Shown here one piece after another: positions 1 through 34,615 of a DNA stretch of 34,615 nt. This DNA comes from a virus. How positions within the stretch are numbered: position 1 is the first letter of the stretch; each line of letters starts with the position of its first letter. The translations under genes were made by a program, and so were the position numbers. Below the pieces are notes generated by a model. The model was not told the DNA's origin, did not search any database, and saw nothing but the letters and a program-made list of their open reading frames with translations. Location of the stretch: positions 1 to 34,615 of IMG/VR virus record IMGVR_UViG_3300032304_001158; one strand, 5' to 3'.

Positions 1-60
1 ATTCCTATTTGGGAGGGGCAATCGCTGGTCGGATCATTGCACGGAAAAATGAGGGGTTGA
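1..60 (+). CDS. Metallophosphoesterase, 3' end (continues from right edge)
   Basis: This is the in-frame tail of the gene that begins at 33551; it reads IPIWEGQSLVGSLHGKMRG and stops with TGA at 58-60. It is a partial copy caused by the terminal overlap, not a separate gene. See the full-length entry near the right end for domains. Confidence 0.9.
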   Translation: MPIWEGQSLVGSLHGKMRG

Positions 61-123
61 CAAATCCGCCCGCGTGTGGGATTGGTTGCTTGATCCAGAC
101 TGCAAGCCAAGTGCGAAACAGCG
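1..123. repeat. Left copy of 123-bp exact terminal direct repeat
   Basis: These bases are identical to 34493-34615. The repeat contains the last 20 codons of the metallophosphoesterase gene plus 63 noncoding bases. An exact repeat at both ends of a contig usually means a circular molecule or a circularly permuted phage genome read past its start. A real short terminal repeat is the alternative. The unique genome is then about 34,492 bp. Confidence 0.95.
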
Positions 124-289
124 TTGGAGACGCCACACCGGAAGCGCCGGAACCACTTTGGGAAACTCTCGGTTCGACTCCTTCAAGGCGCACCAGCTTT
201 CGATCAACAGCGCACGGGAAGTGCTAGGCCAGCGGTGCCGAATGAGCGGGGACGCAAATTTCGTCGCTCCGCTCAACAAAGATTGAATC
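61..289. other. Noncoding stretch between convergent transcription units
   Basis: No convincing gene lies here; the short frames seen on either strand have no leader and no recognisable composition. The stretch sits downstream of the plus-strand metallophosphoesterase and runs up to a strong terminator. It may be a 3' untranslated region or a small RNA. GGTTCGACTCC at 171-181, followed by CACCA at 191-195, looks like a tRNA T-loop and CCA end, but no cloverleaf can be folded around it. A phage cos or pac site could also lie here; nothing in the sequence proves it. Confidence 0.5.
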
Positions 290-319
290 AGCCGTCTCGG
301 GAAACCGGGGCGGCTTTTT
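290..319 (+). terminator. Rho-independent terminator
   Basis: An 11-bp uninterrupted stem (290-300 with 305-315, G-T pairs included) closes on a GAAA tetraloop and is followed directly by a run of T at 315-319. It would end plus-strand transcription from the lysis/late region. It also separates that transcript from the convergent minus-strand operon at 379-1278. Confidence 0.9.
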
Positions 320-378
320 GTTGCTCCTAAGTTTGGAGAAGCTGGGAGCAGATTAGGAAAACAGCACGACAATGCCGA

Positions 379-702
379 CTAGCGCGGCATGTCAGAAGGG
401 TTCGGCGGAGAAATGTCCGTCAGTAGTTCCGAGAGCGTGTCCCGGCATTTGATCCCGTTCCCATTAGCAGCGAAGAGGTGCCATTGTCCATCCTGCTTTT
501 CGATCTTCGCACCAGACTCAAGGCACGCTTCGATGTGAGCGATGGACAGCACTGCGCCGCCCACCACTTCGCAGCATTCGAGGATAAGCTTGCCATTGTC
601 GCGCTCTTTCTGGTGCGGTGCCATGTGCGCCCGCGCCACAAAAAGACGCTGAACAAGTCGGTCGAGAGTAACGGGCGGGGCGGCGTGTGTCGAAGTTTTC
701 AT
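379..702 (-). CDS. Hypothetical protein (minus-strand operon, third gene)
   Basis: 107 aa, with no domain I recognise. The protein is soluble, with no membrane segment, and has a Cys pair (ECCEVV) near its middle and a C-terminal acidic/proline tail. It is the last of three minus-strand genes. Its ATG lies four bases beyond the stop of the preceding gene (707-1081), so the two are surely co-transcribed. The opposite-strand frame (478-918) is a shadow. Function unknown; a small early or host-takeover protein is only a guess from its place in a separately transcribed cluster. Confidence 0.7.
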   Translation of the reverse strand: MKTSTHAAPPVTLDRLVQRLFVARAHMAPHQKERDNGKLILECCEVVGGAVLSIAHIEACLESGAKIEKQDGQWHLFAANGNGIKCRDTLSELLTDISPPNPSDMPR

Positions 703-706
703 GTGG

Positions 707-1081
707 TTAGAGAGTTTTGGGAGGTGTCGGAGCGGCGTTGTCCGCCAGTGCCTCTATTGCGCTATGCTGACGAAATAAGAGACGCCCTAGTTCGATGGCT
801 TTTGATTCCATCGCTTCCATGTGGATTCTTGCCAGCGGCGGGAGATCGAAGTCGCCGTCCTTCCAGTCGCGGTGCATCACAAAAAATGCGGCGTGGAGAT
901 ACTTGGCTGACTGCTTGACCTCCAGTAGTCGGTCCCGCTCTATCCGCATGAAAAACAAATCGGCCTGAGCTTGCGCACCCATCTCCACGGCGCACCTCCA
1001 CTTGTTTTGCCACGCCTGTTCATGGCACGCGCATCCCTCATAGTGAGTGGCGCCGGGATCGGTCGAGCATCGGTCACTCAT
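707..1081 (-). CDS. Hypothetical protein with N-terminal Cys/His cluster
   Basis: 124 aa. The N-terminus carries a Cys/His-rich segment (CSTDPGATHYEGCACHEQ) that could bind a metal. Short phage proteins with a similar CxCHE start are common, but I know of no assigned role. The rest is helical and charged, and no membrane segment is seen. Its ATG overlaps the stop of the gene at 1078-1278 by four bases (ATGA), which shows translational coupling in a minus-strand operon of three. Confidence 0.75.
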   Translation of the reverse strand: MSDRCSTDPGATHYEGCACHEQAWQNKWRCAVEMGAQAQADLFFMRIERDRLLEVKQSAKYLHAAFFVMHRDWKDGDFDLPPLARIHMEAMESKAIELGRLLFRQHSAIEALADNAAPTPPKTL

Positions 1082-1278
1082 GGCTTGGTAGAGTGGGCAG
1101 GGGTTGCAGTAAGAAGCTCGCCCACCAAGTCAAGGAAGGACGGCGCGGGGCAGGCTTCGATCATCGACAACGCAAGTTCACGCACGCGGGCGAAGATGTG
1201 CGCTCCGTCCGTCGATTCCATGGTTGCAGTCAGGGCGATGAGCTGGCGTAGCTCGGAGAGTTTTTGGGCGAGGTTCAT
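1078..1278 (-). CDS. Hypothetical protein (first gene of minus-strand operon)
   Basis: 66 aa, mostly helical (LAQKLSELRQLIAL at the N-terminus), no domain recognised. The ATG at 1278 is supported by its leader: the minus strand just upstream contains TTGACCGAC and ends in AAACAAACCA before the ATG. The same two features precede the plus-strand gene at 1958. No Shine-Dalgarno sequence is visible. It overlaps the next gene by four bases. It may be an early protein under the same control as the plus-strand early operons. Confidence 0.7.
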   Translation of the reverse strand: MNLAQKLSELRQLIALTATMESTDGAHIFARVRELALSMIEACPAPSFLDLVGELLTATPAHSTKP

Positions 1279-1311
1279 TGGTTTGTTTCGTTTGGTTCAG
1301 TCGGTCAATCA
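1279..1311 (-). promoter_or_regulatory. Minus-strand leader with TTGACCGAC motif
   Basis: Read on the minus strand, this holds TTGATTGACCGACTGAACC and then an A/C-rich tract ending directly at the ATG. TTGACCGAC recurs before the gene at 1958, and a close variant (TCAACCGAC) recurs before the gene at 12039. The shared sequence suggests a common 5' leader or promoter-proximal element. The -10 and -35 boxes themselves are not clear on this side. Confidence 0.5.
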
Positions 1312-1340
1312 AGTTCCGGTAAGGTGAAGCTGGGAGCCGG

Positions 1341-1371
1341 ACACGCTTCGGCCATTACAGCCGAAACGTGT
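1341..1371. other. Strong hairpin upstream of the minus-strand operon
   Basis: A 12-bp stem with one mismatch (1341-1352 with 1360-1371) has a 7-base loop, CATTACA. There is no T-run on either side, so it is not a normal terminator. It lies just upstream of the minus-strand operon's leader and could be an operator or part of a structured RNA. Confidence 0.6.
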
Positions 1372-1613
1372 CATTCTGGAAAGTTCCGTATATGGAGCCA
1401 GCCGAGAACCAAGACACCCCGTGATAGCGGGAACCAATACTAGCCTGGGGTTGCGGCGTGGCAGGCTTCAAGCGCATTGGTCGATCACACTTTTTAACCG
1501 CTCCTTCATTTCGGTCAGGGAGCAGACCCGTGAGAACTTCACCTAGATTGGGCTGGGCCGTTTAAGCGTTCCTCCCTTTCCTGATTATGTGAAGCCTTGA
1601 CCCGGTGAAAAGT
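1372..1613. other. Noncoding region with nested stems (possible structured RNA)
   Basis: No supportable gene. ACCAAT (1433-1438) can pair with ATTGGT (1476-1481), and inside it AGCCT (1442-1446) can pair with AGGCT (1463-1467). A T-run (TTTTT) follows at 1491-1495. A further small stem, GCTCC/GGAGC, follows near 1499-1522. The nested arrangement is consistent with a small RNA, but no known family is recognised. Confidence 0.4.
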
Positions 1614-1652
1614 AAAAGCCCCGCCGGGAGGTGAGAATACCGGCAGGGCTTT
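1614..1652. terminator. Long hairpin, possible terminator
   Basis: AAAGCCC and GCCGG on the left pair with CCGGC and GGGCTTT on the right, with one C/A mismatch between the two helices and a 12-base loop. The minus-strand exit is T-rich (GGGGCTTTTACTTTT), while the plus-strand exit has TTTCGAGTCTTTCG. It could work in either direction; which transcript it ends is not clear, because there is no gene for about 300 bases on either side. Confidence 0.55.
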
Positions 1653-1815
1653 CGAGTCTTTCGACCCGGGGGAGATCCTTGTCGCTGAGTCTCACCTCTC
1701 GACGCCGCAACCATTACCACGCCGCGCCGGGTTGGCAAGGGAAAAATTGCAGGCGGGTGAAATTGACCGATGGCAGACGTTCGCCTAACAGCTTGACCCG
1801 CACAAAAACCCTAAC
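1653..1815. other. Noncoding, nothing recognised
   Basis: An open frame runs through here (1631-1870), but it spans two hairpins, has a Ser/Arg-rich low-information composition and lacks the A/C-rich leader typical of genes in this genome. I treat the stretch as untranslated. Confidence 0.5.
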
Positions 1816-1863
1816 AGCCGGAAAAGTCTTTCCCTACTCCCACAAGGCTTTCCGGGCTTTTTT
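1816..1863 (+). terminator. Terminator before the first early operon
   Basis: AGCC plus GGAAA (1816-1824) pair with TTTCC plus GGCT (1850-1860, one bulged G), followed by six T at 1858-1863. It sits directly upstream of the promoter for the plus-strand early genes. It would insulate that promoter from any transcript coming through the noncoding region. Confidence 0.7.
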
Positions 1864-1877
1864 CGCCTAGCGTGTAA

Positions 1878-1957
1878 ACTTTTTGTAGACATCCGGGAAT
1901 AATTCGCTAAGGTGTCCTCAGTTGACCGACGAACGGCAACGCAACCGACCAAACCAA
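1878..1957 (+). promoter_or_regulatory. Early promoter/leader, copy A
   Basis: This region aligns with 11974-12038: ACTTTTT, then ATCCGG, then a TANNGTGT box, then ACCGAC, then an A/C-rich tract up to the ATG. From ATCCGG onward the two align without a gap for about 34 bases with about two thirds identity. TAAGGT at 1908-1913 may be the -10 box; TAGACA 16 bases upstream is a possible -35. Two intergenic copies this alike suggest shared early promoters or operators. Confidence 0.65.
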
Positions 1958-2137
1958 ATGACAACATCCACCATTCCATCCGGCTTTGAACAATCCGCTC
2001 CCGTCAATTTCGAGGGTGAAACCTACGTCGCACGCCGCGCAATCGGCTCCGATGATTTTTGGGTAGCTCTTGACGGCTCCGATTTTGACTCCCTGACGCA
2101 TCCTGTTGAGATCGAGGACAGCGAGTTTGTTTTTTAA
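1958..2137 (+). CDS. Hypothetical protein, first gene of early operon
   Basis: 59 aa, acidic at the C-terminus (EIEDSEFVF). The ATG at 1958 is preferred over an upstream TTG because it follows the leader ending in ACCAAACCAA that is shared with other genes here; there is no Shine-Dalgarno sequence. No domain is recognised. Its first residues (STIPSGFEQS) faintly resemble those of the gene at 12039, which has the same promoter type, but the match is too short to claim homology. Function unknown. Confidence 0.65.
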   Translation: MTTSTIPSGFEQSAPVNFEGETYVARRAIGSDDFWVALDGSDFDSLTHPVEIEDSEFVF

Positions 2138-2202
2138 CCTTCCCAACCCCTCCCTTGCCTTTCCCTGGTCGGTTTCCGGGGGAGGGCGAGGGAATCCCGA
2201 CC

Positions 2203-2352
2203 ATGACCGCACTTCTTTTCCGCTCGCCCGCAGGCTGGGACTTGCTCCTAACCTTCACTGAGGTCTACCGTTTCAGCTCCTCCCGCGCCGCCAAAGATCA
2301 CGCCGCCATTATGGGTTGGCGTGTCCGCCGCTCACCCAAACTCGACTACTAA
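2203..2352 (+). CDS. Small hypothetical protein
   Basis: 49 aa, starting at the ATG at 2203 rather than at an upstream in-frame TTG. It has an aromatic, arginine-rich sequence (SPAGWDLLLTFTEVYRF, then SSSRAAKDHAAIMGWRVRRS). It is probably a small single-domain protein; an N-end beta strand followed by a helix is plausible. It lies between two co-directional small genes, five bases before the next ATG. No family is recognised. Confidence 0.55.
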   Translation: MTALLFRSPAGWDLLLTFTEVYRFSSSRAAKDHAAIMGWRVRRSPKLDY

Positions 2353-2357
2353 CCACC

Positions 2358-2528
2358 ATGACTCACCCAATCGTCACCCGCGTCCGACTCAAACTCCCGC
2401 ACTCCATGAACCGCCGACGCTCGCCTTTCCGGCCTACAGGCCGACTCTGGCCAATCGCTGCCGCAGGGCTGGCAACGCTGTCAGGGCTGGCAATGATCTA
2501 TGCTGTCTGCAAACTCAGCCAACCATGA
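2358..2528 (+). CDS. Small membrane protein
   Basis: 56 aa. A basic N-terminal half (RVRLKLPHSMNRRRSPFR) is followed by one hydrophobic helix at residues 33-52 (PIAAAGLATLSGLAMIYAVC). The layout predicts a cytoplasmic N-terminus and a single inner-membrane anchor. The ATG follows TAACCACC, the usual SD-less leader here. The stop overlaps the next ATG (ATGA). Role unknown. Confidence 0.6.
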   Translation: MTHPIVTRVRLKLPHSMNRRRSPFRPTGRLWPIAAAGLATLSGLAMIYAVCKLSQP

Positions 2529-2695
2529 CCCCGCCTAAAATGATCCGACTGTCAGGAGCCACCCACGCTAGGCTCCGGCGCACGGCGAGCCGACTAGGCC
2601 ACTCCATGACTACGCTGGCCGACATGCTGGTCAAGCACGGTCTCAGCGAGATCAAGGCCAATCGCCTGACAATCGGAACGAAAACGAAGCCATGA
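2525..2695 (+). CDS. Ribbon-helix-helix-like small DNA-binding protein
   Basis: 56 aa. The pattern is a short strand (MIRLSGA), a helix (THARLRRTASRLG) and a second helix (MTTLADMLVKHGL), the order and size of the Arc/CopG ribbon-helix-helix fold. Such proteins bind DNA as dimers and often repress their own operon. It overlaps both neighbours by four bases. The assignment rests on secondary-structure pattern and composition only. A candidate for the factor that reads one of the inverted repeats in this genome. Confidence 0.55.
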   Translation: MTPPKMIRLSGATHARLRRTASRLGHSMTTLADMLVKHGLSEIKANRLTIGTKTKP

Positions 2696-2946
2696 CCCCG
2701 CTATCAATCCCGCCGATGCCCGTGCCGGAAGTCGCCTGCAAGGGCTGGCTTTGCCTGATGACAACAAAGCACCCCGAGCCGGAAGGCTGGGAAGATGGTT
2801 ACTGCCCTGACTGTTTGGCGGAAATCGCCCGTGACGAGATGCGCGAAGAACGCCCATTGACCCGTGACGAGCTATGGGAGCTTGGCAAAGAAGAGGCCGC
2901 TGACTCAGCCATGCGCGACGCAAAAGCCACCCGTGACGAGCCATGA
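2692..2946 (+). CDS. Hypothetical protein with possible zinc-binding cysteines
   Basis: 84 aa. Two cysteine pairs, CKGWLC (about residues 16-21) and CPDC (about residues 39-42), could form a zinc knuckle or ribbon. The C-terminal half is acidic and helical. It starts within the stop of the ribbon-helix-helix gene and ends within the start of the next one, so it is part of a translationally coupled run. No specific function is claimed. Confidence 0.65.
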   Translation: MTPLSIPPMPVPEVACKGWLCLMTTKHPEPEGWEDGYCPDCLAEIARDEMREERPLTRDELWELGKEEAADSAMRDAKATRDEP

Positions 2947-3107
2947 TCCTCCTAGCCACCATCCTAGCCGGGTTTGCCCTGCTACTCGCGCAACAGGCCG
3001 CGCACGCGCTTAGGGCGCTCGCCAGCGAGCCTACCGGATGCGAGCATGCGACCGACATTTTCCCCCACCCGAACGAAAAAGCTCGCGCCTTTCAAAAGCG
3101 CGGATAG
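2943..3107 (+). CDS. Very small membrane or secreted protein
   Basis: 54 aa. The first 17 residues are strongly hydrophobic (MILLATILAGFALLLAQ), giving a membrane anchor or an uncleaved signal. A charged tail of about 35 residues follows. The ATG overlaps the previous stop (ATGA), the coupling used throughout this operon, which is the main reason to accept so short a gene. The next gene starts 15 bases later. No homologous family is recognised. Confidence 0.6.
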   Translation: MILLATILAGFALLLAQQAAHALRALASEPTGCEHATDIFPHPNEKARAFQKRG

Positions 3108-3121
3108 ACCGAAAAAGACCA

Positions 3122-3814
3122 ATGACAAAAGCACTCTCAACCCCTGCGCAATCCGCGCCGATGAGCCTCTTGATCGGGGCTGACCTCTCAACCGTTGATA
3201 CCGACAAGCTGGAGAAGCTGATGGAGCTTCAAGAGCGTTACGAGGCCAAGCAGGCCGACAAGGCCCTTGCCTCCGCCCTTGCCGAGTTCCAATCGACCGC
3301 ACCGTCAACCTTCAAGGGGCGGAAATCCGACCGTGGCCAGTTTGCCAGCCTTGACGACATCATGCTTGCCATCCGATCATCGCTCGCCAGCAACGGATTG
3401 TCGATTTCCTTCGGCACCGAGACGCTGGAATCAGGCAAGCTCACTGCTGTCTGTCACGTTCTCCACCGCGACGGCGGCACGTTTGCCCGTTCCGTTACTG
3501 TCCCTGTTGACTCCGCCATGCGTGCCAATGACACGCAAAAAATGGGCAGCGCAATCAGCTACGCGAAACGCTATGCTCTAACAGCAGCTCTCAACCTGAT
3601 CGTCTCCGACCATGACGACGACGCCAACAGCGCAGGCGAGTCATGGATCACGGCTGGCCAATCCGCCGACATCCACGAATTGCTCGAAACGCTTAACGAT
3701 CCGACCGTCAAGCCGAAGATGCTGCAATGGTTGGGAGTCTCCAAGGTTGAGGAAATCCCGGCGAGCAAGTATGACGCGACCATCAAAAACCTACGCGCCA
3801 AGCTAAAGCCATGA
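3122..3814 (+). CDS. erf: ERF-family single-strand annealing protein
   Basis: 230 aa, normal for the family. The hallmark is GSAISYAKRYALTAALNL around residues 142-159, the conserved helix of the ERF annealing fold, followed by an acidic DHDDDA. ERF proteins coat single strands and anneal complementary DNA during phage recombination and genome circularisation. The ATG at 3122 follows GACCA and gives the expected N-terminal length; the upstream frame extension overlaps the preceding gene. The exonuclease follows with a 4-base overlap, giving a complete Red-like pair. Confidence 0.9.
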   Translation: MTKALSTPAQSAPMSLLIGADLSTVDTDKLEKLMELQERYEAKQADKALASALAEFQSTAPSTFKGRKSDRGQFASLDDIMLAIRSSLASNGLSISFGTETLESGKLTAVCHVLHRDGGTFARSVTVPVDSAMRANDTQKMGSAISYAKRYALTAALNLIVSDHDDDANSAGESWITAGQSADIHELLETLNDPTVKPKMLQWLGVSKVEEIPASKYDATIKNLRAKLKP

Positions 3815-4470
3815 GCCGCGAAATCCACTGCATTCAAGGCTCGCCGGAATGGTATGCACTACGTCGCGGCATCCCGACAGCCAGCCAGTTCGGGCGCATC
3901 GTGACACCGGCCAAGGGCGAATACGCCAAGGGAAGCGAAACCTACGCCGCCGAGCTAATCGCCGAGGCTCTTGGCTGGCAATCCGGCTTTCAAGGCACGC
4001 CCGACACGGAACGCGGGAACTACCTCGAACGCGAGGCTGTCAACTGGCTAGCCTTTCGCCATGGCATCGAAGCACGCGAGTCTGGATTCTGGCTCGCCGA
4101 CTCAGGACGATACGGAGCCAGCCCGGACGGCATCACCACAGACGGCAGACCGCTAGAGGTTAAATGCCCGGCGCTGCATACGTTTATCAAGTGGCGCATC
4201 GCTGGCGGACTCCCAGAAGATCACAAGGCGCAGGTCCACGGTGAGATGATCCTAACAGGAGCCGACGAGGGGCTTTTTGTGGCCTATGCGGACTCCAAGC
4301 ACGTTGATAACATGCTCGTCATTGTCAAACGCGACGACTTCACTAGGCGGATGGAAGAGCATTTAGTGACCTTTTGCGACCGACTGGCGACACTCCAGCG
4401 CGAGCTACTAGGCGACGAGGCTGGGGTGATTTTCCCGTATTTGAACGTCCAAGGTGAGATACCGACATGA
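3811..4470 (+). CDS. YqaJ/lambda-type recombination exonuclease
   Basis: 219 aa. GASPDG at 102-107 and LEVKCP at 115-120 are the D...ExK active-site signature of lambda exonuclease/YqaJ proteins of the PD-(D/E)XK superfamily. The N-terminal SPEWYALRRGIPTAS is the usual start of the family. It would resect double-strand ends 5' to 3' and load the ERF protein encoded just upstream. The start overlaps the erf stop by four bases. Confident on family and on role in recombination. Confidence 0.93.
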   Translation: MSREIHCIQGSPEWYALRRGIPTASQFGRIVTPAKGEYAKGSETYAAELIAEALGWQSGFQGTPDTERGNYLEREAVNWLAFRHGIEARESGFWLADSGRYGASPDGITTDGRPLEVKCPALHTFIKWRIAGGLPEDHKAQVHGEMILTGADEGLFVAYADSKHVDNMLVIVKRDDFTRRMEEHLVTFCDRLATLQRELLGDEAGVIFPYLNVQGEIPT

Positions 4471-4820
4471 GCGCCACCGACCCCAATAACACGCCAGACT
4501 TGACCGCTCATGGCGGTTATCTCGACCGCCTTGTTCGGTCTTCGCAGCGGTATGTTGCCGATCAAGCCCGCGAAATGGGGCTAAGAGTCGGTGATGTGAT
4601 CGTAGGGCGCGAAGGCGGCGGCGATCCTATAACCGGATGGTGGCAGGAACAACGCCTGACGCTCCGATACCTCGGCGAACAATGCTGCGTCTGGAAATCC
4701 GAATGGAGCAACAAGGCGATCACCGAGTTCCGCGATGACGGCGAATCCGCCAACTGGGAGCTTTCATGCCGCGACTGGTATCTCGTTAGGCCGAACGCAA
4801 CAACCCACTCACCCCGATGA
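4467..4820 (+). CDS. Conserved phage protein of unknown function
   Basis: 117 aa. It contains a stretch rich in Gly and Trp (VGDVIVGREGGGDPITGWWQ) followed by strands (LRYLGEQCCVWKSE) and NWELSCRDWYLV, which suggests a small beta barrel. I have the impression this pattern recurs in phage genomes next to recombination genes, but I cannot name a family with certainty. It is coupled to both neighbours by 4-base overlaps. Role unknown. Confidence 0.7.
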   Translation: MSATDPNNTPDLTAHGGYLDRLVRSSQRYVADQAREMGLRVGDVIVGREGGGDPITGWWQEQRLTLRYLGEQCCVWKSEWSNKAITEFRDDGESANWELSCRDWYLVRPNATTHSPR

Positions 4821-5143
4821 ACGAAATTCCAAACAATGATGCGGCACCGATGACCGCGCCCGAAGCCCCCTCTGCCACCGCCACGGTGGAGGGGTTGAGT
4901 GCGGTGGCTTGTTCTGCGTTAGTTGACGCACTTAGCGAGGTGCTCTCACATCATGCGCTCGCTTGCGTCTCTCGGCTGAATCTCCATGACAAGCCTTGGT
5001 CGTTTGATGTTGCCTCCAATGGTAGTCCGCTAATCACGCCCGAAAGTTGCACATGTAGCGCGAGCACTAAATACCTTCGCGGGATTTTACCCGCTAACCA
5101 TCCGAAAGGATTCTCGCAGAACACGGAGATCGCCCACCCATGA
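4817..5143 (+). CDS. Hypothetical protein
   Basis: 108 aa. The N-terminal third is low-complexity (Ala, Pro, Thr). The middle part LSAVACSALVDALSEVLSHHALAC is probably helical rather than membrane-spanning. The C-terminal part has CTCSASTKY. No domain recognised. Four-base overlaps on both sides put it in the recombination operon. Confidence 0.6.
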   Translation: MNEIPNNDAAPMTAPEAPSATATVEGLSAVACSALVDALSEVLSHHALACVSRLNLHDKPWSFDVASNGSPLITPESCTCSASTKYLRGILPANHPKGFSQNTEIAHP

Positions 5144-5373
5144 CAAGCAAGCGATTTCTCCACAAGCGCACCCGCGCCCGCTTCTCTGCTGAGAAATCGG
5201 CGCAAATGAACAAAGCGCGATGGGACGCAGACCGCGCCCGGCGCGACGCAGAACAGCGCGACAAGCTGGCTGAAGCTCTCGAATCAATCGCTTCCGGCGC
5301 GGTTTACGAAAAGGACTGCATTGAGATCGCTAGAAAAGCACTAACCAAACTGAAAGGAAACAGACATGAGTGA
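5140..5373 (+). CDS. Small basic, helical hypothetical protein
   Basis: 77 aa, with a strongly basic N-terminus (KRFLHKRTRARF) followed by an almost continuous charged helix rich in Arg, Asp, Glu and Lys to residue 60, suggesting a coiled coil or nucleic-acid contact. It overlaps the previous gene by four bases and the next by eight. No known family. Confidence 0.6.
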   Translation: MTSKRFLHKRTRARFSAEKSAQMNKARWDADRARRDAEQRDKLAEALESIASGAVYEKDCIEIARKALTKLKGNRHE

Positions 5374-5575
5374 ACTATTTAACATCCCGGAATCCAAGTC
5401 GCCGCGCATCCTCTGGATGGAAAAGCACGAAATAACAACAAGCCAAGGCGAAAAATGGACAGCTTACAGTCCTTTGATCCTTGACCAAGACACAACAGGG
5501 ACAGGCGACACGGAACTTGACGCCATCACCGACCTTGCCCGCAAACTTAACCTCCGACTTTGGAACGAGCAATGA
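5366..5575 (+). CDS. Small hypothetical protein
   Basis: 69 aa. Strand-rich (ILWMEKHEITTSQGEKWTA), ending with a helix (ELDAITDLARKLNLRLW). This pattern of a strand hairpin and a final helix is frequent in small phage proteins of unknown role. The start overlaps the previous gene by eight bases and a purine-rich GGAAAC lies upstream. The stop overlaps the next ATG. Confidence 0.6.
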   Translation: MSELFNIPESKSPRILWMEKHEITTSQGEKWTAYSPLILDQDTTGTGDTELDAITDLARKLNLRLWNEQ

Positions 5576-5754
5576 AAACAGACACACCTCGACCAAAACT
5601 AAAAAAGGTCCACCGCGAACGCGCAGGAGTTAAGGAAACCGACAACCTGTTCATGGATGGATCAAGCTGGCTTGAGTTCAAGCGCAAGTGTGACGAGTTC
5701 ATGGAGTCGCGAGGAATCCCAAAAGAAGTCACTCCTATTTTCATTCAGCAATGA
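5572..5754 (+). CDS. Small hypothetical protein
   Basis: 60 aa when started at the ATG at 5572, which overlaps the previous stop in the ATGA pattern; a TTG 12 bases earlier is less likely. The N-terminus is basic (TPRPKLKKVHRERAG) and the rest helical, ending in PKEVTPIFIQQ. No domain recognised. Coupled to the next gene by a 4-base overlap. Confidence 0.55.
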   Translation: MKTDTPRPKLKKVHRERAGVKETDNLFMDGSSWLEFKRKCDEFMESRGIPKEVTPIFIQQ

Positions 5755-6050
5755 CACCAAAACAAATCATCGCCGCCGTGTCGAAAATCACTGGAATCCC
5801 CTACGGGCAGATTACATGCTCAATGCGAATCAAAGGCACCGGAGATGCCCGCGCCTTGGCAGTATGGGGCATCAAAAAGACCCGCAAAAACGTCACTCAG
5901 GCCGAAATTGCAGAGCTGCTCAATCAGACGCAAGGAAGCATATCTGGCACTGTTGACCGCGCCCAGGGTTTGATTGACTCATGCCCGAAGTTCCGGCGCA
6001 TGGCAGCGCAACTTGAAGCCACTATCGCCGCGCAGGGGGTAGCAGCGTGA
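5751..6050 (+). CDS. DnaA domain-IV-like DNA-binding protein
   Basis: 99 aa. The segment DARALAVWGIKKTRKNVTQ, continuing through IAELLNQTQGSISGTVDRAQ, resembles the C-terminal DNA-binding domain of DnaA: a helix with an AR-alanine start, then a helix-turn-helix in which a Thr-Gln-Gly replaces the usual D-H-T. There is no ATPase domain, so it cannot act as a full initiator. It may bind DnaA-box-like sites in host or phage DNA. The assignment is by pattern only. It overlaps the resolvase gene by four bases. Confidence 0.6.
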   Translation: MTPKQIIAAVSKITGIPYGQITCSMRIKGTGDARALAVWGIKKTRKNVTQAEIAELLNQTQGSISGTVDRAQGLIDSCPKFRRMAAQLEATIAAQGVAA

Positions 6051-6541
6051 GTCGCATCTACATCGGAATCGACAACGGGCTAACAGGCGGTCTGGTTGCG
6101 CTGTCAGACCATCCCGGAAATCCGATTGAATCTTGGCCGATGCCGATTCAGTCGAAGAACAAAGGCAACGAAGTCAACGCAGAATTTGTTTGGGCATTCC
6201 TCGACAAGTGGGACCGTGAAACCATCACCGTCATCCTTGAAACACCCGGAAAGTACTCACCCGGAACGCAGGCGCTTTGCTCGTTGTGGGACAGCTTTGG
6301 AGCCGTTCGCGGCGTCCTTGAGTCACGCGGCATCAGACACCATCGGATCGCCCCTCAGACATGGCAAAAGGCCATGCTTGGGAAGCTGGAAAAAGGCATG
6401 ACCAAGCCCGCCGCCTTGTCGAAGGCTCGCCAACTCTGGCCGGATAAAAATTGGCTGGCGACGCTGAGAAGCACAAAGCCGCATGAGGGGCTAATTGACG
6501 CCGCCTTGATAGCCGAATTCGGCAGGCGAAACAAACTCTGA
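6047..6541 (+). CDS. RuvC-like Holliday junction resolvase
   Basis: 164 aa, the size of RuvC. IGIDNGLTGG (Asp9) is the first catalytic motif, VILE (Glu65) the second, and GLIDAALIAEFG near 149-159 the last acidic site of this RNase-H-like fold. IAPQTWQKAM near 101-110 is typical of phage members. It would cut branched intermediates made by ERF/exonuclease recombination and clear DNA for packaging. It begins with GTG, overlapping the previous stop (GTGA). Confidence 0.85.
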   Translation: MSRIYIGIDNGLTGGLVALSDHPGNPIESWPMPIQSKNKGNEVNAEFVWAFLDKWDRETITVILETPGKYSPGTQALCSLWDSFGAVRGVLESRGIRHHRIAPQTWQKAMLGKLEKGMTKPAALSKARQLWPDKNWLATLRSTKPHEGLIDAALIAEFGRRNKL

Positions 6542-6544
6542 ACC

Positions 6545-6694
6545 ATGAGCACGAAACCGAAATACAAAACCGATGGCCGATTTGTTGAAACCCATGACGG
6601 ACAAGACGTATGCAAGGCAACCTCTATCACCACCGCCCGCAAGATCGCCCGAGCACTGAACGCGATGGAGGCCAAGCCGAAAGACAAGCTCTAA
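6545..6694 (+). CDS. Very small hypothetical protein
   Basis: 49 aa, starting three bases after the resolvase stop with an AACC leader. The sequence begins KPKYKTDGRFVETHDG and continues through TSITTARKIARAL, a short strand pair followed by a basic helix. I have seen similar very short proteins in phage replication operons but no function is known to me. It is the gene just before the SSB-like protein. Confidence 0.6.
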   Translation: MSTKPKYKTDGRFVETHDGQDVCKATSITTARKIARALNAMEAKPKDKL

Positions 6695-6712
6695 CTCTCA
6701 CCACACGAAACC

Positions 6713-7015
6713 ATGTCAGAATACGATCCAACAAACACAGGAGCCTTGTTCAAAAACGACAAAGCCGGAAACGACAAGCGGCCAGACAGGCGCGGAAAAA
6801 TCAATATTGAGGGAGTTGAATACAAGCTCTCAGGATGGCTCAAGACGCCGAAAAGCGGAGGGGACCAGTTCCTTTCACTCAAGGCTGAACGGGCCGATGC
6901 GCAGCCCGAACAAGGCCGCGAGCGCACGCCGCAGGACGCTTACCGCAAACCAAGCGGACAGCGGCCAGCGACTCCGACTCAACCGGATGACGATTGTTCC
7001 GACATTCCTTGGTGA
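6713..7015 (+). CDS. SSB-like protein (DUF736-like) with acidic tail
   Basis: 100 aa. The first 65 residues, containing NTGALFKNDKAGNDKRPD and KINIEGVEYKLSGWLKT, resemble short phage proteins of the DUF736 kind: a beta-rich, possibly OB-like, domain. The last nine residues, DDDCSDIPW, look like the DDDIPF tail by which bacterial SSB recruits replication and repair partners. A disordered Pro/Gln/Thr linker joins the two. It probably binds single strands in the recombination operon. The ATG follows TCTCACC by ten bases, with no Shine-Dalgarno sequence. Confidence 0.6.
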   Translation: MSEYDPTNTGALFKNDKAGNDKRPDRRGKINIEGVEYKLSGWLKTPKSGGDQFLSLKAERADAQPEQGRERTPQDAYRKPSGQRPATPTQPDDDCSDIPW

Positions 7016-7070
7016 TTTGACTTGACCAACCGCAACAACCCGGCAACCTAACGCCGCATCGTTCGTCCCG

Positions 7071-7157
7071 ATGACCACAAACCACAGCTTTGCCCGCCTG
7101 ATGCTTGCCGGATTTGTTCGGCAGGGGACGACATTAGGCGGGCCTTCTTTTGCCTAA
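7071..7157 (+). CDS. Possible 28-aa leader peptide
   Basis: A short frame of 28 codons (ATG at 7071, TAA at 7155) spans the whole hairpin that precedes the helicase gene and ends five bases before the helicase ATG. Translation of this frame would have to melt the hairpin, the arrangement of a transcription attenuator. Without homologs it remains a weak call; it may simply be chance. Confidence 0.25.
   Translation: MTTNHSFARLMLAGFVRQGTTLGGPSFA
7092..7151 (+). terminator. Two-tier hairpin terminator or attenuator before the helicase
   Basis: GCCCGCCT (7092-7099) pairs with AGGCGGGC (7136-7143), and inside it CTTGCCG (7104-7110) pairs with CGGCAGG (7119-7125). CTTCTTTT follows. It closes the early operon, but it lies in the leader of the next gene, so it could reduce rather than block expression of the helicase and methyltransferase. 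Confidence 0.65.
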
Positions 7158-7161
7158 AAAC

Positions 7162-8586
7162 ATGAAAACAGACTTCGAGCAATTCATCGACCGCAAGACC
7201 CACCTGACCGGGGATTTCGGTTTTGATCCAATCTTCATGCCGGAAAAAGCGTTCCCTTTCCAGCAAGACTCAATCGGCTGGGCGACGCGAAAAGGACGTG
7301 CCGCCGCCTTCTTTGATTGCGGGCTTGGCAAAACGATGATGCAGCTTGCGTGGTCCGAAAACGTAGTCCGAAAAACTAACAAGGGAGTGCTTTTGCTGAC
7401 CCCTCTCGCAGTCGGGGCACAGACCGTTGCCGAGGCAGAACGCTTTGGAATGGAGGCCGCACGGTCAATCGACGGCAAGCCAGCGGCGAACATCACCGTC
7501 ACAAACTATGAAAAGCTGCACCTGTTTGATCCTAACGATTTCGTCGGGGTTTGCTGCGATGAGTCCAGCATCTTGAAACATGTGAAGGGAGCAACTCAAA
7601 AGGCCGTCACGCGCTTTCTCTGCAAGATGCCTTACCGCTCACTCTGGACTGCCACAGCGGCACCAAACGATTATACTGAGTTAGGAACATCATCAGAGGC
7701 ATTGGGTGGGTTGAATCACTCTGAAATGCTCAAAATGTTTTTCAAGCAGATGGACCAAAAGACGACAGATCAATACGAAAAGAAAATTGCCAACCTTGAG
7801 AAGGCCGCAAACCATTTCGGCAAGTTGTCATTTCGAGTCAGTCAGGCAATCGACGGATGGAGACTCAAGGGGCACGCTCACGATCATTTCTGGCGTTGGG
7901 TATGTTCATGGGCGCGAGCTTGCCGCAAGCCGTCTGACCTTGGCTTTGATGATGCCGGATACGACCTTCCAAGGCTAATCGAGCGAGAACACATCGTGAC
8001 TCCGAACACGCCAGCGGACGGAATGCTTTTCACGCTTCCGGCTTTTGGGCTGAAAGAAGAACGAGACGAGCGTAAGCGCACAATCGAAGAGCGTTGCGGA
8101 TTGGTTGCCGAGCTTGTAAACCACGACCGCCCCGCAGTGATTTGGGTGCATGCCAACGCTGAAGGAGACCTACTGGAAAAGATGATTCCAGGCGCGGTTC
8201 AGATCGCTGGCCGCCACACAGACGACGAAAAAGAGGCCGCTTACGAGGGCTTTTCCAATAGCTCAATCCGCGTGCTGATTACCAAGCCGAAAATTGGAGC
8301 GTGGGGGCTCAACTGGCAACATTGCAACCATGTCGTGACGTTCGCATCTCACTCCTACGAACAGTATTACCAATCCGTTCGCCGATGCTGGCGATTCGGG
8401 CAAAAGAATCCCGTAACGGTGGACATCATCGCAAGCGAGGGCGAGGTGCGCGTGAAGGAAAATATGGACCGCAAGGCAAGACAAGCGGACGTAATGTTTT
8501 CCGAGCTAGTCCGACACATGGGAAATGCCATGCACCAAGAACGCCAATTCAAACAACTTACGCCGAAGCTCCCGAGCTGGATTTAA
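7162..8586 (+). CDS. SNF2-type DEAD/DEAH-box helicase
   Basis: 474 aa when started at the ATG at 7162 rather than at an upstream TTG. DCGLGKTMM (Walker A, near 52-60), CCDESS (motif II, near 131-136, DESS instead of DEAH) and QSVRRCWRFGQ (motif VI, near 404-414) define a superfamily-2 helicase of the SNF2-like kind common in phages. It would use ATP to translocate on duplex DNA in replication, recombination or repair. The methyltransferase follows 18 bases later. Such pairs occur in several phage groups, but their joint role is not established. Confidence 0.9.
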   Translation: MKTDFEQFIDRKTHLTGDFGFDPIFMPEKAFPFQQDSIGWATRKGRAAAFFDCGLGKTMMQLAWSENVVRKTNKGVLLLTPLAVGAQTVAEAERFGMEAARSIDGKPAANITVTNYEKLHLFDPNDFVGVCCDESSILKHVKGATQKAVTRFLCKMPYRSLWTATAAPNDYTELGTSSEALGGLNHSEMLKMFFKQMDQKTTDQYEKKIANLEKAANHFGKLSFRVSQAIDGWRLKGHAHDHFWRWVCSWARACRKPSDLGFDDAGYDLPRLIEREHIVTPNTPADGMLFTLPAFGLKEERDERKRTIEERCGLVAELVNHDRPAVIWVHANAEGDLLEKMIPGAVQIAGRHTDDEKEAAYEGFSNSSIRVLITKPKIGAWGLNWQHCNHVVTFASHSYEQYYQSVRRCWRFGQKNPVTVDIIASEGEVRVKENMDRKARQADVMFSELVRHMGNAMHQERQFKQLTPKLPSWI

Positions 8587-8604
8587 TTCTCACCTACTGA
8601 AAAC

Positions 8605-9582
8605 ATGAGCACAAAACAAGACCAAGTAATTACCGATAGATACGCACTTTATAATGGCGATTGCGTCGCAGGAATGCAGGCGCTTCCAGCCGAGTGCGTT
8701 GACCTTTCAGTTTATTCGCCGCCATTTGCAGGGCTTTACCAATACTCAAGCGACGAGCGAGACATGAGCAACTGCATTTCGCGTGACGAGTTTTTTGCTC
8801 ACTACGAGTTTGCAGTGAAGGAGATCCACCGCCTGACAAAGCCGGGGCGCATGACAGCAGTGCATTGCATGGACATCCCGACAGGAAACAGCGGCAACGA
8901 CGGGTTGATTGACTTTCCCGGCGAAATCATCCGCCTGCATGAGAAAAACGGATGGCAGTTCACCCACCGTTATTTCATTTGGAAGGAGCCGCTTACCGTT
9001 CGCAATCGCACGATGATGAAGAGCTTGGCGCATCGTCAATGCTGCGAAGACTCAACACGGTGCAGCATGGCCAACGCGGATCAGCTTTTGATCTTCCGGC
9101 GCAGCGGCACGAATGCGGTCCCGGTGGAACATCCTACAGGGCTTGACCGCTACGCTGGCGAAGAGGAGATGCCTGCTGAATTGCTTCACCTAAAAAACAT
9201 GGAGGGCGACCAGAAGAAAAACCGTTACTCTCATTGGATTTGGAGGCGCTATGCTGATGCCTTCTGGGATGACATCCGCATCGACAATGTGCTCCCCTAT
9301 CGTTGCGCGACCGAGGCTGATGACGAGAAGCACTGTCACCCGCTCCAGCTCGATGTGATCGAGCGGGCTTGCGTGCTTTGGTCTAATCCCAACGAGGTTG
9401 TTCTTACTCCGTTTCTTGGCGTTGGATCGGAGGCTTACGGCGCAATTTTGAACGGACGCAAGGCGATTGGCTTCGAGCTCAAATCCGCCTATTTCGCCCA
9501 AGCGATTAAGAACTGCGACAACGCAGCCAAAGGTCTCGTTTCGATTGAGACGCCGCTATTCAGCCATATCGACAGCATGTAA
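8605..9582 (+). CDS. Site-specific DNA methyltransferase (N6-adenine or N4-cytosine)
   Basis: 325 aa. SPPF at 38-41 is catalytic motif IV and TPFLGVGSEA at 268-277 is the SAM-binding motif I, with IGFELKSAYFAQA after it. Motif IV before motif I gives the beta-class order. The motif I variant has TPFLGVGS in place of the more usual DPFxGSGT. No restriction gene is adjacent, so the enzyme probably marks phage DNA against host restriction. The base modified and the recognition site cannot be read from sequence. Its ATG follows TCTCACC by ten bases. Confidence 0.9.
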   Translation: MSTKQDQVITDRYALYNGDCVAGMQALPAECVDLSVYSPPFAGLYQYSSDERDMSNCISRDEFFAHYEFAVKEIHRLTKPGRMTAVHCMDIPTGNSGNDGLIDFPGEIIRLHEKNGWQFTHRYFIWKEPLTVRNRTMMKSLAHRQCCEDSTRCSMANADQLLIFRRSGTNAVPVEHPTGLDRYAGEEEMPAELLHLKNMEGDQKKNRYSHWIWRRYADAFWDDIRIDNVLPYRCATEADDEKHCHPLQLDVIERACVLWSNPNEVVLTPFLGVGSEAYGAILNGRKAIGFELKSAYFAQAIKNCDNAAKGLVSIETPLFSHIDSM

Positions 9583-9687
9583 ACCCCTTTCCCCAGGCTC
9601 CCGGCGTGTGCCGGATAGTCGCGCCATCCGCTGACCGTTCACCTACTTGATAGGCGGGCGAACGGCGGCGGAGGCAGGGACACCCTT
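9583..9687. other. Noncoding region with a hairpin
   Basis: CCGTTC (near 9629-9634) can pair with GAACGG (near 9659-9665), enclosing a long loop; there is no T-run. No gene is seen. Together with the repeats that follow, this forms the 200-base gap upstream of the replication initiator. Confidence 0.5.
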
Positions 9688-9757
9688 GTAACGCCTAACC
9701 GTTACAGTAACGCACCGTAACAAAGCGTGACGACACGTAGACAGTGACGTAGACGCT
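9688..9757. repeat. Iteron-like repeats upstream of the initiator gene
   Basis: Three GTAACG/CGTTAC units occur within 9688-9712, including the palindrome CGTTAC-A-GTAACG, with a partial fourth (CGTAAC) just after. They are followed by two GTGACG units and two CGTAGAC units (9736-9742 and 9748-9754). The dense short repeats upstream of replication genes look like an origin or an operator. The CGTAGAC unit recurs in the opposite orientation inside the initiator gene. Confidence 0.6.
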
Positions 9758-9784
9758 TGCAATTCATTCAACTGTTTCATACAA

Positions 9785-10576
9785 ATGGACATGGCCTACA
9801 CGAAATTACACCAATCCCTTGTCACTTCAACGATCTGGCGCGAACCCCACCCGACAAGGATCGTCTGGATTACCATGATGGCGCTTGCAGACCAGCATGG
9901 CGAGGTAATGGCATCCGTTCCGGGATTGGCCGACGCCTCCAGAGTGTCGATTCGAGAGTGTGAAGCTGCCTTGGCTTCTTTTCTTGCTCCTGACCCTTAC
10001 AGTAGGACAAAGGACTTTGAAGGGCGGCGGATTGAGGAGATTGACGGCGGATGGTCTTTGCTGAACCACCCGAAATATCGGCGAATGGCTTCTAAGGACG
10101 AATCAAAGGAAAAGGCCAGCGCGAGGACTGCCCGCTATCGGGCAAGGTTGAAACAAAAAGCGTCGCTGTCTACGGTGTGTGACGGTGTGTCTACGCATGG
10201 AAGGGACATAGCAGAAGCAGAAGCAGAAGCAGAAGCAGAAAATAAAAATACCCCCTTACCCCCTAAAGGGGGAGGCAAGGCGAGGCGTCGGAAAAAGTCA
10301 GAGGGGCAATCGAGAGTCAAAGAGAATACCCCTCAAATGATCCGAATCGGCGCTTTGTTTGGAAGACAGCCCGAAACCTTATGGACTATTGCTGAAGCCG
10401 AATCGCTAGCAATCGCCAACCCCACCGACAAAGAAATCAGCGGAATGGAGTTTTACTATAACGCCACTATCCCGGAGGAAAAAGACCATAGACGAACAGC
10501 GTTGCAGACGCTTCTGAATAATTGGAACATTGACCTTGATCGCGCTCGCCAGCTTTACAAAGCCACCCACCCATGA
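9785..10576 (+). CDS. O-like replication initiator/helicase loader
   Basis: 263 aa. The N-terminal part (MAYTKLHQSLVTSTIW, then TRIVWITMMALADQHGEV and ADASRVSIRECEAALASFL) is a winged-helix domain typical of phage replication proteins that recognise origins. The middle is a low-complexity linker with an AE repeat and a basic stretch (KARRRKKS). The C-terminal 90 residues probably contact the helicase. A second in-frame ATG at 9791 is an equally good start. The DnaB-type helicase follows with a 4-base overlap, the O/P-like arrangement. Confidence 0.75.
   Translation: MDMAYTKLHQSLVTSTIWREPHPTRIVWITMMALADQHGEVMASVPGLADASRVSIRECEAALASFLAPDPYSRTKDFEGRRIEEIDGGWSLLNHPKYRRMASKDESKEKASARTARYRARLKQKASLSTVCDGVSTHGRDIAEAEAEAEAENKNTPLPPKGGGKARRRKKSEGQSRVKENTPQMIRIGALFGRQPETLWTIAEAESLAIANPTDKEISGMEFYYNATIPEEKDHRRTALQTLLNNWNIDLDRARQLYKATHP
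10168..10195. repeat. Paired GTCTACG/GGTGTGT repeats inside the initiator gene
   Basis: GTCTACG occurs at 10168-10174 and 10189-10195, and GGTGTGT at 10174-10180 and 10184-10190. The reverse complement of GTCTACG occurs twice upstream of the same gene. An A-rich tract and a C/G-rich hairpin follow within 80 bases. This is comparable to lambda, whose origin iterons lie inside gene O. Confidence 0.55.
10211..10240 (+). repeat. Five tandem GCAGAA hexamers
   Basis: Five perfect copies of GCAGAA in frame encode (Ala-Glu)5 in the linker of the initiator. They are followed by AAATAAAAATA and a stem CCCCCTT/AAGGGGG near 10251-10272. A hexamer tract can expand or contract by slippage without breaking the frame. 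Confidence 0.85.
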
Positions 10577-11958
10577 ACGACGACGTTTTACGAATCCCCC
10601 CGCACGCAGTCGGGCCGGAAAAGTCCATCCTTTCCACGATGCTGCAAGACCCTCAGGAGTGGATACCTGCCGCTCTTAACGCAAGCCTATCACCTGACCA
10701 CTTCTACCTCCCTGCGCACGCCCGCATTTTCGATCAAATCCTTGCCATGTTTGACGAGCGAGGACACTGCGAGCTTGTCGAGTTTGTTCAGCGTTTTCTC
10801 GACTTGGGTATGCTGGCAGACGTTGGCGGGCCATCGGCAATTACGGACATTTACACCTATGCCCCAACCGGAGGCCATTTCAGCCAGCATCTTCAAATCG
10901 TTAAGGACAAGTTCGTTTTACGGAGCATCCTCCAAGCTGCCAACGAGTCGATTCAAGGCGTGGATGAATTACCGGAAGACGTTCAAGGGCTACTGGACGC
11001 CACGGAGGCCAAGATCAGCAGCATCCGGGAGGCGTGCGAAGGCTCCAAGGTGTTTTCCATGCGGACAGTCGCGGAATCAGCAATGGAGGCAATCCAGCTA
11101 AAAATTGAAACCCGAGGCGCACCGCAAGGGCTTTTGACCGACTTCCACGATCTCGATTGGATGACGGGCGGACTTTTGCCGGGGCAAGTACTCGTAATTG
11201 CAGGACGCCCGGCAATGGGCAAAACGTCATTCCTGATGAACATCATCGAAAACGTCTCATTTCGCCGTGATGACCCGTCGCAGGTGTTTTCCCTCGAAAT
11301 GTCTGACACAGAGCTTGTGACCCGCGCAATTTACTCACGCGCGGGCATTGCGCTGAAAGACGAAAATGGCGAGTTTCATCCACCGGACAAAGGCGACTTG
11401 ATCCGGCTCAAAAACGCCTACCTTGAAATCGGCAAGTCGGTCCTGAGAATTGACGACTCTCAGGGCATGACGATCATGCAAATCCGCGCCAAGCTCCGCA
11501 GGGCTGTCAGGCGCAACGGTATCAAGCTGGCAGCGATTGACCACTTAGGGCTGATTCGTGCCACCGGAAACAATCGAGGCAATCGGGAGCGCGAAGTTGC
11601 GGAAATCAGCGCGGGAATCAAGAGCCTGGCGAAAGAGCTTGGAATCCCGGTCATTGTCCTTTGCCAACTCAACCGCGAGTCCGACAAGCGAGGGGGCGCA
11701 AGAGCAGGCGAGCCGAAACTGTCAGACCTGCGCGAATCAGGCGCGATTGAGCAAGACGCGGACTTCGTGGGCATGATGTATCGCCCGAGCTACTACGGGC
11801 TAACGTCCTACCCGGAAAGCTACGCGGAGATGATCCTGACGAAAAACCGGCACGGGGAAACGGGCATCATTCCGCTGGATTTCAGTCGCCAGTACACGAA
11901 GTTCCGGGAGGGTAAGCGGTTCATTCCAGCGGCACCGGGGACGACCGTGGATTGGTAG
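10573..11958 (+). CDS. dnaB: DnaB-type replicative helicase
   Basis: 461 aa, close to bacterial DnaB. The N-terminal helical domain is followed by the RecA-like motor with GRPAMGKTS (Walker A, 211-219), SLEMSDTEL, AAIDHLGLI (Walker B) and VIVLCQLNRE, plus LSDLRESGAIEQDAD, all standard DnaB motifs. It would form the hexamer that unwinds the phage fork, loaded by the product of the overlapping upstream gene. There is no fused primase domain. The phage seems to rely on host polymerase, since no polymerase gene is present. Confidence 0.95.
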   Translation: MNDDVLRIPPHAVGPEKSILSTMLQDPQEWIPAALNASLSPDHFYLPAHARIFDQILAMFDERGHCELVEFVQRFLDLGMLADVGGPSAITDIYTYAPTGGHFSQHLQIVKDKFVLRSILQAANESIQGVDELPEDVQGLLDATEAKISSIREACEGSKVFSMRTVAESAMEAIQLKIETRGAPQGLLTDFHDLDWMTGGLLPGQVLVIAGRPAMGKTSFLMNIIENVSFRRDDPSQVFSLEMSDTELVTRAIYSRAGIALKDENGEFHPPDKGDLIRLKNAYLEIGKSVLRIDDSQGMTIMQIRAKLRRAVRRNGIKLAAIDHLGLIRATGNNRGNREREVAEISAGIKSLAKELGIPVIVLCQLNRESDKRGGARAGEPKLSDLRESGAIEQDADFVGMMYRPSYYGLTSYPESYAEMILTKNRHGETGIIPLDFSRQYTKFREGKRFIPAAPGTTVDW

Positions 11959-11973
11959 CCTGAAAAATAATTC

Positions 11974-12038
11974 ACTTTTTCCTTCCCATCCGGCAAAAAG
12001 TGCCTATTGTGTGCCTTGTCAACCGACCAACCAAAAAA
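11974..12038 (+). promoter_or_regulatory. Early promoter/leader, copy B
   Basis: This is a near copy of 1878-1957. ACTTTTT, ATCCGG, a TATTGTGT box and ACCGAC occur in the same order, and the leader again ends with ACCAACCAAAAAA before the ATG. Copy B is 15 bases shorter because the tract between ACCGAC and the ATG is reduced. It would start a second early transcript downstream of dnaB. Confidence 0.65.
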
Positions 12039-12365
12039 ATGAACGTCAAAGCAACCACCCCTTCCGGCATCGAATTTTCCGGCCAACTCTCCGAAACAAT
12101 GATGGCAGTCGTCGCCAGCGGATCGACCGTCGAAGAAGCAAAATGGGAGTTTGTTTCATTCACACCTCACGAAATGAAGTGGGACGTTAAGTCTTACGAA
12201 AAGCGAGCGATCAAGGTTGGCCGCGAAACCATTGCAAACGTAGGGGCTTTCCGCATGGAGCAGAAGCTACAAAGCTATGAAGTTCTTAAACACCCGGACG
12301 GATCACTTTTTGTCATTGACGGTGACGAATGCGCCGCCGCCGAACGTGAAGCCGCCTACGCCTAA
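12039..12365 (+). CDS. Hypothetical protein
   Basis: 108 aa from the ATG at 12039; an upstream GTG in frame would place coding sequence over the promoter/leader. The protein alternates strands and helices (SGIEFSGQLSETMMAVV, YEVLKHPDGSLFVI) and ends in an acidic helix. It contains no motif I recognise. As first gene after the duplicated promoter it mirrors the position of the gene at 1958 and may be strongly expressed. Confidence 0.7.
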   Translation: MNVKATTPSGIEFSGQLSETMMAVVASGSTVEEAKWEFVSFTPHEMKWDVKSYEKRAIKVGRETIANVGAFRMEQKLQSYEVLKHPDGSLFVIDGDECAAAEREAAYA

Positions 12366-12405
12366 CCACCCAGCGGGTCCCATCCCCCGCCAACCCTCCA
12401 AACCA

Positions 12406-12531
12406 ATGACACACGCCGAACTAGACGCGATGATCGACGCCACGCAGGCCAGAATGGACGCCTTGAATGCGCGACTGGACCGGGCTATTGCGAACGCAAA
12501 AGTGGTGGCAGTCCCACCCGAACCACAATAA
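12406..12531 (+). CDS. Very small coiled-coil protein
   Basis: 41 aa. Residues 3-32 form one amphipathic helix (LDAMIDATQARMDALNARLD) with heptad spacing, so it is likely to form a dimeric coiled coil. The ATG follows AAACCA, the leader style of this genome. It stops five bases before the next ATG. Short, but the leader and spacing support it. Confidence 0.5.
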   Translation: MTHAELDAMIDATQARMDALNARLDRAIANAKVVAVPPEPQ

Positions 12532-12535
12532 ATCT

Positions 12536-12877
12536 ATGACAACAAAACCAGAGTCAGAACTACCAGAAACGCCCGCCGAAGAGAAAGACTTGGTGGGGAT
12601 TGCCACGCACGCCTTGTTGGGCTTTGATAAAGGCTCCGCAGATGGCGACCGCTCCGCCCTAATGATCTGGCTGACTCGCCAACAGCACGCCGCCCTGATG
12701 CATGCCGACGTGCCTCCCGGCGATCCCGAGGGGATGAAACTGAAACAGGAAATTGCGGACATCCGCACCAAGGCGCTCGCCGAAGATCCGCGCACGGTTG
12801 TTCACGTCTTCATTCGTCAGCCCAACAGCCTGCTAATCGGCGGTATCCCGTCCGATTCAGCGACCTGTTCGGACTAA
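12536..12877 (+). CDS. Hypothetical protein
   Basis: 113 aa from the ATG at 12536. The N-terminus is acidic and Pro-rich; the middle (SALMIWLTRQQHAALMHAD) is helical; the end has strands (TVVHVFIRQ, SLLIGGIP). No domain recognised. The next gene starts with GTG directly after its stop codon. Confidence 0.6.
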   Translation: MTTKPESELPETPAEEKDLVGIATHALLGFDKGSADGDRSALMIWLTRQQHAALMHADVPPGDPEGMKLKQEIADIRTKALAEDPRTVVHVFIRQPNSLLIGGIPSDSATCSD

Positions 12878-13102
12878 GTGCCTAGCAAGCCCGTTGAACA
12901 GTTCAAAAGCCACCACAACCGCATGAGGTTCGAAAATCGACTCAAGACCGCCCGGAAACGCGCCAAGCTCTCACAAGCCGCTCTAGCCGCCTTGACGGGA
13001 TACTGCGAGCGGACAATCCGAAACTGGGAATCCGGCAAGCGCGAGCCGCACGCAGTCCTTCAATCCGCCATTATCAAGAAAATTGACCAAGAAACGAAAT
13101 GA
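12878..13102 (+). CDS. XRE-type helix-turn-helix regulator
   Basis: 74 aa. KLSQAALAALTGYCERTIRNWESGKREP is a clear XRE/Cro helix-turn-helix (residues about 30-57, Q-A-A-L-A then T-I-R-N-W-E-S-G). No effector or peptidase domain is present, so it is Cro-like rather than CI-like. The GTG start directly follows the previous stop; an ATG at 12923 is an alternative. Being just ahead of the late region, it is a candidate regulator for the late intergenic repeats. It overlaps the next gene by four bases. Confidence 0.8.
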   Translation: MPSKPVEQFKSHHNRMRFENRLKTARKRAKLSQAALAALTGYCERTIRNWESGKREPHAVLQSAIIKKIDQETK

Positions 13103-13302
13103 ACCTACCCGACTACCCGACTCCGAAAACAGACGCCTGCCAGACTTTTGAGCAAGCTTTGACCGTTTCTGCTCAACTCGAACGCGAGGCCGCAGCCTGG
13201 AAGGCGGTTGCGGAGATGTATCGAAACACGTATGGAGTCACCGGGCTTGATGAGGCCGACGATGCCTTCGACACCCTCAAATCCAAACTGACACAGCCAT
13301 GA
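13099..13302 (+). CDS. Small hypothetical protein
   Basis: 67 aa. The beginning (PTPKTDACQTFEQALTVSAQLERE) is followed by a helix with Trp and Tyr. Proteins that begin with a TPxTDA/PITD motif and contain a short coiled coil are common in phage accessory operons with no known role. Four-base overlaps on both sides. Confidence 0.65.
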   Translation: MNLPDYPTPKTDACQTFEQALTVSAQLEREAAAWKAVAEMYRNTYGVTGLDEADDAFDTLKSKLTQP

Positions 13303-13655
13303 GTGAGAACACGACAGACACGCCGATTACAGATAAATGCCGCCAGCAAATGGCCGAAAAGGGATGGACCAGTCAGCAGCCCGTTTGGGGGTTGATTTAC
13401 AAAATGGAAAAAATTGAACGCCAGCTTGCCGAGGCCCAAGAAGAGCGCAACTGGTGGATTGATAAAACGACCGATGCGCTCGCCCAGGTTGGCGTCCTCA
13501 CTGAGCAGCGGGACAGGCTCGTGGAGGCGTTGCGGGCTTACCGTAAGGCACTTTCAGGTGGACCCGAGAATTGCAGCTATAACAGATACGAGATCGTCGA
13601 CCTGATGGCCGATGACGCCCTCGCCTCCCTGAACCAGCCGGGAGAAAAGCCATGA
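13299..13655 (+). CDS. Coiled-coil hypothetical protein
   Basis: 118 aa. The N-terminus (DTPITDKCRQQMAEKG) resembles that of the gene before it. Residues about 35-80 form a long charged helix (MEKIERQLAEAQEERN), likely a coiled coil. Its C-terminal tail (SYNRYEIVDLMADDALASL) is typical of small phage accessory proteins. Function unknown. Coupled to both neighbours by 4-base overlaps. Confidence 0.65.
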   Translation: MSENTTDTPITDKCRQQMAEKGWTSQQPVWGLIYKMEKIERQLAEAQEERNWWIDKTTDALAQVGVLTEQRDRLVEALRAYRKALSGGPENCSYNRYEIVDLMADDALASLNQPGEKP

Positions 13656-13912
13656 GCCAAGAAGCGAGGGAGGCTTGGGAGAGGGTTTGGGGGAGCCGAA
13701 AGAAAACGACTGATTACAGAGCCCCGAGATCGCAACCATGGACCGACATTTTCATTTCGGAAGAGTTTGAATCCAAGGTCGAAAGCAATTCGCTTATAGC
13801 TAAAGGCCAAGCGGAAGACTGGCTGAAATCGAAAGTAAACGAGTCCTTGGGAAAAGACCTAAATACGTGCGTGCGGGTTTGGATTACACCTGCTAAGAAC
13901 GAGCCATGCTAG
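13652..13912 (+). CDS. Small hypothetical protein
   Basis: 86 aa, rich in Trp, Lys and Glu, with no recognised domain. It is the last small gene before the head genes, and it overlaps the MuF-like gene by seven bases, so translation of the two is probably linked. RBS-like sequences are absent. Confidence 0.6.
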   Translation: MSQEAREAWERVWGSRKKTTDYRAPRSQPWTDIFISEEFESKVESNSLIAKGQAEDWLKSKVNESLGKDLNTCVRVWITPAKNEPC

Positions 13913-14784
13913 AGCCATTCTTCCAAGCACTCCGCAACCTTGCATTGCGAGTCGTCACCCCATCGCGGAACAGGTCCGCGCAATGGCAGGCAACCGCGCC
14001 CGTCATCCGGCAGCAGTCGTTTTTTAGCGCCACGGTTGACAAGGCCCGGGTGCTGCAATCCTACAAGGACTTGATTCAAAACTGGATCGAGGGCGCAGTG
14101 GAAGAGGTTGACGGACCTTACGGAAAAGCCATCGCATACAAAACCGGAGGGCAAGCGGATTTCATCGAACAGGCGCGGGAATTCGCCGTGAAACAAGGAT
14201 TCGCCACGCCGGAAGACTTCAAGGACAAGCGGATTTCCAACGTAGTCGGAAGCGAGCGGCTGAAGCTGGTTTTCAACACGAACATCCAGCAGGCGCAACG
14301 GTTGGCAATCTGGCAAGGAAACGTCTCAGACGAGGACCGAATCAACCGCTACCCTGCCGCGCAGTTTCTACGCTCTCCAGGCGCAACCACGCCCCGGCCA
14401 AGGCACGTTGCCGCCGAGGGTGAAATCCGCCGATGGGATGATTTCGACTTCTGGCTTTACCAGAACAGCAGCGAAATCGGAGGGTTTGACGTTCCGTGGG
14501 GGCCGTTCGGATTTAACTCCTACATGTATCAAAAGCCAATCGGCCGGAAGCAGGCCGAACGACTAGGGCTTGTCCGACCCGGCGAGCTAATCCGCGCGAT
14601 CAACGGCGCACGATGGGGCGCGACGCTCCCAGAAAAGCTGGCGAACGGATCGAAAGCCGAGATCAAGAAGCTCAGCCCGGAGATCAAGGCCAAGCTGAAA
14701 GCTGACCTGCGAGCGCAGTTCGGGGACCGGATATTTGACGCGGACGGGAGCTTAAACCTGCTGGTGGTCGTCAAGCGGCAATGA
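13906..14784 (+). CDS. MuF-like head morphogenesis (minor capsid) protein
   Basis: 292 aa. RLKLVFNTNIQQAQRLAIW near 123-141 matches the conserved helix of phage Mu gpF-like proteins, and the Arg/Pro-rich PRPRHVAAEGEIRRWDD followed by WGPFGFNSYMYQKPIGR corresponds to the rest of the MuF core. MuF proteins sit inside the head near the portal and assist assembly or DNA delivery. The C-terminal 80 residues are basic/helical with no toxin-like domain visible. Unusually, it lies upstream of the terminase genes rather than after the portal. Confidence 0.75.
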   Translation: MLEPFFQALRNLALRVVTPSRNRSAQWQATAPVIRQQSFFSATVDKARVLQSYKDLIQNWIEGAVEEVDGPYGKAIAYKTGGQADFIEQAREFAVKQGFATPEDFKDKRISNVVGSERLKLVFNTNIQQAQRLAIWQGNVSDEDRINRYPAAQFLRSPGATTPRPRHVAAEGEIRRWDDFDFWLYQNSSEIGGFDVPWGPFGFNSYMYQKPIGRKQAERLGLVRPGELIRAINGARWGATLPEKLANGSKAEIKKLSPEIKAKLKADLRAQFGDRIFDADGSLNLLVVVKRQ

Positions 14785-14967
14785 GCGGGCGAGACGCGTT
14801 CCCGGCGAAGCAAACGACAAACAGTGAAAAGCCACGACGAAAAAGGCGAGTCAAGGCTGAAATTTGCGGCCTTTGATTGTCAAAGGATTAGAGAATCAAT
14901 TTCGTCTCGACATACTGACAGAAAAACAACGCTTGCAAGCCTTTGCGGGACAAAGTAAGTGTAAAGC
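14785..14967 (+). promoter_or_regulatory. Late control region upstream of terminase
   Basis: 183 bases without a gene. They contain a perfect inverted repeat CCTTTGATTGTCAAAGG (14870-14886), the 10-bp palindrome GCTTGCAAGC (14931-14940) and directly after it CTTTG-CGGGA-CAAAG (14941-14955). The latter ends 12 bases before the small terminase ATG. The same CTTTG-N5-CAAAG pattern precedes the portal and protease genes, so this looks like a late promoter/operator. Confidence 0.65.
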
Positions 14968-15477
14968 ATGGCAATCGGACGCCCAAGCAAGCGCACCCCG
15001 GAAGTGATCGAAAGGATCATTGAAGGACTATCCCAAGGCACGCCGCTAACGGTGCTTTGCGAATCCGACGATATGCCCGGAAGGGACGCGGTTTACAATT
15101 GGATGAGCAACGACGAAGAACTTTCCCGACACATCGCGCGCGCGAGGGAGGCAGGGTTTGACCAGATCGCCCTTGACGCCCTCAACATCGCAGACAACAG
15201 CGAGCGGGACACTATCTTGACCGACAAGGGCGGAGAGGTGCCGAATAGCGAGTGGATCAGCCGCTCCCGGCTTCGCGTGGAAACCCGACTGAAGTTGCTG
15301 GCGAAATGGGACCCAAAACGCTACGGCGACCGAATCGCGCAGGAAATCACCGGAGCCGATGGCGGACCGCTTGTCACAAGGCAGGAAGTCACTCCCGAGC
15401 TAGAAGAGCGCATTATAGGTATCGCCGCTATCCAGCAAGCAATCAAGCCACCTAGCGCCCTTGAAGCCGACAACTAA
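14968..15477 (+). CDS. terS: Terminase small subunit
   Basis: 169 aa. The N-terminal helix-turn-helix (SKRTPEVIERIIEGLSQGTP and ESDDMPGRDAVYNWM) is the usual DNA-recognition part of small terminases, and the central EARLKLLAKW-like stretch (RVETRLKLLAKWDPKRYGD) is a conserved marker of the family. It would bind the packaging site and deliver phage DNA to the large subunit. The gene overlaps terL by 17 bases, strong support for the pairing. The start is the ATG 12 bases after a CAAAG element. Confidence 0.88.
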   Translation: MAIGRPSKRTPEVIERIIEGLSQGTPLTVLCESDDMPGRDAVYNWMSNDEELSRHIARAREAGFDQIALDALNIADNSERDTILTDKGGEVPNSEWISRSRLRVETRLKLLAKWDPKRYGDRIAQEITGADGGPLVTRQEVTPELEERIIGIAAIQQAIKPPSALEADN

Positions 15478-16834
15478 GCAATGGCTAACCCCGGCTCAAT
15501 ACGCTACGGTTCACGGGGCGAATCTCTACGATTGGCAGATTGAGGCGCTAGAAGCGTGGGGGAGAGGTTATCAGACATCTCTCTTAACGTGTAACGGAGC
15601 CGGGAAGACATCAGTGATAGCAGCTTGGGCGATTGCGTGGTTCTTCTATCGCTATCCACGCGGAAAACTTGTCGCCACATCGGGATCATTCAATCAGTTA
15701 CAGAATCAGCTATGGCCCGCAGTGGTTCAATTTCTGCCTCCGGGATCGACCTTTACCAACTCCCTAAGCTCTTGCACAATTCGGACGCCACAAGGCGGAA
15801 GGGGCATCGGATTTTCGACCAATGACCCAGGTAAGGCGGAAGGATTTCACCCGACTATTTCACCGGATATTGACCCGGTCTTTATCCTAGTTGACGAGGC
15901 TAAGACAGTTCCGAACGAAATCTTTACCGCTTTCGACCGCTGCACATCGTCATTTAAGCTCTACATCTCAAGTGCAGGCGAGCCGAAAGGGCGCTTTTTT
16001 GACACGTTCGGCAAGCTCTCGCGCTACTTCTGGTCAATGCGTGTTCCGTCAACCATGTGCCCGCACATCAAGGCGTCCAAGCGGGAAATGGACCTTGAAA
16101 CCTACCCGGAAGACACTTGGGAGTTCCGATCCATGCACTTAGCTGAGTTTGTTGACCAGAACGAAGAGCGATTGACGCTCAGTCCTATGCAACTGACTAA
16201 CGCTCTCAAAAATCAGCCTGAGATTGACGAATCGGGCGAAACCGTAGCGTTTTGCGACTTTGCAGCGGGCAGGGACGAGAACGTGCTAGCGATTCGTCGG
16301 GGCAACAAGGTCCGGGTTATCAAGGCATGGCGGGAAAAGGACACCGTGGAAGCCTCACGCGAGTTCATCAACCTATTCAAGCTTCACGGGCTATCCGCTG
16401 GCCAGATTTGGGGGGATGCTGACGGATTAGGAATCGGCCTGATTAACGACATGGCGTCCATGGGGTGGCGAATCAACCATTTCCGAGGCGGAGCACCCGC
16501 ATCGCTCGACCTCAACGACAAATACGCCAGCTTAATCTCCCAAGTCTGGCACTTAGGATGCCACGCTATTCGACTTGGCAGGGTGAACATCGAAGGTCTC
16601 AGCCCTAGGGCGTTCGAGCAACTGACAACCCGGAAAAGCAAATGGAACGACCGGGGCAAGCTAGGGCTACAGAGCAAGGAAGAGCTTCCGCAGTCACCCG
16701 ACCACGGCGACGCCATCCTTGGTTGCATCGGTTGTGGCGCTCGCCTGACCGGAGCCCTAACCGCTTCCGCCGTCATCCAATCCGCGCCCTCGCCATTTAG
16801 GCAGACGGCAATCCGGGGATTCAACCGCTTCTGA
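15461..16834 (+). CDS. terL: Terminase large subunit
   Basis: 457 aa. CNGAGKTS (Walker A, 44-51) and FILVDEAK (Walker B, 141-148) form the packaging ATPase. FCDFAAGRDENVLA (Asp266), IWGDADGLGIG (Asp319/321) and DHGDAILG near the C-terminus form the RNase-H-like nuclease. It pumps DNA into the prohead and cuts it. The start is TTG at 15461 inside terS; the ATG at 15481 is out of frame, and no other start keeps the N-terminal NLYDWQ segment. Motif spacing is of the gp28/T4-like type. Confidence 0.92.
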   Translation: MKPTTKQWLTPAQYATVHGANLYDWQIEALEAWGRGYQTSLLTCNGAGKTSVIAAWAIAWFFYRYPRGKLVATSGSFNQLQNQLWPAVVQFLPPGSTFTNSLSSCTIRTPQGGRGIGFSTNDPGKAEGFHPTISPDIDPVFILVDEAKTVPNEIFTAFDRCTSSFKLYISSAGEPKGRFFDTFGKLSRYFWSMRVPSTMCPHIKASKREMDLETYPEDTWEFRSMHLAEFVDQNEERLTLSPMQLTNALKNQPEIDESGETVAFCDFAAGRDENVLAIRRGNKVRVIKAWREKDTVEASREFINLFKLHGLSAGQIWGDADGLGIGLINDMASMGWRINHFRGGAPASLDLNDKYASLISQVWHLGCHAIRLGRVNIEGLSPRAFEQLTTRKSKWNDRGKLGLQSKEELPQSPDHGDAILGCIGCGARLTGALTASAVIQSAPSPFRQTAIRGFNRF

Positions 16835-16836
16835 AA

Positions 16837-16866
16837 CTTAGCCTTGCCTAAGTTTGTCCCACAAAG
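16837..16866 (+). promoter_or_regulatory. Paired repeat elements before the portal gene
   Basis: CTTAGCCTTGCCTAAG (16837-16852) is directly followed by GTTTG-TCCCA-CAAAG (16852-16866). The second element ends 12 bases before the portal ATG, the same distance as at the small terminase. GGGAGGG upstream of that ATG is one of the few Shine-Dalgarno-like sequences in the genome. Confidence 0.6.
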
Positions 16867-16878
16867 TAAAGGGAGGGT

Positions 16879-18516
16879 ATGGCTAAGGCAAACCCGCCCA
16901 TGATTGCGCCCATGACGGCGGCACACCGTCAACAAAGCTATTCCCTTGGCGAGATTACGCCGGAATACGTCAACAGCATCCTACGCAATGTCCGATATGG
17001 TCGATTGCAGTATGTTTATGAGCTTGAACGGCTCATGCTGGATACTTGGCCTCGCTTTCGCCAGAACGTCAACAAGCTGACTCGCGCTGTCTCTCAGCTA
17101 CCTATTGAAATAAAGCCTGGCGAGATCGAAGGACAAACCGAGCCGAGCGAAAGAGCATTGGCAGTGCATGAAGTAGTCGAACGGGCGTTTGAATCCGCCA
17201 TGCCGCGTCCGGGATACTTTGAATTAGGCACGACCGAGGCTATTGACGCCATTCTTGAATGCGAAGTGAAAGGACCGGTTGCTATCGAAATTGTCTGGCA
17301 GCTACAAAACAACATTTGGAGTCCTCGCTGTTACGTTCCGTTCCCCGGCCCGTGTCTTAGCTATCCGATGAGCAGCAACTTGGAGGAACGTCTAATGTGG
17401 TCGAAAGACGGATACAACGGCAACCTGCGCGACTTCGACAAGGATTCCTCGCTTATCGCCGTCAGGGCACAAGGCGGATTGCACCCGATATTCTCAGGAG
17501 CGATGCGTCCGCTTGTGAAATACTGGATGGCCGCTGTTTTCGGGATGGGTTGGTATATGCAATACGTCCAGCTTTTCGGGATTCCTTGGCGCACAGTGGC
17601 AACGGACGGCACGCCGGAAGCGATGGCCAAGGGTGAAGAGTTCCTAGCCGACATCGGATCAAGTGGCTACGCAATCACCAATCAGGATTTCAAGTTTGAA
17701 GTTCATGACGGCGTTTCCGGCTCCGCTCAGTCACTCCCGCAAGCCGCTATCATCGACCTAGCCAACAAGACATGCGACTTGCTATTGCTAGGCCAAACCC
17801 TGACCACGGACAACACCGGAACAGGCTCACGAGCACTAGGTGAGGTTCATGCCGATACGCTTTCCGACATGGAAAAGGACCGGGCTAAGTGGCTATCCAA
17901 TTTCCTCACGGACCAGCTTGTCCCCGCTATCGTGCGGATGAACTTTGGCGAGATTCCTTCCGAGGAGATGCCTTACGCCGTTGTTGAAATCCCGGAAGTG
18001 GAAGACGACAAGACAAACGCCGAGCGGGTCAAGATACTGAAGGACATCGGCCTTCCAATGCCTTCCAAGTGGGTTTATGAGACTTTGCGCGTGCCCGAGC
18101 CAATGGAAGGCGAGGAACTATTTGGCGCGGAAAAGGAGGCGGCGCAGGTTAATCCAATCGCCAAACAAGGCGAGAAGCCTACTTATTCGTATTATGACCC
18201 ATTGCAGGAAGATGACCTCATTCCCACCGAGGAGATGGCCCTCGCCGCTCAATCCGCTCTCGACAGCAACCGCACGTTGCCGGTTTGGTCCCGCCTTGTT
18301 TCCGGCCTTGGAGCCTCCGAGGTATCCCGCGCACGCGACCTAAGCAACCGCACGGCACTGGACAAGGCGACCGTCAAACGCATGGCCGAGTTTTTCGCCA
18401 AGCACGAATCCGAGCGGGTTTCCGCCTCATGGGACGCCGATAGCAAGACTGCCCGCAGGTGGCTCGCTCACGGCGGGGATGCGGGCTTTGAATGGGTTCA
18501 AACCGTCAAGGGATGA
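16879..18516 (+). CDS. Portal protein (DUF935, Mu gp29-like)
   Basis: 545 aa. The family marker SRALGEVHADTLSDMEKDRA is in the second half, and the aromatic run YWMAAVFGMGWYMQYVQLFGIPWR is typical of DUF935 portals. It forms the dodecameric ring at the head vertex through which DNA passes. The C-terminal extension (TVKRMAEFFAKHESERV, then ARRWLAHGGDAGFEW) resembles a module found at the end of other phage structural proteins. The next gene overlaps by four bases. The order terL-portal is standard. Confidence 0.9.
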   Translation: MAKANPPMIAPMTAAHRQQSYSLGEITPEYVNSILRNVRYGRLQYVYELERLMLDTWPRFRQNVNKLTRAVSQLPIEIKPGEIEGQTEPSERALAVHEVVERAFESAMPRPGYFELGTTEAIDAILECEVKGPVAIEIVWQLQNNIWSPRCYVPFPGPCLSYPMSSNLEERLMWSKDGYNGNLRDFDKDSSLIAVRAQGGLHPIFSGAMRPLVKYWMAAVFGMGWYMQYVQLFGIPWRTVATDGTPEAMAKGEEFLADIGSSGYAITNQDFKFEVHDGVSGSAQSLPQAAIIDLANKTCDLLLLGQTLTTDNTGTGSRALGEVHADTLSDMEKDRAKWLSNFLTDQLVPAIVRMNFGEIPSEEMPYAVVEIPEVEDDKTNAERVKILKDIGLPMPSKWVYETLRVPEPMEGEELFGAEKEAAQVNPIAKQGEKPTYSYYDPLQEDDLIPTEEMALAAQSALDSNRTLPVWSRLVSGLGASEVSRARDLSNRTALDKATVKRMAEFFAKHESERVSASWDADSKTARRWLAHGGDAGFEWVQTVKG

Positions 18517-18776
18517 AGGCTAACGAGATCATGGCGAACGTGGAGAAGCGATTGCCCGAACTGGCGAAACGCTCCTATGCGCCGATTGACAACGAACTAT
18601 CCAGGCTCATGGACCTTGCTGAAAAGATGCCGCCCGCAGCATTCTTTCGCGAAATGGAGGCCGCTTTAGAACGTGTTCCGACCTTGTGGGTGCTTATGGA
18701 CCCGCGACCAATTCAGGACGAGCTAGAAACTGCCATCGGAGAAGCAATCATCGGAGGGATCGAGCAAACGCTATGA
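18513..18776 (+). CDS. Small head-region protein of unknown function
   Basis: 87 aa from the ATG at 18513, which overlaps the portal stop. It is helical and acidic (EKRLPELAKRSYAPIDNELS), without cysteine clusters or membrane segments. Its location between portal and virion morphogenesis genes suggests a small structural or assembly protein. No family recognised. Confidence 0.6.
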   Translation: MKANEIMANVEKRLPELAKRSYAPIDNELSRLMDLAEKMPPAAFFREMEAALERVPTLWVLMDPRPIQDELETAIGEAIIGGIEQTL

Positions 18777-19399
18777 CATCAGGCAAATCATTCATCCGGG
18801 TTGACGTTGATACGGGCGAGATAGGCGCGGTTCTTGCGTCTATCCGCAAGACGTTCGGTGCGGGCAGCATGAAGGCGTTCAACCAAGCCGGGGCGGAAGT
18901 CGCTAAAGATGAGATCGAAGGCTACTACCTGCAAAAAGGGCGCAATCTATGGATCAATCCGGCGCTCCCGACTCATGGACCAGGGCGACAGAAAACCCGA
19001 TTTTCCGATAACGTCGCTACCGGATGGGGCATCACCAGCGTTACAGGATCAGGCGCGAACATAGCTAACAAGGCCGTTGGATTGGCCCACAAGGTCACAG
19101 GCGGCACGATTAGCGCCAAGAGTGCCAAGTTCCTGACTATCCCGATTATTCCCGAGGCTCACGGACGTAAGGCAAGGAAAGGAACAAGCAGCTTTGTTTC
19201 TAATATTGGCCCGCTATTCGCGTCTAAAGGCTGTCTAATGTGGAAAAAGCCGGATGGGACTATCCTGCCCGCCTATGCGCTCAAGAAGTCGGTTACTCAC
19301 AAGCCATGGCCGGGTGCATTGCCGCCGGATGAGACAATCACGGACGCATTCCTTAAAGGCGTGCAGGAAAGTATCGACCAGCAACTGAACAAAGACTAA
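18773..19399 (+). CDS. Virion morphogenesis protein (Mu gpG-like)
   Basis: 208 aa from the ATG at 18773, again a 4-base overlap. The central IANKAVGLAHKVTGGTISAK with KFLTIPIIPEAHGRKAR is similar to phage virion morphogenesis/tail-completion proteins, in which a Gly-rich hinge precedes a TIP strand. It may act at the head-tail joining step. The family call is by pattern and gene order, so moderate. Confidence 0.6.
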   Translation: MTSGKSFIRVDVDTGEIGAVLASIRKTFGAGSMKAFNQAGAEVAKDEIEGYYLQKGRNLWINPALPTHGPGRQKTRFSDNVATGWGITSVTGSGANIANKAVGLAHKVTGGTISAKSAKFLTIPIIPEAHGRKARKGTSSFVSNIGPLFASKGCLMWKKPDGTILPAYALKKSVTHKPWPGALPPDETITDAFLKGVQESIDQQLNKD

Positions 19400-19403
19400 G
19401 AAA

Positions 19404-19447
19404 ATTAGCCTCGCCTAAATTTAGCCTTGCCACTTTGAACGACAAAG
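19404..19447 (+). promoter_or_regulatory. Repeat elements before the protease/scaffold gene
   Basis: ATTAGCCTCGCCTAAAT (19404-19420) is followed by a half copy TTTAGCCTTGCC and then CTTTG-AACGA-CAAAG (19433-19447), ending 16 bases before the protease ATG. This is the same pair of elements, in the same order, as before the portal gene. Confidence 0.6.
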
Positions 19448-19463
19448 CGTAATTGTCGCGCAA

Positions 19464-20513
19464 ATGAACGGAGCCGAAACAATCCAGGCCGCTTTCGGAT
19501 CGGAGCTTATCGCTACCGGGTCCAGTGGCTTCTCTATTGTTTACCTCCCTGAAGGCACACACGAAATCGAGGCGACGGTAAACGGAAAGGCACAAAAGCG
19601 CACCGTTACAGTTGACGAGCGTGTCCTTGCCTCGTTTCAGGACGACTTAGCCAAGCGACTTTCCGATAACGTCCGACCGTTTGCCGGATTTGACCATAAA
19701 GCAGGCCCCGCTTCGATGATCCCGACCGGATACCGCTACGAAAAAGGCGTCGGGCTTATCCTTGAAGGCGAGCTTACACAAGCCGGGAAAGAGGCTATCG
19801 ACGGGCGCAATTATTCTTATTGGTCCCCCTCCTATCTCATGTCGAAAGGCGTTCCAGTCGGACTTACCCCGACCGGGGAAATCGGCTCTTTTGTCAATGA
19901 CCCCGCGTTCCGCTCAATCGAGCGCATTGCCGCTTCTCACACTGAAACCACTATGGAAATCACCGAAATCCTCACCGAACTTGGCCTAGCCGAGTCGAAT
20001 CAGACCGCTGAAGAAGCGGTTGCCGCTGCCAAGACATCGCTCGCCACCCTACGCGAGTCCGCAAGCACCGTGGAAAGCGTCACCGCTGCCCGTGCTTCCG
20101 AGCTTGAAGCCGTCAACGCCGCCAAGGCTGAAGCTGCCCGCATCGCTGGCGAGCTTGAAACCGTCAAGGCGTCTCTAAAGATGCTGGAAGACGAAAAGGC
20201 CGAACAGGTCAAAGCTGCCAACGCCGAAATCGTCCAGGCCGCTGTCAACCGTGGCGCGATTCCTCCGCAGGATGATGCGACGAAAGCCTTCTGGTTGAAG
20301 TCGCTTTCAATCGACCCGGAATCGACCAAGGCCGCTCTCTCAGCCCTTCCAAGCAAGGATGCCGCTTCCGGTCAATCCGTTGCTGCTGAAGTCGTCAAGG
20401 ATGGCGCTGCACCTACCGAAATCACCCGCGCCGAATTTGACGCGATGAGCCCGGTTGAACGCAACAAATACATGCGTTCGGGCGGCAAGATCGCCAAGGA
20501 TGACGCGAAATAA
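19464..20513 (+). CDS. Mu I-like head maturation protease fused to scaffold
   Basis: 349 aa. The first 160 residues (RPFAGFDHKAGPASMIPTGY, GLILEGELTQAGKEAIDGRN and YSYWSPSYL) match phage Mu protease I: a beta-rich serine-type domain with the conserved YSYWSP segment. Residues about 165-270 are an Ala/Glu-rich helix typical of scaffolds, and the tail (FDAMSPVERNKYMRSGGK) is a common end of scaffold proteins. It would guide capsid assembly and then be removed. An internal start may make the scaffold alone. Confidence 0.85.
   Translation: MNGAETIQAAFGSELIATGSSGFSIVYLPEGTHEIEATVNGKAQKRTVTVDERVLASFQDDLAKRLSDNVRPFAGFDHKAGPASMIPTGYRYEKGVGLILEGELTQAGKEAIDGRNYSYWSPSYLMSKGVPVGLTPTGEIGSFVNDPAFRSIERIAASHTETTMEITEILTELGLAESNQTAEEAVAAAKTSLATLRESASTVESVTAARASELEAVNAAKAEAARIAGELETVKASLKMLEDEKAEQVKAANAEIVQAAVNRGAIPPQDDATKAFWLKSLSIDPESTKAALSALPSKDAASGQSVAAEVVKDGAAPTEITRAEFDAMSPVERNKYMRSGGKIAKDDAK
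19953..20513 (+). CDS. Possible internally initiated scaffold protein
   Basis: An in-frame ATG (codon 164 of the protease gene) would give a 186-aa protein consisting only of the coiled-coil scaffold. In Mu and lambda, nested genes (Z in I, Nu3 in C) make the scaffold this way. The ATG follows ACTGAAACCACT, similar to the leader ACTGAAAAC before the methyltransferase gene. No Shine-Dalgarno is seen, as for most genes here. Confidence 0.45.
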   Translation: MEITEILTELGLAESNQTAEEAVAAAKTSLATLRESASTVESVTAARASELEAVNAAKAEAARIAGELETVKASLKMLEDEKAEQVKAANAEIVQAAVNRGAIPPQDDATKAFWLKSLSIDPESTKAALSALPSKDAASGQSVAAEVVKDGAAPTEITRAEFDAMSPVERNKYMRSGGKIAKDDAK

Positions 20514-20551
20514 TCTCACCCCAATCTCTCACCACTCACCACTAAACCATC

Positions 20552-21727
20552 ATGGCTAATCTCACTATTTCCTCGCTCACTGAGCAAATCTATCAGGCCC
20601 GTGACCTTGTTGCGTCCGAACCAACCGGCTTCATTCAGTCCATCATCGTCAACGGCGGCAGCGAAGGCGTTTCCATCGGCGGCACCGTTCTCTCGCTCCG
20701 CACTGGCCAGCCTACGCTCAACACCAGTTACAGCCCGAACATGACCATCCCGGACGGCGACGCACAGACGCTGAACACGGAAACCATGACCATTGACAAA
20801 GTGGCCAATGTTCAAATCCCGCTCACGGGCGAACAGCAGCGCCAACTCGACAACACCGCAGGCGGTGAATATGCCCGACTGCAAATGTTTGCCCAAGCGT
20901 TCCGCACCATCCGCAACGCCATCGAGGCGGAAATCGGCACCACTATCAAGAACGGATCGAGCCGCGCTACTGGCACCGCCGGAACCAACCCGTTCGCCAC
21001 GAACATCAACCCGCTTGCTGACCTCGCTCAGATCCTGACGGACAACGGATGCCCGATCAACCCGAACGAAACTTCTTGCGTCATTAACACGACCGCAGGG
21101 ACCAAGTTCCGCCAACTCGCCAACCTCTACAAGGTCAACGAAGCAGGCGACGGCAACCTTTTGCGCCGTGGTGACTTTGGCGACATTTTCGGATTCAGCC
21201 TCAAGCAATCCGCTGGCGTTGCCACTCATACCAAGGGCACGCTTGGCGGCTCTCCGACTTCCGCAGCCGCTGGCTTTGCACTTGGAGCTACCAGCATCAC
21301 ACTGACCGCCTCGGTTGGAACCGGAACCATCGTCGCGGGTGACGCTCTCGGCATCGCCAACGACACCGGAAACGTCTACATCGTCAAGACTGGCGTGGCC
21401 GACGCTTCCACCGCTGCAACGCTTGTTCTCAACCAGCCAGGCTTGCGCAAGGCTACCGGAGCAAGCGCCCGCGCCCTTACCCTTGCCGCGAACTACACCG
21501 CGAACATGGGCTTCCACAAATCTGCCATCGAGCTTGTCATGCGCCCACCTTCTCAGCCTTACGGCGGAGACGCTGCCACGGACCGCATGACCATGTATGA
21601 CGAGGCTTCGGGCTTGTCCTTTGAAATCGCTCTCTACAAGGGCTACGGCAAGGTCATGTTTGACATCACCTGCCTCTACGGCGTCAAGGTTTGGAAGCCT
21701 GAATTTGTTGCCACTCTCTTGGGTTAA
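20552..21727 (+). CDS. Major capsid protein (P22-coat-like)
   Basis: 391 aa. The N-terminal MANLTISSLTEQIYQARDLV and the C-terminal FHKSAIELVMRPPSQPYGGD with FEIALYKGYGKVMFDITCLYG are typical of the P22 coat-like branch of the HK97 fold. A Gly/Ala/Thr-rich insertion (residues about 230-310) may be the inserted surface domain. It builds the icosahedral shell. The long leader (TCTCACC, CTCACC, then ACTAAACCATC) is SD-less. A large antisense frame (20516-22021) is a shadow of this gene. Confidence 0.88.
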   Translation: MANLTISSLTEQIYQARDLVASEPTGFIQSIIVNGGSEGVSIGGTVLSLRTGQPTLNTSYSPNMTIPDGDAQTLNTETMTIDKVANVQIPLTGEQQRQLDNTAGGEYARLQMFAQAFRTIRNAIEAEIGTTIKNGSSRATGTAGTNPFATNINPLADLAQILTDNGCPINPNETSCVINTTAGTKFRQLANLYKVNEAGDGNLLRRGDFGDIFGFSLKQSAGVATHTKGTLGGSPTSAAAGFALGATSITLTASVGTGTIVAGDALGIANDTGNVYIVKTGVADASTAATLVLNQPGLRKATGASARALTLAANYTANMGFHKSAIELVMRPPSQPYGGDAATDRMTMYDEASGLSFEIALYKGYGKVMFDITCLYGVKVWKPEFVATLLG

Positions 21728-21743
21728 TTGCTGCTCATTGGTT

Positions 21744-21786
21744 AGCCTCGCTCCGGTTTTTCGTGTTTTTCCGGGGCGGGGCTTTT
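21744..21786 (+). terminator. Strong terminator after the major capsid gene
   Basis: A perfect 13-bp stem, G-T pairs included (21744-21756 with 21771-21783), has a T-rich 14-base loop and a TTTT exit. It closes the head operon and probably lets the capsid transcript be more abundant than the tail transcript, with read-through to 21804 and beyond. Confidence 0.9.
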
Positions 21787-21803
21787 CCAAACTTTTCACC
21801 GTC

Positions 21804-22256
21804 ATGGCTTGGGTTGCTCTATCTGCTGCTACATTTCGGGACCGTGTGAACGGTGACGAATACGATGCGTTGCTGGCAGAGTCGCCAACGCCTGATACGA
21901 AGATCGCAACCGCGCTTTCCGAAGTCGCTCTCGAAATCGTATCCCGCGTCAATGCAGGCCGAAGGAAACGGGGTTTGTCACCTGCCTTGAACACTGGCTT
22001 GTTTGTCCCTCCCGGCGCCATCAGACACGCTTACACGCTTGTCTTGCGCACGCTCACTAACAGCTTTCCAGCGCTGGCTGGATACAATGGCGAAAACCGG
22101 AACACCGCGATCGACGCATCCGAAAAGTATCTGGAAGACCTTGGGAACAACAACGCGGACGCAGACGACGCCGGGGCGGCGACCTACGCGGCAACCACAT
22201 CCTCGCCAGTCCGTTACGGCGGCAATGATCTACTCGACTTCGTGACGATATACTAA
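21804..22256 (+). CDS. Head-tail connector protein (DUF1320/Mu gp36-like)
   Basis: 150 aa from the ATG at 21804. The pattern AATFRDRVNGDEYDALLAES, EVALEIVSRVNAGRRKRG and IRHAYTLVLRTLTNSFP is the helical arrangement of gp6/gp36-like connectors that bind below the portal. The C-terminal tail (SSPVRYGGNDLLDF) is typical too. The stop overlaps the next ATG (TAATG). Confidence 0.7.
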   Translation: MAWVALSAATFRDRVNGDEYDALLAESPTPDTKIATALSEVALEIVSRVNAGRRKRGLSPALNTGLFVPPGAIRHAYTLVLRTLTNSFPALAGYNGENRNTAIDASEKYLEDLGNNNADADDAGAATYAATTSSPVRYGGNDLLDFVTIY

Positions 22257-22738
22257 TGGCATCAGTCCTAAAGCAAACGACCGAGAGCATGGCCCGCGCA
22301 TTACGGGCAAGCGACTTCATCCGCACATCTCCAGTCCTTCCGGTTCTACTTGACGACGACAAGGACATATTTGCGCAGATCGACAACGCCGGAAGCAAGA
22401 CTGGCGCTTTCATCATCATCAAGTTTGACTCATCCGGCGACTCAGATTCAGACACTCCAGGCCCCGATTTAGGAGATTGCCAGTTCATCGCAACCGCAGT
22501 CGAAATCCCTTCAATCTGGCGACAGAAGCCGGGGCCAACACCATCAGCCGCACAGATAGCGGAAGCAGTCGCCAACATCCTTCAGAACCACCGCCCGACA
22601 GACGCCAATGGCGACGAGTATTGCGGCGGCGGTCTAATTTTCCAGTCCATCAAATCGGCAACGGACGAATCCACAAACCAATACGCCGTTACCTTTTCCA
22701 TCGGGCTTTACCTCCCACAAACAGCACCCTCACGCTAA
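22256..22738 (+). CDS. Tail terminator/minor tail protein candidate
   Basis: 160 aa. An N-terminal helix (SMARALRASDFIRTSPVLPV) is followed by strands (GAFIIIKF, DCQFIATAVEIP) and a long C-terminal sheet (YAVTFSIGLYLP), the layout of small tail-terminator proteins that cap the tail tube at the head. It sits between the connector and tube genes, where that protein is expected. No exact family is claimed. Confidence 0.55.
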   Translation: MASVLKQTTESMARALRASDFIRTSPVLPVLLDDDKDIFAQIDNAGSKTGAFIIIKFDSSGDSDSDTPGPDLGDCQFIATAVEIPSIWRQKPGPTPSAAQIAEAVANILQNHRPTDANGDEYCGGGLIFQSIKSATDESTNQYAVTFSIGLYLPQTAPSR

Positions 22739-22744
22739 ACTCCA

Positions 22745-23656
22745 ATGCCAACTTTCGACCGCACAACCATTGTTAGAGGCCCTTGCAAAGTCACCTACGG
22801 AGGCGCGACTTTCTACGCAAAGGGCGGGGTCAAACTCACCCAAACGAACGCCAACTTCGAGAAGGAAACGGATGCTTACGGCATCGTAGGCCGTGCAAAG
22901 ACCGACTTCACAACCACGATTGAGTTTACACCCGTTGGCGAGATTGAATCGCTCACTGTTCTCTTCGCGCAAGGCAACGCCGCAATCGGAAGTTCGCTTG
23001 CCACAGCATCGGACACACCGCTTGTCATCGTTTCTGCCGACGCGACATACACCTTCCTTGCCGCGTTCATCACTGGGATTCCTTCCATCTCCGCAAGCGC
23101 AAGCAAGACCGCATTTGGAAGCGTCACCTTCACCAGCGTTCTCAAGAAAAACGGCGATCCTGCAGTTGCTGCCGATTACTACACCTACGGCGCGGGCGCA
23201 TCCATCGGCACAGCTTTTGACCCGACAAAAATCGTCACAGGCCCCTATTCCGCCACTCTTGGCGCGATTGGTCCTTTCTTCTCTGAAGGTGGATTCGAGA
23301 TTGCCTTTGACATGACAAGTGACGACGTGATGGTGGACGGCATCGGGCTTGTCGATAAGACCTTTGGCGGAATCGCTTGCACGATTACCTGTATCCCGAC
23401 AGGAATCGACCAGGATGATTTCGACACTTACTTTAGCTCACTCGACGCCGGGGAAGAACTAGCAAGCTCCACGTTGGACATCTCCACAGCCACAAGCGGC
23501 GGGTTGAACTTCGATTGCGCGGCGGTCCAGCTCATCAGCCTTGAACGCAACTTTGCACCAAACGCAAACCGACTTGGGACGCTTACCTTGCAAGCCAAGC
23601 GCACGTTCAACGCAGGCGCTCAAGTTGCTCTCTACACCGTCACGGCAGTCGCCTAA
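22745..23656 (+). CDS. Major tail tube protein candidate
   Basis: 303 aa, strand-rich, with a tandem design. The first half (IVRGPCKVTYGGATFYAKGG, then TTTIEFTPVGEIESLTVLFA) and the second half (VTGPYSATLGAIGPFFSEGG and similar) look like two related beta-sandwich units. A doubled tail-tube fold would give a six-fold ring from three subunits. Placed two genes upstream of the tape measure, it is the best tube candidate. An alternative is the next gene. Confidence 0.6.
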   Translation: MPTFDRTTIVRGPCKVTYGGATFYAKGGVKLTQTNANFEKETDAYGIVGRAKTDFTTTIEFTPVGEIESLTVLFAQGNAAIGSSLATASDTPLVIVSADATYTFLAAFITGIPSISASASKTAFGSVTFTSVLKKNGDPAVAADYYTYGAGASIGTAFDPTKIVTGPYSATLGAIGPFFSEGGFEIAFDMTSDDVMVDGIGLVDKTFGGIACTITCIPTGIDQDDFDTYFSSLDAGEELASSTLDISTATSGGLNFDCAAVQLISLERNFAPNANRLGTLTLQAKRTFNAGAQVALYTVTAVA

Positions 23657-23659
23657 GCC

Positions 23660-24424
23660 ATGATCTGCACCCTCACCATCGGGAACGTCACAATCGACCT
23701 CGCTGGAGGGTCCGGACGGTCATCGGAGACTAGCAACCTCCGAATTGATCCACAGACCAATTTCCAGCAGGCTGCATACGTTGGCGCGACGGAAGGGCGG
23801 CAGTTCTTCCGGCCCGGTAGCATGGTCAACGTCTCGTTTGAATCCATGCTTGGATTTGACACGGTGGACGCCGCCGAGTTCTATCTGCTTTCCCTTCCCT
23901 CCGACCTCATCAACCAAACCGACGCCACGGCCATCCTTGGCGTTCGCACAGCAGAAGGCACAAAGCAGGTCGAAACAGCAACGGCAGCAGGGACAGCATC
24001 AGGCAACGGCAACGTCACGGCGACTCTCACGGCGGCAAACGTCACAGGCTCACCCTTGGCGACTACGGTTGCCATCCTGCTTTCCGATACTCCAACGCAA
24101 TGGGCGGCGAAAGTCCGAACGGCACTTGGAAACGTGGTTGCCATCGCAAAACGGTTTTCCATTGGCGGCACGGGCGCGGATATTGTCCTGACTGCCAAGC
24201 GAGCGGCAGCAAATGACACGACGCTCAACCTCGCGCTTGCGAACGGCTCTCCATCGCCAGGAATCACCCCGGCAGCATCAAGCGCAAATACCACGCTAGG
24301 CGTTGCCGATACCGTCACGCCAACGCTTGCCCTCTATGACGTTCAAGCCAACGTAGGGACCGCTCACAAGGGCGCAACCGTGGCTATCAGCGTAACGCTA
24401 ACCGGGAGGACCACCGCACCGTAA
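23660..24424 (+). CDS. Beta-rich tail protein with Gly/Ala/Thr domain
   Basis: 254 aa. Residues about 100-220 form a threonine-alanine domain (GNVTATLTAANVTGSP, VAILLSDTPTQWAAKVRTAL, DIVLTAKRAAANDTTLNLAL) that recurs as an inserted Ig-like module in phage tail and fibre proteins. The flanks contain short strands. It lies between tube and tape measure genes, where chaperones or second tube proteins occur. It overlaps the tape measure start (TAATG). Confidence 0.6.
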   Translation: MICTLTIGNVTIDLAGGSGRSSETSNLRIDPQTNFQQAAYVGATEGRQFFRPGSMVNVSFESMLGFDTVDAAEFYLLSLPSDLINQTDATAILGVRTAEGTKQVETATAAGTASGNGNVTATLTAANVTGSPLATTVAILLSDTPTQWAAKVRTALGNVVAIAKRFSIGGTGADIVLTAKRAAANDTTLNLALANGSPSPGITPAASSANTTLGVADTVTPTLALYDVQANVGTAHKGATVAISVTLTGRTTAP

Positions 24425-26028
24425 TGGCCGACGCGAACAAACAGGTAAATATCAAGTTTAACACGTCCGCTGACATTGCAGGAGCAAACAAGGCAGCAGC
24501 GGCAGTTCGCAGGGTCGCGGACGAGGACGAGGCTTATTTGAAGCGCAAGAATCAACTTCTGACCGCTCAAGAGGCTGAGGTTCAAAAAGTCGAACAGCTT
24601 GCTAGAAAAGCCGGTGCAGAAAGAGAATCCTACGCAAAGAAAGAGGAGGCGCTTTCAGGCATCATTCAGCGGCAACAGGCGGTTCAAACCGTAGCGCAAT
24701 CGGAAGCGGTTAAGGGTTACAAGAACATGCGCTTTGCCATCGGCAACGTCGGTCAACAGCTTCAAGACGTTGCAGTTCAAGCTCAATCAGGCACTTCCGC
24801 TGTCACGATCCTGGTTCAACAAGGTCCGCAGCTTCTTTCAGGATTTGGCCCACAAGGAGCCATTGCAGGCGCGGTTATCGCCCTTGGCGCTCTCATTCTG
24901 TCTTCCATGATTAAGAGCACTGACGCGGCCAAGAAAGCCGCTCAGGACGCATGGGAAGCGGCTGACGAGTTTGCCAAGAAGACCGAAGAGGCATACCGCG
25001 CAGCAGGCGGAGAAGCTGCCGACAACTTCATTGCCAAGTCCGAACGCATCGCTGAACTAACCCGGCTTTCTGCAGATCAGGAAATCGACCTTGCCAATCA
25101 GCAACGCGAGCGGATTAAGGCTCAAAGCGAGCTAATCAAGTCTCAGGAGGAGCTTGCGATTGCGTCGGTCAACTACTTGGCCGCAACGGGTCAAATCGAG
25201 GATGCGGAGCAGCGTATTGCGCAGATTCAAGGCGCATCCCGCGAGACACAAAAGGAGAATGCAGTTGCTGACATCGAAGCCAGCACGGCGGCAGCTCAGA
25301 TCAAATACAAGACAGCGCAGACTCTTTACGAGGACGCGAAAAACGAAAAGAACCGCATCCAAGGGGAGATTGACGCACTCCAACAGCGGCAGCAAACGCT
25401 AAACCGCGAGGCCAATATCAGCCGCGCAAGTGACAAGGGTATGGTTGCCGCTGGCGTTCAAAAAGCCGGATACGAAAGCGCAGAAACATCACGTTTTGAC
25501 AGCCAGCTTGCCGAGCTTGAAGGCGCAATCGCCAATCTTCAGAAGGACGCAAAGAAGGCCCCGCAGAAGATCGACAAGGCGCTTTCCGATGTTTACGCGA
25601 CGGCGCAGGAGATGGACAACGCGCAAAAAAGCGCAGCCGCTCAAATTCAGGAGATCGAAACCAAGTTTCAGATTACAGAATCAACGCAAGCCCTCACGAC
25701 CGGAGTTGCAAACATTTCCGCGAATGTCGGGAAGCTAAAGGAGCTTCTTCCGCAAATCGAACCCGTTACACGGGATCAGGAAGCCGCCAAAGCTGCCATC
25801 ACTGCTAGTCTTTCAGACAACAAATTAACAGCACAAGAGATGCTGCAAAATGCGGCAGCGTTACAGCTCCTTGGGGGCACGATCAAAGCAGGACAAGAGG
25901 GAACCTTGAAGGCTGTCCAAGAAATGCAGAAAGTAACCAATGCCTTGATCGCCTCCAATAATGCGCTTGTAGCTGAAGCCACCCGCCAAGCAGGAATCAT
26001 CAAATCACTTCCAGCCGTTCAACGCTAA
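24424..26028 (+). CDS. Tail tape measure protein
   Basis: 534 aa, short for this class. QDVAVQAQSGTSAVTILVQQ followed by GPQLLSGFGPQGAIAGAVIA (about residues 114-152) is the conserved helix-hydrophobic patch of phage tape measure proteins. The rest is a charged Ala/Gln/Glu-rich coiled coil. Assuming about 1.5 angstrom per residue, the tail would be near 80 nm. The protein sets tail length and helps DNA entry. The start overlaps the previous stop. Confidence 0.88.
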   Translation: MADANKQVNIKFNTSADIAGANKAAAAVRRVADEDEAYLKRKNQLLTAQEAEVQKVEQLARKAGAERESYAKKEEALSGIIQRQQAVQTVAQSEAVKGYKNMRFAIGNVGQQLQDVAVQAQSGTSAVTILVQQGPQLLSGFGPQGAIAGAVIALGALILSSMIKSTDAAKKAAQDAWEAADEFAKKTEEAYRAAGGEAADNFIAKSERIAELTRLSADQEIDLANQQRERIKAQSELIKSQEELAIASVNYLAATGQIEDAEQRIAQIQGASRETQKENAVADIEASTAAAQIKYKTAQTLYEDAKNEKNRIQGEIDALQQRQQTLNREANISRASDKGMVAAGVQKAGYESAETSRFDSQLAELEGAIANLQKDAKKAPQKIDKALSDVYATAQEMDNAQKSAAAQIQEIETKFQITESTQALTTGVANISANVGKLKELLPQIEPVTRDQEAAKAAITASLSDNKLTAQEMLQNAAALQLLGGTIKAGQEGTLKAVQEMQKVTNALIASNNALVAEATRQAGIIKSLPAVQR

Positions 26029-27951
26029 ATGTCAGTCGCATGGACCATAGTAGGTGAGGCAGGGAAAACCCTGAACGCAACCTCGCGCTCACTTGAGACG
26101 CTGCAAATAGAAGAGGCCCGTTTATACTTCCGCTCAGTTGACACGGATGAACTAGCCTTGACCATTTCACCGGAGGACGTAACGACCGCACTACTCCCCG
26201 AGCTAGGCCAAACGATTACACTCTTCCGCAACGGCACGCGATTCTTTCACGGCTACGTTGTGGATCGCCCGGTTCAAATCGGGAACAACGCGCAGACGGT
26301 TTCCGTCGTGGTTGCTGGCCCCTGGTGGTGGCTTGATAGGATCAACCTGACCAGCACGAAGACAGACGACACCGGAGCCACGGCAGAACGGCTTTCCTAC
26401 GTTTTCGGAACGGCGGCAGGCGGGGTCAACCTAAAGACGGCGATTGAAGCCCTCATGGACCGCGCCATTGCCCTTGGCGCACCCTTTCAACGCGGCACGG
26501 TGGCAACCTTTTTCGACGTTCCGCGAATCACGCTGAACCAATGCACTTGCGCCCAGGCTCTTTCAGAATTGGTCCGCCTAGTGCCCGACACAATGGCGTG
26601 GTTTGACTACTCAACCACGCCGCCAACTTTCAACGTCACCCGCCGCAGCGTCGCCACGGTCGAAACGCTCGCAATCGGAACCTCGCCAATCGAAAGCATC
26701 TCCATTCGCCCGGTATGGGAAATGAAGGTGGATCAGGTCCGCTTGCCTTACATTACGCGCAACGTAACAGGTGCCCGCGTGTTCAACGAACAAGCCAGCG
26801 GGACAAGCGCCACAGGTCGCGTCCACATGCTCACGGTATCCGGTCCCGAGCTTGATACTTTCCTACCGCGTGATCTATTCGACAGCGTGCAATGCACGGC
26901 AGGCGGCGGGATTGCTGGCTCTATCGCATACGCTATCGACAGCGCAAGGGAATTCATCCGCAAGTATGGCACGAATCCAATAAACGCCAGCGCAAAGACA
27001 GCGACAGCCGTTAGTTATTGGGCGAACGGGCAGGGATTGACAGTCACGAATTACAATGTACTTCCTTCCGTTTTACCTAGCGGATACGATGGGGTTTTCT
27101 TTGGTCCAGAACAAGGCGACTCGCCTCCCGATTGGCTTATCGAGCAGGCTGGGCTAATCAAATACATCCCGAACGGGGATATTTGGGGAAGTGACCCGCA
27201 AAGCCCTAGTTCACGTTTCGATTTTGACCGTCGCCAGTTGTTCAATTCCATTTTCGGGACGGAAACGTATTGGTTTCAGAACTATCCAGCCGGACCCGGA
27301 ACCGACATGTATTCAACTAAGGCGTTTCGAGGCAAGGGCTTGGAGTTCTGGATTGCTCCAACGTCATTCACGACAACGCTAATTTGCAGCGGAGCATGTC
27401 GCACAAACGCTGTCAGTAATGCCATCGCTTTGCCGCTTACCTTTTCCAATGTAACCGACTACTATGTCGGCGTGACGGTAACATGGACAAAGACAAGCGG
27501 GGTAGTATTCACGGATGAAATCACCGCTTACAATGGCTCTACGAAAGTAGCCACGTTGTCTAAGTCGTGGGCAACGAATCGTCCGACAACAAGCGACACG
27601 TTCGTTTTGTCAGGCTTTCCCGTGTTCCGCTCCGAGGATTATACTTTCATCGCTCCGACCGCCTCACTTGCTGCTAACCTCAAAGCAGCGCAAGACTTCA
27701 TCCCGTATTCCGGCACTATTGAACTAACCGAGCAGGACGCAGGCGGAACACGCTATCGGGGTAAGACAATCAATATCAGCGGCAGCTTTACCGAATACGC
27801 TTCGATGCTGGCGCTTGTCGAATCTGAATCACTCGACCTCAAAAGCGGGCAAACGTCGGTAAACCTTGGAACCCCGCCGCGTCTCGACTTCCGATCATTC
27901 ACCGACAAAATCCGCCGCACTCCAACCGATAACTTTGAATACGTCACATGA
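26029..27951 (+). CDS. Baseplate hub/tail-tip protein
   Basis: 640 aa. The first 250 residues carry the hub signature: LYFRSVDTDELALTISPEDV, then ITLFRNGTRFFHGYV and CAQALSELVRLVPDTMAWFD, comparable to gpD/gp27-like hub proteins that form the ring at the tail tip. The C-terminal half contains strand-rich repeats and FRSEDYTFIAPTASLAANLK. It would anchor fibres and open the tail. The next gene overlaps by four bases. Confidence 0.75.
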   Translation: MSVAWTIVGEAGKTLNATSRSLETLQIEEARLYFRSVDTDELALTISPEDVTTALLPELGQTITLFRNGTRFFHGYVVDRPVQIGNNAQTVSVVVAGPWWWLDRINLTSTKTDDTGATAERLSYVFGTAAGGVNLKTAIEALMDRAIALGAPFQRGTVATFFDVPRITLNQCTCAQALSELVRLVPDTMAWFDYSTTPPTFNVTRRSVATVETLAIGTSPIESISIRPVWEMKVDQVRLPYITRNVTGARVFNEQASGTSATGRVHMLTVSGPELDTFLPRDLFDSVQCTAGGGIAGSIAYAIDSAREFIRKYGTNPINASAKTATAVSYWANGQGLTVTNYNVLPSVLPSGYDGVFFGPEQGDSPPDWLIEQAGLIKYIPNGDIWGSDPQSPSSRFDFDRRQLFNSIFGTETYWFQNYPAGPGTDMYSTKAFRGKGLEFWIAPTSFTTTLICSGACRTNAVSNAIALPLTFSNVTDYYVGVTVTWTKTSGVVFTDEITAYNGSTKVATLSKSWATNRPTTSDTFVLSGFPVFRSEDYTFIAPTASLAANLKAAQDFIPYSGTIELTEQDAGGTRYRGKTINISGSFTEYASMLALVESESLDLKSGQTSVNLGTPPRLDFRSFTDKIRRTPTDNFEYVT

Positions 27952-28880
27952 GCGATTTCCTTTGTAACATGGACGAACGCGGGAACATTTACGTGAATCC
28001 CGGCAGCGTTATCGACGCCACACAGGCGACCACCGCTTTTTACTTGGCGGGTGCTAACGTCGCGCAAGGCGAAACTGGAATGGGAGGCTATCGCATCCCG
28101 ACAATCTACAATTCCGTTCCGGTTGGGGGTTCGGGCTATTCTGTCAATTCATCCGGCACACTATCCGGCACACTATCGCCCGTTGGCAAGTTCATTAAGA
28201 TCAAGGAACTGGAATGGATTGACCAATACGGCAATACGATGGTTTATGACGGGTTAGACGCCGAAATCTCCGACGCAACCGATGTTATCGCCACCTATTC
28301 CACGGCAGGGACAACCGCGCCAGTGGGAACATTCACGCTGACAACTTACGGGAAAGATACTTACAACGGAGGATCAGCCGGGACGCTGACAACCACTTAT
28401 GAAGGCGGCGGGGCGGCGACTAAGATTATCGTTTCCAAGGATTACGGCGAGGCGCAAGTTGGCATCTATTCCTCAAACTCGTGGGGTTCATGGACCTCGG
28501 ATGACGATTCCGACTTTATCGCTAACCTGCTTTCAGACGGAACAGCCGAAATCGTTGATTCAACCAACGTTATCGCTATCCGCGCAGCTGGAAGCACAAC
28601 CGACCCGAGCGGAACTTACGTCGCTACGTCATACGGCGAAACGACATACGGAGACGGCTCGACGTTCTCTATGTTTGTCTCATTCAATCCAGCCTATCCA
28701 ATCACGGGTTACGCTTACATTGAATTAGTCAAGTCATCCGGCAGCATCACAAGCGTTCGCGGTCCGTTCTTTGCTACTTCACTTCCAGCCAATAGCTCGA
28801 CGCTTGAAGTTGTCCCTGTCTGCTACTCCAACGGCACAAGCCTAATTCAAATCCAGAGAGGAGCGGTTTACTTCCGATGA
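27948..28880 (+). CDS. Tail-tip protein with internal duplication (receptor-binding candidate)
   Basis: 310 aa, Ser/Thr/Gly/Tyr-rich. Residues 105-139 and 200-234 align without gaps, with 18 of 35 positions identical. Each unit has the pattern AEI-D-T-VIA ... P-GT ... YG--TY, so the protein contains a duplicated module of about 95 residues. Beta-rich duplications are usual in host-binding proteins. It lies between hub and glycosyltransferase genes. The function is inferred from location. Confidence 0.6.
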   Translation: MSDFLCNMDERGNIYVNPGSVIDATQATTAFYLAGANVAQGETGMGGYRIPTIYNSVPVGGSGYSVNSSGTLSGTLSPVGKFIKIKELEWIDQYGNTMVYDGLDAEISDATDVIATYSTAGTTAPVGTFTLTTYGKDTYNGGSAGTLTTTYEGGGAATKIIVSKDYGEAQVGIYSSNSWGSWTSDDDSDFIANLLSDGTAEIVDSTNVIAIRAAGSTTDPSGTYVATSYGETTYGDGSTFSMFVSFNPAYPITGYAYIELVKSSGSITSVRGPFFATSLPANSSTLEVVPVCYSNGTSLIQIQRGAVYFR

Positions 28881-29575
28881 TCCCCGTTTGTATCTTCACC
28901 TATTCTGGCGACGCTTTACCGATAAGGGAATGCGTCCGTTCCGTCATCGCTGCGGGCTTGTTTCCGGTTATCTACGATGATGCCGCCAATCCGCTACCAG
29001 GAACCGCACGGGGCTGGATCGAGCAATCAGGCGCGGAATACATCCAAACGACCTTCACGCGGCGGGGGAACCTGAATGGGACCGATTGCGCGGCAGCTAT
29101 CGCCCGGACGCTCTACGAGGCCGCCAAACGCTACGGAACGGCATCTGCGATGAAGCTAGACAGCGATACGATCCTAATTGACCCGCTTCCGTTCCTTTCC
29201 GGCAATGTCGGGGTTTGTTCATCCGCCATCGCCCGGCGCTCGTCTTTTGGATGCTGCTATGCTCTCACTGCCATAACGGCGCTAGAAGTCGCCAAGGAAC
29301 TAGAGTTCGGGCATTTTGATCCGGAAGCGCCTGAAGACTTGGCCATCTGGGATTCAGTCGCACGCATCCAACACCCGCGCACGATGCACGATTTCAACCC
29401 GGAATCAGGCGCATTCTCAGCCGTCCCGATTGGCTCCGATCCCTGCGATTGCGCCCGGTTTTCTGCCCTTACTTTCGGGAATCAGCCCCGCGAAGGCTGG
29501 AAAGACCGCGCCTTTCAAGTGTTTCAAGAAATGCAACGGTTCAACGATCACATTGAAAAACTTAGCCTAGCCTAA
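28877..29575 (+). CDS. Glycosyltransferase-like protein (GT-A type)
   Basis: 232 aa. It starts with a strand-turn (PVCIFTYSGDALPIRECVRSV), then VIYDDA, and has AMKLDSDTILIDPLPFL with the DSD (95-97) acting as DxD, which binds the metal and sugar nucleotide. Several downstream acidic residues and a His (HFDPEAPEDLAIWDSV) fit the family. It could glycosylate a tail protein or a host surface sugar. A loss of key residues in the second half cannot be excluded. The stop codon lies inside the repeat CTTAGCCTAGCCTAAG. Confidence 0.7.
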   Translation: MIPVCIFTYSGDALPIRECVRSVIAAGLFPVIYDDAANPLPGTARGWIEQSGAEYIQTTFTRRGNLNGTDCAAAIARTLYEAAKRYGTASAMKLDSDTILIDPLPFLSGNVGVCSSAIARRSSFGCCYALTAITALEVAKELEFGHFDPEAPEDLAIWDSVARIQHPRTMHDFNPESGAFSAVPIGSDPCDCARFSALTFGNQPREGWKDRAFQVFQEMQRFNDHIEKLSLA

Positions 29576-29576
29576 G
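29561..29576 (+). promoter_or_regulatory. Third TTAGCCTNGCCTAA element
   Basis: CTTAGCCTAGCCTAAG overlaps the last codons of the glycosyltransferase gene. TTGACC and a further TAGCC follow just downstream, 30-40 bases before the next ATG. It matches the elements before the portal and protease genes, but no CTTTG-N5-CAAAG box is present here. Confidence 0.5.
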
Positions 29577-29616
29577 ATTCTTGACCTAGCCAAACCTTTT
29601 ACCTACCTTCCAGCCA

Positions 29617-29946
29617 ATGGCAAACATCGCCCGAGCATACTGCGACGCCGCTTTCGCCCTGAACTTCACTTGCAAGGATTCAGCGGGCGCTGCTGTCAAT
29701 TTGACGGGGCACACCGTCACCGGGTGGATCAAGGCCAATGCCAATTCGACTACGCGGATTCTTGACCTTGCACCAACCATTCCGACGCCAGCCAATGGCA
29801 TCATTGTTGTCTCCCGAACCGATACGCAAATGGACCTTGACCCAGGCCGCTACATCTACGGAATCCGCGTCAAAAACGCAGGAGGCAACACGGTTTTCAT
29901 CATCGAAAAGCCGATCAACTTCCTTCTCCAACCGCCCACATCTTAA
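29617..29946 (+). CDS. Upper baseplate/fibre-anchoring protein candidate
   Basis: 109 aa. Strand-rich with an Ig-like arrangement (ALNFTCKDSAGAAVNLTGHT, VTGWIKANA, RYIYGIRVKNAGG). Similar one-domain proteins precede tail fibres in many siphophages and may form the attachment ring. The fibre gene follows after three bases. The leader is ACCTACCTTCCAGCCA with no Shine-Dalgarno. Family not named with certainty. Confidence 0.55.
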   Translation: MANIARAYCDAAFALNFTCKDSAGAAVNLTGHTVTGWIKANANSTTRILDLAPTIPTPANGIIVVSRTDTQMDLDPGRYIYGIRVKNAGGNTVFIIEKPINFLLQPPTS

Positions 29947-29949
29947 TCC

Positions 29950-31659
29950 ATGTCAATCGCCACCGTAGAAATCAGCGTTCCCGGAAGCGTTCCGTCATCG
30001 GTCGAAATTGACGGCGGATTCGGACCGGATGTTGTGGAAATCAATCAGGGACCAGCAGGCCCGAACACCGTCACGACCTCGACCACGACGAACATCACGG
30101 GCTTGCTCAAAGGCAACGGCTCGACCGTGCTTGCGGCGACGGCTGGCACGGATTACCTCACCACGACCGGAAACGGCAGCGGGTTGACGGGGATTGTTTC
30201 GAGTCAGATCACGGATGCTAGCTCAGCTTGGACCACAAGCGCCGATGATGGCAAAGTTGCCAAGTTCGGACTCGACGGCAGACTTGAACCGTTTTTCATC
30301 TTTTCGACATGGGCAAGGGCCGAAAATGAACAGACATGGGGACCAACTTGCGCTTTCCAGTATCTTGACCCAGCAGCGGCATCCAACCACCGGACCGCGC
30401 TTGAACTTGGAACGCTTGCAACGCAGTCAGACATTACTAGCTCGCAGGTTTCGGATGCATCTTCCGGCGCGGTTGATGAAAGCGTCGTAAATGTGCTCGC
30501 CAAGTTTGGCCCTAACGGTGAATTGTCGGCGGCGAATTTTAACGCTGCCAGCGTATCTGTTTTCCCCAACGGCACACTTGGCCTAGCAAGCACCAACTCA
30601 GGCGGCGTTGTCAGACTGAACGGACAAAACGCCACTGACTTCAGAAGCATTTCCTTTCTTGACGAAACAGGCAACGTCGCACTCACGCCTCTCGTCAAGT
30701 CTGCAAACTTCACCGCCCTGAACGGCGCGAGCTACATCGCAACGGCCACCTTGACCGTGACCGACCCGACCCCGGCTGAAGGGCAAGGATTCGCGGTGCT
30801 AGTCCGCAACGGCACCACAACAGTTGGAGGCGCGGCGTTCGCAACGGCTGGCACCGTCATCCGGCGCGTATATCACTCTGGCGCGTGGCAAAACTACATC
30901 TACCTCAACAGCACGCAGTTTTCCACCCTCGCCACCACCACACCCGGCACTGGAGTCGCCACGTTCCTTGCAACTCCAACAAGCGCAAACCTCGCCGCAG
31001 CAGTCACGGACGAAACCGGAACAGGCTCGCTTGTTTTCGGGACTTCTCCGACGCTCACCACACCGACGATTTCACGTGGTTCAGTCGGTCAGGTTTTTGT
31101 CGCCCAGGACAACAACTCGACCACTTGCAACTTCACTACTGACTCAAGTGGGCGAGCAATCTTCAACATCAACGGTAAGTCCGGTGCGGCATCTCAGGCT
31201 GGCGGATACTGCTATATCAACGGGTTCGAGGAAACGTGGGTTTTTCTCAACACATTGTCTAACACGTCGGGGCAGCGACAAATGCGGTTTGGTAATCTAA
31301 CAAACCGCTTTTCAATCCAACGCCTGAACGACGCCGCCAGTTCGATCACCGCCACCCCTTTTTCATTCGCCAACAACGCACCGGATAGCTCGTTTTACAT
31401 GCTGTCATCTGGCGGCGTGGGATTGGGGACCACATCCGATCCCGGAGCGGGCGGAATCCAAACGAACGGCAAAATCATCGCGGGCAATACCGTGCGCCTC
31501 AAAGGCTACACCTTCGCCACGCTTCCAGCCGGAACTCAAGGAGATAAGGCTTTCATCAGCGACGGCGCGGCGCTGCCCGTCTTCCGCGCCAACGCAGCGG
31601 GTGGCGGATCAACCGTGACTGAAGTATTTTTCAACGGCACAAACTGGATCAACAGCTAA
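29950..31659 (+). CDS. Tail fibre protein
   Basis: 569 aa. The N-terminus ends with a short collagen-like motif (INQGPAGPN). Then come repeats typical of fibres: TGLLKGNGSTVLAATAGTDY and TPTSANLAAAVTDETGTGSL. The C-terminus (GYTFATLPAGTQGDKAFISD followed by VFFNGTNWINS) is a frequent fibre tip end. Composition is low in charge and rich in Thr, Ser, Ala and Gly. It would contact the host receptor. Specificity cannot be read. Confidence 0.88.
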   Translation: MSIATVEISVPGSVPSSVEIDGGFGPDVVEINQGPAGPNTVTTSTTTNITGLLKGNGSTVLAATAGTDYLTTTGNGSGLTGIVSSQITDASSAWTTSADDGKVAKFGLDGRLEPFFIFSTWARAENEQTWGPTCAFQYLDPAAASNHRTALELGTLATQSDITSSQVSDASSGAVDESVVNVLAKFGPNGELSAANFNAASVSVFPNGTLGLASTNSGGVVRLNGQNATDFRSISFLDETGNVALTPLVKSANFTALNGASYIATATLTVTDPTPAEGQGFAVLVRNGTTTVGGAAFATAGTVIRRVYHSGAWQNYIYLNSTQFSTLATTTPGTGVATFLATPTSANLAAAVTDETGTGSLVFGTSPTLTTPTISRGSVGQVFVAQDNNSTTCNFTTDSSGRAIFNINGKSGAASQAGGYCYINGFEETWVFLNTLSNTSGQRQMRFGNLTNRFSIQRLNDAASSITATPFSFANNAPDSSFYMLSSGGVGLGTTSDPGAGGIQTNGKIIAGNTVRLKGYTFATLPAGTQGDKAFISDGAALPVFRANAAGGGSTVTEVFFNGTNWINS

Positions 31660-31663
31660 CACC

Positions 31664-31888
31664 ATGAATACCGCGAAAATCCTCAAACTACTGACCATCG
31701 CGTCAACCGCTCTCGCTGCATTCGCCGCTGGGCTTGGCACGCTTCCAATCGACTCCGAATCGCTGCCGATGCCGCCTGAATGGCGTCCTTACCTAATGGG
31801 CACGGCTTTCATTGCAGCGTCCGTTCGCATCGTCGTCTTGCCAGTCCTCGAAGCCATCATCAAAAGCATCAACGAAACCAAGCCATGA
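31664..31888 (+). CDS. Holin candidate (two membrane segments)
   Basis: 74 aa. Hydrophobic helices occur at residues about 7-26 (LLTIASTALAAFAAGLG) and 43-63 (YLMGTAFIAASVRIVVLPVL), with a short loop between them and a charged tail. Size, topology and its place four genes ahead of or beside the endolysin support a class II holin. A second candidate lies at 32511-32705. The stop overlaps the lipoprotein ATG. Confidence 0.65.
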   Translation: MNTAKILKLLTIASTALAAFAAGLGTLPIDSESLPMPPEWRPYLMGTAFIAASVRIVVLPVLEAIIKSINETKP

Positions 31889-32028
31889 AAACTATCTGGA
31901 AACTCACCCTGCTCGCGTGGTGTGTTGTGTATTGCCTAACAAGCTGCTCACTCACCACAAAGGACGGAACCACCTTCACGCTGTCACCGGACGCCATCAG
32001 GGCGGTCGAAATCCTTGCGGAAAAGTAA
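31885..32028 (+). CDS. Tiny lipoprotein, possible Rz1-like spanin
   Basis: 47 aa. A signal peptide (MKTIWKLTLLAWCVVYCLTS) ends with the lipobox LTSC at residues 18-21. The mature part is only about 27 residues (SLTTKDGTTFTLSPDAIRAV). Small lipoproteins in lysis cassettes often are outer-membrane spanin partners. No proline-rich stretch or Rz partner is obvious, so the role is tentative. It overlaps the holin gene by four bases and lies three bases from the endolysin start. Confidence 0.65.
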   Translation: MKTIWKLTLLAWCVVYCLTSCSLTTKDGTTFTLSPDAIRAVEILAEK

Positions 32029-32031
32029 GCC

Positions 32032-32514
32032 GTGAAACTTGCCGAAAAGATCGTAGCAATCGCTGAAAAGGAAATCGGCGTGCATGAAATTGACGGCACG
32101 AATTGCGGGCCGAGAGTCAACGAATACAAGGCCGCCACATATCTGCCACCAGATCAACCGTGGCCGTGGTGTGCAGCCTTTGTTTGTTGGATTGTCCGCG
32201 AGGCTATGAAGGGCCAAACCTACACTTTCAAGCGCCCGACAACGGCAGGTGCTTGGGACTTGGAACGATGGAGCCGGGAGCAAGACGCAAGCACTCAAAC
32301 CCGCCGAAATCCGCAGCGGGACATTCAGCCTGGCGACATCGTGATTTACAAGTTCTCACACGTTGGATTCGCCGCATCGACCGTTGACGCGAACGGCAAC
32401 TTTAAGGCAATCGAAGGCAACACGGACGGCGAAGGAAGCCGTGAAGGTGGGGCTGTCTTGCGCAAGGTCCGCAACGTGTCGAAAGTCAAAACCCGCATTC
32501 GCTTTACCGTATGA
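32032..32514 (+). CDS. CHAP-domain endolysin
   Basis: 160 aa. PWPWCAAFVCW contains the catalytic Cys47, KFSHVGF holds His110 and IEGNTDGEG near 127-135 completes the active-site region of CHAP (NlpC/P60-like) amidases/endopeptidases. There is no cell-wall binding domain or signal peptide, so a holin must release it. It begins with GTG, preceded by AAGCC. It overlaps the next gene by four bases. Confidence 0.88.
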   Translation: MKLAEKIVAIAEKEIGVHEIDGTNCGPRVNEYKAATYLPPDQPWPWCAAFVCWIVREAMKGQTYTFKRPTTAGAWDLERWSREQDASTQTRRNPQRDIQPGDIVIYKFSHVGFAASTVDANGNFKAIEGNTDGEGSREGGAVLRKVRNVSKVKTRIRFTV

Positions 32515-32705
32515 CTCACGACGAACACTTCACCACCATGGCAAAAACCGTCATGGGAATTTCCGGCATGACCCTAAACGCGCTGGCGGTCATCACCTCC
32601 ATGCAAGAGCAGATCGAATGGGGGTTCAGGATCTTCTCACTCACGGTCGGAATTGCGGTCGGGCTTATGACAATCTGGAGTTTACTACGGAAAAAGCCGA
32701 AATGA
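32511..32705 (+). CDS. Second holin/antiholin candidate
   Basis: 64 aa. Hydrophobic stretches at about residues 14-28 (VMGISGMTLNALAVI) and 40-58 (RIFSLTVGIAVGLMTIWSLL) flank a short charged loop; the end is LLRKKPK. Placement directly behind the endolysin makes it a holin, antiholin or general small membrane protein. It overlaps both neighbours. Confidence 0.6.
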   Translation: MTHDEHFTTMAKTVMGISGMTLNALAVITSMQEQIEWGFRIFSLTVGIAVGLMTIWSLLRKKPK

Positions 32706-32890
32706 ACGTCTACATGGTTTCACATGAGGAAATGCAAAAGCTTCACGATCTTCGTGGATGGCTTAGTGAGATCATCAAGACCGGAAGGCTGGCTAGGTCA
32801 CAACAAACCACGGCAGCAAATTTTGCCATCGACCTTAGCGAAGTTCTCGCAAGCGCAATGTGTGCCGAACTACAAGTCGATGATACCTGA
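32702..32890 (+). CDS. Small hypothetical protein in the lysis region
   Basis: 62 aa from the ATG at 32702, overlapping the preceding stop. Helical throughout (SHEEMQKLHDLRGWLSEIIK). No membrane segment or known family. It overlaps the metalloprotease start by 11 bases. Confidence 0.55.
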   Translation: MNVYMVSHEEMQKLHDLRGWLSEIIKTGRLARSQQTTAANFAIDLSEVLASAMCAELQVDDT

Positions 32891-33161
32891 CCACGTTACC
32901 GTTGGAGGCCGCCGCATCGAGGTCATCGAAGACCCCAACCTCGCCGAATATGGCACGTTCTGCCCCGACGAATGGATCATCAGATTGGGGCCATCCTCAA
33001 GGGGCAACCCTCTCGAAACTCTCAGGCATGAAATGATTCATGCTTGCTTTGCCGTCTCCGGCCTGTCACACCTTCGACGATTTGAAGAGGAAGCGATTGT
33101 TCGCTGCCTCGAAAACCTCTTGTTTCCTGCCTTGGAATGTCTGCAAACCAAACAACAATGA
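32880..33161 (+). CDS. Small HExxH zinc metalloprotease
   Basis: 93 aa from the ATG at 32880, inside the previous gene. LRHEMIHACF (HEMIH at 50-54) is the zinc-binding HExxH, and FEEEAIVRCLENLL at about 68-81 may supply the third ligand, a layout typical of minimal gluzincins (SprT/ImmA-like) in phages. The N-terminal half has strands (RRIEVIEDPN, EWIIRLG). Cleavage target unknown; it may attack a host regulator, a repressor-type defence or a structural protein. Confidence 0.75.
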   Translation: MIPDHVTVGGRRIEVIEDPNLAEYGTFCPDEWIIRLGPSSRGNPLETLRHEMIHACFAVSGLSHLRRFEEEAIVRCLENLLFPALECLQTKQQ

Positions 33162-33162
33162 C

Positions 33163-33558
33163 ATGGACAACACCGAACGAATCAAAGCGTCTATTTTGCG
33201 GAATCCATCCGCTCCAAACTATCAGATCGCCAAAAACCTGAACATCAAAACGGAAGACGTCGTTAAGGTCCGCGCCGAGATGGGACACACAGCGGAACCT
33301 CAACACGATCAAGGTTTACTCCTAAGCAAACTTCGAGTGCTACCACGCAGGCCAGCGGAATCTGCCGCGAAATACATCAAGCGCCTTCCGCTCGGTCGAG
33401 GCTTTGACATCCGCAAACTTGCGCAAGAATGGGGCATGGGTGAGGATACAATCCGACGCCATGCAAAAGACCTCGGATGCCTCAAGTATGTCGAAGTCGA
33501 ACCTGACGAATGGGTGCCAGTCATAATGAACCCTGAAACCGCCAAGCAGTATGTCTGA
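33163..33558 (+). CDS. Double helix-turn-helix DNA-binding protein
   Basis: 131 aa from the ATG at 33163. Two predicted helix-turn-helix segments are visible: NYQIAKNLNIKTEDVVKVRA (residues about 19-38) and DIRKLAQEWGMGEDTIRRHA (residues about 83-102). No catalytic motif is seen. It lies between the metalloprotease and the metallophosphoesterase, the last two genes of the late operon. It may be a late regulator or contribute to packaging-site recognition. It overlaps the next gene by eight bases. Confidence 0.65.
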   Translation: MDNTERIKASILRNPSAPNYQIAKNLNIKTEDVVKVRAEMGHTAEPQHDQGLLLSKLRVLPRRPAESAAKYIKRLPLGRGFDIRKLAQEWGMGEDTIRRHAKDLGCLKYVEVEPDEWVPVIMNPETAKQYV

Positions 33559-34552
33559 AGGAATTGACCTCTCAACCAAGCGCGTCACTGACAACGATGC
33601 TATCTCCGAAGTCACCAAGGCGCGGGCGGCATTGGCGAAACTCAAACAGGAGCTTTCAGCGGTTACGAAAGACCGTGACGAGCTGCTTGTCGAATACGGC
33701 GACCTGCAAAAAGCGCGTTACTCTGGCAAAGCATCACGGACCATCCCGAAACCCGCGAAGGATGATTTCATCCGCATCATTGCCAATGACGTTCACGGGC
33801 AAATGATGGACAAGGATGCCGTCGCCGCTTTCCTTGGCGACTTGCGCGACTGGAATCCCGATGAGATCGTGCTAAACGGTGACATCATCGAATGCGGCGG
33901 ATTTCTCGCGGCTCATCATGTCCTCGGCTACGTTTCGCAGACTGAATACTCATGGCAAGAGGACATCGCGGCGGGCAACTGGTTTCTCGACGAGGTTCAA
34001 AAGGCCGCGCCAAAAGCCCGCATCCACTACATCGAAGGCAACCATGAGGACCGTGTTGAACGCTGGATTGTTGACCAAACCATGCGCCACACGCGGGACT
34101 CAGCATTCCTGCGCGACCTTGTGTCGCCGAAGACGCTCCTGCGCCTTGAAGAGCGTGGAATCGCTTACTACGGGCGCGGAGAGCATCACATCCAAGGACT
34201 GCCGCCAGGGTGGATCAAACTCGGCAAAATCTTCTTCGTCCACGAGCTAGGCGGCGGGAAAAACGCTGCTGCTTCCGCTGCTGGGAAAACGGCTGGCAAT
34301 GTCGTGTTTGCCCACACTCATCAAGAGGACTCAGCCACGTTGGTCCTACCCGGCGTTGGGCTTGTCAAGGCATGGAATCCTGGCTGTCTTTGCCAACGTG
34401 CGCCGCTCTGGAGGCATTCAAACCCGACTAATTGGAGCCATGGCTACGCGGTCCAATTCGTTGCGAAATCGGGCCAGTTTTTGCACCTCAATATTCCTAT
34501 TTGGGAGGGGCAATCGCTGGTCGGATCATTGCACGGAAAAATGAGGGGTTGA
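33551..34552 (+). CDS. Calcineurin-type metallophosphoesterase
   Basis: 333 aa. NDVHG (79-83), LNGDIIE (108-114), GNHEDR (163-168), FVHELGG (229-235) and AHTHQ (254-258) are the five metal-ligand blocks of calcineurin-like phosphoesterases in order; the usual GHTH is AHTH here. An N-terminal coiled coil (ARAALAKLKQELSAVTKDRD) precedes it. Such phage genes may act as nucleases or nucleotide phosphatases. The gene is the last in the late strand and ends inside the terminal repeat. Confidence 0.88.
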   Translation: MSEGIDLSTKRVTDNDAISEVTKARAALAKLKQELSAVTKDRDELLVEYGDLQKARYSGKASRTIPKPAKDDFIRIIANDVHGQMMDKDAVAAFLGDLRDWNPDEIVLNGDIIECGGFLAAHHVLGYVSQTEYSWQEDIAAGNWFLDEVQKAAPKARIHYIEGNHEDRVERWIVDQTMRHTRDSAFLRDLVSPKTLLRLEERGIAYYGRGEHHIQGLPPGWIKLGKIFFVHELGGGKNAAASAAGKTAGNVVFAHTHQEDSATLVLPGVGLVKAWNPGCLCQRAPLWRHSNPTNWSHGYAVQFVAKSGQFLHLNIPIWEGQSLVGSLHGKMRG

Positions 34553-34615
34553 CAAATCCGCCCGCGTGTGGGATTGGTTGCTTGATCCAGACTGCAAGCC
34601 AAGTGCGAAACAGCG
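34493..34615. repeat. Right copy of 123-bp exact terminal direct repeat
   Basis: Identical to bases 1-123. It includes the end of the metallophosphoesterase gene and 63 bases downstream. See the left copy for interpretation. Confidence 0.95.

Follow-up and report, generated by a model that had tools for sequence, protein, structure and literature searches.

A long noncoding gap in a phage contig with P22-type capsid relatives probably combines the control DNA of a moron-like insert with ancestral terminator and promoter DNA

The longest noncoding gap among the listed genes of this contig (1279-1957; by the ORF list, 679 bases flanked by a leftward ATG at 1278 and a rightward one at 1958) is probably composed of two control regions lying end to end: the control DNA of the leftward genes of a moron-like insert, and ancestral DNA that would carry a late terminator and an early promoter. 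Coordinates refer to the window, i.e., the whole stretch of 34,615 nucleotides that was analysed. As most of the gap lies within an insert that the nearest known relatives lack, its signals most likely regulate and terminate the transcription of extra genes, and are not those of a vital RNA or a packaging site.

The source is an IMG/VR virus record that begins and ends with the same 123 bases, which allows the contig to be treated as a circle of about 34.5 kb. The relatives of its capsid protein are P22-type (phrog_283), the best named match being an Acinetobacter phage (46% identity); an Sf6-type small terminase, an ERF annealing protein, a YqaJ exonuclease and a DnaB helicase are also present. 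Nearly all genes point rightward, together with three small leftward genes at 379-1278. No tRNA or tmRNA was found by ARAGORN. Shine-Dalgarno-like sites lie upstream of 7 of the 52 listed starts (9% at any ATG), and ACCA lies within 12 bases upstream of 8 of them (2.9% at any ATG), three of the 52 positions (2357, 12395 and 21702) not being at a start codon. Recurring leaders, such as ACCGACCAAACCAAATG, were observed in front of phage genes. In addition, positions 171-195 (GGTTCGACTCCTTCAAGGCGCACCA) resemble the CCA-bearing 3' end of a tRNA, such as occurs in phage attachment sites; ARAGORN found no tRNA there, and the exact sequence was absent from genome_contigs. This stretch sits within 61-285, only the first part of which is common to the related contig L069.

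The gap is noncoding. All 12 ORFs of at least 20 codons within 1279-1957 scored below zero in codon log-odds (-0.015 to -0.302 per codon), compared with +0.097 to +0.353 for the 26 phage genes of the training set, which were scored on themselves, and +0.068 to +0.199 for the three leftward genes, which stood outside that set. Moreover, at E<=0.1, Pfam returned nothing for seven of the gap ORFs and NCBIfam nothing for four, and coding within 1279-1957 was rejected on these two grounds. The claim of the preliminary description that a long stretch holds no supportable gene is thus borne out. Its further argument, that a phage seldom carries so much unused DNA, finds an answer other than the one envisaged there: most of the gap belongs to an extra block that is missing in all five relatives in which the junction can be read.

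A relative of the phosphoesterase at the end of the late operon is encoded at eight viral loci. Two of these (L073 and L074) end inside the phosphoesterase gene and in a third (L072, with a protein identity of 71%) the similarity does not go past it, leaving five readable junctions (L067-L071, phosphoesterase 92% identical at the protein level); no phosphoesterase relatives were found in genome_contigs. In all five, the end of the phosphoesterase gene is followed by a terminator, T1, and then by the equivalent of window 1822-1965, while 320-1800 is missing. The spacing between T1 and the onset of similarity at 1822 is about 25 bases in the relatives, and identity from 1822 on is 72-73%; an alignment takes the similarity leftward to about 1800, so the right border of the insert (320-1800) falls uncertainly within 1799-1822. 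Since L070 and L071 do not differ across the junction, they are not independent, and the five contigs represent at most four independent cases. Elsewhere in all eight related records, only chance-sized DNA matches to 320-1800 were found.

The insert amounts to about 1.5 kb and contains the three leftward orphan genes together with approximately 520 bp of DNA upstream of them. No homologue of its noncoding part was found in phages, plasmids or 23 related viral records; the best insert match in those searches, one gene (379-702) in the contig L033 aside, reached E 0.008 over 22 bases. The G + C content is 57.5% in the genes of the insert and 55.3% in its noncoding part, close to the 55% of the phage, and its composition therefore carries no sign of a foreign origin. 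The distribution of the block suggests a gain in the window phage; alternatively, the block could have been lost in the relatives.

The sequences that border the insert are conserved. T1 (290-319, plus strand), an apparent intrinsic terminator of the late (structural) operon and the left border of the insert, has an 11-pair stem with a T tail, folds with z -3.59 (30-100 shuffles) and is 93-100% identical in the five relatives. T2 (1816-1868, plus strand) would be the second late terminator. The terminator described earlier at 1816-1863 folds weakly (z -0.57) and was not listed by the terminator scan, but its U-tract and surroundings are conserved in the five relatives. The consensus structure predicted over T2 and the promoter gained nothing from covariation (+1.78 kcal/mol), so the conservation of T2 is one of sequence and does not demonstrate conserved pairing. 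A 27-base match of this stretch to Burkholderia phage KS10 (E 0.06) was taken as chance. As T1 and T2 are adjacent in the relatives, they appear to be tandem terminators of the late operon, between which about 1.5 kb lies here.

To the right of T2, the pair TAGACA-16-TAAGGT (1886-1913, plus strand) is the predicted early rightward promoter; a similarly spaced pair is in place in the five relatives, where it is followed by a conserved CAGTTG and then by a leader ending ACCGAC..ATG. The corresponding leader of the window (1914-1957, plus strand), recognised by comparison with the relatives, ends in ACCGACCAAACCAA before the ATG at 1958, and in phages related through ERF the first early gene also has such a leader in front of it. 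Thus, the right part of the gap, from about 1800 to 1957, would be ancestral and would consist of the second of two tandem late-operon terminators followed by the early promoter and its leader.

Several observations were made around this promoter. In the relatives (L067, about 5640-5690, and likewise L068-L071), the promoter holds operator-like GTAAA/TTTAC half-sites, arranged as TGTAAA..TTTACA..TGTAAAC; a degenerate version of them survives in the window at about 1873-1891. In two of the ERF-related phages, a small leftward ORF lies beside the same early promoter (L002, about 3940-4132, minus strand, and the same place in L003), and by eye it resembles a helix-turn-helix repressor. The first early gene after the promoter and leader is variable (window 1958-2137, L004 8199-8455, L005 7960-8205, L008 1953-2111), its products being judged unrelated by reading, while both flanks are alike (the leader on one side and the block at window 2138-2200 on the other), as in an exchangeable slot for accessory genes. 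Downstream, an intercistronic stem at 2138-2203 (CCCTTGCC / GGCGAGGG) is conserved in L004, L005, L008 and L070; across the five sequences, 1 of its 18 predicted pairs differs at both positions and several differ at one position. Because the junction that holds the insert also borders this variable slot, the site looks like one at which phages of this kind exchange small accessory genes.

The three leftward genes (379-702, 707-1081 and 1078-1278, minus strand) have positive codon scores and no match in PHROGs, Pfam, NCBIfam or PADLOC. A single homologue was found for the gene at 379-702, in an otherwise dissimilar 65-kb contig (84% identity over 73 residues, 76% over 90), which fits an exchange between phages. 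No relative was found for the proteins of 710-1081 and 1081-1278. Those of 382-702 and 710-1081 had no tblastn match in phages and were not found encoded in the near relatives, the search of the near relatives having a positive control for one of the two proteins and none for the other. At the 3' end of the leftward genes, a short hairpin with TTTT (377-362, minus strand) is an unconvincing terminator candidate; 320-385 folds on the minus strand with z -0.36. Their putative leader (1279-1308, minus strand) resembles the rightward early leader, the arms 1278-1308 and 1922-1952 being 71% complementary.

Two hairpins stand out in the part of the gap that belongs to the insert. The hairpin at 1340-1372 has 12 Watson-Crick pairs, one mismatch and a loop of 7, and that at about 1614-1653 has 12 such pairs, one mismatch and a loop of 12. 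Under a rule of 12 pairs with at most one mismatch, with start positions that may be off by one base, these are the two longest inverted repeats of the 34.6-kb contig and the only ones to reach 12 pairs; when the region was shuffled 200 times, a repeat of at least 12 pairs arose twice. For both hairpins, the minus-strand RNA folds better than the plus-strand RNA (200 shuffles; z -4.63 against -2.37 for 1340-1372, and -3.76 against -1.71 for 1614-1653), because a C-A mismatch on the plus strand becomes a U-G pair on the minus strand in each of them. In a first folding scan with 30-100 shuffles, the hairpin at 1614-1653 scored -5.34 on slightly different ends. The 12-bp stem (1341-1371) and the long hairpin (1614-1652) that had been noticed previously are therefore genuine, with slightly adjusted borders. 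The exact repeat pattern of 1340-1372 with a free loop was absent from viral_contigs. In contrast, the ACCAAT/ATTGGT and AGCCT/AGGCT pairings formerly pointed out at 1433-1481 do not exceed chance level (z +0.43 on the plus strand and -1.47 on the minus strand, 200 shuffles).

The order of the elements along the minus strand suggests what the two hairpins may do. Read leftward, the hairpin 1653-1614 with its interrupted U tail is followed by a promoter-like site (1611-1584), the hairpin 1372-1340, the leader and the first gene. From this order, we infer that the terminator-like hairpin at 1614-1653 (minus strand) would stop or attenuate leftward RNA coming from the right, as an insulator or attenuator, and that the hairpin at 1340-1372 (minus strand), about 62-94 bases 5' of the first leftward start codon, would either form a hairpin in the 5'UTR or serve the leftward promoter as its operator. 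The promoter-like site (1584-1611, minus strand) is weak, agreeing at 9 of 12 positions, and about one such site is expected by chance per 3.2 kb. The G + C skew is positive on average over 1279-1674, the sign also seen in 1078-1278, one of the leftward genes, and turns negative beyond 1674, on the right; since it is about zero in 1373-1612 and in the genes 379-702 and 707-1081, it supports a leftward reading only weakly. Both the direction of transcription and the roles of the hairpins are inferred; the hairpins probably serve as leftward control elements. The stretch from about 1279 to 1800 would then be the upstream part of the block of about 1.5 kb, which together with its three leftward genes is moron-like and lies between both terminators.

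Alternatively, a small RNA may be encoded here. Such an RNA, of about 90-130 nt on the minus strand, would start near 1700-1740 and have the hairpin 1614-1653 as its terminator; host mRNAs would be bound through the C/U-rich loop (UCUCACCUCCC) of that hairpin or, in a variant, the complementary arms 1622-1636 and 1690-1704 would attenuate the leftward genes. The hairpin is strongly biased toward the minus strand, 1608-1706 folds on that strand with z -2.38, a promoter-like TTGCCA-17-AATGGT is present at 1738-1710 (minus strand), and the arms, which were found by repeat search and could compete with the hairpin (1622-1704), have a longest exact match of 9, which was equalled or exceeded in 31 of 2000 flank shuffles. 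However, the alternative fold through these arms is 17 kcal/mol worse, and no homologue was found, hence no covariation. Shine-Dalgarno sites precede only 7 of the 52 phage starts, so any anti-Shine-Dalgarno targets would have to be those of the host. The search with RNA family models that had been proposed as a check gave no match at the gathering score in the whole window, and a known Rfam family is thereby rejected; four sub-threshold matches (E 0.8-2.1), three of them at 1575-1715, were taken as chance. Among them, an alignment that spans the entire ar14 sRNA model, although weak (E 1.5), speaks for a small RNA, but its score, far below the gathering score, is at chance level. Overall, a small RNA of this kind is rather unlikely. 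A combined scheme, in which competition between the hairpin at 1614-1653 and the arms gates the three orphan genes and a released RNA of about 100 nt acts in trans through the C/U-rich loop, is more doubtful.

Another view of the same stretch is that 1373-1800 is a functionless leftover of the insertion event and that only the promoter, the leader and the terminators matter. Most 120-base windows of 1373-1800 fold no better than shuffles, no homologue was found and the stretch is missing in the relatives, all of which speaks for leftover DNA; on the other hand, the stretch includes an inverted repeat that, with one other, is the longest in the contig and has a U-rich tail, and this reading is held to be unlikely, if a little less so than the small RNA. 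A replication origin or a packaging (pac/cos) site would suit the longest gap among the listed genes and the maximum of the cumulative G + C skew at 1674. Nevertheless, this skew turn coincides with the turn in gene direction, the region contains no repeated binding sites except one 16-base pair of repeats, and it is missing in relatives that share the capsid and the terminase, though the terminase, found in full in two of them, is only approximately 51% identical to that of the window. The small terminase also argues against it, as Sf6-type small terminases go with headful packaging. A search for origin repeats in 9700-12100 found only one 13-base pair of repeats. As related phages lack the extra block, the packaging site envisaged in the preliminary description is unlikely, and an origin or packaging site of either kind is given very little credence. 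Its proposal of an anti-defence RNA fares worst: the position beside the early genes is all that favors it, whereas there is no Rfam match at the gathering score, no CRISPR-type repeat family in the region and no connection found to any defence system, and we regard it as extremely improbable. The reading of the gap as control DNA of an accessory insert joined to ancestral control DNA is therefore preferred.

This arrangement shows a route by which a compact phage can come to hold a long noncoding gap, namely by taking up an accessory block between tandem terminators, a position in which neither the late nor the early transcription is disturbed. For the two hairpins themselves, the payoff is modest.

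Deviating base composition is a usual but non-essential sign of a moron. In the window, the insert is absent at the same site in 5/5 readable contigs of related phages and, judging from ORF orientation, its three orphan genes run against the surrounding genes of both the late and the early operons; its base composition (57.5%/55.3% vs 55%) does not deviate. With a promoter and a terminator that are candidates only and a composition that does not deviate, the insert is termed moron-like at most, short of a moron. The pid locus of Salmonella phage P22 was classed as a moron on the grounds that related phages lack it or carry another insert in its place, and that it is divergently transcribed with its own terminator (PMC3573128). 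The window insert is like pid in its orientation against its neighbors (here from ORF orientation), in its small orphan gene(s) and in its location in the late region. It is unlike pid in comprising three genes and about 520 bp upstream of them between two late terminators, in having a candidate promoter and 3' terminator only, and in its unchanged base composition.

Among virulent phages, Pseudomonas phage PAK_P3 produces the small RNAs sRNA1 and sRNA2 from long gaps (PMC4933390). The window likewise holds structured sequence in an unusually long intergenic gap, but an RNA from it would be putative and the region is not conserved in relatives. The alphaproteobacterial sRNA ar14 (RF02344) offers a further parallel, in that 1715-1612 on the minus strand aligns over the full model and the terminator hairpin carries a C/U-rich loop; since the alignment scores 18.3 bits (E 1.5) where the gathering score is 58.8, membership of this family was rejected. 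Overall, the region is of an ordinary type, and the chance that it encodes a small RNA is modest.

Follow-up and report, generated by a model that had tools for sequence, protein, structure and literature searches.

A recurrent palindrome within putative leaderless late promoters of a phage with a likely Verrucomicrobiota host

Phages usually rely on activators to turn on their late genes, and the Mor and C sites of phage Mu lie at the -35 box or further upstream. Regulation by spacer remodelling of the MerR type needs a promoter spacer of 19–20 bp and is abolished by insertion or deletion of a single base pair (PMC1526738). For Akkermansia, the excerpted text of a Cappable-seq study gives about 10% of the mapped start sites as leaderless (PMC4782308). 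Little seems known about gene timing in phages of Verrucomicrobiota, and the genome paper of the isolated phage P8625, which infects a Verrucomicrobiota host, does not mention promoters. Here we describe a phage locus at which a palindrome recurs inside the 17-bp spacers of late promoters that are predicted to be leaderless or nearly so.

The window, i.e. the whole stretch of DNA analysed, comprises the 34,615 nucleotides of IMG/VR record IMGVR_UViG_3300032304_001158. Bases 1–123 recur at 34493–34615, which marks the window as a complete phage genome. The nearest portal among isolated phages is that of Akkermansia phage Chantilly (30%), and bacterial genomes gave two distant portal relatives, one in Chthoniobacter flavus (29%) and one in a proteobacterial metagenome bin. 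The window phage and Verrucomicrobia phage P8625 have two genes in common, for a phosphoesterase and a RuvC-like nuclease. The portal relatives in Chantilly and C. flavus, together with the genes held in common with P8625, make a Verrucomicrobiota host likely. Three head genes concern us here: the small terminase gene (TerS; 14968–15477, phrog_1482, E 2.6e-34), which is the first gene behind the first site, the Mu-like portal gene (16879–18516, annotated as portal protein in relatives) and the head maturation protease gene (19464–20513, phrog_328, E 4.3e-16). All three lie on the + strand, as do the palindromes and promoter boxes located below.

The palindrome and its putative promoter frame

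The first-pass annotation of this DNA had pointed to a recurrent CTTTG-N5-CAAAG inverted repeat in gene-free DNA upstream of the TerS, portal and protease genes. A pattern count confirms both the recurrence and the location. The window holds three exact copies (14871–14885, 14941–14955 and 19433–19447) and one copy with a single mismatch, GTTTG, at 16852–16866; no further match occurs at zero or one mismatch. All four are intergenic, and coding DNA contains zero exact copies. By comparison, 200 first-order Markov simulations of the window gave a mean of 0.04 exact matches and a maximum of 1. No enrichment is seen at up to two mismatches (14 found, 19.6 expected), and one such 5-bp inverted repeat, taken alone, does not reach significance (p about 0.2–0.6). 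The signal is the recurrence of identical arms at fixed places upstream of three head genes, not any lone repeat.

The TerS copy reads CTTTG-CGGGA-CAAAG (14941–14955) and the portal copy GTTTG-TCCCA-CAAAG (16852–16866). As noted at first pass, each ends exactly 12 bases before the ATG and is followed directly by TAA. The protease copy, CTTTG-AACGA-CAAAG (19433–19447), is separated from its ATG by a 16-base gap, with CG before TAA. The fourth copy, 70 bp upstream of the TerS site, is indeed a perfect 7-3-7 palindrome (CCTTTGA-TTG-TCAAAGG, 14870–14886). It has no adjoining start codon and is found in the window genome only, being absent from the two relatives that cover this region, and might possibly serve as an auxiliary site.

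What the earlier reading of the element overlooked is the frame in which it sits, TTG(A/C)NN-N17-TA, with the start codon 5–8 bases past the -10 box. The element falls within the 17-bp spacer, the "TAA" behind it opens a putative -10 box, and the start codon lies at about the expected +1. At TerS the boxes are TTGCAA (14933–14938) and, 17 bp further on, TAAGTG (14956–14961), 6 nt before the ATG at 14968. At the portal gene, frame scan and alignment place TTGCCT at 16844–16849 and TAAAGG at 16867–16872, 6 nt before the ATG at 16879; at the protease gene, TTGCCA lies at 19427–19432 and TAATTG at 19450–19455, 8 nt before the ATG at 19464. In all three palindrome promoters TTGC stands 23 bases before TA, which corresponds to the 17-bp spacer. 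The protease palindrome is 2 bp nearer the -35 box than the other two and CG is inserted before TAA, so that the palindrome shifts against an unchanged frame. A fourth late promoter, TTGACC-N17-TACCTT (29581–29609; ATG at 29617, 7 nt further on), has the frame but no palindrome, showing that the two are separable; its frame is conserved in the close relatives G1, G2 and G3 and also in G4 and G8. Scored on two strands as TTG(A/C)-N19-TA-N4-N5..8-start, the frame accompanies 4 of the 12 gene starts preceded by a gap and 3 of 3442 other NTG positions (background rate 0.0009, P about 3e-10).

We infer that the frame has promoter activity. Since +1 is expected about seven bases past the -10 box, transcription would begin at the ATG or no more than about two bases away from it, and the mRNAs would be leaderless or nearly so. 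A scan of Chthoniobacter for the leaderless pattern gave only few hits.

Three other features of the window touch on this frame. One of the background frame hits, TTGCAA-N17-TACAAA-N5-ATG at 9757–9791, falls at a gene annotated from 9785, whose true start is probably 9791, with a leaderless mRNA. At 1890–1924, TAGACA-N16-TAAGGT-N8 precedes a TTG start at 1922 and is a possible early promoter. A second inverted repeat, AAACTTAG-N6-CTAAGTTT or close variants, occurs at 16834–16855, 19401–19422 and 29558–29579, where the large terminase gene, the gpG-like gene and gene 28877 have their stop codons. It overlaps or sits just upstream of three of the late promoters, and is found at the three equivalent places in G3 and in weaker form in G1 and G2.

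Related phages and other lineages

The close relatives are contigs IMGVR_UViG_3300032245_000505 (G1), 3300032246_000596 (G2) and 3300012663_000165 (G3), the last of which begins after TerS and covers the portal and protease sites only. The palindrome is kept at the TerS, portal and protease genes of G1 and G2 and at the portal and protease genes of G3, although these relatives are not independent samples; the first-pass check of conservation at the same positions thus came out in favour of all three promoter copies. At the portal gene G1 and G2 have CTTTG, while G3 has GTTTG as in the window. Every palindrome-bearing promoter of the window and the three relatives has a 17-bp spacer. The invariant footprint of the alignment consists of the -35 TTG, both 5-base arms (except the first base at the portal gene) and GTAA, with the complete TTGCAA and TAA invariant at TerS in the window, G1 and G2, whereas the central five bases and the remainder of the -10 box vary. 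No compensatory arm changes occur in the alignment, and the arms are conserved as sequence.

In a scan of IMG/VR for TTG-N5-CTTTG-N5-CAAAG-TAA, no head-module protein match was found beside a site beyond G1 and G2, the sole other protein match being a large terminase at 31% (L222). Four other viral contigs (L208, L215, L224 and L226) have a conserved TTGGCACACTTTGTGA-N-GCAAAGTAAGGCACCCCC stretch that holds the same arms, at loci with no protein match to the window phage. Separately, a winged-helix and calcineurin-like phosphoesterase gene pair at 33163–34552 (about 80% and over 90% conserved, respectively) spans phages with unrelated head modules.

More distant phages keep the frame and differ in the palindrome. 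Where portals are 45–50% identical, TTGC(C/A)A or a variant, the N17 spacer, TA and a nearby ATG are kept, and CTTTG is not. The portal promoters of L101, L103, G4 and G8 instead carry ATCCTTAGCAAGTTGCTAAGGAT or close variants across the spacer and -10 box, forming a palindrome of 19–23 bp in L101, G4 and G8; in L101 it is a perfect 23-bp palindrome, with variants in G4, G8, L103 and L097. For L101 and L103, 0 of 400 shuffles were as good (in our shuffle controls, phage gene starts are not modelled in the shuffled sequence). The protease promoter of this group, including G4 and G8, has a weaker variant (p 0.03 to 0.32). Counted beside the window phage and P8625, a third group has CCTTAGCAAGTTGCTAAGG at the same promoter position.

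Phage P8625 (L238), whose head module is unrelated to that of the window phage, provides a further case. GTATCCA-N5-TGGATAC, located at 5426, 9634, 10750, 15573 and 17515, accompanies five late gene starts, each time within TTG(A/C)NN-N17-TA-N7-ATG. Its genome gave 9 matches at up to three mismatches where 0.62 were expected (0 of 100 shuffles), and one exact copy is placed inside the protease gene at 8089. The frame at gp13 requires a shift of the annotated start, which is probably 9656 rather than 9620. Neither P8625 nor Chantilly contains a CTTTG-N5-CAAAG site. In G013, at 9366 and 16209 (L232, L233), TTGACA followed by TTCGC...GCGAA-like palindromes precedes two gene starts, possibly a further lineage-specific operator.

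These cases suggest, as a tentative generalisation to which we lend slightly less than even weight, that phages of Verrucomicrobiota have a common late scheme: fixed-geometry leaderless promoters of the form TTG(A/C)NN-N17-TA-N5..8-ATG, with each lineage having its own palindromic operator and matching regulator, exchanged or re-evolved with the late-gene module. In several other related groups, the portal or protease promoters yielded no palindrome that reached significance, hence the scheme is not proven to be universal.

Candidate binders and mode of action

The first-pass annotation took the repeat for the site of a dimeric late-gene regulator, perhaps the XRE-type protein at 12878 or the ribbon-helix-helix (RHH) protein at 2525. 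The regulator site itself remains the best reading, given recurrence and conservation; the two named binders found no support. HTH_3 and protein searches for the XRE protein match the window genome only, leaving the site-bearing G1 and G2 without a counterpart. The RHH assignment of 2525 is a weak Pfam match (E 0.02). The protein has syntenic homologs in G1 and G2 (32% identity) and is thus present in each site-bearing genome that could be judged (G3, a fragment, was not), but the site does not follow the protein in turn: G012 has the full late-gene set and the RHH protein of G1 and G2 with 100% identity, yet no site. The winged-helix protein at 33163 has counterparts of about 80% identity in G1 and G2, and a structure search with it gave generic winged-helix folds only, with nothing at E below 0.001; it was rejected as binder, G011–G013 encoding an 83–86% identical copy without sites. 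A MerR-type binder was likewise rejected, the MerR_1 family (PF13411) giving zero matches in the window, G1–G4, G8, G9 and G011–G013. Because the palindrome goes along with the head module, the protein that binds it may be one of that module's products, or else one that current family libraries fail to recognise.

On balance, we read CTTTG-N5-CAAAG as the putative operator of a dimeric, phage-lineage-specific regulator, which would act within leaderless late promoters by occluding polymerase. Counted from the ATG, the palindromes are centred at about -12 to -24, always within the stretch that polymerase is expected to cover and without fixed phase. A dimer sitting at about -20 would take up the place of RNA polymerase, so that the TerS, portal and protease units would be jointly off until the regulator is removed or outnumbered, and a common regulator at the three capsid-gene promoters would switch the head genes together. 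That a protein binds at the palindrome, and represses rather than activates, is inferred; a repressor is more likely than an activator in our judgement, since the varying position of the palindrome fits steric repression better than activation.

The same dimer could instead activate intrinsically weak leaderless late promoters, an early-made regulator then turning the head genes on late. Late phage genes are generally activator-driven, and the main point in favour concerns the -10 boxes: none of those at palindrome promoters in the window and G1–G3 (TAAGTG, TAAAGG, TAATTG, TAATGA, TAATCC, TAAGGA and TAAAAG) ends in T, in contrast to the palindrome-free 29617 promoters (TACCTT, TAGCTT). However, the palindrome shifts by 2 bp within this one genome and by some 10 bp from lineage to lineage, which is awkward for an activator with strict geometry. 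The 17-bp spacer also differs from the 19–20 bp of MerR-type activation (PMC1526738), and the MerR_1 search gave no match in the window phage or its relatives. We thus regard activation as unlikely, though the strongest of the alternatives. A host DNA-binding protein might be the binder, or the palindrome part of a host promoter class, as could be argued from the XRE, RHH and winged-helix proteins, each either missing from phages with sites or encoded by phages without them. We consider this improbable: at one and the same position the palindrome is specific to the phage group (CTTTG-N5-CAAAG, CCTTAGCAAGTTGCTAAGG or GTATCCA-N5-TGGATAC), the window phage itself has the frame free of the palindrome at the 29617 promoter, and P8625 and Chantilly lack the CTTTG form. 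A phage-borne binder is favoured because the palindromes differ between phages.

An RNA role appears more improbable still. In this case a small hairpin upstream of the ribosome site would control translation of TerS, portal and protease, as would suit sites ending 11–16 nt before the ATG and the isolated 7-3-7 copy, which is foldable at -7.1 kcal/mol. The single copies, in contrast, are weak (-1.4 to -2.5 kcal/mol), the arms are conserved as sequence with zero compensatory changes, and the GTTTG variant disrupts the outer pair. If transcripts begin at the ATG, the element would even lie outside the message. A hairpin at the ribosome site was rejected on the weak folding and lack of covariation.

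If the operator reading is correct, it makes late promoters and start codons of Verrucomicrobiota phages readable as a code and suggests corrected gene starts. It also directs attention to a group of regulators, missed by current annotation, whose DNA specificities diverge. The cultured phage P8625 provides a system for direct test of the prediction.

Comparison with described systems

A close parallel for the frame is found in the leaderless promoters mapped in Akkermansia by Cappable-seq, where the start codon likewise lies at the expected transcription start; those belong to host genes, and the excerpted text of that study mentions no such palindrome (PMC4782308). MerR-family promoters resemble the present ones in having a palindrome within the promoter spacer (PMC1526738). 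They differ in spacer length (19–20 bp against 17 bp), and the window palindrome is not fixed in position and is accompanied by zero MerR_1 matches.

Mu Mor/C, lambda CII and other activators of this late or delayed kind resemble the locus in using dimer or repeat sites, at phage promoters whose core boxes are poor. A CII-like TTGC-N6-TTGC arises by overlap in the window TerS promoter. This type of direct repeat was rejected as the element, the spacing being lost at the protease promoter (TTGC-N4-TTGA) where the palindrome is intact. With P22 Arc, a ribbon-helix-helix repressor acting at the ant promoter, the likeness is that the window phage also encodes a small RHH-like protein, which is a candidate at most given that G012 encodes the G1/G2 RHH protein in identical form and is site-free. 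Arc is placed at an antirepressor gene, whereas the sites of the window phage lie at three late head-gene promoters.
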